Source: a virus. From it: a stretch of DNA of 48,246 nt. The stretch lies in the IMG/VR virus record IMGVR_UViG_3300050120_000022, positions 1-48,246 of that record; one strand, written 5' to 3'. Position 1 is the stretch's first letter; each line of letters starts with the position of its first letter. Positions 1-48,246 of the stretch are shown in pieces. Under the pieces are notes generated by a model. That model had not been told where the DNA came from and did no database searches. It saw only the letters and a program-made list of their open reading frames with translations. The position numbers and the translations under genes were made by a program.

Positions 1-108
1 TCTTTTTGCAGCTATAACACGGTGTTCGTATTGCCCGCGCAACGGCCCCGCTGTATGTTTCCAATAACCCTTTGCGGTAAGCGTAAAGCCTTTGCGTTTG
101 GTTTTCAT
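1..108 (-). CDS. HNH endonuclease, 5' fragment cut by the window edge
   Basis: The first 36 codons of the same gene that is complete at 47895-48206. It is incomplete only because the window starts inside it. The ATG is at 108-106 and overlaps the TGA of the upstream lipoprotein gene (ATGA-type overlap). Confidence 0.85.
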   Translation of the reverse strand, partial: MKTKRKGFTLTAKGYWKHTAGPLRGQYEHRVIAAKR

Positions 109-148
109 TGATTGAGATTTACCGGAGACTTTGCAATTGGTGGAGCAG
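1..148. repeat. terminal direct repeat, copy 1 (circle junction)
   Basis: Bases 1-148 are repeated at 48099-48246 with a single difference (G at 127, T at 48225). The repeat falls inside coding sequence (start of an HNH gene and end of a lipoprotein gene), and both genes read through correctly only when the two ends are merged. The simplest reading is assembly overlap of a circular or terminally redundant phage genome, not a biological long terminal repeat. The mismatch changes Ser to Tyr in the lipoprotein and may reflect a population variant. Confidence 0.9.
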
Positions 149-242
149 GGCGACCAATCTTTACTTTAACCTGGAGATTGGCACAACCGGCACATAACAT
201 GCACGCGGCGAAAACAGCTAGCAGCTTTACTTTTGCATCCAT
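105..242 (-). CDS. small lipoprotein, 45 aa
   Basis: A 45-codon gene starting inside the last codons of the PD-(D/E)XK nuclease gene (ATG 242-240) and ending on the HNH start codon. Residues 1-20 form a lipoprotein signal peptide (MDAKVKLLAVFAACMLCAGC) with lipobox LCAGC. The mature part is about 26 residues and contains a PAPPIAKSP proline stretch. Size, lipobox and proline content resemble the outer-membrane spanin Rz1. However, it lies in the replication operon, far from the lysis genes, so spanin function is only a guess; a small exclusion lipoprotein is equally possible. The end-repeat mismatch alters one residue near the C terminus. Confidence 0.7.
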   Translation of the reverse strand: MDAKVKLLAVFAACMLCAGCANLQVKVKIGRPAPPIAKSPVNLNQ

Positions 243-1165
243 TCTGTACAACCTTTAATTACAGCTTCAGTTGGAATTGTTGTATTCCAATGGCTACAAA
301 ACCATTGGGCATTTTCAATTGGTTTGGAATTTTTGCAGCTACGGCAGTTATGAGATACTGCAAAGGTGTCTCCATCGTGGCAAATGCTCTGCATCGGGCA
401 TTGATTGCAGATGTAGTAGTTGCGCTTTTCACTTATGCGCTTTGGCGGGTTGTTGAGAATAATTAACTCTTGCGCCTTTTCAATTTCACGCTTGGCTAAC
501 TCCCAATCTAACTCAACTATTTCAACATACAAATCATCATCGTTTTTGTTGACTGTTATATAAACTGCATAACGCAAACCCAGCTTGTAGCCATAGATTG
601 ACATTTGAATAAAATGCCGTTCTTTGGCTCCCGCTACGCCAACTTCACTTAGCTTGTTGAAGCCCGCTCCAGTGCCGCTAGTCTTATATTCAATGAGTGA
701 CCAATCAAGCCCTAGCCTGGAGCAACGCGCTATATCGTCAGAGCTACCGCCGAAATGCCCCTCAATATCAGAAATGCGCGTCTGCTTGCCGTTTTCAGTT
801 TGGTAAAATTCAAAGCCGATACCCTGGAGTAAGTATCTGATGCGCGGCTCTTCATCATGCCCGCGATTGAATAGGCGTAGCAGCCTACCAACAAATCTTT
901 CCGGCTTGAACCAATGGAAATGATACCAGATATAACGATTGCAAGAGTGACCTATAACTGAAGCCCCTAAGTGCTCACGAAAGCCGGTAGTTTCAAGCAT
1001 CTCTTTTGCACAAACAAACACGTCAATATCTAACTTGATTTGCTCTGCAATAGATCGTTTTGCAAGGGTAGTATTTAGATCAACGCTTTCCCCTAGACTT
1101 TCTTCTATCGGCTTGAATAGAGTTGAGCTTATGTTGTCTGGTAACAGGGCGGGTTTTTCGCTCAT
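227..1165 (-). CDS. PD-(D/E)XK nuclease with C-terminal cysteine cluster (RecB/Cas4-like)
   Basis: 312 aa. The nuclease core is visible: His at about 103 (RGHDEE), acidic GGSSDD at 139-144, the E-x-K motif at 159-161 (LIEYKTSG), and a QMSIYGYKLG helix at 187-196 that corresponds to motif IV. The C terminus has paired cysteines at 253/256/262 and more at 274/277/290, suggesting a zinc or Fe-S site as in Cas4 and AddB-type nucleases. Phage members of this fold act as 5'-3' exonucleases feeding single-strand annealing, which fits the Sak4-like ATPase and SSB genes upstream in the same operon. It overlaps the DUF3268 gene by 86 bp. Confidence 0.8.
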   Translation of the reverse strand: MSEKPALLPDNISSTLFKPIEESLGESVDLNTTLAKRSIAEQIKLDIDVFVCAKEMLETTGFREHLGASVIGHSCNRYIWYHFHWFKPERFVGRLLRLFNRGHDEEPRIRYLLQGIGFEFYQTENGKQTRISDIEGHFGGSSDDIARCSRLGLDWSLIEYKTSGTGAGFNKLSEVGVAGAKERHFIQMSIYGYKLGLRYAVYITVNKNDDDLYVEIVELDWELAKREIEKAQELIILNNPPKRISEKRNYYICNQCPMQSICHDGDTFAVSHNCRSCKNSKPIENAQWFCSHWNTTIPTEAVIKGCTEWMQK

Positions 1166-1556
1166 AGTTTTTACGCTTTCCGGCTTCTACTTTGTGGGTA
1201 CCTTTGCGCTGGCAATAATCTTCAGAATGGTTTATGCAAGCTAGCAATTGATCGTGAGTTAGGTTAGAAATGTGAAAAGTTTCAATCAGTTTAAGATGCT
1301 CTCCCATCCATCTTTTAGCTCGTTCCCTGGACATAAAACCAGCCAACCAAACTTTATCAAATGACAGGTGAGCTATTTTTCGTAAGTACCGTATGCCGTT
1401 GCTTGCCATCTTTCCGTAAGGTATTTCTGTACCTTCATGGCAACCAACACTAGCGCCGCAATTCCCACACATTAGGACGTAAGGCCATCTAGGCAGAGTA
1501 GCGCGGGTTGTTATGTATGTGTTTTCACTCCCGCACACGTCACATAGTTGGGGCAT
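1080..1556 (-). CDS. zinc-finger protein, DUF3268 type
   Basis: 158 aa. The N-terminal half has the DUF3268 pattern: CDVCGSEN at 5-12, then CGNCGASVGCHEGTEIP at about 30-46, then a YLRKIAHLSFDKVW helix and an SRERAKRWMGEHL motif. The paired CxxC motifs should bind zinc. The last 40 residues are very basic (KRKNYERK...RRKSRGKR) and overlap the next gene. The role is unknown. It is co-transcribed with SSB upstream and the PD-(D/E)XK nuclease downstream, so a nucleic-acid transaction is likely. An AAAGGGTGG Shine-Dalgarno-like sequence lies about 8 nt before the ATG. Confidence 0.65.
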   Translation of the reverse strand: MPQLCDVCGSENTYITTRATLPRWPYVLMCGNCGASVGCHEGTEIPYGKMASNGIRYLRKIAHLSFDKVWLAGFMSRERAKRWMGEHLKLIETFHISNLTHDQLLACINHSEDYCQRKGTHKVEAGKRKNYERKTRPVTRQHKLNSIQADRRKSRGKR

Positions 1557-1581
1557 TCAACCACCCTTTCAATTGGAATTG

Positions 1582-1607
1582 CAACGGGGCTAGCTACAGC
1601 CCCGTTG
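1582..1607 (-). terminator. intergenic hairpin between SSB and DUF3268 genes
   Basis: A perfect 9-bp stem (CAACGGGGC / GCCCCGTTG) with an 8-nt loop lies in the 70-bp gap after the SSB stop. There is no U-tract on the leftward transcript, so it is more likely an attenuator, processing site or mRNA stabiliser than a full terminator. Confidence 0.45.
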
Positions 1608-1625
1608 AATAGTTGCGGAGTGTTG

Positions 1626-2240
1626 TTACTTGCCCCACGGCGGGACAGCGGCATTAGGGCTAGCAGCCCACGGCGGCGCACCATTGCCGGGCGCTGGAGC
1701 CTGGAAGCCCGTTGAAGGCGCGAGCGACTGTGCGGCGGCTGGCGCTGCTCCCCACGGCGCTGCATTCGCTGCTGGAGCCGGTTGCTGTGTATATGCCGGG
1801 GCAGCGGTTTGCGGGGCTTGCTGTGGAGCTTGCCCGCGTGTTGGCGGGTTGCCAGCCATATCAGTTACTTTCTTCACATCATCGTACTTTGGCTCTTTGT
1901 CTTGCGGCCCGATAGTTGCGATGAAGCGCCCGCCGATCAATTCTTCAGCCATACCAATACGCAAACGGCCTGTAACATGGCAGACTGCGGAAAGCTGTTG
2001 ATAGGCAATTCTAACTGTCGTTTCATTATCGTTGTACAGATTGAAACGGTAGTGGTAATCTTGCCCCTTCATTGGGCCATCCAACACACGGCAAGTAAGT
2101 ACCAACATGCCCTTGTTAGGGTTGTCAGTAACCGGCTTACCTTCCGTCTTGATAATTTCCAACGGATAATCAGCGAGAGGAAAGCGAACAGATGAACCCT
2201 GGAAAGGGTCTACTGTGGCAGCATCGAAGTTTAATTGCAT
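1626..2240 (-). CDS. phage ssDNA-binding protein, DUF669-like
   Basis: 204 aa. Residues 1-120 match the style of DUF669 phage proteins: an N-terminal NFDAATVDPF, a PLADYPLEIIKTE strand, YHYRFNLYND and a TGRLRIGMAEELIGGRF strand, compatible with an OB-like fold. The C-terminal 75 residues are a disordered Ala/Pro/Gln tail carrying four PWG/PW motifs (AAPWGAAP, APPWAASP, VPPWGK at the very end) in place of the usual acidic DDDIPF tip. The likely role is coating ssDNA for the Sak4-like annealase and the phage polymerase. Start supported by AAAGGT 9 nt upstream. Confidence 0.75.
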   Translation of the reverse strand: MQLNFDAATVDPFQGSSVRFPLADYPLEIIKTEGKPVTDNPNKGMLVLTCRVLDGPMKGQDYHYRFNLYNDNETTVRIAYQQLSAVCHVTGRLRIGMAEELIGGRFIATIGPQDKEPKYDDVKKVTDMAGNPPTRGQAPQQAPQTAAPAYTQQPAPAANAAPWGAAPAAAQSLAPSTGFQAPAPGNGAPPWAASPNAAVPPWGK

Positions 2241-2258
2241 GATGTTTTACCTTTCAAG

Positions 2259-2729
2259 TTAGAATTGCGTTAAATAGTTAATTGCATCTGTTAGTACCGA
2301 TGCATTGTCTTTGAAAGCGCCTAGCCCTCTGTTACAATGATTGCAAAGAATGCCTCTTACTTTGCCGGTACTATGGTCGTGATCTACATGCCAATCATTT
2401 TTGCCGCCCGTTGAAGGTGACTTGCAGATTGCACAGCGATTATTTTGAGATTCAAAAATTTTTATGTAAGCGTCGAGTGTAATTCCGTAATTTTTTTTGA
2501 GTTGGCTATCTCGTGCTCTTTCTGGGTTCTCCCTTCTCCAATTGTTAACTTTGTCTCTGTTTGCTTGAGGGTTGGCTCTTGCGACAGCTAAGGATTTCTT
2601 ACGATAAAATTCCGGTGTGGCATCGTACTTAGATTTCGCTTTGGTAAGCAAGCGTTGGCGGTTATTTATATACCATTGTCGTTTGTATGCACGTTTTGCT
2701 TCTATTAAGTCTAAATCTTTTTGACTCAT
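2259..2729 (-). CDS. HNH endonuclease, recombination endonuclease VII family (paralogue A)
   Basis: 156 aa from the ATG at 2729 that overlaps the Sak4 stop (ATGA); a GTG nine bases earlier is an alternative. The C-terminal half has the T4 endonuclease VII zinc/HNH signature: CAICK, then WHVDHDHSTGKVRGILCNHCNRGLG, with a CxxC...CxxC zinc site. The N-terminal half is Arg/Lys-rich and helical. Two clear paralogues lie at 30057-30434 and 47474-47911. Such enzymes either resolve branched DNA or act as free-standing homing endonucleases. Three copies, each slotted between essential genes, favour homing. Confidence 0.85.
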   Translation of the reverse strand: MSQKDLDLIEAKRAYKRQWYINNRQRLLTKAKSKYDATPEFYRKKSLAVARANPQANRDKVNNWRRENPERARDSQLKKNYGITLDAYIKIFESQNNRCAICKSPSTGGKNDWHVDHDHSTGKVRGILCNHCNRGLGAFKDNASVLTDAINYLTQF

Positions 2730-3397
2730 GTTGTACACTTCTTAAAAATTGCAGAGAAGTCGGGCTGCTCAATTGGGTTTAAGTTTCCAGACCTATCTTT
2801 TGCATCCCACTCCAAAGATGAACATGTGTGCAATACGCGATAATTGACACCATCGTGTTTCAAAATATCCATGTGTAATATAAGATCAAAAAAATATGGT
2901 GTTGCATTTTGCAGAGCCTTACTAGGCATGAGCGGAGAGGCGCGTTGAATTACAGGTAACTGCCCCTCTTCAATCAACATTTGCTTTGCAATGAAAACTA
3001 CATTTTTTCCTTTCAAGTCACGAAAATTGCGAATTAAATTGTACATCTGTTGCTGCATTTCGCCGTAAGCCTTACGGGGATCTTTCGTCTTGCGCAACTC
3101 TTCAGCTAGCACAACTTCAGCAATTTCAGACATTGAATCTAGCGCGTATGTCTGAAACTTTTTCGCTTCGCTCGATTGCATTACCCACATATAAGCGTCC
3201 GTCAATTCTTTGTAGGTATTTATTTCCGTGTATGCAACAGAGAGTTTGCGGAGCGACAACAATCCTTTTTCGGCACTTAGAATGAATGGAGCAGGCGCGC
3301 TTGCGAGGGAGTAAGTTTTGCCTGTTCCGCTACGCCCATAGATGACGCACTTGATGCCATCGGCGGCAGTGATTTGATTAGTGGACCTTACTTGCAT
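2726..3397 (-). CDS. Sak4-like RecA-fold ATPase (phage recombinase)
   Basis: 223 aa. Walker A GRSGTGKT at 21-28 and Walker B-like TYALDS at 83-88; the rest follows the AAA_24 / phage nucleotide-binding family. Members of the Sak4 group are RecA-core proteins that promote single-strand annealing with a partner SSB, and an SSB-like gene lies two genes downstream. ATG at 3397 overlaps the stop of the preceding 35-codon gene (TAATG), so translation is probably coupled. Confident as a P-loop ATPase, less so on the annealing role. Confidence 0.8.
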   Translation of the reverse strand: MQVRSTNQITAADGIKCVIYGRSGTGKTYSLASAPAPFILSAEKGLLSLRKLSVAYTEINTYKELTDAYMWVMQSSEAKKFQTYALDSMSEIAEVVLAEELRKTKDPRKAYGEMQQQMYNLIRNFRDLKGKNVVFIAKQMLIEEGQLPVIQRASPLMPSKALQNATPYFFDLILHMDILKHDGVNYRVLHTCSSLEWDAKDRSGNLNPIEQPDFSAIFKKCTT

Positions 3398-3504
3398 TAG
3401 TATAGCCTTTCTAAATATTTAACAGCGGCCAAAAGAGTTTCCTTGTTATCCTTTGCATTTGATCCTATTTGAGACGTTTTAGGTACCTTCTTGCGCCGTG
3501 GCAC
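3397..3504 (-). CDS. tiny basic protein, 35 aa, coupled to the Sak4-like gene
   Basis: Open frame from GTG at 3504 to a TAA that overlaps the Sak4 ATG. It begins MPRRKKVPKTSQ and ends in an amphipathic helix (LLAAVKYLERLY). It overlaps the 3' end of the zinc-ribbon gene. Evidence is the codon-like composition and the TAATG junction; there is no recognisable family. Confidence 0.4.
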   Translation of the reverse strand: MPRRKKVPKTSQIGSNAKDNKETLLAAVKYLERLY

Positions 3505-3653
3505 GCTTCACAGCGGAACGGCTCACCAAATCCTGCTTGCCGTTCACTGCAATTCAAGCATTCATACAGCCTAAGTAGCCTTAACTTTGGGCGGTATGAT
3601 TTCAAGGGTTGGCGCACCGGGTTTGATTTCGAGGCATCCATCAAAGTATGCAA
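3465..3653 (-). CDS. small zinc-ribbon protein
   Basis: The C-terminal part has two CxxC pairs (YECLNC and FRCEACHG) about 14 residues apart, as in zinc ribbons, and a basic tail. The listed start lies inside the DUF7173-like gene without a Shine-Dalgarno sequence. A non-ATG start near 3570, just after that gene's stop, would give a 30-35 residue ribbon and is at least as likely. Confidence 0.4.
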   Translation of the reverse strand: MHTLMDASKSNPVRQPLKSYRPKLRLLRLYECLNCSERQAGFGEPFRCEACHGARRYLKRLK

Positions 3654-3987
3654 AGTATTCTGGCGAGTTTAACGCCTTGTAGTTTTTCAGGTTTAATTCT
3701 GGTTTCCATCTTACTAACAGCTTTGCAACTTCAGGTGGAAACTTAGCAAGTGTTGTGTCTGTTTCGCCGTTGCTGTTTTTGAGAGTGTAATTCTCTTTCT
3801 TTTCTGATTTCAGCTTGTACCCATTTTCAAGCTCTATATTCTGAGTACCAACAGCTAATTCAGGATCAAAGAAAGTATCTACAATCAACTTACGCAACTG
3901 CATTTCTGTTTGTTTGAGTTGGTCTAATTCGGTAGCGGCACATTGCCATCTACGCAATAAGTCTGTCTGCTCAGACGTGAGGGGCAT
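3571..3987 (-). CDS. conserved phage protein, DUF7173-like
   Basis: 138 aa. The pattern recalls a phage family usually found beside recombination/SSB genes: an N-terminal helix MPLTSEQTDLLRRWQCAATEL, a LRKLIVDTFF segment, ELENGYKLKSEKKENYTL, then LLVRWKPELNLKNYKALN and a terminal GAPTLEIIPPK strand. Function is unknown. It sits upstream of the Sak4-like gene in the same operon, consistent with the usual neighbourhood. Assignment is from remembered sequence pattern only. Confidence 0.55.
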   Translation of the reverse strand: MPLTSEQTDLLRRWQCAATELDQLKQTEMQLRKLIVDTFFDPELAVGTQNIELENGYKLKSEKKENYTLKNSNGETDTTLAKFPPEVAKLLVRWKPELNLKNYKALNSPEYFAYFDGCLEIKPGAPTLEIIPPKVKAT

Positions 3988-4238
3988 TTAATGAAACCTT
4001 TCAGCACTTTGTCTGCGATGGATTTTGAATCGATGTTTAGAACGTTGCACATTTCCCAAAAGCGACTTTTTGTATCAGTGAAAAAGCGAATGCCTGTAGT
4101 TTGGCCCTGGCAGGCATCTTGCGCGGCGGCGATAATGATTGCTGCCAGAAAACGCACACAGGCTTCGTGTTCTGGATCGGCTTGATAAGTGATGGAAGAG
4201 CTAACTACAAGAGACAAACCAGCGGAATTATTTTTCAT
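3924..4238 (-). CDS. hypothetical protein, 104 aa
   Basis: ATG at 4238 overlaps the end of the preceding gene, in the usual coupled arrangement of this operon. The middle has a hydrophobic Ala/Ile-rich helix (FLAAIIIAAAQDA) that is probably buried rather than membrane-spanning. The last 20 codons overlap the DUF7173-like gene. No family recognised. Confidence 0.55.
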   Translation of the reverse strand: MKNNSAGLSLVVSSSITYQADPEHEACVRFLAAIIIAAAQDACQGQTTGIRFFTDTKSRFWEMCNVLNIDSKSIADKVLKGFIKCPSRLSRQTYCVDGNVPLPN

Positions 4239-4467
4239 CGAATTTTACCCAATCCTCTTTGCCAACGATAATCACAATGATACCTTTGCGGCAAAAGTCA
4301 CAATGCTTGATCGTTGATTTCAAGCCGCGTGCTCTATCCAGATGTTGCATTGTTTTAGCTTTGGATTCGCCGTAAGGCGTGTAGGGATAGTGAACTTCGG
4401 AACAGTGTTCGTAGAGAGCATCAATGTACATTTTGATTCGCTGAAGAAAACTTGTGAAGCTGGACAT
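4228..4467 (-). CDS. hypothetical protein, first gene of the leftward operon, 79 aa
   Basis: Mostly helical N terminus (SSFTSFLQRIKMYIDALYEHC) and a short CDFC motif at about 55-58 followed by a hydrophobic strand IIVIIVG. No family recognised. The ATG at 4467 is only 6 nt from a good -10 box, so the message is expected to be leaderless; no Shine-Dalgarno sequence is present. As the first gene after the early promoter it is a candidate host-takeover protein, which is inference only. Confidence 0.6.
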   Translation of the reverse strand: MSSFTSFLQRIKMYIDALYEHCSEVHYPYTPYGESKAKTMQHLDRARGLKSTIKHCDFCRKGIIVIIVGKEDWVKFDEK

Positions 4468-4502
4468 GACCCAACATTACTTCCAATACAAAATTCCGTC
4501 AA
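4468..4502 (-). promoter_or_regulatory. leftward early promoter, leaderless type
   Basis: On the - strand: -35 TTGACG (4502-4497), 17-nt spacer, -10 TAATGT (4479-4474), then 6 nt (4473-4468) to the ATG at 4467. Drives the replication/recombination operon. Confidence 0.7.
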
Positions 4503-4528
4503 GGGGAAAATCGAAAAAAATTTAAGGC

Positions 4529-4558
4529 TTGACGCGACGGGGGGAGCGGATGTACTCT
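4529..4558 (+). promoter_or_regulatory. rightward promoter, leaderless type
   Basis: -35 TTGACG (4529-4534), 18-nt spacer containing a G-run, -10 TACTCT (4553-4558), then 7 nt to the ATG at 4566. It is back to back with the leftward promoter; the two -35 boxes are 26 bp apart. Confidence 0.6.
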
Positions 4559-4565
4559 CGCTCTC

Positions 4566-4742
4566 ATGGCTCACACTGCATTATCCATCTCTCTCGATCC
4601 GCAATCGCGTGCGATTTTGAAGAAACTGCAAAAATCAATGGCAAAACGCCTGAAGGTTTCCAAAGTCACACAGGCTGACGCACTGAAATATTGTGTGCGC
4701 GTAACCGCTGAAGTTGAAAAAATCCCCACAACAACAAACTGA
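4566..4742 (+). CDS. small basic protein, 58 aa, upstream of primase
   Basis: ATG 4566 to TGA 4742. The sequence MAHTALSISLDPQSRAILKKLQ starts with a short strand followed by helices (SMAKRLKVSKVTQADALKYCVR), which resembles small ribbon-helix-helix DNA-binding proteins. It begins at a probable transcription start (leaderless) and ends 12 nt before the primase start, so it could autoregulate the divergent promoter region. The RHH assignment is tentative. Confidence 0.6.
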   Translation: MAHTALSISLDPQSRAILKKLQKSMAKRLKVSKVTQADALKYCVRVTAEVEKIPTTTN

Positions 4743-4754
4743 ATTTGAGGCGTT

Positions 4755-7007
4755 ATGCTTGATGAACTCAAGGCGTATCCTCAGTGGATCGTGCGCCGTA
4801 AAGATAAAATCCCCTTGCGTGCCAGCGATGGCTACAACGCATCTGTTACAAATTCTGCTGATTGGTCAACGTTTGATATTGCGGCGGCTGCTTGTGCTGC
4901 AAATCCTGAATTAGGGTTGGGCTTCGTTTTGTCTGCTGATGATCCATTCTGTTTTATAGATTTAGATTCAACAGATGATGAAACAATACAACGCTTTCAA
5001 ATTGAAATATCAAACGCATTCCAGAGCTATCAAGAGGTTTCACCATCCGGCAAAGGTTTGCATATTGTTTGCAAAGGTTCCGTGCCACAAGGCAAACGTA
5101 AAAACAAAGTTGAAGTGTATTCCAGTCAACGCTATATGACTGTGACGTTTCAAGTATACAAAGATTTGCCAATCAACGAATGCCAAGATTTGATTACACA
5201 TTTGTTTAACGATATGGGCGGCGCGGTTGATACCACTTTGCCGGTTGTAGAAAGCAAAGCTCCAACGCAATCAGATGATGAAGTTTACAGTATGGCTCTT
5301 AACGCATCTAATGGAGAATTGTTTGATGCTTTGTACAAAGGCGAATGGAAAGAACGATACAAGAGTCAATCTGAGGCTGATTTTGCTCTCATTGATATTA
5401 TTGCATTCTATACTGATTCTCAAGAGCAAACCGCACGCCTTTTTCTGGCGTCTGCATTAGGACAACGCGACAAAGCGCACAGGCCAATTAAGATTGATAA
5501 AGCTGGCAACCGTATTGATTATGTAGGCAAGATGGTACGGCGCTCATTTGATCGTAAAATTGAATTAGCGTTTGATCCTGCTATTTTCAAACCAAAAATT
5601 CCTCTCAATATATCTCAAAATGAGACAGAATTAAAACAGCCTGAAGAGCTGCATACAGTTTGGATGCAACCGCCTGGATTGCTAGGAGACATTGCAGCTT
5701 ACATCTACGGTAACGCTGTGAATCCTGTACCTGAAGTTGCTATAGCTGCAACATGCGCTTACGTTGGCGGCATCATTGGACGCACATATAACATTAGCCG
5801 TACAGGTTTGAATAACTATTACATATTGCTAGCGCGTACAGCGGGCGGTAAAGAGGGCGCTAGTCAAGGCATGGACAAACTAACCGGCGCATTGCGTCTA
5901 GTAGTGCCAACCTTGATAGATCAATTCATCGGCCCTAGTGAAATTGCTAGTCCCCCTGCTCTAATAAAGCAATTAGCTGAAACGCCTTGCATGGTTAGCC
6001 ATAAAGGTGAAATTGGTTTTTGGCTGCAAAAGCTCTGCTCAAAGTATGCTAATACTAATGATTCCAGTTTGCGCGGCCTATTGCTTGATTTGTTTTCAAA
6101 ATCAGGGCATGGCCAAGTAGTCAAAGGCTCTGTATACAGTGATCGTGCAAAGAATGTACCGTCAATCAATAATCCAGCTTTAACCATCTTTGGTGATTCC
6201 ACACAAGAGGCATTCTACAAAGCGATTGATGAAGATTCAGTAGCAGAGGGCTTAGTGTCGCGCTTTACTGTATTCGAGTGCGAAGATAAACGGCCAACAT
6301 ATAACAAGGCTAACAATTCATTTCCACCTTCAGCGGAAATTGTTTGGAAGCTAGCAACGTTGGTAAAGCGATGCATCGAAAAGGACCAAACCAACGAAGT
6401 AATCAACATTGCTGAAACTGAAGAGGCAACAGCTTACCACATGGCATTTCGTGAGCGTTGCACAGACAAAGCGTTTGAGGATCGGGAAAGCCCTACTGCT
6501 CAGATTTGGACGCGGGCACATCTACGGCTCTTGAGGCTTGCTGGGCTTGCGGCGGTATGCGTCAACCCTGATAGCCCTTGCGTGACGCTCACAGAGCTAC
6601 AGTGGGCAGAGCAGGTAGTGATGCATGGCATTCATGCTATGCTCCGGCGCTTTGAGGCTGGGCAGGTTGGCGAGAAAAGTTTGTACCTGGAGCAGAAAAT
6701 TTTAATGACTCGCGTTTTGAAAACATTTTGGCGCGACGGCTATTGCAAGAAAGTTGAAAGTGGCGGCATAACAGCAGCAATGTATGAACACAAAATTGTT
6801 AGCCAGAGATACCTACAAATATACAGCATGAAACATGCTTGCTTCAGGAATGAAAAAAACGCTACACAGGCATTTAAGAACATCTTGACTGAGTTTATTG
6901 AAGGTGGGTTGCTATCTAAAATTGATATGCAACGAGTGAAAGAATCCGGCAGAACTGGAATAGCTTACTACGTCAACTCTGAAATTATGAGAATGAAAAT
7001 TGACTGA
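4755..7007 (+). CDS. primase-polymerase / DUF3987-like helicase fusion
   Basis: 750 aa. The N-terminal third matches the archaeo-eukaryotic primase style of NrS-1-type proteins: PQWIVRR at 9-15, an ASVTNSADWSTFDIA segment at 29-43, catalytic FIDLDS at 67-72, SGKGLHIV at 98-105 and RYMTVTF at 126-132. A helical bundle at about 205-270 (IIAFYTDSQEQTARLFL...) follows. The C-terminal half from about 305 looks like the DUF3987 helicase-like region (PGLLGDIAAYIYGNAVNPVPE), but its P-loop position reads ARTAGGKEGASQG rather than GKS/T. It probably makes primers for the phage family B polymerase. GAGG lies 6 nt before the ATG. Confidence 0.75.
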   Translation: MLDELKAYPQWIVRRKDKIPLRASDGYNASVTNSADWSTFDIAAAACAANPELGLGFVLSADDPFCFIDLDSTDDETIQRFQIEISNAFQSYQEVSPSGKGLHIVCKGSVPQGKRKNKVEVYSSQRYMTVTFQVYKDLPINECQDLITHLFNDMGGAVDTTLPVVESKAPTQSDDEVYSMALNASNGELFDALYKGEWKERYKSQSEADFALIDIIAFYTDSQEQTARLFLASALGQRDKAHRPIKIDKAGNRIDYVGKMVRRSFDRKIELAFDPAIFKPKIPLNISQNETELKQPEELHTVWMQPPGLLGDIAAYIYGNAVNPVPEVAIAATCAYVGGIIGRTYNISRTGLNNYYILLARTAGGKEGASQGMDKLTGALRLVVPTLIDQFIGPSEIASPPALIKQLAETPCMVSHKGEIGFWLQKLCSKYANTNDSSLRGLLLDLFSKSGHGQVVKGSVYSDRAKNVPSINNPALTIFGDSTQEAFYKAIDEDSVAEGLVSRFTVFECEDKRPTYNKANNSFPPSAEIVWKLATLVKRCIEKDQTNEVINIAETEEATAYHMAFRERCTDKAFEDRESPTAQIWTRAHLRLLRLAGLAAVCVNPDSPCVTLTELQWAEQVVMHGIHAMLRRFEAGQVGEKSLYLEQKILMTRVLKTFWRDGYCKKVESGGITAAMYEHKIVSQRYLQIYSMKHACFRNEKNATQAFKNILTEFIEGGLLSKIDMQRVKESGRTGIAYYVNSEIMRMKID

Positions 7008-7316
7008 AGTATCTGTGGTATGCCGGTTGTACTGTTGTTTTTTCTGTGTTGTATGTTGTTTTCAACGAGTTACAAAGCGTTGTACGCGGTTGTGCGTAGT
7101 ATGCTCTATATATAGGTGTTCCGTACCCCCTGTTTAGGAAAGTTTTCAAATAACTAAAACGCGACAGCCATACTACACAGATAAATTAAAAGATACTACA
7201 TACTACATATACTACATATATATTACATATAATAAATACAATAACTTAAACCCTAAACTCTGTAGTATGTGGGCATACACAAGCATACACAGCTAAACCG
7301 ATACCCTGGAGACAAT
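7008..7316. other. AT-rich repeat region, candidate replication origin
   Basis: This 309-bp gap after the primase gene contains no gene. It holds T/G-rich DNA at 7021-7110 and a very AT-rich core (7141-7260) with TACTAC repeated at 7171, 7194, 7201 and 7210, plus a degenerate copy (TATTAC) at 7221. The inverse GTAGTA occurs at 7262, giving a perfect 10-bp inverted repeat (ACATACTACA 7198-7207 with TGTAGTATGT 7261-7270). Direct repeats in an AT-rich segment beside the primase gene are typical of phage origins. No DnaA box was identified. Confidence 0.45.
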
Positions 7317-7631
7317 ATGTTCATTGAAGTATTAGCAGTAGACGGTAAAAGCGGGCTTATCAACGAGAACGAAGTAATGGCAATTCAACCCAACAGCTAC
7401 GATGACAAAGCAAAGTTGGTATTGGTATCCAAGGCAGAGTTGTACTCGGCATTGTCTTACGCGCAATTGGTGAGACGGCTAACAGCAGCTACAGTTAGCG
7501 TTGCAATTGAAGGTAGCGAAGAGCCAAAGCCTAGAGAATGTCAATTTTGCGGACGTATTGTAGAGCGGAATAATTTTCGCTGCGAATGCGGCGCTGTATT
7601 GGCAAAAGAAAAGCGCAGTGTAGCAAATTAG
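7317..7631 (+). CDS. small protein with C-terminal zinc ribbon, 104 aa
   Basis: The ATG at 7317 is preceded by CCTGGAG with good spacing; an in-frame start 48 nt earlier lacks one. The N-terminal 70 residues alternate strands and helix (MFIEVLAVDGKSGLINENEVM...). The C-terminal 30 residues form a ribbon (CQFCGRIVERNNFRCECGA). Function is unknown. It is convergent with the leftward gene at 7661 with only 29 bp between. Confidence 0.6.
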   Translation: MFIEVLAVDGKSGLINENEVMAIQPNSYDDKAKLVLVSKAELYSALSYAQLVRRLTAATVSVAIEGSEEPKPRECQFCGRIVERNNFRCECGAVLAKEKRSVAN

Positions 7632-7660
7632 TGAGCTTTGCGGAGAAACTGATACAGGGG

Positions 7661-8320
7661 TTAGGCTGATTTGCGCGGTCGGCCCCTGGATACTCTGTAA
7701 TCGTCTGGAATGGCTACCGGCTCTACTGTGATTGGATTGCTAACTCCCATTTCAGTAATCAGCATACCAGCTAGCGAATGAATCCAAGCAGCGCGTGTTT
7801 TGCCATTGTTCGGCAGACGTTGAAACCTCAAATGAACGTAGTTATAGCAATCCTTTTTCAAGGCATCTGGTGTTTCTGATTTAGCTTCAACTAACTTCCC
7901 CCCTGTAGGGAGCTTGTCAAAGTAATTGTTGATTTTGGTAACGTTTTGTGTTTTGGGCGGCGGAGTTGCTTCAACCATCTTCACATTTAGATTTTCAGTT
8001 GATCGCATCATTGCAACCTTCATGTACGGCGCTGGTAGGATCGTGCGGGCGACAGTATAGTTGTCAATGTACCTGTAGGGAGTTGCCCGGCTCAATCCAA
8101 ATGGCAACGTCTTCAAGTAACGGTTGAAAATTCTGCGCGGTTCAAGTATCTGTTGAATTTTGAAAAGATGTTCTCCAACAGAAAGCTTGGCTCTACCTGA
8201 TACTTCTAGTGCCTTAGCTAATGCAGCGGTTTCATGTTTGATGAAGTGTTGCTCGGCTGCTTCTAACCCATCCCATCCTTTCATTGTTGAGAAGTCAATT
8301 GCTTTTGTTGTAGGTTTCAT
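7661..8320 (-). CDS. putative DNA-binding protein (DUF3102-like), possible regulator
   Basis: 219 aa from the ATG at 8320, chosen because GGAGG lies about 11 nt upstream; longer in-frame starts exist. Residues 35-95 contain SVGEHLFKIQQILEP...FGLSRATPYRYIDNY, like DUF3102/KilA-type helix-turn-helix segments. The C terminus RVSRGRPRKSA includes an AT-hook-like GRPRK. It is the only leftward gene inside a rightward block and is transcribed away from a strong promoter (8511-8539). With GTTAC repeats between them it looks like a regulator of that region. A chromosome- or origin-binding role is also possible. Confidence 0.55.
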   Translation of the reverse strand: MKPTTKAIDFSTMKGWDGLEAAEQHFIKHETAALAKALEVSGRAKLSVGEHLFKIQQILEPRRIFNRYLKTLPFGLSRATPYRYIDNYTVARTILPAPYMKVAMMRSTENLNVKMVEATPPPKTQNVTKINNYFDKLPTGGKLVEAKSETPDALKKDCYNYVHLRFQRLPNNGKTRAAWIHSLAGMLITEMGVSNPITVEPVAIPDDYRVSRGRPRKSA

Positions 8321-8417
8321 TGCGGGTGTTTCCTCCATGAATCCTAAGATACACAGGTTGCATGAAAGGTTGTGTATAGAATTGCTCACATTGGCAAAAA
8401 ATTTCATAGCGTAAACA

Positions 8418-8447
8418 GTTACTTTTTGGTTACTGTTGATGGTTACC
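8418..8447. promoter_or_regulatory. GTTAC repeats, candidate operator
   Basis: Three copies of GTTAC (8418-8422, 8429-8433, 8442-8446; the last two as GGTTAC) lie upstream of the leftward regulator-like gene. The reverse complement GTAAC recurs within the TTGGTAACGT direct repeats at 14535 and 14548. Confidence 0.3.
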
Positions 8448-8510
8448 TTGAATATCAAAATGAGATAAAGTGACCTGCCAAAAATAAATCAAAATAATTG
8501 AAAAAATGTC

Positions 8511-8539
8511 TTGACAAATAATTGCTATTGAATTATTGT
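8511..8539 (+). promoter_or_regulatory. strong sigma-70-type promoter
   Basis: -35 TTGACA (8511-8516), 17-nt AT-rich spacer, -10 TATTGT (8534-8539). It drives the small-gene cluster starting at 8581, leaving a leader of about 35 nt with an AGGAG ribosome site. Confidence 0.7.
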
Positions 8540-8580
8540 TGTGAATGTAAGCCAATCAGCAGTACAGGAGATAAGACAAA

Positions 8581-8682
8581 ATGGTCAACACAATCGTTAC
8601 CGCCGTTGCAACTACATTGGTGGTTTCCCCGTTAGCTGTGATGTTCACCATCTGGCTTCGTGACGCTTACAAAGGCTACTAG
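8581..8682 (+). CDS. single-pass membrane miniprotein, 33 aa
   Basis: ATG 8581 after AGGAG with 9-10 nt spacing. It is one hydrophobic helix (VATTLVVSPLAVMFTIWL) followed by RDAYKGY. It is the first gene after a strong promoter, so it is probably abundant early. Function is unknown; the size suits a host membrane-protein modulator. Confidence 0.65.
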   Translation: MVNTIVTAVATTLVVSPLAVMFTIWLRDAYKGY

Positions 8683-8811
8683 ACTTAACCGGCAAGTGTA
8701 TCTTGCCGTTGCTGCTCTAAGTCATTGCAGAAAAGAAGCCGTTCGACTTTCTGAATAATTCGAGCCTGTAATGATGCAAGGCTAGCTAGAGCATCAACGG
8801 GAGGATATTAA
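8683..8811 (+). other. structured untranslated stretch
   Basis: No gene seen. Contains a 7-bp hairpin CGGCAAG-TGTAT-CTTGCCG at 8690-8708, a CAGAAA...TTTCTG pairing around 8730-8755, and an AGCCT...AGGCT pairing before the GGGAGG of the next gene. It could be an attenuator or leader structure. A tRNA was considered and not supported. Confidence 0.35.
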
Positions 8812-8991
8812 ATGCAAATAACCGTTGTATCAATTCCACTTGATAAAGCTGTTTTGTGTGGTACCTGCAATTGCATTAGCGAGGGCACTGGCGAATACTG
8901 CCCGGTTTGCAGTTACCCAACCTTAATGAATCTCTCACGCTGTTTAGACATTGAACCGAAAGGCGACAATGCACAGACGAATCTTAATTGA
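8812..8991 (+). CDS. small zinc-ribbon protein, 59 aa
   Basis: ATG 8812 preceded by GGGAGG at 8800-8805. Residues 17-35 hold CGTCNCISEGTGEYCPVC, two cysteine pairs as in zinc ribbons. The C terminus is polar and overlaps the next gene by 23 bp. No family recognised. Confidence 0.65.
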   Translation: MQITVVSIPLDKAVLCGTCNCISEGTGEYCPVCSYPTLMNLSRCLDIEPKGDNAQTNLN

Positions 8992-9169
8992 AGCGGGCGC
9001 GACAACCAATACTCTTGTTGTGCATGTTGAAGACCCAATCAAAAACAACCTGGACGGCTACACATACTTTCGCCGCAAGAATGTAATCATCGTTGTTGGC
9101 AATCACATTGAATTGAAAACAAAACTGTTTGACACAGGCCGGTTTCTTGCTAAACTGTTTACAAGGTGA
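8969..9169 (+). CDS. hypothetical protein, 66 aa
   Basis: The ATG at 8969 is chosen because AAAGG lies 6 nt upstream. Mostly beta (ILIEAGATTNTLVVHVEDP, KNVIIVVGNHIEL) with a basic tail. Overlaps the preceding zinc-ribbon gene. No family recognised. Confidence 0.55.
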   Translation: MHRRILIEAGATTNTLVVHVEDPIKNNLDGYTYFRRKNVIIVVGNHIELKTKLFDTGRFLAKLFTR

Positions 9170-9173
9170 GGCA

Positions 9174-9284
9174 ATGAACAGCCATCAACGAAGAAAAGAA
9201 AGGCGGCGCATTGTAAGGCTATTCGGCCCGCACAGTCTATTTGCTGGTGCTATAGCTAACAACAATACACCCTCTAACAATTGA
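9174..9284 (+). CDS. tiny Arg-rich protein, 36 aa
   Basis: ATG 9174, four bases after the previous stop, with AAGG 7 nt upstream. Starts MNSHQRRKERRRIVRLFG. After its TGA (9282-9284) the same frame stays open for 21 more sense codons with protein-like composition before a TAA at about 9351, so read-through or a lost start for a second peptide is possible. Confidence 0.45.
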   Translation: MNSHQRRKERRRIVRLFGPHSLFAGAIANNNTPSNN

Positions 9285-9363
9285 TCACATAAAACAGCTA
9301 GCGAAATATTGGCAGATATAAACTACATACTTCGTCAAACTGAAGGAAAGTAATTTTTATTAA

Positions 9364-9636
9364 ATGAAGCATGAAGACTGCTCTTGCATTTGTCATATTC
9401 CAGAATCACAAGGCATCTTTCGCGGATGGTGCAAAGTCTGTAAGGAATTGCATCCACCAACCAACCTACCAAAGCCGGATGAATGCATTCCAACTGTTGA
9501 TGAGATTATCGGAGATTGGATTTGCGGGCGCATACTGGATCATTTGAATCATGGACAATGGCACGCATTTGATTTAGTGCGCGAACATCGAAACAAGTAT
9601 TTTGCTCATGTACAAGTGTGGGCAAAGGGCGTATAA
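9364..9636 (+). CDS. Cys/His-rich protein, 90 aa
   Basis: The N terminus carries CSCICH and WCKVCKELH, a likely zinc site; residues 40-90 are helical with IIGDWICGRILDHL. No ribosome site at normal distance. Its last bases contain the TATAAT box of the next gene. No family recognised. Confidence 0.55.
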   Translation: MKHEDCSCICHIPESQGIFRGWCKVCKELHPPTNLPKPDECIPTVDEIIGDWICGRILDHLNHGQWHAFDLVREHRNKYFAHVQVWAKGV

Positions 9637-9637
9637 T
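9632..9637 (+). promoter_or_regulatory. -10 box for the secreted-protein gene, leaderless type
   Basis: A perfect TATAAT ends 6 nt before the ATG at 9644 and overlaps the stop of the previous gene. The -35 (TGTACA, 9610-9615) is weak. Confidence 0.45.
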
Positions 9638-9643
9638 TCGTGT

Positions 9644-10024
9644 ATGAATTTCAAACCTGCTTTACTCGCTTTCATTCTCGCGGCTGTTGCCCTTCCCCTG
9701 GCATTCAGTCAAGCCAAACCCGCAACGCCTGTAGTAGCCCCAGCCCCGGCAACTGTTGCAAAGCTGCCCACACTGGAGCAATGGCAGGATTCACAGATAC
9801 AAGCGGCTGTGAAGGATTTCCAACTCGCACAAGCAGCCGTAGCACAGGCAACAGCCAACGTTGAAACAGCCCGGCAAAAGATGATGCAGGTTGTAAACGA
9901 GGTTGGCGTAGCCCGCAAGCTCGATCCTAAAACAACGCAATTTGATTTTCAGACGTTGAAGTTTACTAACGCTCCAACTCCTGTACCAACTCCAACGCAT
10001 CAAAATCTCAAAGACAAGCATTGA
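9644..10024 (+). CDS. exported coiled-coil protein, 126 aa
   Basis: ATG 9644 gives a clear Sec signal peptide (MNFKPALLAFILAAVALPLA, cleavage near AFSQA). The mature protein starts Pro/Ala-rich (AKPATPVVAPAPATVAK) and then has a heptad-like helix (IQAAVKDFQLAQAAVAQATA...VETARQKMMQVVNEVG). It ends in a Pro/Thr tail. It may sit in the periplasm as a spanin-like or envelope-acting factor. Followed directly by a terminator. Confidence 0.65.
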   Translation: MNFKPALLAFILAAVALPLAFSQAKPATPVVAPAPATVAKLPTLEQWQDSQIQAAVKDFQLAQAAVAQATANVETARQKMMQVVNEVGVARKLDPKTTQFDFQTLKFTNAPTPVPTPTHQNLKDKH

Positions 10025-10028
10025 TAGA

Positions 10029-10058
10029 GCCGGGGCATAACAGCCCCGGTATTCTTTT
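10029..10058 (+). terminator. intrinsic terminator
   Basis: Stem CCGGGGC / GCCCCGG (10030-10036 / 10043-10049), loop ATAACA, then TATTCTTTT. Confidence 0.8.
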
Positions 10059-10078
10059 ACCCTGGAGTGTGTCTTACA

Positions 10079-10309
10079 ATGGAAAATGAAGTTTTCACTC
10101 GTTGGTGGTTTAATTGGATGGAACGGAGAGCATACAAAGTGGAAATGTTACCTGAAGGTACTGCAAAAGAATTGCGCGAATCAAAACAAGAAACAACGCG
10201 CTTGCGAGATTTGTTAAACAAGCTAGTTTGTACTGTTAGTGGTCACATCTGGACTAGCGAAGATTTCTTCCCCGTAGTTTGCTTGTACTGCGGAAAAGAG
10301 CGGAATTAA
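10079..10309 (+). CDS. hypothetical protein, 76 aa, with C-terminal zinc pair
   Basis: ATG 10079 after CCTGGAG. N-terminal FTRWWFNWMERRAYKVEMLP, a helical AKELRESKQETTRLRDLLNKL, then CTVSGHIW...VVCLYCGKERN, a CxxC ending that resembles phage HNH-adjacent zinc tails. No family recognised. Confidence 0.5.
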   Translation: MENEVFTRWWFNWMERRAYKVEMLPEGTAKELRESKQETTRLRDLLNKLVCTVSGHIWTSEDFFPVVCLYCGKERN

Positions 10310-10315
10310 TTTATC

Positions 10316-10344
10316 TTGACCAACCCAACAAAATAGTTTATAAA
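10316..10344 (+). promoter_or_regulatory. promoter, leaderless type
   Basis: -35 TTGACC (10316-10321), 17-nt spacer, -10 TATAAA (10339-10344), then exactly 6 nt to the ATG at 10351. Confidence 0.75.
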
Positions 10345-10350
10345 TTCTGT

Positions 10351-10869
10351 ATGAGTAATACGAGGATTCGAGCAGAGCGTATAGCGGCAGGGCTTTGTAG
10401 AGACTGCGGAAAAGAACCTCCTATCCAAGGAAGGATGGTTTGCGGATGGTGTGCTAACAAACGACTCTTATGCTCAAAACGTCGATTGAAAAAATGTACA
10501 TCTAACAAAGTGTGCCATCGTTGCGGAGAAATTAATAGTAGAGGCAAAACACTTTGCAATTCATGCACTGAAAAATCTGTTCAATCTTTTCGCGAAAGAC
10601 GGCGTTATAACAAGCAATTTGTTATAAATTATTTTGGCGGTAAGTGCGCTGTATGCGGCGAAACAGATTTGATCGTATTGTCATTAGACCATGTTAACAA
10701 CGATGGTTTTCTTGATAAGAAAAGTGCTAGCGGCAAAAAACAAATTACTCCAACTTGGTATGCAAAACTTGTAAAAGCTATTAAAGCTGACCAACCGCTT
10801 CCTAGACAATTGCAGGTATTGTGTTTTAACGATCATGCCAGAAAGGATTTGCAATCATGGGAGGGCTGA
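10351..10869 (+). CDS. HNH-type protein with zinc fingers, 172 aa
   Basis: The start at 10351 fits the leaderless promoter. The N-terminal half has four CxxC pairs (CRDCGKEP, CGWC, CHRCGE, CNSC), suggesting two zinc ribbons. The C-terminal half has the HNH layout CAVCGETDLIVLSLDHVNNDG ... QVLCFNDHARK. The usual LCxNCH ending is replaced by LCFNDH, so one zinc ligand is changed and activity is uncertain. It overlaps the VRR-NUC gene by 13 bp. Confidence 0.7.
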   Translation: MSNTRIRAERIAAGLCRDCGKEPPIQGRMVCGWCANKRLLCSKRRLKKCTSNKVCHRCGEINSRGKTLCNSCTEKSVQSFRERRRYNKQFVINYFGGKCAVCGETDLIVLSLDHVNNDGFLDKKSASGKKQITPTWYAKLVKAIKADQPLPRQLQVLCFNDHARKDLQSWEG

Positions 10870-11249
10870 CTCCAGAGTATATTGCAAAAACAGGAAGCGA
10901 ATCGGCTCACCAAAAAGCATTGTTTTGCTGGGCTGCGTTGCCGAATCAGCAACGGGCTTACCCTGAATTGTCTTTGATGTTTGCTATTCCAAATGGAGGC
11001 GAACGTAACAAGATAGTTGCTGGTAATCTAAAAGCTGAAGGCGTCAAAGCTGGTGTACTAGATATATTCTTGCCGGTTGCACGCGGCGGCTTTCATGGCT
11101 TGTTTGTTGAGCTAAAGGTTGATAAGAATCGCATGACTCCCGAACAAATTACATTCGGCGCTGCTGTAGCTCTACAGGGCTATGAAGTTGCAACCTGCTA
11201 CTCCTGGTTTGAAGCTGCTCAAGTTATTCAAAGGTATTTGAAAATATGA
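10857..11249 (+). CDS. VRR-NUC domain nuclease, 130 aa
   Basis: Compact VRR-NUC (PD-(D/E)XK) protein: IPNGGERNKIVAGNLKAEG at about 42-60, then GVLDIFLPVARGGFHGLFVELKVDKNRMTPEQ with D at about 69 and the E-x-K pair in VELKVDK, then a C-terminal YEVATCYSWFEAAQVI helix. Phage stand-alone VRR-NUCs cut branched or flap DNA, probably acting with the recombination operon. Coupled to the next gene by a 4-bp overlap. Confidence 0.85.
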   Translation: MGGLTPEYIAKTGSESAHQKALFCWAALPNQQRAYPELSLMFAIPNGGERNKIVAGNLKAEGVKAGVLDIFLPVARGGFHGLFVELKVDKNRMTPEQITFGAAVALQGYEVATCYSWFEAAQVIQRYLKI

Positions 11250-11488
11250 AACTAGACTTGAGTAAATTGAAACTAGAAACGTTGATTGACATACTGCATT
11301 CAGAATATGAAGATGCTGAATTATCAAGTGTACGCATTTTTATAGTTGGCAGCGCTCCAAGAATGCAGTACACTGTAATTTCTCCGGCCCGAAAATTAGA
11401 GCTTAGTGTTTGCGCTGATTCGGAAATTAAAGCCTGGAGATATGCAGCTCAAAGGATGCTTGCGAGTGACGGAGCCGGTGTTAATTGA
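11246..11488 (+). CDS. hypothetical protein, 80 aa
   Basis: ATG at 11246 overlaps the VRR-NUC stop (ATGA), so it is translationally coupled. Starts with a helix (LSKLKLETLIDILHSEY) followed by alternating strands (SVRIFIVGS, QYTVISPARKLELSV). No family recognised. Confidence 0.6.
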   Translation: MKLDLSKLKLETLIDILHSEYEDAELSSVRIFIVGSAPRMQYTVISPARKLELSVCADSEIKAWRYAAQRMLASDGAGVN

Positions 11489-11498
11489 GAATGTGGGT

Positions 11499-11717
11499 AT
11501 GTCCCTTACAGCTTTTGTTTGTCGCCGTCGCACTTCCAACCCAAAATTGAAAATCAGAAAATTCAAAGCTGTTTGTGGCTCTTACATGACGTTTTACCAT
11601 GATGGAGCCGGGCACATTGAACGTGTGGAAGAGGAACACAACAACTGTGAATCTGATTGCATCATCTGCAAAGCTCAAAACGAGAAAGCAACATTTTTAA
11701 TCGAAAACAATAAATAG
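11499..11717 (+). CDS. small Cys-rich protein, 72 aa
   Basis: ATG at 11499 follows the previous stop; longer in-frame starts overlap that gene. Basic N terminus (FVCRRRTSNPKLKIRKFK), C-terminal CESDCIICKAQNEKATFL, likely metal binding. No family recognised. Confidence 0.45.
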   Translation: MSLTAFVCRRRTSNPKLKIRKFKAVCGSYMTFYHDGAGHIERVEEEHNNCESDCIICKAQNEKATFLIENNK

Positions 11718-11721
11718 TCTA

Positions 11722-11750
11722 TTGACAATGTAGATTATTGGCGTTAGTCT
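11722..11750 (+). promoter_or_regulatory. promoter upstream of the 185-aa gene
   Basis: -35 TTGACA (11722-11727), 17-nt spacer, weak -10 TAGTCT (11745-11750); leader about 40 nt with AAGGAAAAA before the ATG. Confidence 0.55.
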
Positions 11751-11795
11751 AAATACAACCTGCTACACAATCTCGCACATCAAAGGAAAAACTTC

Positions 11796-12353
11796 ATGGC
11801 TACAAAGAAACCGAACCGCAAAGAACTGCTTGCAACAATTACCACTGCTACCAACTCCGCACAGGGTTATGCGCTTGTTGATCCTTCCCACATCAAAGAG
11901 CTTGTTGCTGATGGTCACGTTGAAGTGAACACGGCGATTACTTCCGAAGATGGCAAGGTTGCGGCGCGTGCTACTGGCGTGGCGTTGCCGGTCGAGGCTG
12001 CAAAGGCGTCATTTGCCATTGAAAGCGGCATCGTGCCAACTCCGCAAGCGCGGGGCGGCAAGAAAGAAGAGGTTTACCCGTTCGGGCAGTTGGAAGTTGG
12101 ACAGTCTTTCTTTGTGCCCGCAACTGAAAAGGCTCCTGAACCTGCAAAGACGTTTGCCAGCACGGTATCAAGTGCAACGCGGCGCTTTGCTGTCAAGAGC
12201 ACAACTGAAACGAAGACTAACAAGAAAGGTACTGTTGTGCCGGTGTTGGTTGTTACGCGGCGCTTTACCATTCGCGCTGTAACTGCTGGGCAAAAGTACG
12301 AGAATGGTTACACTGAAGCCGCAACCGGAGCGCGGGTTTTTCGTCTCGCGTAA
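11796..12353 (+). CDS. hypothetical Ala/Thr/Lys-rich protein, 185 aa
   Basis: Begins MATKKPNRKELLATITTATN, followed by a section resembling a small folded domain (AQGYALVDPSHIKELVADGHVEVN) and a C-terminal half with repeated basic strands (TRRFAVKSTTETKTNKKGTV, TRRFTIRAV). GC-rich, regular codon use suggests high expression. It has its own promoter. No family recognised; a DNA-associated or virion-internal protein is conceivable. Confidence 0.55.
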   Translation: MATKKPNRKELLATITTATNSAQGYALVDPSHIKELVADGHVEVNTAITSEDGKVAARATGVALPVEAAKASFAIESGIVPTPQARGGKKEEVYPFGQLEVGQSFFVPATEKAPEPAKTFASTVSSATRRFAVKSTTETKTNKKGTVVPVLVVTRRFTIRAVTAGQKYENGYTEAATGARVFRLA

Positions 12354-12398
12354 CGTTTTATCCATTTTCTAAAAATGGATTGGTGGAGGCGTAACAAG

Positions 12399-12474
12399 TT
12401 TGCAGCGGTAAAATCGGCCCCTGGTATAATTACCGGATTTAGGGCGTTCCCTTGAATGGGTTTACCGCTGCAAA
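12399..12474. promoter_or_regulatory. promoter bracketed by a perfect 14-bp inverted repeat
   Basis: TTTGCAGCGGTAAA (12399-12412) and its exact reverse complement TTTACCGCTGCAAA (12461-12474) flank a promoter: -35 TTGCAG (12400-12405), 18 nt, extended -10 TGGTATAAT (TATAAT at 12424-12429). The left arm overlaps the -35; the right arm lies in the transcribed leader. This is an operator-like layout for a looping or cooperative repressor. Confidence 0.6.
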
Positions 12475-12496
12475 GCTGTTTTTGAAAGGGCAAACA

Positions 12497-12745
12497 ATGC
12501 AAGGTAAAGCCGCTTCAATCAAAATACCCAAAGACGTATTGAAGAAAGACACAGGATTTAACGAAGTCTTCAATAACAACCCAACCAAAACAGGGCGTAG
12601 AGCTAACCGCCGTATGATTCGCTATCGTGAAGTAAAAGAAAGAATGGTACCAAGCGGCGATTATGCAATTGCGCCGGATGAATCGCTAAGACGCCTGGAT
12701 AAGTTGAAAGCAAGAATGGAAAAGCAGTTGAAGGGCAAGAAATAG
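12497..12745 (+). CDS. small very basic protein, 82 aa
   Basis: The ATG at 12497 follows AAAGGG at 7 nt; an upstream in-frame ATG at 12452 would include the operator arm in coding sequence. The central part is KTGRRANRRMIRYREVKERMVPSGDYAIAPDESL, and it ends in a Lys-rich helix. Nucleic-acid binding is likely from charge only. It is immediately upstream of the tmRNA and probably on the same transcript. Confidence 0.55.
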   Translation: MQGKAASIKIPKDVLKKDTGFNEVFNNNPTKTGRRANRRMIRYREVKERMVPSGDYAIAPDESLRRLDKLKARMEKQLKGKK

Positions 12746-12756
12746 ACATACGCGCA

Positions 12757-12832
12757 TAACAACAAACCATCGTTGTAATCGAAGTGAAGTTAGATCATTA
12801 AGACGCGAGTTCGATTCTCGCCACGTCCACCA
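12757..12832 (+). ncRNA. ssrA: permuted tmRNA, acceptor (3') piece
   Basis: This piece carries the 3' end of tmRNA but lies upstream of the coding piece. Reading in order: a small ACAAC/GTTGT hairpin, the P2 3' strand (GTTAG 12789-12793, TCATTA 12795-12800), a perfect T-arm (GCGAG-TTCGATT-CTCGC, 12805-12821), the acceptor strand CACGTCC (12822-12828), discriminator A and encoded CCA ending at 12832. The acceptor strand pairs along all 7 positions with GGGCGTG at 12859-12865, including a G3:U wobble, the alanine identity element of tmRNA and tRNA-Ala. The exact 5' end is uncertain. Confidence 0.88.
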
Positions 12833-12858
12833 ATCCAATTGCAGGCATAGTACACAAT
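12833..12858 (+). other. intervening segment of permuted tmRNA precursor
   Basis: 26 nt between the encoded CCA end and the GGGCGTG 5' end of mature tmRNA. In known permuted ssrA genes this loop is removed by tRNA-processing nucleases, leaving a two-piece RNA. Confidence 0.75.
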
Positions 12859-13075
12859 GGGCGTGTCATGGTTTCGATTGATGAGACTAACGTAACGGGA
12901 TGCGCCGGGCGCTGTGGCTCACGATACGAGACACGGAAAAAATGACTGCCTCAAAACAGGTAGCACGCAAAGCAAAAGTAATTGCATTCCCTGCAAAGAC
13001 TGTTGCTATGCAAATTGCAGCCTAACGGCTAGCGGAGTTTTTGCCGGTTTTTCTTAGCAACAGAATAAAACCGGC
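12859..13075 (+). ncRNA. ssrA: permuted tmRNA, coding (5') piece with tag frame
   Basis: Starts with acceptor strand GGGCGTG, then the D-region motif TCATGGTTTCGATTG typical of tmRNA 5' ends, then the P2 5' strand (TGATGA 12879-12884, CTAAC 12887-12891), which pairs with the acceptor piece. A stem-loop at 12912-12936 (8 of 9 pairs) is in the PK1 position. The tag frame ends at TAA 13023-13025 and reads ...GCMQIAA-type hydrophobic-Ala-Ala. The best resume codon is GCA at 12984, because the five bases before it (TAATT) fit the tmRNA pattern U-A-R-U-Y; this gives tag AFPAKTVAMQIAA. Longer tags starting at GCA 12972 or 12963 are possible. A 9-bp hairpin (GCCGGTTTT/AAAACCGGC, 13043-13075) follows. 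Confidence 0.87.
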
Positions 13076-13099
13076 ACCTATCTAACGAGGTTCCTACCA

Positions 13100-13765
13100 A
13101 TGGATGAAGTAATCAAATTCCTTAAAATGTGGTTTCTAATAGTTGTTTGTTTCCTATTCACATGGGGCTTAATTTTTATCAATCATGTTGATAAACAAGT
13201 TTCAGACTTGAGCCAATCCATTGAACAAACAACAGAACAAACCAACACTGTACTTAGCAACATGAATGCTATTTTACTTTCAATAAACCGGCCCTGTGGA
13301 ACCGGCCAACCTTGCGGCACGCTGGCAGACGTGGCAAAGACGCTGGGCACGATCCGGGGCACGGCTGGGCAGCTAGAGATAGCCGCGCACCATGAGGATG
13401 CCCGGCTTGACGCCTTGGACGCACAGGAAACCGCCTTGTACGGCGATACCCACAAGCTGCTTGCGCGTGGCTCTACAGCCCTGGAGACGGCCAACGCGAC
13501 CATAGCCGGGCTTCAGCCGGTAGAGGCGCAATTAAACCTGGAAGCCAAACAATTGAATGTTGCCACGGCCAATTTGAATGTGCTGTTGACGAATCCAGAC
13601 ATACCGGCTGCAATTGGTAGCACAAATTCAGCGTTGGGGCATATCAACGCCACTGTTGCAGACACACAACAAGCCGTACATGCATGGCTACATCCAACGT
13701 GGCCCCGCAAGTTATGGAATGGCATACAGGAGTTTTCTGTTGATATTGGGCGCGTTTTGTTTTGA
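13100..13765 (+). CDS. membrane-anchored coiled-coil protein, 221 aa
   Basis: One N-terminal membrane helix (residues about 10-28, WFLIVVCFLFTWGLIFI) with a short cytoplasmic head. A long helical domain follows with heptads (VSDLSQSIEQTTEQTNTVLSNMNAI, DALDAQETALYGDTHKLLARG). CGTGQPCGT at about 65-73 may form a disulfide. Topology fits an N-in, periplasm-out protein such as an inner-membrane spanin or envelope sensor, but it is separated from the endolysin by other genes. GAGG lies before the ATG. Confidence 0.6.
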   Translation: MDEVIKFLKMWFLIVVCFLFTWGLIFINHVDKQVSDLSQSIEQTTEQTNTVLSNMNAILLSINRPCGTGQPCGTLADVAKTLGTIRGTAGQLEIAAHHEDARLDALDAQETALYGDTHKLLARGSTALETANATIAGLQPVEAQLNLEAKQLNVATANLNVLLTNPDIPAAIGSTNSALGHINATVADTQQAVHAWLHPTWPRKLWNGIQEFSVDIGRVLF

Positions 13766-13790
13766 CAATTGTTATTGAATTTGATAATAT
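13762..13790 (+). promoter_or_regulatory. near-consensus promoter
   Basis: -35 TTGACA (13762-13767), 17-nt spacer, -10 TAATAT (13785-13790); AGGAG precedes the ATG at 13812. The -35 overlaps the stop of the previous gene. Confidence 0.8.
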
Positions 13791-13811
13791 TTCTTCATAG
13801 GAGTACAAACA

Positions 13812-14378
13812 ATGGATGCAAAACACATGCAACAATTGCTGATTGATTTAAGAGCGTGCAATGAAGCGCTTTTATGGGCGAAAGGAAAAACTCTCGCGGA
13901 AATTTGGGAACAATGCGACCGTGCCGATTGGCTATTGTGGCTTGGCGGTCGTATGTGCGGTAAAGATGGTTGGCCGAATAGAAAGACGATTGTTTCAATT
14001 GCTTGTGATTGTGCGGAATTGGCATTACCTTACGTTAAAGGAGGGGATGATAGGCCGCGATTGGCAATTGAAATAACTCGCGCCTGGATTCGCGGCGAAG
14101 CAACGATAGAGCAAGTAAAAAACACGCGTGCTGCTGATGCTGCTGATGCTGCTGCTGCTTATGCTTATGCTGCTTATGCTGCTGCTTATGCTGCTGCTTA
14201 TGCTGCTTATGCTGCTGATGCTTATGCTGCTTATGCTGCTGCTTATGCTGCTTATGCTGCTGATGCTGCTTATGCTGCTACTGCTGCTTATGCTGCTGAT
14301 GCTCGAAAGGAAATGAAAGCAAAATGTTTAGCAATTGTTAAAGCTAAACTCATTCCAGAATGTCTAAAAATTAAGTAA
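13812..14378 (+). CDS. Imm-5-like protein with Ala/Tyr/Asp repeat domain, 188 aa
   Basis: Residues 1-100 follow the pattern of Imm-5-type putative immunity proteins and related phage proteins: CNEALLWAKGKTLAEIWEQC, DRADWLLWLGGRM, CDCAELALPYV, DDRPRLAIEITRAWIRGEA. Residues 105-165 are almost purely Ala, Tyr and Asp in AAY/AAD repeats, predicted as a long helix. The last 24 residues return to normal composition (KEMKAKCLAIVKAKLIPECLK). It has its own strong promoter and a strong terminator, as expected for an independently expressed moron. Real function unknown. Confidence 0.65.
   Translation: MDAKHMQQLLIDLRACNEALLWAKGKTLAEIWEQCDRADWLLWLGGRMCGKDGWPNRKTIVSIACDCAELALPYVKGGDDRPRLAIEITRAWIRGEATIEQVKNTRAADAADAAAAYAYAAYAAAYAAAYAAYAADAYAAYAAAYAAYAADAAYAATAAYAADARKEMKAKCLAIVKAKLIPECLKIK
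14128..14303 (+). repeat. low-complexity GCT/TAT/GAT codon repeat inside the Imm-5-like gene
   Basis: About 175 bp composed almost only of GCT with interspersed TAT and GAT codons, in irregular 9-15 bp units such as GCTGCTTATGCT. All repeats are multiples of three, so slippage changes length without breaking the frame. Confidence 0.9.
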
Positions 14379-14506
14379 GTTTTGCCGTCCCGCAAGGGCA
14401 CAGACGTTGCAACCCGTACATGAGGCACCATAGCGATAAGTCCACAATAAACGGGTATCGGCAATTAAAAAGCGTCAGTCTGAAAAGATTGACGCTTTTT
14501 AATTGC
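14379..14506 (+). ncRNA. possible small structured RNA ending in a terminator
   Basis: The 82 nt after the Imm-5-like stop contain a CCCGCAAGGG mini-hairpin and a closing 6-bp pairing ACCCGT ... ACGGGT, followed at once by the 17-bp terminator stem at 14461-14506. It could be only a long 3' UTR. Confidence 0.3.
14461..14506. terminator. strong bidirectional terminator
   Basis: Perfect 17-bp stem GCAATTAAAAAGCGTCA / TGACGCTTTTTAATTGC with a 12-nt loop; A-tract and T-tract flank the GC core on both strands. Confidence 0.9.
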
Positions 14507-14527
14507 ATAAAATTGCAAACTTTCTTG

Positions 14528-14557
14528 TTGACATTTGGTAACGTTTCTTGGTAACGT
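14528..14557 (+). promoter_or_regulatory. promoter with TTGGTAACGT direct repeats (candidate operator)
   Basis: -35 TTGACA (14528-14533); -10 probably TAACGT (14552-14557). TTGGTAACGT occurs at 14535-14544 and 14548-14557, 13 bp apart, filling the spacer and the -10. A third copy lies at 7935-7944 inside the regulator-like gene. Confidence 0.55.
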
Positions 14558-14578
14558 ATCTCTACGGAGGAAACAACC

Positions 14579-14746
14579 ATGAAACATGCACTTGTTGTAC
14601 TCGCATTTGTAGCATTTTACTTTGGCGCAATGATCCAATGGCCTTGCATTTGGGTATCGCCTGTTTCTGTAATTGGCTGTGTAACTCTAATGGCATTTAT
14701 TTCATATCACATAACACACGCGCCGGAAAAGCAAGATGATGACTAA
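14579..14746 (+). CDS. small two-helix membrane protein, 55 aa
   Basis: ATG 14579 after ACGGAGG. Two membrane helices (LVVLAFVAFYFGAMI and VSVIGCVTLMAFISYHI) and an acidic tail EKQDDD. It is the first gene of a three-gene unit with the superinfection immunity gene, so it may assist exclusion. Confidence 0.65.
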   Translation: MKHALVVLAFVAFYFGAMIQWPCIWVSPVSVIGCVTLMAFISYHITHAPEKQDDD

Positions 14747-14927
14747 ACAACAATTGAAAAGTTTATTCCATACAGCGCATTACCATAAATATAGCGAATT
14801 GGTAGTTGCACACGCGATACTTTGGATTCAATCGCAAGAATGCGAATCAATTGAAGGTAAACGCATTTTGTTATCGGCGGCTCACAAGCTGCTAGATCAA
14901 ATGATTACAGGGGCACACAATGAATAG
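14736..14927 (+). CDS. hypothetical helical protein, 63 aa
   Basis: Starts ATGATG, overlapping the previous stop, and overlaps the next gene's start. All-helical composition (KQQLKSLFHTAHYHKYSELVVAHAILWIQS). Tight packing implies co-translation in the exclusion unit. No family recognised. Confidence 0.6.
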   Translation: MMTKQQLKSLFHTAHYHKYSELVVAHAILWIQSQECESIEGKRILLSAAHKLLDQMITGAHNE

Positions 14928-15168
14928 CATATTTGGGACTACAGCCGGATTACTGATTTTTGTTGTCATTCCAATTTTGTTGTACTGTCTCCCCGCTATC
15001 GCAGCGAAACGGCGCAACCATAACAATTACGGCTCAATTTTGATATTGAATCTATTTTTAGGTTGGACGTTAATTGGTTGGATCGCTGCATTGATTTGGG
15101 CTGCTAGCGATAATGTTGCATATTGCGAACGTGAATTAAAGTTTGACAGAGTAAGAAAAAGGTATTAG
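14920..15168 (+). CDS. imm: superinfection immunity membrane protein (T4 Imm-like)
   Basis: 82 aa with two membrane helices. The pattern LYCLPAIAAKRRNHNNYGSI followed by LNLFLGWTLIGWIAALIWA is the hallmark of the superinfection immunity family: T4 Imm blocks DNA entry of a second phage at the inner membrane. The tail CERELKFDRVRKRY is cytoplasmic and basic. Ends just before a terminator. Confidence 0.88.
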   Translation: MNSIFGTTAGLLIFVVIPILLYCLPAIAAKRRNHNNYGSILILNLFLGWTLIGWIAALIWAASDNVAYCERELKFDRVRKRY

Positions 15169-15202
15169 ACTGCAACTGTTTCATACCTAGTAGTATGGCC
15201 TC

Positions 15203-15235
15203 AGCCCCTAGAAAATATCTAGGGGCTTTTTTTTT
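15203..15235 (+). terminator. intrinsic terminator
   Basis: 10-bp stem AGCCCCTAGA / TCTAGGGGCT (15203-15212 / 15218-15227), 5-nt loop, then at least 8 T. The T-tract runs directly into the TTGACT -35 box of the lysozyme promoter. Confidence 0.9.
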
Positions 15236-15261
15236 GACTCCTGGCGGCGCTGTGCTACACT
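15234..15261 (+). promoter_or_regulatory. endolysin promoter, leaderless type
   Basis: -35 TTGACT (15234-15239), 16 nt, extended -10 TGCTACACT (TACACT 15256-15261), then 8 nt to the ATG at 15270. Confidence 0.65.
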
Positions 15262-15269
15262 TGCGCCAA

Positions 15270-15707
15270 ATGTCCAACTTTGTATACAGCAAAAGCGGAG
15301 TAACGCTTACAGAGGGCTTTGAAGCTCTGCGATTGACTGCCTACAAAGACATTCGCGGGCGCTGGACTATCGGCTATGGACATACCGGCCCTGAAGTGCA
15401 TGAAGGGCTTGTATGGACGGAAACGCAAGCAGAAAACGCGCTAGCAAATGATATTTTGTGGGCATCTCGCGTTGTTAATCGGCTTGTAGTATATCCGATT
15501 ACACAAAATGAATTTGATGCGTTAGTTGATTTCACTTACAACGTTGGCGCTGGAGATTTTGCAAGCTCAACAATGTTGAAAGACTTGAATAAAGGCGATA
15601 TTAAGAATGCAGCTTTACAGTTTGATTTATGGGATCATGCGGGCGGGCAAGTTGTAGCAGGTTTGTTGCGTAGACGTGAAACTGAATTAGCGGAGTTTTC
15701 ATCTTGA
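15270..15707 (+). CDS. endolysin, T4-lysozyme family (GH24)
   Basis: 145 aa from the ATG at 15270, which fits the promoter; upstream in-frame codons would read through the terminator. The catalytic triad of T4 lysozyme is present: E15 in LTEGFE, D27 in YKDIRG and T33 in RWTIGYGH. NEFDALVDFTYNVG and GLLRRRETEL are also standard for the family. It cleaves the MurNAc-GlcNAc bond of peptidoglycan. No signal peptide or SAR helix, so it needs a holin, probably encoded just downstream. Confidence 0.93.
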   Translation: MSNFVYSKSGVTLTEGFEALRLTAYKDIRGRWTIGYGHTGPEVHEGLVWTETQAENALANDILWASRVVNRLVVYPITQNEFDALVDFTYNVGAGDFASSTMLKDLNKGDIKNAALQFDLWDHAGGQVVAGLLRRRETELAEFSS

Positions 15708-16060
15708 ATAGCAAACTAGCATCAATTTGCCGGTTAGGTGCGTTTATTGTTGCCTTTTATTTTATGATAGCTGGCAAACCGCCAGCTAAGGCACAAGATA
15801 AACCGCAAAATGTTATAACTGTTGTTAGTAACAAAGATGAACAGCAAGATATTCAACTTGGAAAAGTTGAAGAATGGCATACAGAGCAACAAGGATGGAA
15901 TCAACTAACCGGCTCTCAGATTGCCGCTATCATTGAACGCGAAAACAAGTTGTATGAATCCATTGATAGCATTCAAGGTGAAATTACAGGTGGCTTTGCT
16001 CTGCTTACATTGCTAACTGGATTAGGAGTGTTTTTTCAAGTCAAAAAGAGAAAAGAGTAA
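15704..16060 (+). CDS. lysis-cassette membrane protein, 118 aa
   Basis: TTG start at 15704 overlapping the endolysin stop. An N-terminal hydrophobic segment (LGAFIVAFYFMIAGKPPAKAQ) could be a signal peptide or anchor; a helical middle (QIAAIIERENKLYESIDSIQGEI) and a C-terminal membrane helix (FALLTLLTGLGVFFQ) precede KKRKE. Position next to endolysin and holin candidate suggests an inner-membrane spanin or antiholin. Confidence 0.6.
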   Translation: MNSKLASICRLGAFIVAFYFMIAGKPPAKAQDKPQNVITVVSNKDEQQDIQLGKVEEWHTEQQGWNQLTGSQIAAIIERENKLYESIDSIQGEITGGFALLTLLTGLGVFFQVKKRKE

Positions 16061-16065
16061 CCGCC

Positions 16066-16311
16066 ATGCAAAAATTTGTAACTGCTTTGAATGCAATTTC
16101 GTCTCAGCCCTGGGCTATTTGTATTCTGCTCATTGGTTGCGGAATGTTGATAGCTTGCAAGAAATGGGGAGTTGATACAACAATTGCTGGCGGCATTATC
16201 GGCATTGCGGGTAACATGCTTACTTCAACAGTTTCAAAGACTCACACAGGCGATGGACAAGCTACACAGCAAGATGTTTCAACGCCTGGAGCAACAAGCC
16301 CAAAAATATAA
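16066..16311 (+). CDS. probable holin, 81 aa, two membrane helices
   Basis: Two hydrophobic helices (PWAICILLIGCGMLIACKKWG and TTIAGGIIGIAGNMLT) and a polar C-terminal tail. Size, topology and position next to the endolysin fit a class II holin. No specific family recognised. Confidence 0.6.
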   Translation: MQKFVTALNAISSQPWAICILLIGCGMLIACKKWGVDTTIAGGIIGIAGNMLTSTVSKTHTGDGQATQQDVSTPGATSPKI

Positions 16312-16328
16312 CAACGGAGAATAATTTT

Positions 16329-16763
16329 ATGAGTTTTTTTAGCAGTCTCGATGCTGAAGCACATACGTTTGCGGCCTGGGCCGAAAAGGAATTGGGAAAA
16401 ATGTCAACCGAGGCTCCGAAGATTAATGCAGTGGTCGATACGATTGTGAAGTATGTTGGCCCTGTTGCTAGTATTTTGGCGGCGGCTGAGGGCGGCCCAG
16501 CAGCCGGTGCTGCTGTTACCAGTGCGGTTGCAGAAGTGCAGTCTGGCGTCACGGCTGTAAGCGCATTGGTTACGGATTTTGGTGCAACTCCTACGGTTGC
16601 TTCTGTGGCATCTTCGCTGGCTACTAATGCAGCGGCGTTGTTGAAGGTTGCAAATGTCACCAATCCTACCAGTGTTAAAGCAGCTACCGCCATTGTAACG
16701 AATTTGAATGCAATGGCGTCAGCTCTAACGAGTGCGTCTGCAACTCCGGTTGCAACTTCGTAA
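16329..16763 (+). CDS. conserved phage Ala-rich protein, 144 aa
   Basis: The pattern AWAEKELGKMSTEAPKINAVVDTIVKYVGPVASILAAAEGGPAAGAAV, then a helical VSALVTDFGATPTVASVASSL region, is one I associate with a family found after lysis genes in many phages; function unestablished. No clear membrane helix. Followed by a terminator that closes the lysis block. Confidence 0.55.
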   Translation: MSFFSSLDAEAHTFAAWAEKELGKMSTEAPKINAVVDTIVKYVGPVASILAAAEGGPAAGAAVTSAVAEVQSGVTAVSALVTDFGATPTVASVASSLATNAAALLKVANVTNPTSVKAATAIVTNLNAMASALTSASATPVATS

Positions 16764-16794
16764 CAAGAAAGGAATACGGCTAAGGCCAGAGCAG

Positions 16795-16826
16795 AAAAAT
16801 CCCGCTAGAAATGGCGGGCTTTTTCT
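16795..16826. terminator. terminator between lysis and packaging genes
   Basis: AAAAAT-CCCGC-TAGAAATG-GCGGG-CTTTTTC: 5-bp GC stem extended by A/T tracts, so it may work in both directions. Just downstream is the palindrome TCTCA-AAA-TGAGA (16830-16842). Confidence 0.75.
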
Positions 16827-16885
16827 TTATCTCAAAATGAGACGTGTATTTTTTCTAACCCTGTGATACAGTCGTTTCGTCCACT

Positions 16886-17284
16886 ATGGTAACTGATATT
16901 CAAAAAACGGTATTCGCAGAAAAACATTTGCGGCGGCCTAGCGATGTTTACATGAACCTTGCAAATATAGTTGGCAACGATGTGTTTAGCTCTGATCCGT
17001 TTTATTGGATGTCTTTAGCTGAATCATTACCGAACGATGAATTTGTATTGAGTGAAATTGAACGAATTAAGAATACTCCAAAAACAAAAAATGAACGAGT
17101 AATTGAATGGGAGAATCTTTCTAATGAAGCTAGAAAGATTGGCGATTATGACGCTGTGCATAAGTTTCAGCGTTTGATAGCTGAAGCTGATGGCATCGTT
17201 GGTAAAAATTCAAAAGATGAAAGCACGGACGATTCAAAAATATACAGAAAAGAATTGTTCGATAAAATCGTAAATGTTAAGTAA
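16886..17284 (+). CDS. terS: probable small terminase subunit
   Basis: 132 aa. It lies immediately before and overlaps the large terminase by 11 bp. The N-terminal part could form a DNA-binding helical domain (EKHLRRPSDVYMNLANIVG); the C-terminal part is helical (RVIEWENLSNEARKIGDYDAVHKFQRLIAEA), suitable for oligomerisation. No family motif is obvious; the call rests mainly on position and size. Confidence 0.6.
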   Translation: MVTDIQKTVFAEKHLRRPSDVYMNLANIVGNDVFSSDPFYWMSLAESLPNDEFVLSEIERIKNTPKTKNERVIEWENLSNEARKIGDYDAVHKFQRLIAEADGIVGKNSKDESTDDSKIYRKELFDKIVNVK

Positions 17285-18512
17285 CTTCTCGCAAAAATCG
17301 TTGAATTTTATTAGACGCCATCCAAAAGATGATGCGTTTATCAACATTCTTGAAGGTTCAATTAGATCGTCTAAAACTTGGACGATGATACCAAAACTTT
17401 TGTTTTTGCTAAACGAATACAAAGTTGCCGGTGACAGAATTATTTTTGGAGTTTCAAAAGAAACTATTTACAACAACGTTCTAACAGAACTTTTTAATTT
17501 TGTAGGTCGCGGTAGTTATACCTACAATAAAACCTCTGGAGAATTGTGGTTGTATGATACTCGCTGGAATATAGTTGGAGCCAAAGACGAAGGTTCTGAA
17601 AAGTACATTCGCGGGCGCACAGTGGGTATTGCATACGGTGATGAAATTGTTTTAGTGCCTAAGTCATTTTTTGAAATGATGACAGGTAGAATGTCGCCTG
17701 AAGGTGCAAGGCTCTACGGCACTACTAACCCTGATGGCCCTTACCATTGGGTTAATACTGACTACCTGGAAGATAAAGCAAAACGCGATGCAGGTTTAGT
17801 ATGGAGTGAGAAATTTACTCTTGACGATAACCTTAGTTTGTCGCCTGAAACACGCGCACGCTATCAAAGCATGTATAAAGGCGTGTTTAAGAAACGAATG
17901 ATTGATGGATTGTGGGTAATTGCCGAAGGCGCAATTTATCGAGATTCATGGGACGATGATTTGTTATATGACGATAGCACGCGGCCTATAGGTTTATTAG
18001 GTGCTGGTGGTCATTCTTCAATGACAGTACCAATTGATTACGGTACTGGAAACCCAACTGTATTTTTACAGATCATAGATGATGGAAATACTTTTTGGAT
18101 AGAACGTGAATACTATTGGGATAGCCGTGCAACTGGAATACAAAAAACAGATGCACAATACGTAGTTGACTTACAAACATTTTTGCAAGATTACTGCCCA
18201 CAAGCTGAGTGTATTATTGATCCGTCAGCAGCTAGTTTGAAAGCTGAAATGGTACAGAAAGGTATCTGGCATAGCAACGCTAAGAACGAAGTGTTAGACG
18301 GCATCCGCACGGTAAGTAGCCTCTTGGCAAAAAAGAAAATCCGCATTCATAAAAGATGTGGTAAGCTCCAAAGTGAATTACAAACTTACTCATGGAATCC
18401 CATCGCAGCTAAGAAGGGCGAGGATGAGCCTTTGAAGCAACATGACCATGCGCCAGACGCGCTTAGATACTTCTGTCATACCAAAATTCCGAGTTGGAGA
18501 ATAGCCTCGTGA
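17274..18512 (+). CDS. terL: terminase large subunit
   Basis: 412 aa. Packaging ATPase: Walker A EGSIRSSKT at 27-35, Walker B IAYGDEIVL with D123/E124, coupling motif YGTTNPDGPYHW at 148-159. C-terminal RNase H-fold nuclease: IDYGTGNP (D255), IIDPSAAS (D316) and HDHAPDALRYF (D391/D395). It cuts and pumps concatemeric DNA into the prohead. The stop overlaps the GTG of the next gene. Confidence 0.95.
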   Translation: MLSNFSQKSLNFIRRHPKDDAFINILEGSIRSSKTWTMIPKLLFLLNEYKVAGDRIIFGVSKETIYNNVLTELFNFVGRGSYTYNKTSGELWLYDTRWNIVGAKDEGSEKYIRGRTVGIAYGDEIVLVPKSFFEMMTGRMSPEGARLYGTTNPDGPYHWVNTDYLEDKAKRDAGLVWSEKFTLDDNLSLSPETRARYQSMYKGVFKKRMIDGLWVIAEGAIYRDSWDDDLLYDDSTRPIGLLGAGGHSSMTVPIDYGTGNPTVFLQIIDDGNTFWIEREYYWDSRATGIQKTDAQYVVDLQTFLQDYCPQAECIIDPSAASLKAEMVQKGIWHSNAKNEVLDGIRTVSSLLAKKKIRIHKRCGKLQSELQTYSWNPIAAKKGEDEPLKQHDHAPDALRYFCHTKIPSWRIAS

Positions 18513-18697
18513 AAACAACAGACGTGTTACGAATCGCTAGATTGATGGCATGGGGATATAGTGCCCTACTTTGCGGGGCAGCAATTTCAGGTTGCGCAAT
18601 TCATCGTCAACCTAAGCTAACAGCTTCGCAAACGTTGCTGTTGAATACTCCGGCGCACACTTCGCAAGCTCCTACGCCACGGCCTGAAGATTTCTAA
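18509..18697 (+). CDS. small lipoprotein, 62 aa
   Basis: GTG start at 18509 overlapping the TerL stop (GTGA), with GGAG about 9 nt upstream. Membrane segment (MAWGYSALLCGAAISGC) ends in a lipobox AISGC. The mature part is short and Pro/Thr-rich (TPAHTSQAPTPRPEDF). This resembles an outer-membrane spanin subunit (Rz1-like), but it lies in the packaging block. Confidence 0.65.
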   Translation: MKTTDVLRIARLMAWGYSALLCGAAISGCAIHRQPKLTASQTLLLNTPAHTSQAPTPRPEDF

Positions 18698-18702
18698 ATC
18701 AA

Positions 18703-18885
18703 ATGCTAACGCCAATTCACATTGAACGTTATTGGGCAATTAAAAATAATCCGTACAAACGCAGCGGATTTAAGTTAGATGATGCAGTAGCGTTTTGTGA
18801 AGAGGTAGAACAGAAAATGAGTAAGCTGAATAATAAAGAACAATTTATTATTCAATGTTTTGCTGCTGGCTACAAAGCAAAATAA
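18703..18885 (+). CDS. hypothetical protein, 60 aa
   Basis: Begins MLTPIHIERYWAIKNNPYKR, helical throughout, with acidic CEEVEQKMSKL. No family recognised and no clear ribosome site. The 108 bp after it hold no convincing gene. Confidence 0.5.
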   Translation: MLTPIHIERYWAIKNNPYKRSGFKLDDAVAFCEEVEQKMSKLNNKEQFIIQCFAAGYKAK

Positions 18886-18993
18886 ATATCAAAATTAGCA
18901 ACTGTGTCTTTACGAACAATTGTTAAAGCTATAGGAGAATTAAGAAAAAACGATGAAATAGTTTTGCCTCGTGTAACCGTGAGGATTTAACCG

Positions 18994-20433
18994 TTGCCTA
19001 GAGATAGTAAAGGCCGATACGCAAAAGCAGCAGATGCAGTTGCTAACGATGTGTTTTCAAATCCTGCTGCTCGAATGGGCGCGGGTACTCCGTCGCTTGC
19101 TGAAGCAACTGAATATCAACTGATACGTTATACATACGATTATTGGTTGATGATTACACTGTTTCGTAATCATTGGTTGGCCCGTCGCATTGTTGAAAAG
19201 CCTGCTCAAGATATGTGTAAGGCATGGCCACGTTTGACGTGCGAACTAACTCCAGATCAAATTAAAAGTTTTGACAAAACAATTGCTGTTACAAAAACAC
19301 CAGCCAAAATTTTGAAAACGTTGAAATGGGCGCGTTTGTTTGGCGGCGCTGGTGCGTTGATGGTTATTGATGGTCACGAAGATATTTTAGACCAGCCATT
19401 GAACGCAGATGATGTGAACCCTGGTAGTTACAAAGGTTTGATTGTATTTGATCGATGGAGCGGTATTTCGCCAGAAGGTAATCTAGCAAGTGATATAAAC
19501 GATCCTACCGATTTTGGTTTGCCGGAATTTTATTCTGTGCGCGAACAAAACACTACGATGTTCAATGTTCATGCTTCCCGCATACTGCGTTTCGCTGGCC
19601 CTGATGTTCCTAACCCAGAATACGCAGCTAACATGTATTGGGGTATTTCGGTATTGGAAATAGTTTTTGAAGAGTTGCGCAAGCTCGATAACATGAGTTG
19701 GAGTATTCTTCAACTGCTATTTCGTGCTCAAATTCTAACGCAGAAAAACCCGCAGTTAGCTGCTTTAATGTCCGGCGCTAACGCTAGTGGGCAAGCTGCA
19801 CAAAAATTTCAACAAACAATGCAAGCGCAAAACGAATTACTAAGCAATCAATCTATGCTGCTGTTGGGCGAAGATTCTGAATTGCAAAGCCATCAATACA
19901 CGTTTGGGGGTGTTAGTGACGTGCTGCAACAGTTTCGTGCTATGGTTGCAGGTGCTAGCCACATACCTGTTTCTATCTTGTTTGGTCAAACTCCTAGCGG
20001 GCTTGGGCAAACGAATGATGCCGATATTCGCATCTATGAGCAAGAAATTGCGATGAGTCAGAATGACGAATTGCGCCCGCAACTCGCTAAACTTTATCCT
20101 GTAATTTGTATGTCAGAGTTTGGCGAAATACCGGATGATTTAGATTTTGACTTTCCATCTATTCGTGTACTGACTGAAGAACAGAAAGCAGAAATGGCTG
20201 AAAAGGGAACCGCTGCAATACTGTTGCCGTTCTCTGCTGGTGTTACTTCGCAAAAAATTACTCTACAGGAATTGAAACAACAGTCTGACATTACAGGCAT
20301 CTTTAGCAATATCACAGACGAAGATATTGATGCTGCTGACGATAAGCCACAAGTGCCAATTGAAATTGAATCTGAAGAGGCGCGTGCGGGTAGTGCTGAA
20401 TTTGAAGAAACTGGAGAAAACAAAAATGACTGA
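18994..20433 (+). CDS. portal protein, DUF1073 family
   Basis: 479 aa with a TTG start at 18994 (GAGG 9 nt upstream); no ATG is available nearby. The DUF1073 signature is visible: YWLMITLFRNHWLARRIVEKPAQDMCKAWPR at about 50-80, KWARLFGGAGALMVIDG, and ILFGQTPSGLGQTNDADIRIYEQEI at about 330-355. It forms the dodecameric channel at the head vertex and docks TerL. The C-terminal 60 residues are acidic. Overlaps the next gene by 8 bp. Confidence 0.92.
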   Translation: MPRDSKGRYAKAADAVANDVFSNPAARMGAGTPSLAEATEYQLIRYTYDYWLMITLFRNHWLARRIVEKPAQDMCKAWPRLTCELTPDQIKSFDKTIAVTKTPAKILKTLKWARLFGGAGALMVIDGHEDILDQPLNADDVNPGSYKGLIVFDRWSGISPEGNLASDINDPTDFGLPEFYSVREQNTTMFNVHASRILRFAGPDVPNPEYAANMYWGISVLEIVFEELRKLDNMSWSILQLLFRAQILTQKNPQLAALMSGANASGQAAQKFQQTMQAQNELLSNQSMLLLGEDSELQSHQYTFGGVSDVLQQFRAMVAGASHIPVSILFGQTPSGLGQTNDADIRIYEQEIAMSQNDELRPQLAKLYPVICMSEFGEIPDDLDFDFPSIRVLTEEQKAEMAEKGTAAILLPFSAGVTSQKITLQELKQQSDITGIFSNITDEDIDAADDKPQVPIEIESEEARAGSAEFEETGENKND

Positions 20434-20743
20434 CAACCCAATTACCCCGTTGACTCCAGCGCAAGTAGCAGATCAAGAGCAAATTGCAGCCAATGAAAAT
20501 TTTATTGTGCGCGATTTGGTTGCAATTGACGATGCCGCAAACGTTCTAACTGGCGGCAAACCTGATGAAACTATTTCAAGCCGTCTTGCGCGCGATGCAA
20601 TGGAGCATCATGAAGATGGTATTGTAGGCAGCAAGATTCTTGATTTGTTCCAAAAGGATCATGGAGCAGATGCACAGGCTGGAGATATGGAGCGGGCAAT
20701 TGAAGCTGAAAAGCTCGAAAATTCTGACAGTGTTTTAAAATAA
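20426..20743 (+). CDS. small acidic head-region protein, 105 aa
   Basis: The ATG at 20426 overlaps the portal stop and has GGAG upstream; a longer frame inside the portal gene is ignored. Begins MTDNPITPLTPAQVADQEQIA, helical, and ends in KLENSDSVLK. Lies between portal and MuF, where phages often carry small head accessory proteins. No family recognised. Confidence 0.6.
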   Translation: MTDNPITPLTPAQVADQEQIAANENFIVRDLVAIDDAANVLTGGKPDETISSRLARDAMEHHEDGIVGSKILDLFQKDHGADAQAGDMERAIEAEKLENSDSVLK

Positions 20744-20745
20744 GC

Positions 20746-21600
20746 ATGGCTCCTAAATCTACATTTCATAGACCAACACGTTTTGAAATTCTCTACCAAC
20801 AGAGAATTGAAAAGTTGATGCACGACTATTTTGATTTACCCACAACACTAACGTTAGGCGAGCTAACCGCTCGATTGGTGGAATATGGGCAAACCAAAAA
20901 TTTTTTGCACAACTTTGCAACGAAGCTGGCACGCCAGATGGTGACTGGCGTGGCGGCAAACAACGCGCAGAATTGGCGGCAGGCGGCGAGTCAGAGCCTC
21001 AGGGGCAAAGAGATATACCGGATGCTTCAGAGTGAGCTACAGGGCAACGTGGGCGCACGTATGGAGCAACTAATTGCAGAGAACGCCCGTTATATCAAGT
21101 CTGTGTCTCAAGACGTTGCGCGAATGCTCACGGCGCACATTCAAACACAGCAAATGGCCGGGTTGCGCTCTGAAGAAATAATGAAACAAATTGGGCCAAA
21201 GTTAAAGCATTTGAGCCGCTACAGAATTGCGCTAATTGCACGAACTGAAGTTGCTAAGGCTGACACTGCAATTACTCGCGCACGCGCTGAAGACATAGGC
21301 TTGAATTGGTATCAATGGCAGACTTCAGAAGATGGCAGAGTGAGAAAATCTCACAGAAAAATGGATCAAGTGCTCATTAACTGGAATGATGCGCCTAGCC
21401 CTGAAAGGCTCGTAGGCGAAAAGTCAGTTGGAAAGTATAACGCGGGCAATATCTACAACTGCCGTTGCGTTGCGCTTCCAATTGTAAGCCTGGATGAAAT
21501 TAAATTCCCTGCAAAAATATATTCTGGTGGCGAAATAAAACGCTTGACTTTGAGCGAGTTTCGGCGCATAGCTAAGATACCTTTAAGGATTGCGGCGTAA
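20746..21600 (+). CDS. MuF-like minor head / head morphogenesis protein
   Basis: 284 aa. The C-terminal Phage Mu F domain is recognisable: IARTEVAKADTAITRARAEDIG, then YQWQTSEDGRVRKSHRKMD, then NIYNCRCVALPIV. It is normally packed inside or next to the portal and needed for head assembly. The N-terminal half is helical. Confidence 0.9.
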   Translation: MAPKSTFHRPTRFEILYQQRIEKLMHDYFDLPTTLTLGELTARLVEYGQTKNFLHNFATKLARQMVTGVAANNAQNWRQAASQSLRGKEIYRMLQSELQGNVGARMEQLIAENARYIKSVSQDVARMLTAHIQTQQMAGLRSEEIMKQIGPKLKHLSRYRIALIARTEVAKADTAITRARAEDIGLNWYQWQTSEDGRVRKSHRKMDQVLINWNDAPSPERLVGEKSVGKYNAGNIYNCRCVALPIVSLDEIKFPAKIYSGGEIKRLTLSEFRRIAKIPLRIAA

Positions 21601-21640
21601 AACATTGCTTCAATAAGTAATTCAATGGGAATTTATAACA

Positions 21641-23029
21641 ATGGCAATTACTTATTTCGGCGTAAAGATTTCTGATAACTGGATTGAAAAGCCCGATGGC
21701 TCTCTAGTTTTCAAGAATGCAGTAATTGCTAGGACAGGATTTCAGAAATACAAAGGATTTGAATTACCGCAACGTAAACACGATACGCCAGAAGATGAAG
21801 TAACGGCGCAAGATTTAGGAATAGAAGAAAACGACGATGTAAATGTTTATCGTTCGCCTGAAGAGGTTTTTAGCAAACGCACGATAGGCACTTTTGAAGG
21901 TGCGCCAGTTACAGACGGCCATCCTGATGAATTGCTAAACATTGAAACAATTGCAGAGCATCAATGCGGACACGCTCAGAATGTACGCGAAGGCAAAGAA
22001 GCGTTAGACGGTGGTGACTTTCCACTGTTAGCTGATTTGGTTGTTACAGGAAAAGATTTAATTGAAAAGATCAAAGCAGGTTTGCGCGAATTGTCTTGTG
22101 GTTATAACTATCACTTGCTAAAACGCGGCGAAGCAATTTTACAGGTTGATATTGTCGGCAACCATGTTGCGGTTGTACCAAATGGCAGAGCCGGTAAAGA
22201 AGCTGCAATCGTAGACGCACTACCAATTGAATTGAAACAGGAGAAACTAACAATGAGTGATTTGCTGAAACGGATTCGTGGACTCGGTTTTCAAGTGTGG
22301 GCTAAGGATGCAAAGCCCGAAGAGGTTGCGGATGCTGTTGACGCAATCAGCAAGGCAGACGCGAAAGATGCGGATGCCCACGTTAGCGGCTGCAAGTGTG
22401 CCGATTGCAAAGGCGGCACACTTGCGAAGCCTGAAGCTGAAGATGCCAAGGCGAAGGATCGTAAACGCTTTCATGACGCACTAGACAAGCTCATGGATTC
22501 TCGGCAAGCTGAAGAGGCTGAAATTGCTGAAGCTGAAGATGCTGACATGGAAGAGTTGAAAAGCATGTTTGGCGAGAAAAAGGCCGCATCTGACGCGGAA
22601 CCTGAAGCCGATGATGAAGAGGCTGAAGATTCTGAAGAGAAAGAAGAGGAAGAGGAAGCAGAAGCATCTGATGAAGCTGTACAGTCGCAGTCGGTTCCTG
22701 TTCTTCAGCCTGGAGAGCGGCAAGAAAACCCCGAACCATCTGCTGTAGATGCCGCTTACGTTGCTGGGCAAAAAGCAGCATTGAAGGCTTTTAAACCCTT
22801 TGTTGCAGCTTCCAAAGACAGGCGCTTGAAGGCTGCGTTTGATACCGCAACGAAGTTGACGAAGGCTGCAAAAACTTCTGGCGGCGGTAGTTATGTAAAA
22901 GTTGCTGTTGCAGCGGGCGCACGCGGTAAGAGTGCGATGGATGCAGCGGGCGATCCTGAAAAGAAACGCGAAGACGCATTGAACGCAGCTTTCAAGGCTG
23001 GACACCGTAAGGCTTACAAACAGGAGTAA
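21641..23029 (+). CDS. prohead protease-scaffold fusion, DUF2213 family
   Basis: 462 aa. Residues 1-200 match DUF2213, the presumed capsid maturation protease: NAVIARTGFQKYKGFEL, FEGAPVTDGHPDELL, ELSCGYNYHLL and VGNHVAVVPNGRAG. Residues 205-462 are highly acidic and helical (EEAEIAEAEDADMEEL, EEAEDSEEKEEEEEAEASD), as expected for scaffold, with a CKCADCKGG pair near 250. An internal in-frame start at 22253 would give scaffold alone. Confidence 0.85.
   Translation: MAITYFGVKISDNWIEKPDGSLVFKNAVIARTGFQKYKGFELPQRKHDTPEDEVTAQDLGIEENDDVNVYRSPEEVFSKRTIGTFEGAPVTDGHPDELLNIETIAEHQCGHAQNVREGKEALDGGDFPLLADLVVTGKDLIEKIKAGLRELSCGYNYHLLKRGEAILQVDIVGNHVAVVPNGRAGKEAAIVDALPIELKQEKLTMSDLLKRIRGLGFQVWAKDAKPEEVADAVDAISKADAKDADAHVSGCKCADCKGGTLAKPEAEDAKAKDRKRFHDALDKLMDSRQAEEAEIAEAEDADMEELKSMFGEKKAASDAEPEADDEEAEDSEEKEEEEEAEASDEAVQSQSVPVLQPGERQENPEPSAVDAAYVAGQKAALKAFKPFVAASKDRRLKAAFDTATKLTKAAKTSGGGSYVKVAVAAGARGKSAMDAAGDPEKKREDALNAAFKAGHRKAYKQE
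22253..23029 (+). CDS. nested scaffold protein from an internal start
   Basis: In-frame ATG at codon 205 of the protease gene is preceded by ACAGGAGAAACTAACA, a strong Shine-Dalgarno sequence (AGGAG, 9 nt spacing). The start falls exactly at the boundary between the protease domain and the acidic scaffold part (MSDLLKRIRGLGFQ...). This is the arrangement of lambda C/Nu3. Inference from sequence only. Confidence 0.6.
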   Translation: MSDLLKRIRGLGFQVWAKDAKPEEVADAVDAISKADAKDADAHVSGCKCADCKGGTLAKPEAEDAKAKDRKRFHDALDKLMDSRQAEEAEIAEAEDADMEELKSMFGEKKAASDAEPEADDEEAEDSEEKEEEEEAEASDEAVQSQSVPVLQPGERQENPEPSAVDAAYVAGQKAALKAFKPFVAASKDRRLKAAFDTATKLTKAAKTSGGGSYVKVAVAAGARGKSAMDAAGDPEKKREDALNAAFKAGHRKAYKQE

Positions 23030-23085
23030 CTCAGTTTCACTGCTTCAAAAATTCGCGGCTAGCCGCAAAAGTGAGGAAATAAATT

Positions 23086-23667
23086 ATGGGAAGTTTTGGC
23101 GGGACAATTCCTGTTGTCGGCATGTATAACGGCTATCCTGGTACTATCAGCCGCGCCGGTGTAAACAAAATCAAAGCGCGTCAAGTGCTTTCAACTACGC
23201 CAACTCAATTGGCGTTTGGCGAGTCTGCTGTGCTTGTGCCCGATTCGTTGGGCGGCACATGGCAGAGCGTCAAGGATTTCATTGCAGGGTCAGGAACCTT
23301 TACCGCTGCTAAGTTAGCTGGCTTTGCATTGCGTGAGGTTAAAACTAACCTTTCGTATATTGCCAGCACTGCCGGTTCTATCGGCGGCTCTAACGTGGCA
23401 TTTTATGCGCCTGGAGAAATGGCCGAAGTAATTGAAGAAACTAGCGGCCTAACCGTTCAAGTCAACAACGGAGCGCCCGTTGCTGGCAACCAGATTTACA
23501 TCCGCATTGCGCTAAACGGCGGCATTCCGGCTGGCGTGGTTGGCGGTGTTGAAGCTGTTGCTGATGGCTCTAACACCGTTGCAGTCCCTAACGTTGTTTT
23601 CACCACTGGCGTTTTGGATGGCAACGGCGTTACTGAAATTGGTTTCCTGACTCGTCAAGCTGTCTAA
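23086..23667 (+). CDS. capsid cement / decoration protein
   Basis: 193 aa, nearly all beta, Gly/Val/Ala-rich (NVAFYAPGEMAEVIEETSGLTVQVNNGAPVAGN... in segments). Location between scaffold and major capsid and the pattern fit the structural cement proteins (Gp24-like) of DUF2213/DUF2184 phages. Begins MGSFGGTIPVVGMYNGYPG. Confidence 0.75.
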   Translation: MGSFGGTIPVVGMYNGYPGTISRAGVNKIKARQVLSTTPTQLAFGESAVLVPDSLGGTWQSVKDFIAGSGTFTAAKLAGFALREVKTNLSYIASTAGSIGGSNVAFYAPGEMAEVIEETSGLTVQVNNGAPVAGNQIYIRIALNGGIPAGVVGGVEAVADGSNTVAVPNVVFTTGVLDGNGVTEIGFLTRQAV

Positions 23668-23706
23668 CGTAAAGCTGTAAAAATACCCTGAAAGGAATTT
23701 AGATTT

Positions 23707-24705
23707 ATGGGTTACAAAAACAATAATCGGGGCGGTACAGCTTTCGATGCAGCTACCGCGAGTTCTATGGCGTTCCTCAACTCACAGTTGGAATTGCCGG
23801 ATATGGAGATTGTGAAGCCGATGACATCGGTAACTCACAAGCGCGATATTTCCATTAAATTCGGCGGCGGTTATCCTCAGTTTCTAAGTGCATACGCTAC
23901 TAATTACGCCACAACGGGCGGTAATCAGTACGGATTGCAGGGAACTAACAACACTGAAATTCCACTCGTGCAAGCAACTATCAGCAAAGGTTTGTGGAAT
24001 GCTTGGATTTGGTCTTGCGCTTTCAGCATTTCTCATGCTGATTTGGAGCGTTTGAAGACTGCCAAGGCAATTGGTTATCCACCGCCGTTTTCTCTGCAAG
24101 AGTTGCTAGAAGAGGGCGTTGGCCTTACCTGGGAAAAGGGTATGGACAAGGTGACTTATACGGGTTGGATGGGTCAACCTGGATTGGTCAACAACCCAAA
24201 TATCACATCTAGCCTTGCACCTAATCCTGGAAGCGGGGCAACCTGGGCAACTAAAACCCCAACCCAAATTCAAAGCGATATTAACTTTATGCTGTTACAG
24301 ACTGTTACCAACAGTGTGTATTCGCTTGAAGGTATGGCTGATACAATTCTTATTCCGTGGTCAGTTAACAATGCACTTTTGCAGCCTATGACAACTGGCG
24401 GTTTCAGTTCAATTCTTGAGTTTGTTTTGCATAACAACATTGCAAAGCAAAACGGAATTGACCTGAAAATCTTCCCGTTGCCGAATGACTGGATTGGTAC
24501 GGCTGGAGTTGGCGGAGTTACGCGGGCAGTTGCCTATCGTAACAACGAAAAGACTGTCAAGCTGCGTGTACCGGTTGCGCCTCAGAAGGTTCTTACGATG
24601 CCTACCACTCGCAACGGCGTTTCGTATGAAACTGTGTATCAGGCTTGCATCGGACAGGTTGAATTTCGGCGCAATCAGCCTTTCTATTACCTGGATGGCG
24701 TTTAA
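23707..24705 (+). CDS. major capsid protein, DUF2184 family
   Basis: 332 aa. Family-style features: an N-terminal FLNSQLELPDMEIVKPM segment, GLWNAWIWSCAFSISHADLERL, a long helix with EKGMDKVTYTGW, and C-terminal TRNGVSYETVYQACIGQVEFRRNQPFYYLDGV. HK97-fold shell subunit. AAAGGAA lies before the ATG; a 12-bp hairpin follows the stop. Confidence 0.92.
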   Translation: MGYKNNNRGGTAFDAATASSMAFLNSQLELPDMEIVKPMTSVTHKRDISIKFGGGYPQFLSAYATNYATTGGNQYGLQGTNNTEIPLVQATISKGLWNAWIWSCAFSISHADLERLKTAKAIGYPPPFSLQELLEEGVGLTWEKGMDKVTYTGWMGQPGLVNNPNITSSLAPNPGSGATWATKTPTQIQSDINFMLLQTVTNSVYSLEGMADTILIPWSVNNALLQPMTTGGFSSILEFVLHNNIAKQNGIDLKIFPLPNDWIGTAGVGGVTRAVAYRNNEKTVKLRVPVAPQKVLTMPTTRNGVSYETVYQACIGQVEFRRNQPFYYLDGV

Positions 24706-24729
24706 GCATCTGATATTGAATAGTAAACC

Positions 24730-24764
24730 AAAGGCTAACTGTAACAAAATTGCAGTTAGCCTTT
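24730..24764 (+). terminator. hairpin after major capsid gene
   Basis: 12-bp perfect stem AAAGGCTAACTG / CAGTTAGCCTTT (24730-24741 / 24753-24764) with an 11-nt loop. No long U-tract, so probably partial termination or an mRNA-stabilising structure that sets capsid versus tail expression. Confidence 0.7.
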
Positions 24765-24788
24765 ACAACTTGAAAGGAAATTCTCGCT

Positions 24789-25058
24789 ATGCAAATTAGA
24801 TGCCTTAAATGCTTTCGATTTTCGGATGCAACTCCTAAGAAACTTGAAACGAAGTCAATCATCATTCAACCTTCAACAGATATTCAAGACGCGCCCGATT
24901 GGATCAAAAGCGATCCGTTGTTTGCTGCTGCTGTTGACGCGGGCGACTTGGAAGAGGTTGCCATTTTGTCGAAAAAGTCCAAGACTGCTGATGCGCCTAA
25001 GACTGCTGACGCGGTTAAGGCAGGTTGGGGCGATCCTGTAACCGGATTGCAGCTATAA
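24789..25058 (+). CDS. small head-tail region protein, 89 aa
   Basis: The ATG at 24789 has AAGGA 9 nt upstream. N-terminal MQIRCLKCFRF with CxxC, then acidic, and a C-terminal repeat KTADAPKTADAVKAGWGDP. The context is that of short head proteins found between capsid and DUF4054 genes. No family recognised. Confidence 0.6.
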   Translation: MQIRCLKCFRFSDATPKKLETKSIIIQPSTDIQDAPDWIKSDPLFAAAVDAGDLEEVAILSKKSKTADAPKTADAVKAGWGDPVTGLQL

Positions 25059-25059
25059 A

Positions 25060-25791
25060 ATGGGCGGAACGCCAAACATTACGGCGCTAATAGGGGAAGT
25101 ATTAGGCTTTGAGGATGGTACCTATCTCAACGACTACCTTCCCCTGATTTCGCTTGCCTCAAATATCATGGTTGGCACGAATCCGCCGTACTCCGCAACA
25201 GACTTCTTTTCGCTTTATCCTAAGTTTGGCGGCACGCCTATACAGCCCACAGGGACGGTTGACGGCACCACAGCCACTATAACGGGCGTTTCGAGTATCG
25301 CGGGCCTCCTGGCAGGGCAGTTAGTGAGCGGAATAGGCATTGCAGACGGGTCACAGATCGTTTCCGCGTCCGGCTCAACCGTTGTTCTGTCTTTGCCTAC
25401 AACTCAGGCCGGTTCGCCAGTTCAGTTGAACGTTTACGCTGCTCCGTTGATTCCAATGGTAGTTTTGAACAGCTATATTTATCTAGCTTCGGCAAGCATT
25501 TTTCAAGTTAGATATTGTGAAATGTGGCAGATGGTAATGGGGCTTTATATTGCGCACTTCGCAACGTTGTGGCTTCAGGGCGAAGCAAGCAGCCCCAACA
25601 GCACAGCGGCGCAAGCAGCGGCAAGCGGATTGGCTCTTGGTATCAAAACTTCAAAATCAGCCGGTGATGTAAGCGTTGGCCTGGAAGCTGTCAACATTGA
25701 CGGTTTCGGCAGTTGGAATCTTACATTATACGGCCAACAGTTTGCAACGATAGCAAAAGCAATTGGCAGCGGCGGGATGCTTATATATTGA
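25060..25791 (+). CDS. head-tail adaptor, DUF4054-like, with inserted beta domain
   Basis: 243 aa. The outer parts fit a DUF4054 adaptor (PPYSATDFFSLYPKF at 42-56, IPMVVLNSYIYLASASIFQVRY, MVMGLYIAHFATLWLQG, SVGLEAVNIDGFGSWNLTLYGQQF). Residues about 60-133 are an inserted Gly/Ser/Thr-rich beta module (GTVDGTTATITGVSSIAG... GSQIVSASGSTVVLSLPT) that resembles an insert in the tail terminator-like gene at 26644. It forms the ring under the portal. Confidence 0.8.
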   Translation: MGGTPNITALIGEVLGFEDGTYLNDYLPLISLASNIMVGTNPPYSATDFFSLYPKFGGTPIQPTGTVDGTTATITGVSSIAGLLAGQLVSGIGIADGSQIVSASGSTVVLSLPTTQAGSPVQLNVYAAPLIPMVVLNSYIYLASASIFQVRYCEMWQMVMGLYIAHFATLWLQGEASSPNSTAAQAAASGLALGIKTSKSAGDVSVGLEAVNIDGFGSWNLTLYGQQFATIAKAIGSGGMLIY

Positions 25792-26267
25792 AGCCCACAA
25801 TTACAGTTACGGAAAGCGGCGATTTGCATTTTCTCCAAACTGCGATTGACAACCTGGAAAATGCAAAAGTATATGTGGGCATACCGGAAAAAACAACGTC
25901 ACGCAAAGGTGAAAAAATAACTAATGCGGGCTTAATGTACATTCACACAAACGGCAGCGAAGTAATGCATATTCCGGCCCGGCCTGTAATTGAACCTGCA
26001 ATAGAGGCTCCAGACAACAAGGAACGTATAGCAGCAACGTTAGGCGCTGCTATGACTGCGGAGTTAAACGGCGAACATGCAACCGCAGTAGAAAACATTC
26101 GTAAAGCAGGAACGCAAGGCGCAAACGCGGCAAAGCGATGGTTTACAGACCCGCGTAACAATTGGGCACCTAATGCACCTTCAACCATTGCAGCTAAGGG
26201 CAGTGCTAGACCATTGATTGACAAAGGCGAATTAAGACGCGCTATAACTCATGTTGAGGAACTATAA
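25788..26267 (+). CDS. neck / tail completion protein, 159 aa
   Basis: TTG start at 25788 overlapping the DUF4054 stop (TTGA); no ATG is well placed. MKPTITVTESGDLHFL..., ending in NAPSTIAAKGSARPLIDKGELRRAITHVEEL. The C-terminal motif 'STIxxKGSxxPLIDxGxLxxAIT' is typical of gp10-like virion morphogenesis proteins of contractile-tailed phages. Confidence 0.75.
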   Translation: MKPTITVTESGDLHFLQTAIDNLENAKVYVGIPEKTTSRKGEKITNAGLMYIHTNGSEVMHIPARPVIEPAIEAPDNKERIAATLGAAMTAELNGEHATAVENIRKAGTQGANAAKRWFTDPRNNWAPNAPSTIAAKGSARPLIDKGELRRAITHVEEL

Positions 26268-26644
26268 TGCCTTTTTCAATGGCTGAAATTGTCAACGATC
26301 CTGATTTCGCGCAAGAGTTTACTATAACTCGCTCTAGCGGTGGATCATGGCAGTTTGGCACATGGGTTAATCAAACTGAATCTGTGCCGGGCTATGGAGT
26401 TATTCAGCCTATTTCAGCAAAAGAATTGAAGATGATTCCTGAAGGCGATAGAGTTGAAGGAATGATTTCGTTTCATTCTTCAGCGCCAATTTATGAGACG
26501 CATACAACTAGCCAAACAGATGCAACCGCTAGAATAAGCGATACTATACTTTGGCATACTCAGAATTACAGAATAATCAAAGTGTATCCCTGGGAAGATT
26601 TCGGATACTACAAGGCAATTGGCACTAGAATGAGCGGCCAATAA
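26267..26644 (+). CDS. head-tail connector / stopper-like protein, 125 aa
   Basis: Beta-rich, with ITRSSGGSWQFGTWVNQTES and ILWHTQNYRIIKVYPWEDFGYYKAIGTRM. The genomic slot between neck and tail terminator and the late 'xWxxxxYxIxxVxxWxxxGYYxA' motif fit phage head-closure proteins. Coupled to neighbours by single-base stop/start overlaps. Confidence 0.65.
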   Translation: MPFSMAEIVNDPDFAQEFTITRSSGGSWQFGTWVNQTESVPGYGVIQPISAKELKMIPEGDRVEGMISFHSSAPIYETHTTSQTDATARISDTILWHTQNYRIIKVYPWEDFGYYKAIGTRMSGQ

Positions 26645-27465
26645 TGGGTACAACATCAACGCTTTTTCAAAACGGCCAAACGCTTACTAGCAGCGCATTA
26701 ACATTGCGGCTTATCAATTTTATTTTTCAGGAAACAATTGCCGTATTGCTAGGCATCCTAGTTGAATATGAAATACAAGCTACTTTAGTTCAAGGTAGCA
26801 ACGAAGCAACTGTAATTAGCACTACAGGTTTAGCGGCGGGTTTCGTTATACAAGATCAAACCGGCAATATACCTAGCGGCACAACGATACTTGGTATTAG
26901 TGGCCCAACAACAATTATCATGTCTAACCTTGCAACTGCGGATGCACAAGAAACAGTTATTATAAGTGACTTAGTGCGGTTAAACACTATGGTTAGAAAT
27001 TCCTGGCAAACGCAAGGTGCGCCAGCATGGGGAGTTACAGACGATATTGTTTCGTTTCAATGCACTGAAGAGGACAACGAATACAACAAAGTACGCGATG
27101 CATTGAATGTAGCAAACGATGATGTTAGTTTGCTAAGAACAATGGAATATACGCGAGTATGGCGCGTAGCCCTGGTAGTTAGAGGCCCCAACTCACTTGA
27201 TAATGTGCGCCTCATAAAATCTTCTATACAACTAGATTTTATCCATGCTATTCTTGCGGAGTTTAATCTATATCTAATGCCTAGTGTGGGCAACGGCGTA
27301 AGAGTGCCAGAGTTACAAGATGGTCAATGGTGGGAACGGGTTGACATATCTTTCCAGTTCTATGAACAGGTAAATGAAACAATTGTAATTCCAAGTGTGG
27401 CAAGCGTTCCAATTACTACAAGCAATCAAAACGGCGTTCAATCCGATATTGTTGTAACAGCATAG
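26644..27465 (+). CDS. tail terminator-like protein with inserted beta domain
   Basis: 273 aa. Residues 110-260 match the phage neck/tail terminator style (NSWQTQGAPAWGVTDDIVSF, YTRVWRVALVVRGPNSLDNVRLIKSSI, WWERVDISFQFYEQVNE). Residues about 40-105 are a Gly/Thr-rich insert (SNEATVISTTGLAAGFVIQD...IPSGTTILGISGPTTIIMSN) of the same kind as in the DUF4054 protein. Caps the tail tube and joins it to the head. Confidence 0.7.
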   Translation: MGTTSTLFQNGQTLTSSALTLRLINFIFQETIAVLLGILVEYEIQATLVQGSNEATVISTTGLAAGFVIQDQTGNIPSGTTILGISGPTTIIMSNLATADAQETVIISDLVRLNTMVRNSWQTQGAPAWGVTDDIVSFQCTEEDNEYNKVRDALNVANDDVSLLRTMEYTRVWRVALVVRGPNSLDNVRLIKSSIQLDFIHAILAEFNLYLMPSVGNGVRVPELQDGQWWERVDISFQFYEQVNETIVIPSVASVPITTSNQNGVQSDIVVTA

Positions 27466-27477
27466 GAGTTTATAATC

Positions 27478-28860
27478 ATGGGTACATCTACTTTGCCCCT
27501 TTCCACGGTTGTTGATGTTGTAGTCAACATTTCCGCACAAGCCCCGGCAACTCCTACTTTCAATCAAGGGTTGATCGTTGGTACCAGCGTTGTAATTGGC
27601 TCTGTAACTGGAGCTAAGCCGCGTTTGCGGCTATATACAACTTTAGCTGAAATGGTTACTGACGGCTTTACTACAACGTCGCCAGAATATATTGCAGCTT
27701 CAATCTACCTTAGTCAATCGCCAGCCCCGCAATATATTTGGATTGGGCGGCAAGATTTAACATCAATTGCAACATTAACAATTGATGTTGCCGGTACTGG
27801 TTATGCTGTTGGCGATACTTTCAATGTTACACAGGCTAGCGCATCGCTTGGCACTGGTATTGTAACTGCTGAAACAGCCGGTGTACCATCTGCAATTGCT
27901 ATCGTGCCTGGAAGTCAAGGCACAGGGTATAGCGTTGCGACTGCATTACCCACAACTACTCTTACCGGCTCTGGCGCTGGCCTGGAAGTCAACATTACAG
28001 CCATTGGCGAGAGTGCATTACAGGCGCTTCAGGCTTGCCGGTTGGCGTCTCCTGCATGGTGGGCTTGCGCTGTATTGGCGGCGGTTGATGCAGACCATAT
28101 TGCAATTGGAACATGGGCACAGGCTATTACTCCGCAACTATGCTATTTCTACACAAGCGGTACCGCTGCATCATTGAATGGCACAACTGGAAATGTTTTC
28201 AGCGTTCTTAAAGCTGGAAACTATACCCGCGCATTTGGCATTTATTCAACAACTCAAAGCGGGCTTGCTCCAAACAACATCTATTCGCAATCAGCTGCAA
28301 TGGGTGTTTGCATGGGACTGAATACCGGGCTTGCCGGTTCTCAGTTCACAATGAAATTCAAAGAACTTGTAGGCATCGCAGTTGAGCCTTTGAGCTTAAC
28401 GCAAATCAACTTGCTTGAAACAAACAATGCCAACTTGTACTTGAGCTATGCGAATAGCTACAGTTGGATCGAGCAAGGCGTTGTTGCTAGCGGCCAATTC
28501 CTAGATACTATTTTAGGAGTTGATATGCTTGCATCTGACTACCAGTATTCGGTAGTTGATTTGCTAACTGAAAACCCTTCCATTGGGCAAGACAATGCCG
28601 GGCAGACACAGATTCTTAACGTCATCAACCAAGCAAACGCACGCGCTGCAACACGCGGTTTCTTGGCTCCTGGCACATGGGGCGGCGCTACGATCCTGAA
28701 TCTTGTTGCAGGTACTAGCTTGCCGTCTGGTTATTTGTCCCAATCAGCGCCGTACACTGTACCGCCTCCAGCGAATCGGCAAGCAATGCCGATTTACGTT
28801 GCAATCATCTTGGCTGGAGCAGTTCACAGCGTTTTGATTAACGTCAACGTCCAACAGTAA
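27478..28860 (+). CDS. tail sheath protein, DUF3383 family
   Basis: 460 aa. N terminus TLPLSTVVDVVVNISAQAPATPTFNQGLIVG and C terminus YLSQSAPYTVPPPANRQAMPIYVAIILAGAVHSVLINVNVQQ are typical of DUF3383 sheath proteins. A Gly-rich beta insertion lies at about 100-175. It makes the contractile sheath, so the virion is myovirus-like. Confidence 0.9.
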   Translation: MGTSTLPLSTVVDVVVNISAQAPATPTFNQGLIVGTSVVIGSVTGAKPRLRLYTTLAEMVTDGFTTTSPEYIAASIYLSQSPAPQYIWIGRQDLTSIATLTIDVAGTGYAVGDTFNVTQASASLGTGIVTAETAGVPSAIAIVPGSQGTGYSVATALPTTTLTGSGAGLEVNITAIGESALQALQACRLASPAWWACAVLAAVDADHIAIGTWAQAITPQLCYFYTSGTAASLNGTTGNVFSVLKAGNYTRAFGIYSTTQSGLAPNNIYSQSAAMGVCMGLNTGLAGSQFTMKFKELVGIAVEPLSLTQINLLETNNANLYLSYANSYSWIEQGVVASGQFLDTILGVDMLASDYQYSVVDLLTENPSIGQDNAGQTQILNVINQANARAATRGFLAPGTWGGATILNLVAGTSLPSGYLSQSAPYTVPPPANRQAMPIYVAIILAGAVHSVLINVNVQQ

Positions 28861-28904
28861 GTTTGTAACAAGCAATAAAAAGTCTACTTTAGCAAGGGGA
28901 TAAC

Positions 28905-29357
28905 ATGAGTAAAATTGGTACAACTTACAGTTTCAAAGACTTATCCGGTATAGTGTCAAGCCCCATTGCCGGTAGCTTTCAATTTGCCGGGCAAGTTGGC
29001 GTTGGTAAGGTAGTTGTAGCCAATGCAACAGACCATACAGCCCATGACACGGCATCTGATGGTACGGTTATGCCGTCTTTTATTGCCGGTGATTCTGGCG
29101 ATATTACCATTGAATGCCAGCAAACAAGTTTGGCACACAAGTTTTTACTTGCGTGGCTGAATACTCTGAAAACGTATGCGATGAATGGCGATGTTAGCAA
29201 TTGGGCTACAACGTCCGCATTGTTTCGCAATACGCTTGATGGCTCTGTACACGAATGTACAGGCATTAGCCCTATGAAGTCTGTTGATAAGACTTACTCG
29301 ACACAGGGCGAAAAAGTAACCTGGAAACTCATGGCGTGCAACGTTGTCAACCTGTAA
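28905..29357 (+). CDS. tail tube protein, DUF3277-like
   Basis: 150 aa directly after the sheath. MSKIGTTYSFKDLSGIVSSPIAGSF..., GDITIECQQTSLAHKFLLAWLNTLK and a final EKVTWKLMACNVVNL strand follow the tube family pattern. AAGGGGAT precedes the ATG. Confidence 0.85.
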   Translation: MSKIGTTYSFKDLSGIVSSPIAGSFQFAGQVGVGKVVVANATDHTAHDTASDGTVMPSFIAGDSGDITIECQQTSLAHKFLLAWLNTLKTYAMNGDVSNWATTSALFRNTLDGSVHECTGISPMKSVDKTYSTQGEKVTWKLMACNVVNL

Positions 29358-29394
29358 TTTTTAAGCATTGAAAATCTACCTGCAAAGAGGCTTT

Positions 29395-29859
29395 ATGCAA
29401 ATCGATGAATTGGAAACAATCAAAGATGTTGAAGTAAACGGCAAGAGCTACATGATTGCCCACATGGATAGCGATACCGGCAGTTGGTTGCTAATGCGTC
29501 TTATGGGCGAATTGCAGTCTGCAATATCAAAGATGGATATTGCAGACGATGCGGCACAGGCTGAAACTGTAGATAATGCGGATACCGCGCAATCTGCTAT
29601 TCAGTTTTTGTTGATGAACCTGGATCAACCAACCTTCAAGATCGTACAGCGCCATGCGTTGAATGTTTGCTACCGTTATGAAACTGTTGGCGGTATGCCA
29701 AAGCCAATGCCGGTAATTCTTTCTAACGGCAAACTCTGCTACAAAGATTTGCAGCATGACATTAAGACTCTTTTGGAGCTAACTTCTCAGGCGTTGTTTG
29801 CGAATCTCTCCCCTTTTTTCTCCAAAGACGGATTGAAAGCAATGCTAACGGGGAATTAG
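29395..29859 (+). CDS. tail assembly chaperone, upstream (G-like) product
   Basis: 154 aa from the ATG at 29395 (AGAGG 5 nt upstream; an earlier TTG is less likely). DVEVNGKSYMIAHMDSDTGSWLLMRLMGEL, then helices. Located between tube and tape measure, as for lambda G. Its end carries a run of four G just before the stop, where a -1 shift opens the next frame. Confidence 0.8.
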   Translation: MQIDELETIKDVEVNGKSYMIAHMDSDTGSWLLMRLMGELQSAISKMDIADDAAQAETVDNADTAQSAIQFLLMNLDQPTFKIVQRHALNVCYRYETVGGMPKPMPVILSNGKLCYKDLQHDIKTLLELTSQALFANLSPFFSKDGLKAMLTGN

Positions 29860-30056
29860 GGTTTTCTCCGATTGAATTTCCAAACATAGATACATTTTTG
29901 TATCGGCCTGTAATTGCTGGAATGTGGCAACAACACGAAGCCAAAGACGGTACATACACATTCAAGGATTTGCTGATTGCACATGAAATACTTGATGTGA
30001 AAGAAACCAACGATAGAGCTTTTGCAGATTGGAAAGCTAACCAAGAGGATGATTAA
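29853..30056 (+). CDS. tail assembly chaperone, T-like extension by -1 frameshift
   Basis: An open frame of 67 codons with no usable start begins at 29853 (ELGFSPIEFPNIDTFLYRPVI...) and ends at TAA 30054-30056. It is in the -1 frame relative to the upstream chaperone gene. At 29848-29853 the sequence ACG GGG A allows GGG in the A site to slip onto GGG. The fused product would be the GT chaperone that wraps the tape measure. The extension is protein-like (WQQHEAKDGTYTFKDLLIAHEIL). Confidence 0.7.
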   Translation, partial: ELGFSPIEFPNIDTFLYRPVIAGMWQQHEAKDGTYTFKDLLIAHEILDVKETNDRAFADWKANQEDD

Positions 30057-30434
30057 ATGAGCACTGAAGCCCAAAAAGCTATTTGGCGAAAACATAGTAA
30101 AAATTACGCCAAAAAGAATAAAGGCAAACTAGCAGAATATGCTAGAAATAGACGTGCCAAAAATTCAAACATTGCAAGAGCAGCAAACTTAAAGTCAAAA
30201 TACAATTTGACTTTAGAACAATTTGAAAAACGTTTTGAAGAGCAAGGTTCTTGCTGTGCGATTTGCAAGGCTACGGAGCCGGGTAGTAAAAACGGCTGGC
30301 ATGTTGACCATTCGCACGTTACTGGAAAAGTACGCGGCATTCTTTGTCATCATTGCAACTTAACAATTGGGCACGCTAAAGATGATGTTGAAAGACTAAA
30401 ACAAATCTTAGATTATTTAGCAGGTGCCTTGTGA
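30057..30434 (+). CDS. HNH endonuclease, endonuclease VII family (paralogue B)
   Basis: 125 aa. CCAICKATEPGSKNGWHVDHSHVTG, then VRGILCHHCNLTIGHAKDD: zinc CxxC pairs and HNH core close to the copies at 2259 and 47474, with a Lys/Arg-rich N-terminal helix. Its ATG abuts the chaperone stop (TAAATG) and its TGA overlaps the tape-measure GTG, so it fills the gap between two tail genes without spare sequence. Likely a homing endonuclease. Confidence 0.85.
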   Translation: MSTEAQKAIWRKHSKNYAKKNKGKLAEYARNRRAKNSNIARAANLKSKYNLTLEQFEKRFEEQGSCCAICKATEPGSKNGWHVDHSHVTGKVRGILCHHCNLTIGHAKDDVERLKQILDYLAGAL

Positions 30435-31984
30435 GTGATATTCAGACCCTTAAATCATACCTTGTATCGTTGGGCTTCAGTGCCGATATGAAACAGTTTC
30501 GCATGTTTCAAGGCACACTTAAAGAGGCTTCCAGCATAGTACAAAAAGAAACAGGGCACATTGCAGCCAACTTGCTTAAATGGCAAGTTGGAGTTGTAGG
30601 CATGTTTGCGGCTGTATCCGGCGCTGTGTTGGGCGCAATGGATCATGTTGCAATGGCAGACCAAGATTTTAGACTATTTGGCGAACGTATGTTTATGGAT
30701 ACGGCGCACGCCAAAAGTTTGAAAATTGCTTTGAATGCTTTGCATGAGCCGTTGAATGCTATTGCTTTCGATCCTGAATTGCACGCACGTTTTAATCAAC
30801 TATACCGCGACCAACAACAGATGCAGGGCGGTTTAGGCGGAGATTTTGAAGGCAACATGAAGGGCATCCGTGATATTCGTTTTGAGTTTACACGTTTGCA
30901 AGTTGAGCTTGAATATCTAACAATGGGAGTTGTTAGCCAACTATTCAAATCGTTGGGGCTTGGCTCCGGTAATCTGTTGCAGACTTTGCAGAAATTGAAT
31001 GGTTGGATTATAGACCATATACCGCAATTGTCTAAACAGTTTTCAGATTACCTAGTACCGATTTTGAAAGACTCCTGGCAAATAATGAAAGATGTTGGAA
31101 TGGTGTTAGGAGACTTGGCAACACAGTTTGCAAACTTCATTGGCGTTATTTCTGGCGATAAGAGCATTGAAGGTTCTATATTCAGTTTTGACAAATTCGC
31201 CAGAGCTATTGAAAAAGTTGTGCATTGGGTTGCTACGGCCCTGGATTACTTTTTGAAGCTGGAGCACGTTGTAAAGGCGCTTGTGCCTACATTAGCCGGT
31301 ATGGGCGCGGGCGCGGGCATTGGCGCGACCATAGGCGCTTTAGGTGGCCCGATAGGTGCGGGCGGCGGCGCTCTCATAGGCGGCGGGCTAGGATTGGCGT
31401 ACAGCGCCATTGCGGGGCTACACAGAAACGGCGCTGGAGCGGGCGCGGCTGCTAGTGTGGGCAATAGCAGCACTGACTACGCGGCAAGCATCGTTGCACT
31501 GGCACGTAGATACCATGTTGATCCAAAATTAGCATTGGCAGTTGCACAGCAAGAAAGCGGCATCAAACAGTTCAAACCAGATGGTAGCTTGCTTGTTAAT
31601 CGCGGCGCACATGGCGAATCGCACGCTACAGGCATTTTTCAATTGGAGCCGGGCACGGCCCGCAGTTTGGCAGTTGATCCAAAAGATGCACAGCAAAACA
31701 TTATTGGCGGCGTTACGCTGCTTGCACAGTTGTTATCGCGTTTCAATGGTAATCAACGGCAAGCCCTTGAACATTATTACGGCAGTAAAAATGCATCGGC
31801 CAATAGCAAGTATGCACAAGACGTAATGAATCGGGAAGGCAGCATAACAATTGGTGAAATTAACATTATGCAGCCTAACTTAGATTACAACGGCGTTGTT
31901 AAGGCTGTTTCTGAAGGCGTGAAACAAAAAGGCGATAAGCAAACGGTACGCAATCTAGCTGTACTAACTACGGTGTATAACTAA
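30431..31984 (+). CDS. tape measure protein with lytic transglycosylase domain
   Basis: 517 aa, GTG start. Short for a tape measure, which predicts a short tail. Helical N terminus, Gly/Ala-rich hydrophobic stretch at 285-330 (MGAGAGIGATIGALGGPIGAG), then an SLT-type transglycosylase at about 350-470: catalytic E375 in VAQQESGIKQF, GIFQLEPGTARSL at 401-413, and NQRQALEHYYG. The enzyme would open the peptidoglycan during DNA entry. Confidence 0.85.
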   Translation: MSDIQTLKSYLVSLGFSADMKQFRMFQGTLKEASSIVQKETGHIAANLLKWQVGVVGMFAAVSGAVLGAMDHVAMADQDFRLFGERMFMDTAHAKSLKIALNALHEPLNAIAFDPELHARFNQLYRDQQQMQGGLGGDFEGNMKGIRDIRFEFTRLQVELEYLTMGVVSQLFKSLGLGSGNLLQTLQKLNGWIIDHIPQLSKQFSDYLVPILKDSWQIMKDVGMVLGDLATQFANFIGVISGDKSIEGSIFSFDKFARAIEKVVHWVATALDYFLKLEHVVKALVPTLAGMGAGAGIGATIGALGGPIGAGGGALIGGGLGLAYSAIAGLHRNGAGAGAAASVGNSSTDYAASIVALARRYHVDPKLALAVAQQESGIKQFKPDGSLLVNRGAHGESHATGIFQLEPGTARSLAVDPKDAQQNIIGGVTLLAQLLSRFNGNQRQALEHYYGSKNASANSKYAQDVMNREGSITIGEINIMQPNLDYNGVVKAVSEGVKQKGDKQTVRNLAVLTTVYN

Positions 31985-32811
31985 TGCCAGGCGGCGCTGA
32001 AATATCGGTATTGGCGGCACAAGCCTTATCATTGTTGGCTGTAGTGGCTACGCCTATAGTTACTTCAGATCAAGTGAACACGCAAGATATTCAAAGCTCT
32101 AGCGTGCCTTATCGTGCGCCTCAACAAAACAATCCGGCTGTTTACTCTATCACTGAAACAACGCCATCTAGCAGTAGCACTACTGTTGTTGGCGGGCAAC
32201 AGCTAACACAGCAAATTTCATCTGTAAGTACAATGTATGTGTTCGATGCTGTGTTACAAGCTAACCATGATAGAAAGCTAACTCCTACAAAGCAGCCTTT
32301 GCAGACTGGTTATAACATTGCAGACCATGCTGTTTTGCAACAAGCTGTAGTAGTTTTAGAAATTGGTATGTCTGATGCAATGGCGGCTTTCTCGCCTGGG
32401 ATGTGGTCGGGCAATTCATCTAAGAGTGTTTCAGCCTATCAAACAATTGTTAGTTTGATGGAGAATCGTCAATTACTAACTCTTAGCACACGTCAACAGA
32501 CTTATCAAAACATGATGATTACAGGCATTGAATCGCCTGAAACAAATAAGACGTTTAGGAGTTTGAAAGCTAGAATTACATTTACTCAAATATACTTAGT
32601 AACTGTAGCTAGCCAAATACAAAGCGCACGGCCAAACGCCACGGATTCAACACAGCTTGCAACCGTGCAACCGGCTCCGGTACCGGCTTCAGTAACTCAG
32701 CAAAACACAGTTTCAGGCATTGATCCAACCGTTAATTATGGCGCGGCTGGAGATTTGTCTAGCAATCCAATGATTGTAACCGGCACAGATCAAGGTGTAA
32801 ACCTACCATGA
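31984..32811 (+). CDS. tail hub adaptor with Dit-like N-terminal domain
   Basis: 275 aa. Core segment TMYVFDAVLQANHDRKLTPTKQPLQTGYNIADHAVLQQAVVVLEIGMSD read in pieces matches the Dit-like domain that caps the tube (FDAVL..H, PLQTGYNIADH). C-terminal 70 residues are Thr/Gln/Pro-rich. The start codon context ATGCCAGG holds the single CCAGG on the + strand of the genome. Confidence 0.7.
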   Translation: MPGGAEISVLAAQALSLLAVVATPIVTSDQVNTQDIQSSSVPYRAPQQNNPAVYSITETTPSSSSTTVVGGQQLTQQISSVSTMYVFDAVLQANHDRKLTPTKQPLQTGYNIADHAVLQQAVVVLEIGMSDAMAAFSPGMWSGNSSKSVSAYQTIVSLMENRQLLTLSTRQQTYQNMMITGIESPETNKTFRSLKARITFTQIYLVTVASQIQSARPNATDSTQLATVQPAPVPASVTQQNTVSGIDPTVNYGAAGDLSSNPMIVTGTDQGVNLP

Positions 32812-33146
32812 ATCAAGTTGTACCATTAACTAATGCGCCTAACCAGACGTTTCAAATTTTGCTTGCTATCAACAACACGCAAGTAAGGTTAAATCTGTCT
32901 ATTAGCTACAATGAAATGGCGAATTATTGGGTAATGGACGTAAGCGATAACAACGGAAATATCTTGCTTGTTGGAGTACCTTTGATAACCGGCAGTTGGC
33001 CCGCCGCAAACGTGCTAGATCAATACCAATACTTAAACATTGGCAGCGCGTATGTTATCAATGTTAGTAATTCAGATGTAAATGATTATCCAAACGCTAC
33101 AGACTTAGGAACGGATTTCATTTTGGTGTGGGGCGATAATGTCTAG
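32808..33146 (+). CDS. baseplate plug-like protein, DUF6983 type
   Basis: 112 aa, beta-rich: FQILLAINNTQVRLNLSISYNE, YWVMDVSDNNGNILLVGVPLITG, LGTDFILVWG. This resembles the cyanophage Pam3 plug (gp18) family found between hub adaptor and hub in small myophages. Overlaps both neighbours. Confidence 0.7.
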   Translation: MNQVVPLTNAPNQTFQILLAINNTQVRLNLSISYNEMANYWVMDVSDNNGNILLVGVPLITGSWPAANVLDQYQYLNIGSAYVINVSNSDVNDYPNATDLGTDFILVWGDNV

Positions 33147-34098
33147 TGCATCTTCGCCTATCTATCAATTTGGCCGTGCATGGAAAGTGACTATAACAAC
33201 CTTTCCTGATGCACAAGGCAACTCGCAAATCATTACAGCTTTCAGTAACTCATGGACGCCAGAGCCGTTGCGTATGACGTTCGATTGCTACCAAACTACA
33301 GCCGGTGATGGTTTTTGGTTTGGTGATATTGCTCTGTACAATTTGAATGATCCAACTACTCAAACCATTTTGAAACAAGGCATGATGGTTAAACTTGAGG
33401 CCGGTTATCAGAATCAGCCGTTAGGCACAATCTACGAAGGTATGCTAATGCAACCTATGTGGGAACGTGAAAACGGCGTTGACTTCAAACTAACTTTGCA
33501 TTGCATTGTTGGATTGGTGGAACAAACTAACAATTTTGTTGCTTTATCGGTTGCGGGCGGTCTAACTCAAAGACAAATTGTTGCTAGAATGGCATCGGCG
33601 GCGGTTAATCCTCTTGATGACAGCAATGTAAATTTGCCTAGCACTACAACATCATCTCGCGGTGAAGTTATATTTGGTCAACCGTTAGATTATTTTGATA
33701 GGATCGCACGCAATCAAGGCTCTAACTGTTGGTTTACAAATCAAGCTATAAACATTGGTACTTTACTTAGATCAACTGGAGCTATACCCACATTAGTTTA
33801 TGGCCCCGGCACTGGTTTAATCGGCACGCCAATACAGACGCAAGACGGCGTAGAAATAAAAGTTTTGCTTGACGCAAGAGCACAGTTAGCAAGTCAATTT
33901 CAATTAACTCCTAGCGATACTATCAAGCAGTTTCCTAGAGCCAATGATAGTTACCCAACTATCTTAGATGCTAAAGGCTTGTACACTATCGCGGCTGTTA
34001 GACACTATGGAGATTCACGCGGCGAAGATTGGTATACCGCGATAACTGGTTACACTTATGTTGGTTCAATTCTATCGCTGCTTTCTCCACCATTTTAA
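33139..34098 (+). CDS. baseplate hub protein (gpD/gp27-like)
   Basis: 319 aa. The N-terminal half shows the hub beta domains (FGRAWKVTITTFPDAQGNSQ, PEPLRMTFDCYQTT, MMVKLEAGYQNQPLGTIYEGML); later GGLTQRQIVARMAS and LDYFDRIARNQGSNCWFTNQAINIG. The layout corresponds to the trimeric hub that carries the spike encoded next. Confidence 0.75.
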   Translation: MSSASSPIYQFGRAWKVTITTFPDAQGNSQIITAFSNSWTPEPLRMTFDCYQTTAGDGFWFGDIALYNLNDPTTQTILKQGMMVKLEAGYQNQPLGTIYEGMLMQPMWERENGVDFKLTLHCIVGLVEQTNNFVALSVAGGLTQRQIVARMASAAVNPLDDSNVNLPSTTTSSRGEVIFGQPLDYFDRIARNQGSNCWFTNQAINIGTLLRSTGAIPTLVYGPGTGLIGTPIQTQDGVEIKVLLDARAQLASQFQLTPSDTIKQFPRANDSYPTILDAKGLYTIAAVRHYGDSRGEDWYTAITGYTYVGSILSLLSPPF

Positions 34099-34100
34099 TT

Positions 34101-34796
34101 ATGAGCACACAACCATTTATCGGCACAGTAACAGAGGCACAGCGGCTAAAGATTGAAGCTGCTGTACATAAAGCAGCTACTAAAGCGGCTGTGTATGGTT
34201 TGCGCGTTGCTATGCCTGGAATCATCCAAAGTTTTGATCCTGTTAAGCAGACTGTAACCGTACAGTTGGCAATCACAGATCAAATCAAATTGAATGGAGT
34301 AATTTCTAACCAAGTTATACCAATTTTGCCTGATGTTCCTATTATAATTCCACGCGGCGGGGCAGTGTCTTTAACTTTGCCAATTCAACAAGGCGACGAA
34401 TGTTTAGTCATTCTAGCTGATATGTGCATTGATGCATGGTTTGATAGCGGCAAGGTAAGTAATCAGCAAAAGTTGCGGCGGCATGACTTATCAGACGGAT
34501 TTGCAATTCTTGGCCCCTGGAGTCAACCCCGCGTCTTAGAGGCGTTCTCACAGACACAGGCGCAGCTTAGGAACGATACTAACGGCCCGGCTGATGTTGC
34601 CGTGTCTGTTGGAGCTACTGAGGCTTCTATAGCGGCTGGAGCCACGTCTGTAGAGGTTGACGGTACCCATGTAACCCTAACCGGCTTGCTTGCTCTTAGC
34701 GGCGCTCCGGTTGCCTCTGCAACTTCAGCCACACTTTCTTTTCCCGTAAAAATCGGTTCTGTGACATACTACCTGAAATTGAGTGCAACCCCATGA
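34101..34796 (+). CDS. baseplate spike, Gp138-like
   Basis: 231 aa from the ATG at 34101. Gp138 N-terminal domain: GLRVAMPGIIQSFDPVKQTVTVQLAI, VPIIIPRGGAVSLTLPIQQGDECLVILADMCIDAWF in adjoining segments, HDLSDGFAILGPW. The C-terminal part is a repetitive beta region (GATEASIAAGATSVEVDGTHVTL), likely the membrane-piercing tip. Confidence 0.85.
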   Translation: MSTQPFIGTVTEAQRLKIEAAVHKAATKAAVYGLRVAMPGIIQSFDPVKQTVTVQLAITDQIKLNGVISNQVIPILPDVPIIIPRGGAVSLTLPIQQGDECLVILADMCIDAWFDSGKVSNQQKLRRHDLSDGFAILGPWSQPRVLEAFSQTQAQLRNDTNGPADVAVSVGATEASIAAGATSVEVDGTHVTLTGLLALSGAPVASATSATLSFPVKIGSVTYYLKLSATP

Positions 34797-35188
34797 GTCA
34801 ACCGCTAATTTCAGTACGGCAGTTAGATGCAAACCATGATGTATTGTGGGGAAATGGGCAAGGCAACTTTTTAGTTGATTTGCAAGCTGTTGCACAAATT
34901 ATTCAGACAACATTGTTACTTTTGCAAGGTGAATGGTGGGCTAACATCAACGAGGGTTTACCACTGTTTCAATCTATTTTAGGATCGAATAGCGGCAAAG
35001 CTCCAGATGCTATAAGCCTTTTGATTCAGCAAACCATTTTAAGTGTGCGATATGTAACTGGCATTTCAAACATTGTTACAACGTTTGCACCTAACAGAGC
35101 TTTTACATTTTCTTGTTTAGTAGCAACTCAATTTGGAGTTATACAAGTTAGTTTTCAACCTGCTACACAGGCGGTATTGCCCACATGA
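34793..35188 (+). CDS. baseplate wedge, gp25-like
   Basis: 131 aa. DVLWGNGQGNFLVDLQAVAQIIQTTLLLLQGEWWANINEGLPL read in parts gives the gp25/lysozyme-like wedge pattern with EWW...GLP, and RYVTGISNIVTTFAP in the C-terminal half. ATGA overlaps on both sides. Confidence 0.8.
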   Translation: MSQPLISVRQLDANHDVLWGNGQGNFLVDLQAVAQIIQTTLLLLQGEWWANINEGLPLFQSILGSNSGKAPDAISLLIQQTILSVRYVTGISNIVTTFAPNRAFTFSCLVATQFGVIQVSFQPATQAVLPT

Positions 35189-36405
35189 GTACACCAGCAT
35201 ATTTTGCACCTTACATTGATTCGGCGGGCTTGCACTTACCGGGCTATGCTAGCATTTTGCAATATGAAGAAAATGCGTTTAGCTCTGTGTTTGGGCAGTC
35301 TGTTTCAAACACAGACGATGGAGCAGATGAACAGTGGATTTCTATTTTTTCGTTGTTAATCAACGATGCTTTCAACACTGCTCAACTAGCAGTAAATGCG
35401 CGGTCGCCTGTAACTGCTATTGGCGCAGATTTAGATTCAATCTGTAAGATCAACGGGCTTGCCCGCAATGCCGCGTCTTCATCCACTGCGGTTTTAACTA
35501 TTGTTGGAACGCCTGGAACTGTGTTAACTAATTGCGTAGCACAGGATATTAACAACTATCTTTGGGATTTGCCGATTAGCTTTACTATACCAAATACAGG
35601 CACAATCAATGTAACTGCAACTTGCGAAACTTTGGGCGCAATTGCAGCGGCTCCAAACACGATCAACATTCGCTCTACTCCAACTTCAGGATGGACTAGC
35701 GTAAACAACGCTAGCGCCGCTGCATTGGGTTTGCCTCAAGAGTCAGATTCTCAGTTGAGGGCGCGGCAAGCTCTTTCGGTTTCGTTGCCATCTAAAACGC
35801 TAGTTGCTGGCACGCTAGCAGGTATTGCAGCCGTTACGAATGTGTCACGATACAACCAAGGGCAACCAACCCCCGGTGGCCCCGGCACTTCAGTTGAAAA
35901 TCCAACTGGCGGTGTTGATTCATGGGGCAATCCAGCGCATTCTATTAGCATGGTTGTTGAGGGCGGGGCAGACTTAGATGTTGCTACCGCAATTTATAAC
36001 AACAAGTGCCCCGGATGCTTGACAAACGGCACAACGCCAATTACTGTAACTGATCCTGTTTCCGGCGCGTCAATGGTAATTAGTTTTTTCCGTCCAACCT
36101 ACATACCAATTTATGTAATTTTGAATGTGCATGGTTTGACAGGATACAACAGCGCGGTACAGTCTGCTATTCAGTTAGCAGTTACAAACTATTTGAACGC
36201 TTTGCAGATTGGCGAGTCAATTACAATTTCTGGATTGTATGCGGCGGCAATGGCTGTAATGCCTAACATTCTTTTGCCTCAATTTTCAGTGCAAAGTTTG
36301 TACGCTGCTATAACTCCAACTCCAACAACTAGCGTTGATATAGCAATCAATTTTAACGCGGTTGCCCAAGGTACTCTAGCAAACATCATTGTAAACAACG
36401 TGTAA
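35185..36405 (+). CDS. baseplate J-like wedge protein
   Basis: 406 aa. Typical gpJ features: QWISIFSLLINDAFNTAQLAVNARSPVTAIGADLDSICKINGLARN in segments near 45-95, ESDSQLRARQALSVSLPS at about 190, GIAAVTNVSRYNQGQPTPGG, and a C-terminal IQLAVTNYLNALQIGESITISGLYAAAM. Assembles the baseplate wedge with the gp25-like and DUF2612 proteins. Confidence 0.88.
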   Translation: MSTPAYFAPYIDSAGLHLPGYASILQYEENAFSSVFGQSVSNTDDGADEQWISIFSLLINDAFNTAQLAVNARSPVTAIGADLDSICKINGLARNAASSSTAVLTIVGTPGTVLTNCVAQDINNYLWDLPISFTIPNTGTINVTATCETLGAIAAAPNTINIRSTPTSGWTSVNNASAAALGLPQESDSQLRARQALSVSLPSKTLVAGTLAGIAAVTNVSRYNQGQPTPGGPGTSVENPTGGVDSWGNPAHSISMVVEGGADLDVATAIYNNKCPGCLTNGTTPITVTDPVSGASMVISFFRPTYIPIYVILNVHGLTGYNSAVQSAIQLAVTNYLNALQIGESITISGLYAAAMAVMPNILLPQFSVQSLYAAITPTPTTSVDIAINFNAVAQGTLANIIVNNV

Positions 36406-36407
36406 CT

Positions 36408-37040
36408 ATGCCCCTATACGGTCAAAGCGGTTACGGTACTGGTAGATACGGAATAGCAGACTACGGCCCCATTTACAAAATGCCGTTGTCTTACTACCTA
36501 GCCATGTTCACGTCACAGTATAAAAATTCCCCGCGTCTGTTAGCATGGGCGGCAAAAGCATGGCAACCTATTGATGATTTAACTAACTGCTTGGCATTCA
36601 TTACAAGCGGTTACGATTTAGATTTAGCAGTTGGTTTTCAATTAGATGTTTGTGGGCAATTGATCGGGCAACTTAGACAAGTTGGATTTCAACCTACAGG
36701 TGGAGTTAGCCCAATACTTGACGATGCCACTTACAGATTGTTGTTGTACGCACGTAGAGCGCAAAACAATTGGGATGGTAAGCTAAATAGCTTGTATCCT
36801 CTTTGGCAAACATTGTTTCCTAGCGGTAGGTTAGTAATCAATGATAATCAGAATATGACTTGTACAGTTATATTGTCTGGTACATTTACATCTATCATTG
36901 AAGATTTGATTACCAACGGTTACATTGTGCCGCGTCCTGAAGGTGTTTTGTACACTTACGTTTACTCTGAGTTGCCGATATTCGGCGCGGATTTGAATAA
37001 TGCTTACGTTGCTGGCGCTGATTTAGGCCACGCAAGTTAG
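36408..37040 (+). CDS. baseplate protein, DUF2612 / gpI-like
   Basis: 210 aa. YGQSGYGTGRYGIADYGP at 4-21, then a helical LAMFTSQYKNSPRLLAWAAKAWQPIDD, GFQLDVCGQLIGQLR, ILDDATYRLLLYARRAQNNWDG, which is the DUF2612 pattern. Links baseplate to the fibre encoded next. Ends in an ADLNNAYVAGADLGHAS repeat. Confidence 0.8.
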   Translation: MPLYGQSGYGTGRYGIADYGPIYKMPLSYYLAMFTSQYKNSPRLLAWAAKAWQPIDDLTNCLAFITSGYDLDLAVGFQLDVCGQLIGQLRQVGFQPTGGVSPILDDATYRLLLYARRAQNNWDGKLNSLYPLWQTLFPSGRLVINDNQNMTCTVILSGTFTSIIEDLITNGYIVPRPEGVLYTYVYSELPIFGADLNNAYVAGADLGHAS

Positions 37041-37048
37041 GGGATAAC

Positions 37049-38008
37049 ATGGCAGGAACAAGCAATTTCTTACAACATAATCCGACAGCGGCCAACCAAG
37101 AGGATGACGCAACGTATGCGGCAGATTCAACGCGCACAGGTGGCATAGGTGTAGATCAAATTATGCCGTCTGTATGGATGAATAAAATCTGGTATCAGGC
37201 TAGTACGTTTATTGCTGCATTTGCCGGGGCGCTTGCTAATAAGGGCTACAACTTGAGCGATGCTAATTTATCTACGCTTGAAGCCGTGTTAGCAAATGTA
37301 CTTACAACCGCTGATACTAAACCGCCTCTTGTTACCGTGGCGTTTAGTCCTACTCCAACATTCAATGCTGGAGTAGCAAACGGTTTTGATATGGTTCTAA
37401 CTGGCAATGTTACAAGCTCTGCTTTGGTTGGGCAAACAGTTGGGCAAATTATTACTTTTTGCATAAAAAATACAGGTTCATTCAGCTTTGTATTTCCGTC
37501 TTCATTCAATGGAGCACAAGCAATAGCAGCAAACACAACAACGATTCAAGCATTTATTGTAAGGGAAGATGGAACAATTTGGCCGTATGCTGAAAAAGCA
37601 TTAGGTTTTACTCCTGTACAGCAAGGAACCGGAGTAGGACAACTAACCAACCTTATTAAAATGGGTTGGAGCGGAACTGCTCTTAAAGCAACGGTTGATA
37701 CTACTGATTTAGGCGCGTTAGTTCTGCTTAGTCAGTTTGTTAATGTATTTGCTGCTAACGGCTCTGCGATGTTGCCGGGCGGTTTGATTTTGAAATGGGG
37801 GCACGTTACTACAGATATAAACGGCGGCACTTTGCCGGTTAGTTTCAACGCTCCATTTCCAAATAATTGTTATGGTGTGTATCCTGTCACAAGCTCAACA
37901 ACTGACAGAATCACTTACATTGTAAATGGAACCGTTACAACTAGCGGCTTTACAATCGGTAACAACGGCTCAAGCGGCTTTGCATTCTGGTTTGCAATCG
38001 GTAACTAG
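37049..38008 (+). CDS. tail fibre protein with gp53-like C-terminal domain
   Basis: 319 aa. The N terminus may attach to the baseplate (FLQHNPTAANQEDDATYAAD). The middle has GFTPVQQGTGVGQLTNLIKMGWSGTAL, a module common in tail fibres. The last 75 residues (GGLILKWGHVTTDINGGTLPVSF ... GFAFWFAIGN) match the gp53-like receptor-binding knob. No signal peptide, in contrast to the following genes. Confidence 0.82.
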   Translation: MAGTSNFLQHNPTAANQEDDATYAADSTRTGGIGVDQIMPSVWMNKIWYQASTFIAAFAGALANKGYNLSDANLSTLEAVLANVLTTADTKPPLVTVAFSPTPTFNAGVANGFDMVLTGNVTSSALVGQTVGQIITFCIKNTGSFSFVFPSSFNGAQAIAANTTTIQAFIVREDGTIWPYAEKALGFTPVQQGTGVGQLTNLIKMGWSGTALKATVDTTDLGALVLLSQFVNVFAANGSAMLPGGLILKWGHVTTDINGGTLPVSFNAPFPNNCYGVYPVTSSTTDRITYIVNGTVTTSGFTIGNNGSSGFAFWFAIGN

Positions 38009-38019
38009 GAGTTACTTCA

Positions 38020-40161
38020 ATGAAGAGAAAAATTTTCGATCTACTCGTATTGTTATTGAGCACAACCGCTGCTTTCGCGCAATATACTAACACGCCTAAC
38101 ATTGGCTTGAAAGTACCTATTCGCGGCTCTAACAATTGGGATATTCCGTTGTACTACGATTGGACGATGATTGATAACATGCTAGGCGGTCAAACTCCAT
38201 TGCCTAACGGTTTGCAAGTAATTGGCCCGGTGTCTATGCCCGGTTTTACTTTTACATCATCGCAGATTGTTACAGGGCTTGGTTATCAGCCTTTGAATCC
38301 AACTAACAATTTAAGCGATGTAAACAACGCTGCAACCGCTCTTGCAAATCTTGGCGGCATTGGTGCTAACTCCTATCAAGGTACCTGGAGCAGTTCTACA
38401 AGTTATACTAGATCGGCAATTGTACTTTACAATGGTATAAGTTACATTTCATTGCAAACTGGCAATGTAAACAATGAACCTGATACTTCCCCTAGCTATT
38501 GGGGCGCACTTGGTAGCGTTGTACCAACTGGAAGCAATAGCACATTGGGAATTTTGAAATGTGATGGTACAACCGCATCATGCCCTAGTGGAACAATTAG
38601 CGTTATTGGCGGCGGTGGTAGCACAGGATTACAAATTGAACACACATTTTCTAGCGCCGGTACTTACAATTACAATCATGCTTTGAATGATGAATACCCA
38701 ATCTATCAATGCTATAGTTTGAGCGGTGCTACAGCTTTTTCAGCATCTCCAGTTGATGCAAACAACTTGGCAATTTCAGTAAATGCAGCGTCTACAATCT
38801 TATGTAGCTTTTTGCCCACACATCAACTAGGCGCGGATTTCAGTTTTACAATTACTCCTAGTTCATTAAATTATACGATTTCAGGCGGCGGCACACAAAC
38901 TCCAACAGTAGCTATTGCACAGTCTGCAATCAACGGTTATACAGGCACAGTAACCTATTCTGTTAGTGGCTTGCCTACTGGTATGACTGGCGCATTTAGC
39001 CCAACTACAATTTCAGGTAGTGGAAGCTCTACACTTACTTTGAGCTTTGCTTCTAGCTTTACTCCTGGCACTTATACTTATACTGTCAGTGCAACAGATG
39101 GAACCATAACACATACCAACCCTGGTAGTATAACAGTAATTGCGGCGGGCAGCGGAGATTTCAGCTTTACTATCACTCCTAGCACTTATACTTTTACTCC
39201 AACAATGGAAGGCACACAAACACCAACTTTTGCTATAGCTCAAACAGCTATTAGCGGCTATGCAGGTACAGTAACATATTCAACAACCGGATTAGCATCT
39301 GGAATGTCATCCGGCTATAGTCCGTCTACCATAACTGGTACCGGCTCTAGCACTCTTTCTGTTAGTTTCCCTGCAACTCAAGCGGCTGGACTAACAACAA
39401 TTACTGCTAGCGGCACAGATGGAACACTTACACATACTAACCCGCTTGCTTTGACTATTAGCGATATAAACAGCGGCTTACTTGATGGTTGGCAAATGAA
39501 TGAAGGTACAGGCTTAACATTCTTCGATGCCACTAGCAACGCAAATAATCTAACAGTAGGATCGGGTTGCGGTTCATGGGGCACAGTTACAGGAATTGGA
39601 ACAGCATTTAGTTTCAACGGTGCATGCTTAGGCGCTCTTGGAACTAACGATACTCTTACCAATTTTGACGGTACAGCGCCATTCAGTATTTCAGCTTGGA
39701 TTGAATGGACAAATTCAACTGGTAATTGGGAAGTTATTGCAGAAAATTTGAATGGGCCATATGAGAGTACAGGGAAAGGGATTTTCTGGAGCAAGAATAA
39801 TTCCGAGCACTTATATGTTCAGATTATGAATTCTTCTGCAAACCTTATAACGCTAGGCTCTCCTAGCACTACACTTGCACCAAACACACTTTACTTTGTA
39901 GTCTTAACTTACGATGGATCGAAAACAGCGGCGGGCACAATTCAATACGTTAATGCTACTGCTCTAAGCCCAAACGTCATTACAAATTCGCTCGCCGGAA
40001 CAATCGCATCGGCCACACCATTCACATTCGCTGGCCCAAATGCAGCGGATACAAATGCAGCTAATTATTACCATCAAGGCCCGCAAGCATTCGTGCGAGT
40101 CTATAACCGGGTTCTTACTTCAAGTGATATTACTGCGATGTATGCAGCGGGGCCACGATAA
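38020..40161 (+). CDS. exported multi-domain adhesin-like protein in the tail-fibre region
   Basis: 713 aa. Residues 1-21 are a Sec signal peptide (MKRKIFDLLVLLLSTTAAFA-Q). Then a short NTPNIGLKVPIRGSNNWDIP module, a 'GTWSSSTSYTRSAIVLYNGISYI' carbohydrate-binding-like motif at about 120-145, two tandem Ig-like repeats of about 100 aa (each starting DFSFTITPS, with TPT.AIAQ.AI.GY.GTVTYS), and a C-terminal LamG/concanavalin-like domain (SGLLDGWQMNEGTG... to the end). Coupled to the tailspike gene by a 1-bp overlap. Either a fibre whose start is miscalled or a genuinely exported binding protein. Confidence 0.75.
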   Translation: MKRKIFDLLVLLLSTTAAFAQYTNTPNIGLKVPIRGSNNWDIPLYYDWTMIDNMLGGQTPLPNGLQVIGPVSMPGFTFTSSQIVTGLGYQPLNPTNNLSDVNNAATALANLGGIGANSYQGTWSSSTSYTRSAIVLYNGISYISLQTGNVNNEPDTSPSYWGALGSVVPTGSNSTLGILKCDGTTASCPSGTISVIGGGGSTGLQIEHTFSSAGTYNYNHALNDEYPIYQCYSLSGATAFSASPVDANNLAISVNAASTILCSFLPTHQLGADFSFTITPSSLNYTISGGGTQTPTVAIAQSAINGYTGTVTYSVSGLPTGMTGAFSPTTISGSGSSTLTLSFASSFTPGTYTYTVSATDGTITHTNPGSITVIAAGSGDFSFTITPSTYTFTPTMEGTQTPTFAIAQTAISGYAGTVTYSTTGLASGMSSGYSPSTITGTGSSTLSVSFPATQAAGLTTITASGTDGTLTHTNPLALTISDINSGLLDGWQMNEGTGLTFFDATSNANNLTVGSGCGSWGTVTGIGTAFSFNGACLGALGTNDTLTNFDGTAPFSISAWIEWTNSTGNWEVIAENLNGPYESTGKGIFWSKNNSEHLYVQIMNSSANLITLGSPSTTLAPNTLYFVVLTYDGSKTAAGTIQYVNATALSPNVITNSLAGTIASATPFTFAGPNAADTNAANYYHQGPQAFVRVYNRVLTSSDITAMYAAGPR

Positions 40162-41621
40162 TGCAAACAGTACCGCAGATTGGCGCAAATATACTTTACG
40201 CTTCGCAAAATGGCTGTGTGCCTGATTGCGTGGTAGCAACCGGGGTTAAGGTTGGCGGCGGCACTCCTACAGATAACACAGGCGTACTTAACGCCTTGAT
40301 TGCCATTGCATCGGCAATGCCGGGCGGCGGCAAAGTCATCCTTGATGGTGGCTTTGCCCACAAAGGAATTGTACTAGCGTCCAACGTTGTTATTGAAGGC
40401 GTGCATCAACAGTTGAGCGGGCTTTTTCTAATTAGCGGTAGTAATACACACTGTTTATCTAATTGGACAAGCTCAGGGCAAGCGGCAATGAGTAATATTG
40501 TTTTGCGTAATTTTACGGTGAATGGAAATTACCCTAATAATGGCGCAACCGGCAGTTTTGAATGTGGCATTTTCATCTACAACGCTTCTAATATAGTTAT
40601 GGAAGCTATAACGATGATAAATGTTACTTACTTCAATGTTCTGTTGGAAACTGTAAGCAATGTTTACACGCGAGATTGCACAATAACTAGCACTCATCTT
40701 AATGCAGATGGTTTCCACATTTCAGGCGGCGCGGGTTGTAGCAATCTTAAATTTTTTGGTCACACAATTTCTACTTACGACGATGCTATTGCATTAAATG
40801 CGCCAGAGCAACAAGATGGCCCTTCAACAGGTGGCCCAATTACTGATGTTCAAATTGTGGGCAATACATTTATTGGCTTTGGCGTGCGTATGTATTCATC
40901 TTCAAGCGGTAGCGCCAGAGTATCGCGTGTTCAAGTATCGAATAACTCCGGTAATATGATTGGTCAATCATGGTCAATTGCCCGCGCTTACTTGTTAGGA
41001 AATTCCGATGCTTATGCAGATGGAATCGAAACATTCAAAGCGGCCAATAGTACCTACAATGTAGATTCAAGCGGTAATTATGTACATTTGACAGATTCAT
41101 TTGGTGATGTTGAATTAGTGCAAGAAACTTGGGATGCGCCAGTCGCGGCGGCTGCTTTTGTACTGTTTGATAAGACGGCTATAACAGGCTCTAACTTAGT
41201 TCTTCGTGGCTGCAAAATTTATCGTAACACTAGAGGCAGTTCGCTTGCTTTCTTACTTCAATGTAATTCGGCGGCGGCTGGTACAGTTATTAACCGTGTT
41301 GAATTAGACGGTACCGACATTGTTGACCAACAAGGGCAGACTTACTCGCAATCGCCTTATGCAATCGATATGGCGAATATGTCAATCACAGAATTAGTAA
41401 TAAATTCTTTAGACCCAACACATTTTGCAGCCCTAGTAAATCCTACAACTGGATTTACCGGCATTGGTAAAATTAGCGGCCCTGGAGTTTTGCAATCAGG
41501 TTATCAAATTCCAGATAGTGTTATGGCAAACAACACGCCTTATATCTCAGCAACTAGCCCTAATGCCGGTAAGCCGTGCATTAAGATTAGTGGAACGGTG
41601 TACCCTTATGTATTTTCGTAA
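40161..41621 (+). CDS. tailspike with pectate-lyase-like beta-helix
   Basis: 486 aa. DNTGVLNALIAIASAMPGGGKVILDGGFAHKGIVLASNVVIEGV read in parts is the pectate lyase superfamily start, followed by beta-helix rungs (NIVLRNFTVNGN, NIVMEAITMINVTYFNVLLE, NLKFFGHTI, QIVGNTFIGFG, RVQVSNNSGN). Probable depolymerase or receptor-destroying spike. Short N terminus with no obvious baseplate anchor and no signal peptide. Confidence 0.8.
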   Translation: MQTVPQIGANILYASQNGCVPDCVVATGVKVGGGTPTDNTGVLNALIAIASAMPGGGKVILDGGFAHKGIVLASNVVIEGVHQQLSGLFLISGSNTHCLSNWTSSGQAAMSNIVLRNFTVNGNYPNNGATGSFECGIFIYNASNIVMEAITMINVTYFNVLLETVSNVYTRDCTITSTHLNADGFHISGGAGCSNLKFFGHTISTYDDAIALNAPEQQDGPSTGGPITDVQIVGNTFIGFGVRMYSSSSGSARVSRVQVSNNSGNMIGQSWSIARAYLLGNSDAYADGIETFKAANSTYNVDSSGNYVHLTDSFGDVELVQETWDAPVAAAAFVLFDKTAITGSNLVLRGCKIYRNTRGSSLAFLLQCNSAAAGTVINRVELDGTDIVDQQGQTYSQSPYAIDMANMSITELVINSLDPTHFAALVNPTTGFTGIGKISGPGVLQSGYQIPDSVMANNTPYISATSPNAGKPCIKISGTVYPYVFS

Positions 41622-42255
41622 ACTGATTACTCTACTTGCGTTGTTAATACCAACGTTCGCTTTTGCACAGTTCACAACCAATTGTGTTTTAATTGGTACA
41701 GGTGCAAACACAATTGGTTGTAGTACAGTTACAACCGCTACTTTACCATCTTTAACTGCCAATCAAACTTTTAGCGGAGCGATTCTTTTTACTGGTAGTG
41801 CTAATTTCACAACTGGTAGTTTTGGAGTTAATGCAGTTGGATTTTATGTATCCGGCAATACTTTATTTTCAATTGCCAGTGATGCAACGTTTGTAATGGC
41901 TCCAACTATCGGCACAGCTACAAGCAGTACTAACTATGGCTCAACTGTGTTTGCCTATGAAAATGCTTATTGGCAAGGCAGCGCGTCAACCATCGGCGCT
42001 TTTCTAGGAACATCTACGCCAGCTATAGGCAGCAATCCTTTGATAACATTGAATCATACTTTCAATGCTAACTATGTAGTAGGTAGCGGCGGTACAGGAA
42101 CCGGGCAAGAGTATTGGGCTTATCCAACCGGCTTTAGTTTGTTGTATGGCCCGGCAACAGCCCCTAGCGGTAGTTGTACTATTGTTGGCTGGGAATTTAC
42201 TAACGATGGTCACGCTAGCTATTGCAACGGTACTACCTGGGCTACAAAGATTTAA
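41608..42255 (+). CDS. exported tail-region protein, 215 aa
   Basis: The ATG at 41608 overlaps the tailspike end by 14 bp and gives a clean signal peptide (MYFRKLITLLALLIPTFAFA-Q). The mature part is beta-rich, low complexity at first (TTATLPSLTANQTFSGAILF) and ends in APSGSCTIVGWEFTNDGHASYCNGTTWATKI with two cysteines. Like the 713-aa protein it is encoded in the late tail cluster but looks exported. Last gene before the convergent terminator. Confidence 0.7.
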   Translation: MYFRKLITLLALLIPTFAFAQFTTNCVLIGTGANTIGCSTVTTATLPSLTANQTFSGAILFTGSANFTTGSFGVNAVGFYVSGNTLFSIASDATFVMAPTIGTATSSTNYGSTVFAYENAYWQGSASTIGAFLGTSTPAIGSNPLITLNHTFNANYVVGSGGTGTGQEYWAYPTGFSLLYGPATAPSGSCTIVGWEFTNDGHASYCNGTTWATKI

Positions 42256-42261
42256 CACAAG

Positions 42262-42330
42262 GTTGTGACGCGAGAGCACAACACTGCAAGGCAGGTGGGG
42301 CAAGTTTGCGAGAGCTTGCCCCGATTTTTA
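42262..42330 (+). terminator. tandem hairpins and terminator at the convergence point
   Basis: Hairpin 1: GTTGTG-ACGCGAGAG-CACAAC (42262-42282). Hairpin 2: GGGGCAAG-TTTGCGAGAG-CTTGCCCC (42297-42322) followed by GATTTTTA, a terminator for the late transcript. Both loops contain GCGAGAG. An alternative stem CACAA/TTGTG (42256-42267) excludes hairpin 1. The PolB stop lies in the T-run, so leftward transcripts enter the same structure. Confidence 0.75.
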
Positions 42331-44319
42331 TAGTCCTAAGTCTTTTAGTATTTCGTTAGATCGGTTGATGTAATAGTTGTAATCTAAATCAGCCGGTAGC
42401 TCTTGCAACATTTCCATCATCGGCATTGCACCATCTGAGTTAGGCACCTTGTTGCCATTTTTGCAATAGTTTATTTCGCCTTTGCAATTGGTGGAGTAAT
42501 ACCAGCGAATAGTTTTTCCGAGATACTTTCCACTCTTGCTAGCGCCTCCTGTAACATTTCGTACAGTACAGAATCGCCTAATATCTCTGCATCCACCAAT
42601 AGTATCGACAATTGGGATTTGATTAGCCAAATAAGCGATGATTGCGTCGTTGCAGATAAGTGATTCGGGATTTTTTGATAAGATTGTGTTTCCTCCACTA
42701 CCTTTTTCTGCATAGCTCCCCTTTACTTTCGCCTTTCCTTCAAGATCGATCGCCACGTAATTATTCACATCGCGGGCATACACGGCCCGGTACCGTTTCT
42801 CTTCCGTCTCAAAGCCTGTGAGGGCTTCCCAATGCGCCACAACCGCAGCTAGACGCTCCTGGTAAGCCGCTGGGCACTTGATGAGCACGCCGTCTGTGTT
42901 GGCGCTCACAATCGGGATACCGGCGCTTTCCAGCATATCTATAAGCATGAGCAAACAAAGTTGACCGGTGATGGTAACTTGAATCAACAAATCAGGCGCA
43001 TACAATACAGAATACTTATTGCCTAGCTTTCCAAATGACCCATTGACTGTTATCTTGATGCTGTCTGCAATAACAGAGTTTCCAGCTTTCTTTGCCTCAA
43101 CTCGCTTATCAACTAGCGTTTTATAGATGTGCAAGAATGTGCGGCCTAAATGTTTAGGAAACAATTCATTGTTTAAGATGATGTTTGGATAGTAACTTGT
43201 TACATCTCTATCGCAAAGAATTGTAGTTTCATCGGAGTAATGAACAGCGGATTTTTCGCTGCTGTGTAATCCTCCGATTCCCATACGATAAATGCAGTTG
43301 CCCACATGCAGTTTTAGGGCACCAATTTCCTTTGGTAACTCGATAGAGCCGGAATCACTGACAACAAACTTTGCGGCCTTGACTATCTCAAACATTTCCT
43401 TCAGAGCCGGATTCTTATAGCCTATAAATGTGGGCACGCGGTAATGATAGCTTTTGCCTGGAGGGATGTTGGGGCGTTCTGCTTTAGTACCGTGTATGCG
43501 CTCCCATTCGGATGCAATCACATACTCTGCAATTTGAGCGTCTGACTTAGAGCGTAAGTCAATGTTGTACTGCATTGACATTTCAATTCTAAGTTTCAAT
43601 TGCGGTTGCAACTCTTTGAATAGCAATTCATTGTTTTCCAAATCGTTAATGCAATACTGTCTTACTTTGTCGATTTGTTCAGGCTCTAAAATGCTATCGT
43701 GAGGAAACGGTAAATCCTGCATTCGCTTGCAATGCAGACGGCCCGCGTAGAGCTTCAGTGAACCTTTCAGCGGCGCAACTTCAATTAGATCGACGTGATT
43801 GAATTTACAAGCAGGTAGCTTATATTTGCGCTCAACATCATACGGTTTGGCTTCATTAAAGATGATCCAATTGGAAACAGCCTTTAGAAACGTTGTGCTG
43901 TTGCCCTGGAGTGCAAGCCGTATGATTGGTAAATCGTAAAACCTGGAGTTGAAGCCAACAACGCAATAGTTGTTTAGTAGCCATAGCAATTTAGAACGAT
44001 TAAAGTTAGTTGAAACTTCATAGCCTCTTTTAACCATATCAGGGGATATATCAGGTAACGATTCAAATAATACAATTTTTCCGGTTTCGTAATGCTTGAA
44101 TGCAACTAAAAAGTAGTTTTCAAACACTTCGCAATCAAACTGCATTGTTGTGCCAGCATATTGCGCTAACTCTTCATCTGACATTAACTCGTAAGCCACG
44201 TCAGAGTAATTCAATTCAAATTCATCAATGGGCACAACAACTGCATTGCTTGGCTTTGGAGTAAGCTCAAAGGCTTTTATACTCGGTTTGTCGGCTTGTG
44301 TTTCTACATCAAAGAACAT
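42328..44319 (-). CDS. family B DNA polymerase with 3'-5' exonuclease
   Basis: 663 aa. Exonuclease motifs: FDCEVFENYF (D62/E64), VGFNSRFYDLP at 121-131 and YCINDLENN at 222-230. Polymerase motifs: A DRDVTSYYPN at 370-379, B KITVNGSFGK at 422-431, C ANTDGV at 473-478 (the YxDTDS position; second Asp is replaced by Gly). The loss of the second motif C acidic residue is unusual but seen in some protein-primed or phage B-type enzymes. Encodes the phage replicase, immediately downstream of a clamp-like gene. Confidence 0.9.
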   Translation of the reverse strand: MFFDVETQADKPSIKAFELTPKPSNAVVVPIDEFELNYSDVAYELMSDEELAQYAGTTMQFDCEVFENYFLVAFKHYETGKIVLFESLPDISPDMVKRGYEVSTNFNRSKLLWLLNNYCVVGFNSRFYDLPIIRLALQGNSTTFLKAVSNWIIFNEAKPYDVERKYKLPACKFNHVDLIEVAPLKGSLKLYAGRLHCKRMQDLPFPHDSILEPEQIDKVRQYCINDLENNELLFKELQPQLKLRIEMSMQYNIDLRSKSDAQIAEYVIASEWERIHGTKAERPNIPPGKSYHYRVPTFIGYKNPALKEMFEIVKAAKFVVSDSGSIELPKEIGALKLHVGNCIYRMGIGGLHSSEKSAVHYSDETTILCDRDVTSYYPNIILNNELFPKHLGRTFLHIYKTLVDKRVEAKKAGNSVIADSIKITVNGSFGKLGNKYSVLYAPDLLIQVTITGQLCLLMLIDMLESAGIPIVSANTDGVLIKCPAAYQERLAAVVAHWEALTGFETEEKRYRAVYARDVNNYVAIDLEGKAKVKGSYAEKGSGGNTILSKNPESLICNDAIIAYLANQIPIVDTIGGCRDIRRFCTVRNVTGGASKSGKYLGKTIRWYYSTNCKGEINYCKNGNKVPNSDGAMPMMEMLQELPADLDYNYYINRSNEILKDLGL

Positions 44320-44327
44320 TTCAGCCC

Positions 44328-45323
44328 CTAGCCAGTAACAATTGCACCGCGTACATTGTCATTGAAAAACAATGTAATGTTTGGAAGTGCATTGAACGCA
44401 ATATGCTTGCAATACGCTTCAATCATAAGCAACGATTTAATACTTACAACCAAACCAACTGGCACGCCTTTGATTGAATCGGCAGCGTTGGTTAGTTGTG
44501 TTGGCGCTGTGACTCTTGCGCCGTCTTCAGTGAAATATATTTTTCCATCTTCGCTGAATGGCTGCAAACGCTTTGCAACTGCAAACAATCCTTTAGGCAC
44601 TGGAAAAGGTTGCACAGATTCAACGTTAAGAAACTTGTATAAATCTGGCAACTCTAATGCAGGATCGTAGCATTGTGATTTCAACCATGAGCCGTCATCG
44701 AACCAAAACGTTATGCTGTTGAAGTCAGAGGAAACGCCAAGCGATGTTAGCGTTTTATTCCACTTGCCTAGAGCCGTTACCAGCGTCTTAGGGGCAAGCA
44801 TCAACGGCGGCATAGAAACGCCGTGGAACGCTTCTAGGATCACATTGCCATCGCTGGCAAGGCAAACCCCGTTGCGAAGCTGTACAGAGGCGTTTACTAA
44901 CTTCTGTGCCCCTTCCGTCGCCAGAGTGCCTACAACCTGCATGGCAGTCTTCAGGCGTTCGTCGCAGGGCGCTTGTGCCGCATCCGGGTAGACCGCTGGC
45001 AAGCCGGAAGCCTCAAGGCAGGGGATAACCGCTTGGAAGTCTCCCGAACGCACAGCAAGGCGCGTAGCGTCAAGCAGCGTGAGGCTCACAGTCTCCCCGG
45101 ATTGCTCCAGCGCGTCAATCAGGCTGTGAGTATGCGGGCACGCTTGAATATCTTCAACGATTGGATGCGCGGCTGATAAAACGCTGTTGGTTGCAACGGC
45201 CCAATGGTTGAAAAGGCGGCAGTGGGTTTGTTCTGGCGAACCGTTAGCCTTTTGCGCGGCAACGATATGCCGCAACGCTTTCAAAAGTGAATTTTCAATT
45301 TTTGCTTTACGTGGTCTAGCCAT
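44328..45323 (-). CDS. sliding-clamp-like protein
   Basis: 331 aa from the ATG at 45323, chosen because GGGAG lies 8 nt upstream; the earlier ATG at 45338 has none. The pattern is that of a divergent beta-clamp: HCRLFNHWAVATNSVLSAAHPI, ETVSLTLLDATRLAVRSGDFQAVIPC, a mid-domain with VCLASDGNVILEAFHG, and a C-terminal ALPNITLFFNDNVRGAIVTG. Its place between MazG and the polymerase supports a processivity role. Assignment is by pattern only. Confidence 0.6.
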   Translation of the reverse strand: MARPRKAKIENSLLKALRHIVAAQKANGSPEQTHCRLFNHWAVATNSVLSAAHPIVEDIQACPHTHSLIDALEQSGETVSLTLLDATRLAVRSGDFQAVIPCLEASGLPAVYPDAAQAPCDERLKTAMQVVGTLATEGAQKLVNASVQLRNGVCLASDGNVILEAFHGVSMPPLMLAPKTLVTALGKWNKTLTSLGVSSDFNSITFWFDDGSWLKSQCYDPALELPDLYKFLNVESVQPFPVPKGLFAVAKRLQPFSEDGKIYFTEDGARVTAPTQLTNAADSIKGVPVGLVVSIKSLLMIEAYCKHIAFNALPNITLFFNDNVRGAIVTG

Positions 45324-45502
45324 TAGATAAACTCCCATGTATCAGACGCGAGTGATTTTTGATCGGGGATTGTTAAATAACTGCCTGGATTAACCAACCA
45401 TCCCCGTTCATTGAAACGCAATACCATCATTTCATTTTTGGCTTCTGGCCTATGAAACTTCTGGTATGGTTTTGCATTGGCAGCAATTTCTGCGATAGTC
45501 AA
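45323..45502 (-). CDS. small protein, 59 aa, TTG start, between MazG and clamp
   Basis: TTG at 45502 overlaps the MazG TGA, with AGGGG 8 nt upstream; its TAA overlaps the clamp ATG. Sequence MTIAEIAANAKPYQKFHRPE ... ERGWLVNPGSYLTIPDQKSL ... WEFI. No family recognised. The double overlap shows it is translated in series with its neighbours. Confidence 0.65.
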   Translation of the reverse strand: MTIAEIAANAKPYQKFHRPEAKNEMMVLRFNERGWLVNPGSYLTIPDQKSLASDTWEFI

Positions 45503-45882
45503 CGGTTATCCCCTTCAGATTTGATAACATTACGTATTGCTCTATCCTTCAACTTCAGATAGTTTTCAACGGCAACATGGCTAAGCGTTGTGTTAAGCTC
45601 CAATGCCAGCGCATTCAAATACCATAGAACATCTCCCATCTCTTTGATGATTTCTTGGCGCTCTTTGTCAGACACAGATTTTCCTGCCATACCGTCTATT
45701 TCATCTGACTGTTTGTAAGCAACATAGTTTCGCCAATGCTTTTTGATTTTGTCGCACAGTTCGCCAGCTTCGCCAACCAAGCCCATTGCAGGATAAATCA
45801 TGTTGCTACCTTGCATTGGATATTGCGCAAACCCCTTAACAGCATCGTTGTATGAATCAAAGGTATTGCCATTTCTGTACAT
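45499..45882 (-). CDS. MazG-like nucleotide pyrophosphohydrolase
   Basis: 127 aa. The MazG motif is present: GLVGEAGELCDKIKKHWRN (ExxE pair) and EIIKEMGDVLWYLNALALEL (ExxD pair), which bind Mg2+ and hydrolyse (d)NTP or (p)ppGpp-type substrates. Phage MazG proteins are thought to adjust nucleotide pools or host stress signalling. Lies within the replication operon. Confidence 0.88.
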   Translation of the reverse strand: MYRNGNTFDSYNDAVKGFAQYPMQGSNMIYPAMGLVGEAGELCDKIKKHWRNYVAYKQSDEIDGMAGKSVSDKERQEIIKEMGDVLWYLNALALELNTTLSHVAVENYLKLKDRAIRNVIKSEGDNR

Positions 45883-45894
45883 TATTTTATTCTC

Positions 45895-47484
45895 CTAGTA
45901 TTCAGTAGAAACCACTTCAGGATATTTGCGATTCACCCAAACGTTTATGCGCTTAGGCACACACAACGCGCTAGTCCATTTCAGGGCTTCATCAACAGAT
46001 GGCGGCGCTTCATCAACCTGCATTCGAGCTTTCCACCAATCACGGGCGCGTTTGCCTGGATAGCCCGGATACTCTAAGCAAACAACTTCATTGAATGCGC
46101 GAATACCGCAAATGTAAGTTACCTTCAACAGCGGCGGTTTACCTTCGCTTTGATACTTCGTATACAGAATACGCTGTACGTCGAACCATTCCATTTGCGG
46201 CATATCGGAGCGGATTAGATCATCTGTACCGGCAGTTGTGTTGAGCTTGACGTTTACAGGAAACTCATATCCACATTCAGAGCAGACGCGGGCGCTAGCA
46301 TGGTTGTATACTCCGCATTGGTCGCAGATGCGAATAGGCGGCACGCCTGGAGTACCTTGCCCGCGTTTTGTGGGTATAACAGGATCATTGATCGGCCCCA
46401 ACCTTGGGGTATTACCAGCAAAGTCTAAAACAAGCGCATTGCGCTTCATCGTTTCAGGTGAGGGCCGCGTTGCTCTGGATAGCATCTGTACCCATAATCC
46501 TGTGCTGACAGTGGGACGCAGCATAGGTACGAAGTCAATTGGTGGATAATCGAAACCAGTAGTAAGAACATTATTATTGACCACACAACGCAATTTTCCA
46601 GCCCTAAAATCACGCAATGCTTTGTCTCTGTTTTCATCTCCCATTTTGGAGTGGACTGCAACTGTGGGAATGCCAAAAGAACGCAGCATTTCTGCGATGT
46701 GTTCGGAATGTTTGATGCCGGATGCGAAGACAAGCCAACTTGTTCTCTCATGTCCATATTCTACCATTTCCTTGCAAACTTGGTAGTTGAGACTGTTAAC
46801 GTCTACAGTGGCTTCTAGTTCTGTTAAATTGAAGTCTCCGTTGCTTATACCTACATTGCTCAAATCAATTTGCGTAGCTGTTCGTTTAGAAATAAGCGGC
46901 GACAAAAACCCTTCAGAAATTAGCTTGTTAAATGCAGCCATGCCAGTTATATCAAAACAAATGTCAGTGAACATTCCGTCATTTGTTAATAGTCCTTGGC
47001 CTAGTCGATAGGGAGTAGCAGTAAAGCCAACAATGCGTAATTTTGGATTCACTTCAATCAGTTTCTTGATAACTTGCCCGTACATTGTATCTGCTTTTGG
47101 ACTAAGTAAATGAGCTTCGTCAATCAATAACAAATCTCTGTGCCCTATAGCATCCATATTTTTTACAACGCTAGCGACTCCACCAAATACAACAGGAAAT
47201 GCAGCCTCTTTTTGTTTTAGTCCAGCACTGTAGATACCGTATGGAGCCGACGGCCAAATACGTTTTAATGTGTTGCTGTTCTGAGAGATTAGCTCCTTCA
47301 CATGTACGAGGCTTAGGATTCTTTGATTAGGCCAGTTTTGTATTATGTTTCTAATCAAGCTGGCAATGATGAACGACTTACCGCCCCCGCCTGGAATGCA
47401 CACAAGCGGGTTCCCTTTGCCGTGGGTAGCAAAGTAATTCATTATCGAGTTTTCAGCTTCAGTTTGATAATATCTAGGTTGCAT
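45895..47484 (-). CDS. SF2 helicase, RadD-like, with zinc ribbon
   Basis: 529 aa. Walker A PGGGGKS at 31-37, DEAH at 122-125, TATP at 155-158, motif V VVNNNVLTTGFDYPPID at 301-317, motif VI QMLSRATRP at 333-341. A zinc ribbon (C387, C390, C401, C404) and a C-terminal domain follow, as in RadD/YejH. Probably unwinds recombination or replication intermediates for the Sak4/SSB/nuclease system. AGGA precedes the ATG, which overlaps the HNH gene upstream. Confidence 0.88.
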   Translation of the reverse strand: MQPRYYQTEAENSIMNYFATHGKGNPLVCIPGGGGKSFIIASLIRNIIQNWPNQRILSLVHVKELISQNSNTLKRIWPSAPYGIYSAGLKQKEAAFPVVFGGVASVVKNMDAIGHRDLLLIDEAHLLSPKADTMYGQVIKKLIEVNPKLRIVGFTATPYRLGQGLLTNDGMFTDICFDITGMAAFNKLISEGFLSPLISKRTATQIDLSNVGISNGDFNLTELEATVDVNSLNYQVCKEMVEYGHERTSWLVFASGIKHSEHIAEMLRSFGIPTVAVHSKMGDENRDKALRDFRAGKLRCVVNNNVLTTGFDYPPIDFVPMLRPTVSTGLWVQMLSRATRPSPETMKRNALVLDFAGNTPRLGPINDPVIPTKRGQGTPGVPPIRICDQCGVYNHASARVCSECGYEFPVNVKLNTTAGTDDLIRSDMPQMEWFDVQRILYTKYQSEGKPPLLKVTYICGIRAFNEVVCLEYPGYPGKRARDWWKARMQVDEAPPSVDEALKWTSALCVPKRINVWVNRKYPEVVSTEY

Positions 47485-47911
47485 TGTTCCTGCTCAGATA
47501 AAGAATTGCCTTGGCAAGTGTGTCTTGATTGTCTTTGGAATATCCCAACATGCAATTGCAATGATTGCAGAGTATTCCTCTTACTCTACCTGTTTTATGA
47601 TCGTGGTCAACATGCCAATTTTTGCCATTGTGCTTATCAATTTTGCAGATAGCACAGCAATTATTTTGAGCTAACAATAAATCACCATATTCTTCTGGAG
47701 TTATGGCATACTTTCGTTTTAGATCGTGTTTTCTATAAGTGGCTTTTCTCTTTTCAGGATTAGCTTTTGCCCATGCGGCTTGTCTAGCGTTTGCAGCGTC
47801 CTTATTTGCAGCACGCAATGCACGATTGTAAACGCGATGCTTCGCTCGGTTGACCTCCAAGTTAGCTTGATAGCGGTTTCGTTGGTATTCACTTCTATCC
47901 GGTATATTCAT
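47474..47911 (-). CDS. HNH endonuclease, endonuclease VII family (paralogue C)
   Basis: 145 aa from the ATG at 47911; a start at 47950 would overlap the upstream gene more deeply. CCAICKIDKHNGKNWHVDHDHKTG and VRGILCNHCNCMLGYSKDN give the zinc and HNH core shared with the paralogues at 2259 and 30057. The N-terminal half is Arg/Lys/Ala-rich helix. It overlaps the HNH_3 gene upstream by 17 bp and the helicase downstream by 11 bp. Confidence 0.87.
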   Translation of the reverse strand: MNIPDRSEYQRNRYQANLEVNRAKHRVYNRALRAANKDAANARQAAWAKANPEKRKATYRKHDLKRKYAITPEEYGDLLLAQNNCCAICKIDKHNGKNWHVDHDHKTGRVRGILCNHCNCMLGYSKDNQDTLAKAILYLSRNNAT

Positions 47912-48206
47912 GCCCAAAATACTCTTCCCATTCCTTGCGCTCTCTTGCATCGATTATAGTTGCTACATAGTAATGTTGCAACGATGAATAAAAGCCGTGT
48001 TGATCGTGGCCCAACACTTCTAAATTCGACGGTTTGTTGTTATGTCTAACCGCGTCTTTATGGTGTACGTCTTCATCTTTTCGCAATTTTCTTCCGAGTC
48101 TTTTTGCAGCTATAACACGGTGTTCGTATTGCCCGCGCAACGGCCCCGCTGTATGTTTCCAATAACCCTTTGCGGTAAGCGTAAAGCCTTTGCGTTTGGT
48201 TTTCAT
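47895..48206 (-). CDS. HNH_3-type homing endonuclease
   Basis: 103 aa. GQYEHRVIAAKRLGRKL followed by EDVHHKDAVRHNNKPSNLEVLGHDQH is the HNH_3 pattern (EHRV...VHHKD...N...NLE.L). The N-terminal GFTLTAKGYWKHTAGPL resembles the short lead of phage members. First 108 bp are repeated at window position 1-108 because of the circle. Adjacent to an endonuclease VII-type enzyme, so two homing-type genes lie side by side. Confidence 0.85.
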   Translation of the reverse strand: MKTKRKGFTLTAKGYWKHTAGPLRGQYEHRVIAAKRLGRKLRKDEDVHHKDAVRHNNKPSNLEVLGHDQHGFYSSLQHYYVATIIDARERKEWEEYFGHEYTG

Positions 48207-48246
48207 TGATTGAGATTTACCGGATACTTTGCAATTGGTGGAGCAG
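48099..48246. repeat. terminal direct repeat, copy 2 (circle junction)
   Basis: Second copy of the 148-bp end repeat, identical to 1-148 except at 48225. It contains the intact 5' end of the HNH gene that ends at 47895, and the last 44 bases of the lipoprotein gene that is complete at 105-242. Confidence 0.9.

Follow-up and report, generated by a model that had tools for sequence, protein, structure and literature searches.

A phage-borne circularly permuted tmRNA gene with a predicted long, basic tag

The stretch of DNA analysed here (the window) is an IMG/VR virus record of 48,246 nucleotides, which carries genes for terminase, portal, capsid, contractile tail sheath, DNA polymerase and primase. 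Between a DUF7303 gene (11796-12353) and a phage lysozyme gene (15195-15707) lies an accessory island of 2.8 kb (12354-15194, + strand), which holds a tmRNA gene along with ORF 12497-12745, ORF 13100-13765 and the Imm5-like ORF 13812-14378. An earlier note on this DNA had read the locus as a circularly permuted, two-piece tmRNA, and the elements it had named (acceptor, T-arm, CCA, D-region, P2 and a stem in the PK1 position) were all found in their places. The gene has the permuted order, the rarer of the known forms, as the CCA end at 12832 precedes the GGGCGTG start at 12859, and all the features that follow are on the + strand. The core of the acceptor piece, which is the 3′ part of the mature tmRNA and is encoded first, spans 12789-12832 according to sequence, the Rfam model RF04321 and covariation; its 5′ end may be further upstream, the RF04321 match beginning at 12771. 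It comprises the 3′ strands of P2 (GTTAG, 12789-12793; ATCATTAA, 12794-12801), a T-stem (12805-12809/12817-12821) with its T-loop (12810-12816), and the acceptor 3′ strand CACGTCC (12822-12828), followed by A 12829 and CCA (12830-12832). By anchored comparison, an internal transcribed spacer of 26 nt (12833-12858) separates this piece from the coding piece and would be excised by tRNA-processing enzymes; among the viral relatives the spacer ranges from 3 to 146 nt.

The coding piece, of about 217 nt (12859-13075), is delimited by RF04321, sequence and covariation. It opens with the acceptor 5′ strand GGGCGTG (12859-12865), which pairs with CACGTCC and forms a G3:U, and continues with the D-region GGTTTCGA (12870-12877) and the 5′ strands of P2 (12878-12885, and CTAAC at 12887-12891). 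The stem in the PK1 position, CTGTGGCTC/GAGACACGG (12912-12920/12928-12936, with a 7-nt loop), has 8 of 9 base pairs; its pair 6 is a G.A mismatch that is conserved in the relatives. Comparison with Escherichia coli and with the relatives defines an 11-nt spacer, AAAAAAUGACU (12937-12947), between PK1 and the predicted resume codon, and comparative evidence places the tag frame, ASKQVARKAKVIAFPAKTVAMQIAA (25 aa), at 12948-13025, including the stop codon TAA at 13023-13025. The piece ends in a 3′ hairpin of nine perfect pairs (13043-13075) with the loop GCAACAGAA, a motif also present in the alpha_tmRNA alignments and in viral relatives. The GCAACAG loop could form 7 bp with CTGTTGC of the tag, a pairing that was considered and rejected, as it is not kept in relatives. 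Elsewhere in the island, a 15-nt stretch (12373-12387) is 93% complementary to 12826-12840, which takes in the acceptor end and the beginning of the spacer (TCCACCAATCC).

The Rfam two-piece models were among the checks suggested by the earlier note. The merged model RF04321 (tmRNA_permuted), of a family curated in Rfam (PMC11915505), matched positions 12771-13025 at 67.5 bits, above its cut-off of 47 (E 5.8e-11). RF01850 (Beta_tmRNA) gave a partial match of 55.6 bits, under its curated cut-off of 84, and RF01849 (alpha_tmRNA) gave no window match above its cut-off of 50 in scans of which one left out lower-scoring overlapping matches of the same clan; this last cut-off is passed by the viral relatives L029, L095, L132 and L104 (50.6-63.5 bits). 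The alanine identity elements (G3:U, discriminator A and CCA) are all there, as are a resume codon near PK1 and a hydrophobic C-terminus, IAA, which RF04321 membership calls for at the level of sequence. ARAGORN, the other program that the note had named, did not call a tmRNA for the window gene. It calls a permuted tmRNA in most viral relatives and misses, besides the window gene, those of L034 and of phage Tunturi 5, so ARAGORN-based phage surveys overlook some members. Could a small ORF (12900-13025, 41 aa) and a tRNA-like inverted repeat simply have come together by chance? An ATG-started ORF does span the region; nevertheless, its ATG is not kept in relatives, a combined test for T-arm, acceptor and D-motif that found one match in the window found none in 200 Markov-resampled 48-kb windows, and the RF04321 score and the covariation described below also stand against this reading, which we regard as refuted, with a negligible residual probability. 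By every sequence test applied, the window gene is a member of the permuted tmRNA group.

Relatives were collected by pattern scans, which found the permuted pattern in 92 stretches of IMG/VR contigs, so permuted tmRNAs are not rare in phages; by tag reading, the long-tag kind discussed below is a distinct minority of them. We aligned 20 distinct members without gaps over 20 pairs from the P2 helix, the T-stem and the acceptor stem. The anchors were the T-loop, the CCA and the D-region, so the counts of pairs do not result from fitting the sequences to the pairing. In this alignment 97.5% of the cells are paired, and 14 of the 20 pairs changed on both sides, which bears out the compensatory changes in related phages that the earlier note had wished to see. 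The covariation score was 0.522, against 0.180 ± 0.019 after shuffling (0 of 500 shuffles as high), and slid partners used as a control gave 0.05-0.09. The third acceptor pair is G:U in 20/20 members, and the nine-pair stem in the PK1 position has compensatory changes in most relatives (for example, L034, L143 and L104). As judged from these patterns of substitution, the structure of the window tmRNA family is under selection.

The earlier note had described the tag as unusual, with an open frame ending GCAGCC-TAA. Both points stand; its start at GCA 12984 does not, as comparison with relatives points to GCC 12948, an upstream codon of that frame. The 13-residue tag proposed then, AFPAKTVAMQIAA, constitutes the last 13 residues of the 25-residue frame, whose full product ASKQVARKAKVIAFPAKTVAMQIAA has a net charge of +5. 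We place the start at GCC 12948 because of the 11-nt spacing, the GCN codons of relatives, the short tags, a codon-position bias and the ARAGORN readings. In E. coli 11 nt (AAAAAAUAGUC) lie between PK1 and the resume codon (PMC2481249). Most relatives have a GCN codon 9-11 nt past PK1, and those with the same PK1 type carry tags of either 10 or 25-28 aa, both from the position of GCC 12948; the 10-aa tags AEPFALPMAA, AAAFALPVAA and ADSFELPVAA start exactly there. A point against is position −4 relative to the resume codon, which corresponds to the frame-setting A86 of E. coli: the window and L148 have G there, and nearly all relatives have A. In a nucleotide alignment of the relatives the four codons 12972-12983 (AKVI) have 118, 56 and 196 mismatches at codon positions 1, 2 and 3, respectively, and the PK1 region has no comparable third-position bias. 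This nucleotide-aligned test replaced an amino-acid-motif-anchored version that was circular at position 2. A start at GCA 12984 has in its favor that GCA is a common resume codon, that it is preceded by GTAATT, and that 13 residues is a normal length for a bacterial tag, typical of the alphaproteobacterial tags we read. Nevertheless, this codon would be 47 nt away from the PK1 stem rather than about 11 nt, the AKVI codons just upstream of it vary across relatives as coding sequence does, the short tags begin at the GCC position and not at this one, and ARAGORN independently reads homologous long tags in most relatives. A 13-residue tag is thus very unlikely, and translation in the window should resume at GCC 12948.

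We propose a long-tag family whose frames begin with a GCN resume codon in the position set by PK1, run for 22 or more residues and contain a [KN]-[VL]-[LIF]-x-[FI] core, all of which is true of ASKQVARKAKVIAFPAKTVAMQIAA in the window. About 20 distinct viral permuted tmRNAs with long basic tags were found, and five distinct relatives share their PK1 types but have short tags. The long tags have 22-34 aa and a net charge of +1 to +6, and are built around K-V-[LI]-x-F-P. From sequence comparison, these genes apparently form a coherent and undescribed family: in a full-text search of the available literature no paper was found on such AFPA-type tmRNA tags, and we found no description of this class of conserved, long and basic tags, of long and short tags sharing a scaffold, or of such long tags in a cultured acidobacterial phage. 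A tag-only pattern scan added one true member, L132. Its other places, L128-L131 and L133-L136, were rejected as ordinary coding sequence; those that were scanned have no tmRNA match, and L131, L134 and L135 are near-identical in sequence to L128/L133. The same core motif was also seen in a different gene form, a viral one-piece tmRNA (L098, 11145-11500) whose frame ends in GKVIAFPAPMAQAA.

The typical RF04321 members share with the window gene the acceptor piece encoded first, the T-arm, the G3:U, the CCA, the D-region, the inter-piece P2, the stem in the PK1 position and an alanine-ended tag. However, most alphaproteobacterial members score 115-166 bits, against 67.5 for the window, and typical tags of the family are short and of the ANDN type, while that of the window is basic and has 25 aa. 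Alphaproteobacterial tmRNAs of RF01849 likewise have the GCAACAGAA hairpin loop at the end of the coding piece and a CACCGTTA-like PK1 region, but their D-region is GGATCGAC where the window has GGTTTCGA, and their tag class is also different. From 90 tmRNA loci of sampled alphaproteobacterial genomes 77 tags were readable, most of them of the ANDN type, and K-V-[LIV]-[AST]-F occurred in none of the 77. We read these tags because the D-region GGTTTCGA, required by our pattern scan of 84,980 genomes, is rare in alphaproteobacteria, for which that scan was not a fair test. It returned 23 places, of which only a tmRNA of a Chlamydiia genome (Chlamydiota, L120, tag ANSKSSKVVAFPAMGELAAAA) was verified. 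A restrictive pattern with three required parts had no match in 289 alphaproteobacterial genomes, which, given the pattern, is weak evidence. One-piece chromosomal tmRNAs of Chlamydiota and cyanobacteria differ from the viral genes in form and location, yet have tags with a hydrophobic-hydrophobic-x-F core (for example, ANENSKVISFAAAQEADSVSYAAAA, ANSKSSKVVAFPAMGELAAAA and ANNIVPFARKQALVAA), an echo of the viral motif. As Chlamydiota and a cyanobacterium have this similar core, the motif is not strictly viral. Separately, tmRNA frames of a few alphaproteobacterial genomes (L254, L278, L280 and L288) read as long, very basic tags with putative starts, ending for example in ATAKRNARGRKPINGRLARRSRKVARLAA.

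The distribution of the gene among related phages is patchy. Two genomes, G358 and G359, have whole-genome synteny with the window at roughly 35-67% protein identity; the distance from the DUF7303 gene to the lysozyme gene is 634 nt in the former and 208 nt in the latter, and neither has an Rfam tmRNA match. As the gene is absent from this junction in both, we regard the tmRNA as an accessory gene beside the lysis genes, and its absence from the closest syntenic relatives indicates that it is dispensable for that lineage. Several long-tag loci do have structural genes in common with the window; in L143 identity is 61% for portal, 48% for terminase, 50% for capsid and 51% for sheath. Among 80 portal relatives the coding piece is present in four loci of three distinct lineages (in one, L343, near the contig end), and an RF04321 match in 1 of 23 longer records. 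With four such loci among 80 and most longer records lacking the gene, vertical fixation of the tmRNA in the phage lineage was rejected. A major-capsid search of viral contigs found nothing. As for the rest of the island, a 20-nt inverted repeat (12393-12412/12461-12480, 90% complementary) upstream of ORF 12497-12745 and of the tmRNA flanks a TATAAT-like sequence and is a possible regulatory element, the Imm5-like ORF has C-terminal Ala/Tyr repeats of the GCTGCTTATGCT type (14108-14332), and a near-perfect 21-nt palindrome with a 4-nt loop lies at 14461-14506.

Capture of ssrA through prophage excision is a known route (discussed in PMC9004378), and the locus might be a decaying or carried-over fragment of a host ssrA, left for example when a prophage with its attachment site in ssrA was excised imprecisely. 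Both the patchy distribution and the score of the window copy (67.5 bits, against 73-101 for most relatives) agree with such an origin. Against it, every element and pair is intact, with covariation, the 3′ hairpin has no mismatch, and tags of this class turn up in many different viral contigs and in 0/77 of the alphaproteobacterial tags read, so that a host fragment appears highly improbable. We instead favor, with a probability of about 0.8, the joint reading that the locus is an intact, accessory, phage-encoded permuted ssrA which takes part in ribosome rescue with host SmpB and whose tag starts at GCC 12948.

How such a gene would act can be outlined from established trans-translation biology, from which we infer the steps of processing, alanylation, SmpB delivery and tagging. 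A single transcript would be cut at about 12832/12858 by host RNase P and 3′-processing enzymes, and the acceptor and coding pieces would remain paired after cleavage. Host alanyl-tRNA synthetase would recognize the G3:U and charge the tmRNA, which host SmpB and EF-Tu would bring to stalled ribosomes on broken mRNA, either at a late stage of infection or when host RNases attack. Translation would then resume at GCC 12948, append ASKQVARKAKVIAFPAKTVAMQIAA and be released at TAA 13023. With its hydrophobic IAA end the tagged product would probably still reach a protease of the host. The additional basic module, K-V-[LI]-x-F-P, is a part of the tag that is conserved separately, and it may, for instance, lead the product along a Lon-like or adaptor-assisted route. 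The earlier note had seen no smpB in the window, and indeed SmpB was found encoded neither there nor in a further 16 records, of which most bear a tmRNA. In our analysis, the tmRNA most likely cooperates with host SmpB in ribosome rescue during infection, and the most economical benefit would be rescue on mRNAs that break late in infection or under host defence. The functional proposal of the note, that the phage may use the RNA to rescue ribosomes or to redirect tagged proteins, is a reasonable hypothesis. Alternatively, the phage tmRNA could mainly be a decoy that sequesters SmpB or alanyl-tRNA synthetase and blocks host trans-translation, the tag being irrelevant. There is a reported precedent in the tmRNA of phage DS6A, which consists of the tRNA-like domain only and inhibited the endogenous tmRNA when expressed in E. 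coli (PMC11915505). The window, by contrast, has a complete tag frame with codon-level conservation across relatives, and PK1 and the spacing to the resume codon are retained, which makes a decoy unlikely. It is conceivable, if rather doubtful, that K-V-[LI]-x-F-P is a viral tag signal with a function of its own, by which phages would reprogramme the outcome of host trans-translation and not merely boost it; tagged nascent proteins may, for example, be directed to Lon or to an adaptor of the phage's choice, or be made inert.

Phage tmRNAs are usually listed without asking which tag gets added. One RNA scaffold bearing tags of either 10 or 25-28 residues in viral relatives is a natural experiment: do phages use trans-translation solely for freeing ribosomes, or do they also determine by it what becomes of the tagged protein? 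According to the note, the phage tmRNAs known so far are mainly one-piece genes, but two-piece forms made up 53 of 133 unique phage tmRNA structures reported in 2022, in a study that included the isolate Melnitz (PMC9004378). Melnitz and other aquatic phages carry, like the window, a permuted ssrA, proposed to aid translation during infection (PMC9004378). In Melnitz, a 141-kb marine myophage, the gene was reported under a glutamine riboswitch (PMC9004378), whereas that of the window belongs to an island on the lysis side of a 48-kb contig, in which an Rfam scan found no riboswitch. Finally, we compared our sequences with those of named phages. A tblastn search with a long tag had no match, and blastn with the tmRNA matched short tRNA-like pieces only, yet led to Tunturi 5 and XacN1. 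Tunturi 5 has a permuted tmRNA (L137 1400-1696, − strand; PP885688 157899-158195; 86.4 bits) at a site that is unannotated in PP885688, with no tmRNA mentioned in the corresponding paper (PMC11924767). Like the window gene, it has a PK1 of the GTGTGGCC/GGACACA type and a long basic tag, AKNSPVVRGTAKVLSFARKFVPAVSSTRAFAMAA; unlike the window, Tunturi 5 is a jumbo phage, and its tag has 34 aa. Tunturi 5 is cultured, on the Acidobacteriota host Tunturiibacter. This phage and its host are thus a cultured pair with a related tag, in which the role of the tag is testable. The cultured Xanthomonas phage XacN1 also carries an unannotated permuted tmRNA (L138 732-1031, + strand; AP018399 37231-37530; 123.2 bits), and its tag, ANANTFDYALAA, is of the standard type.
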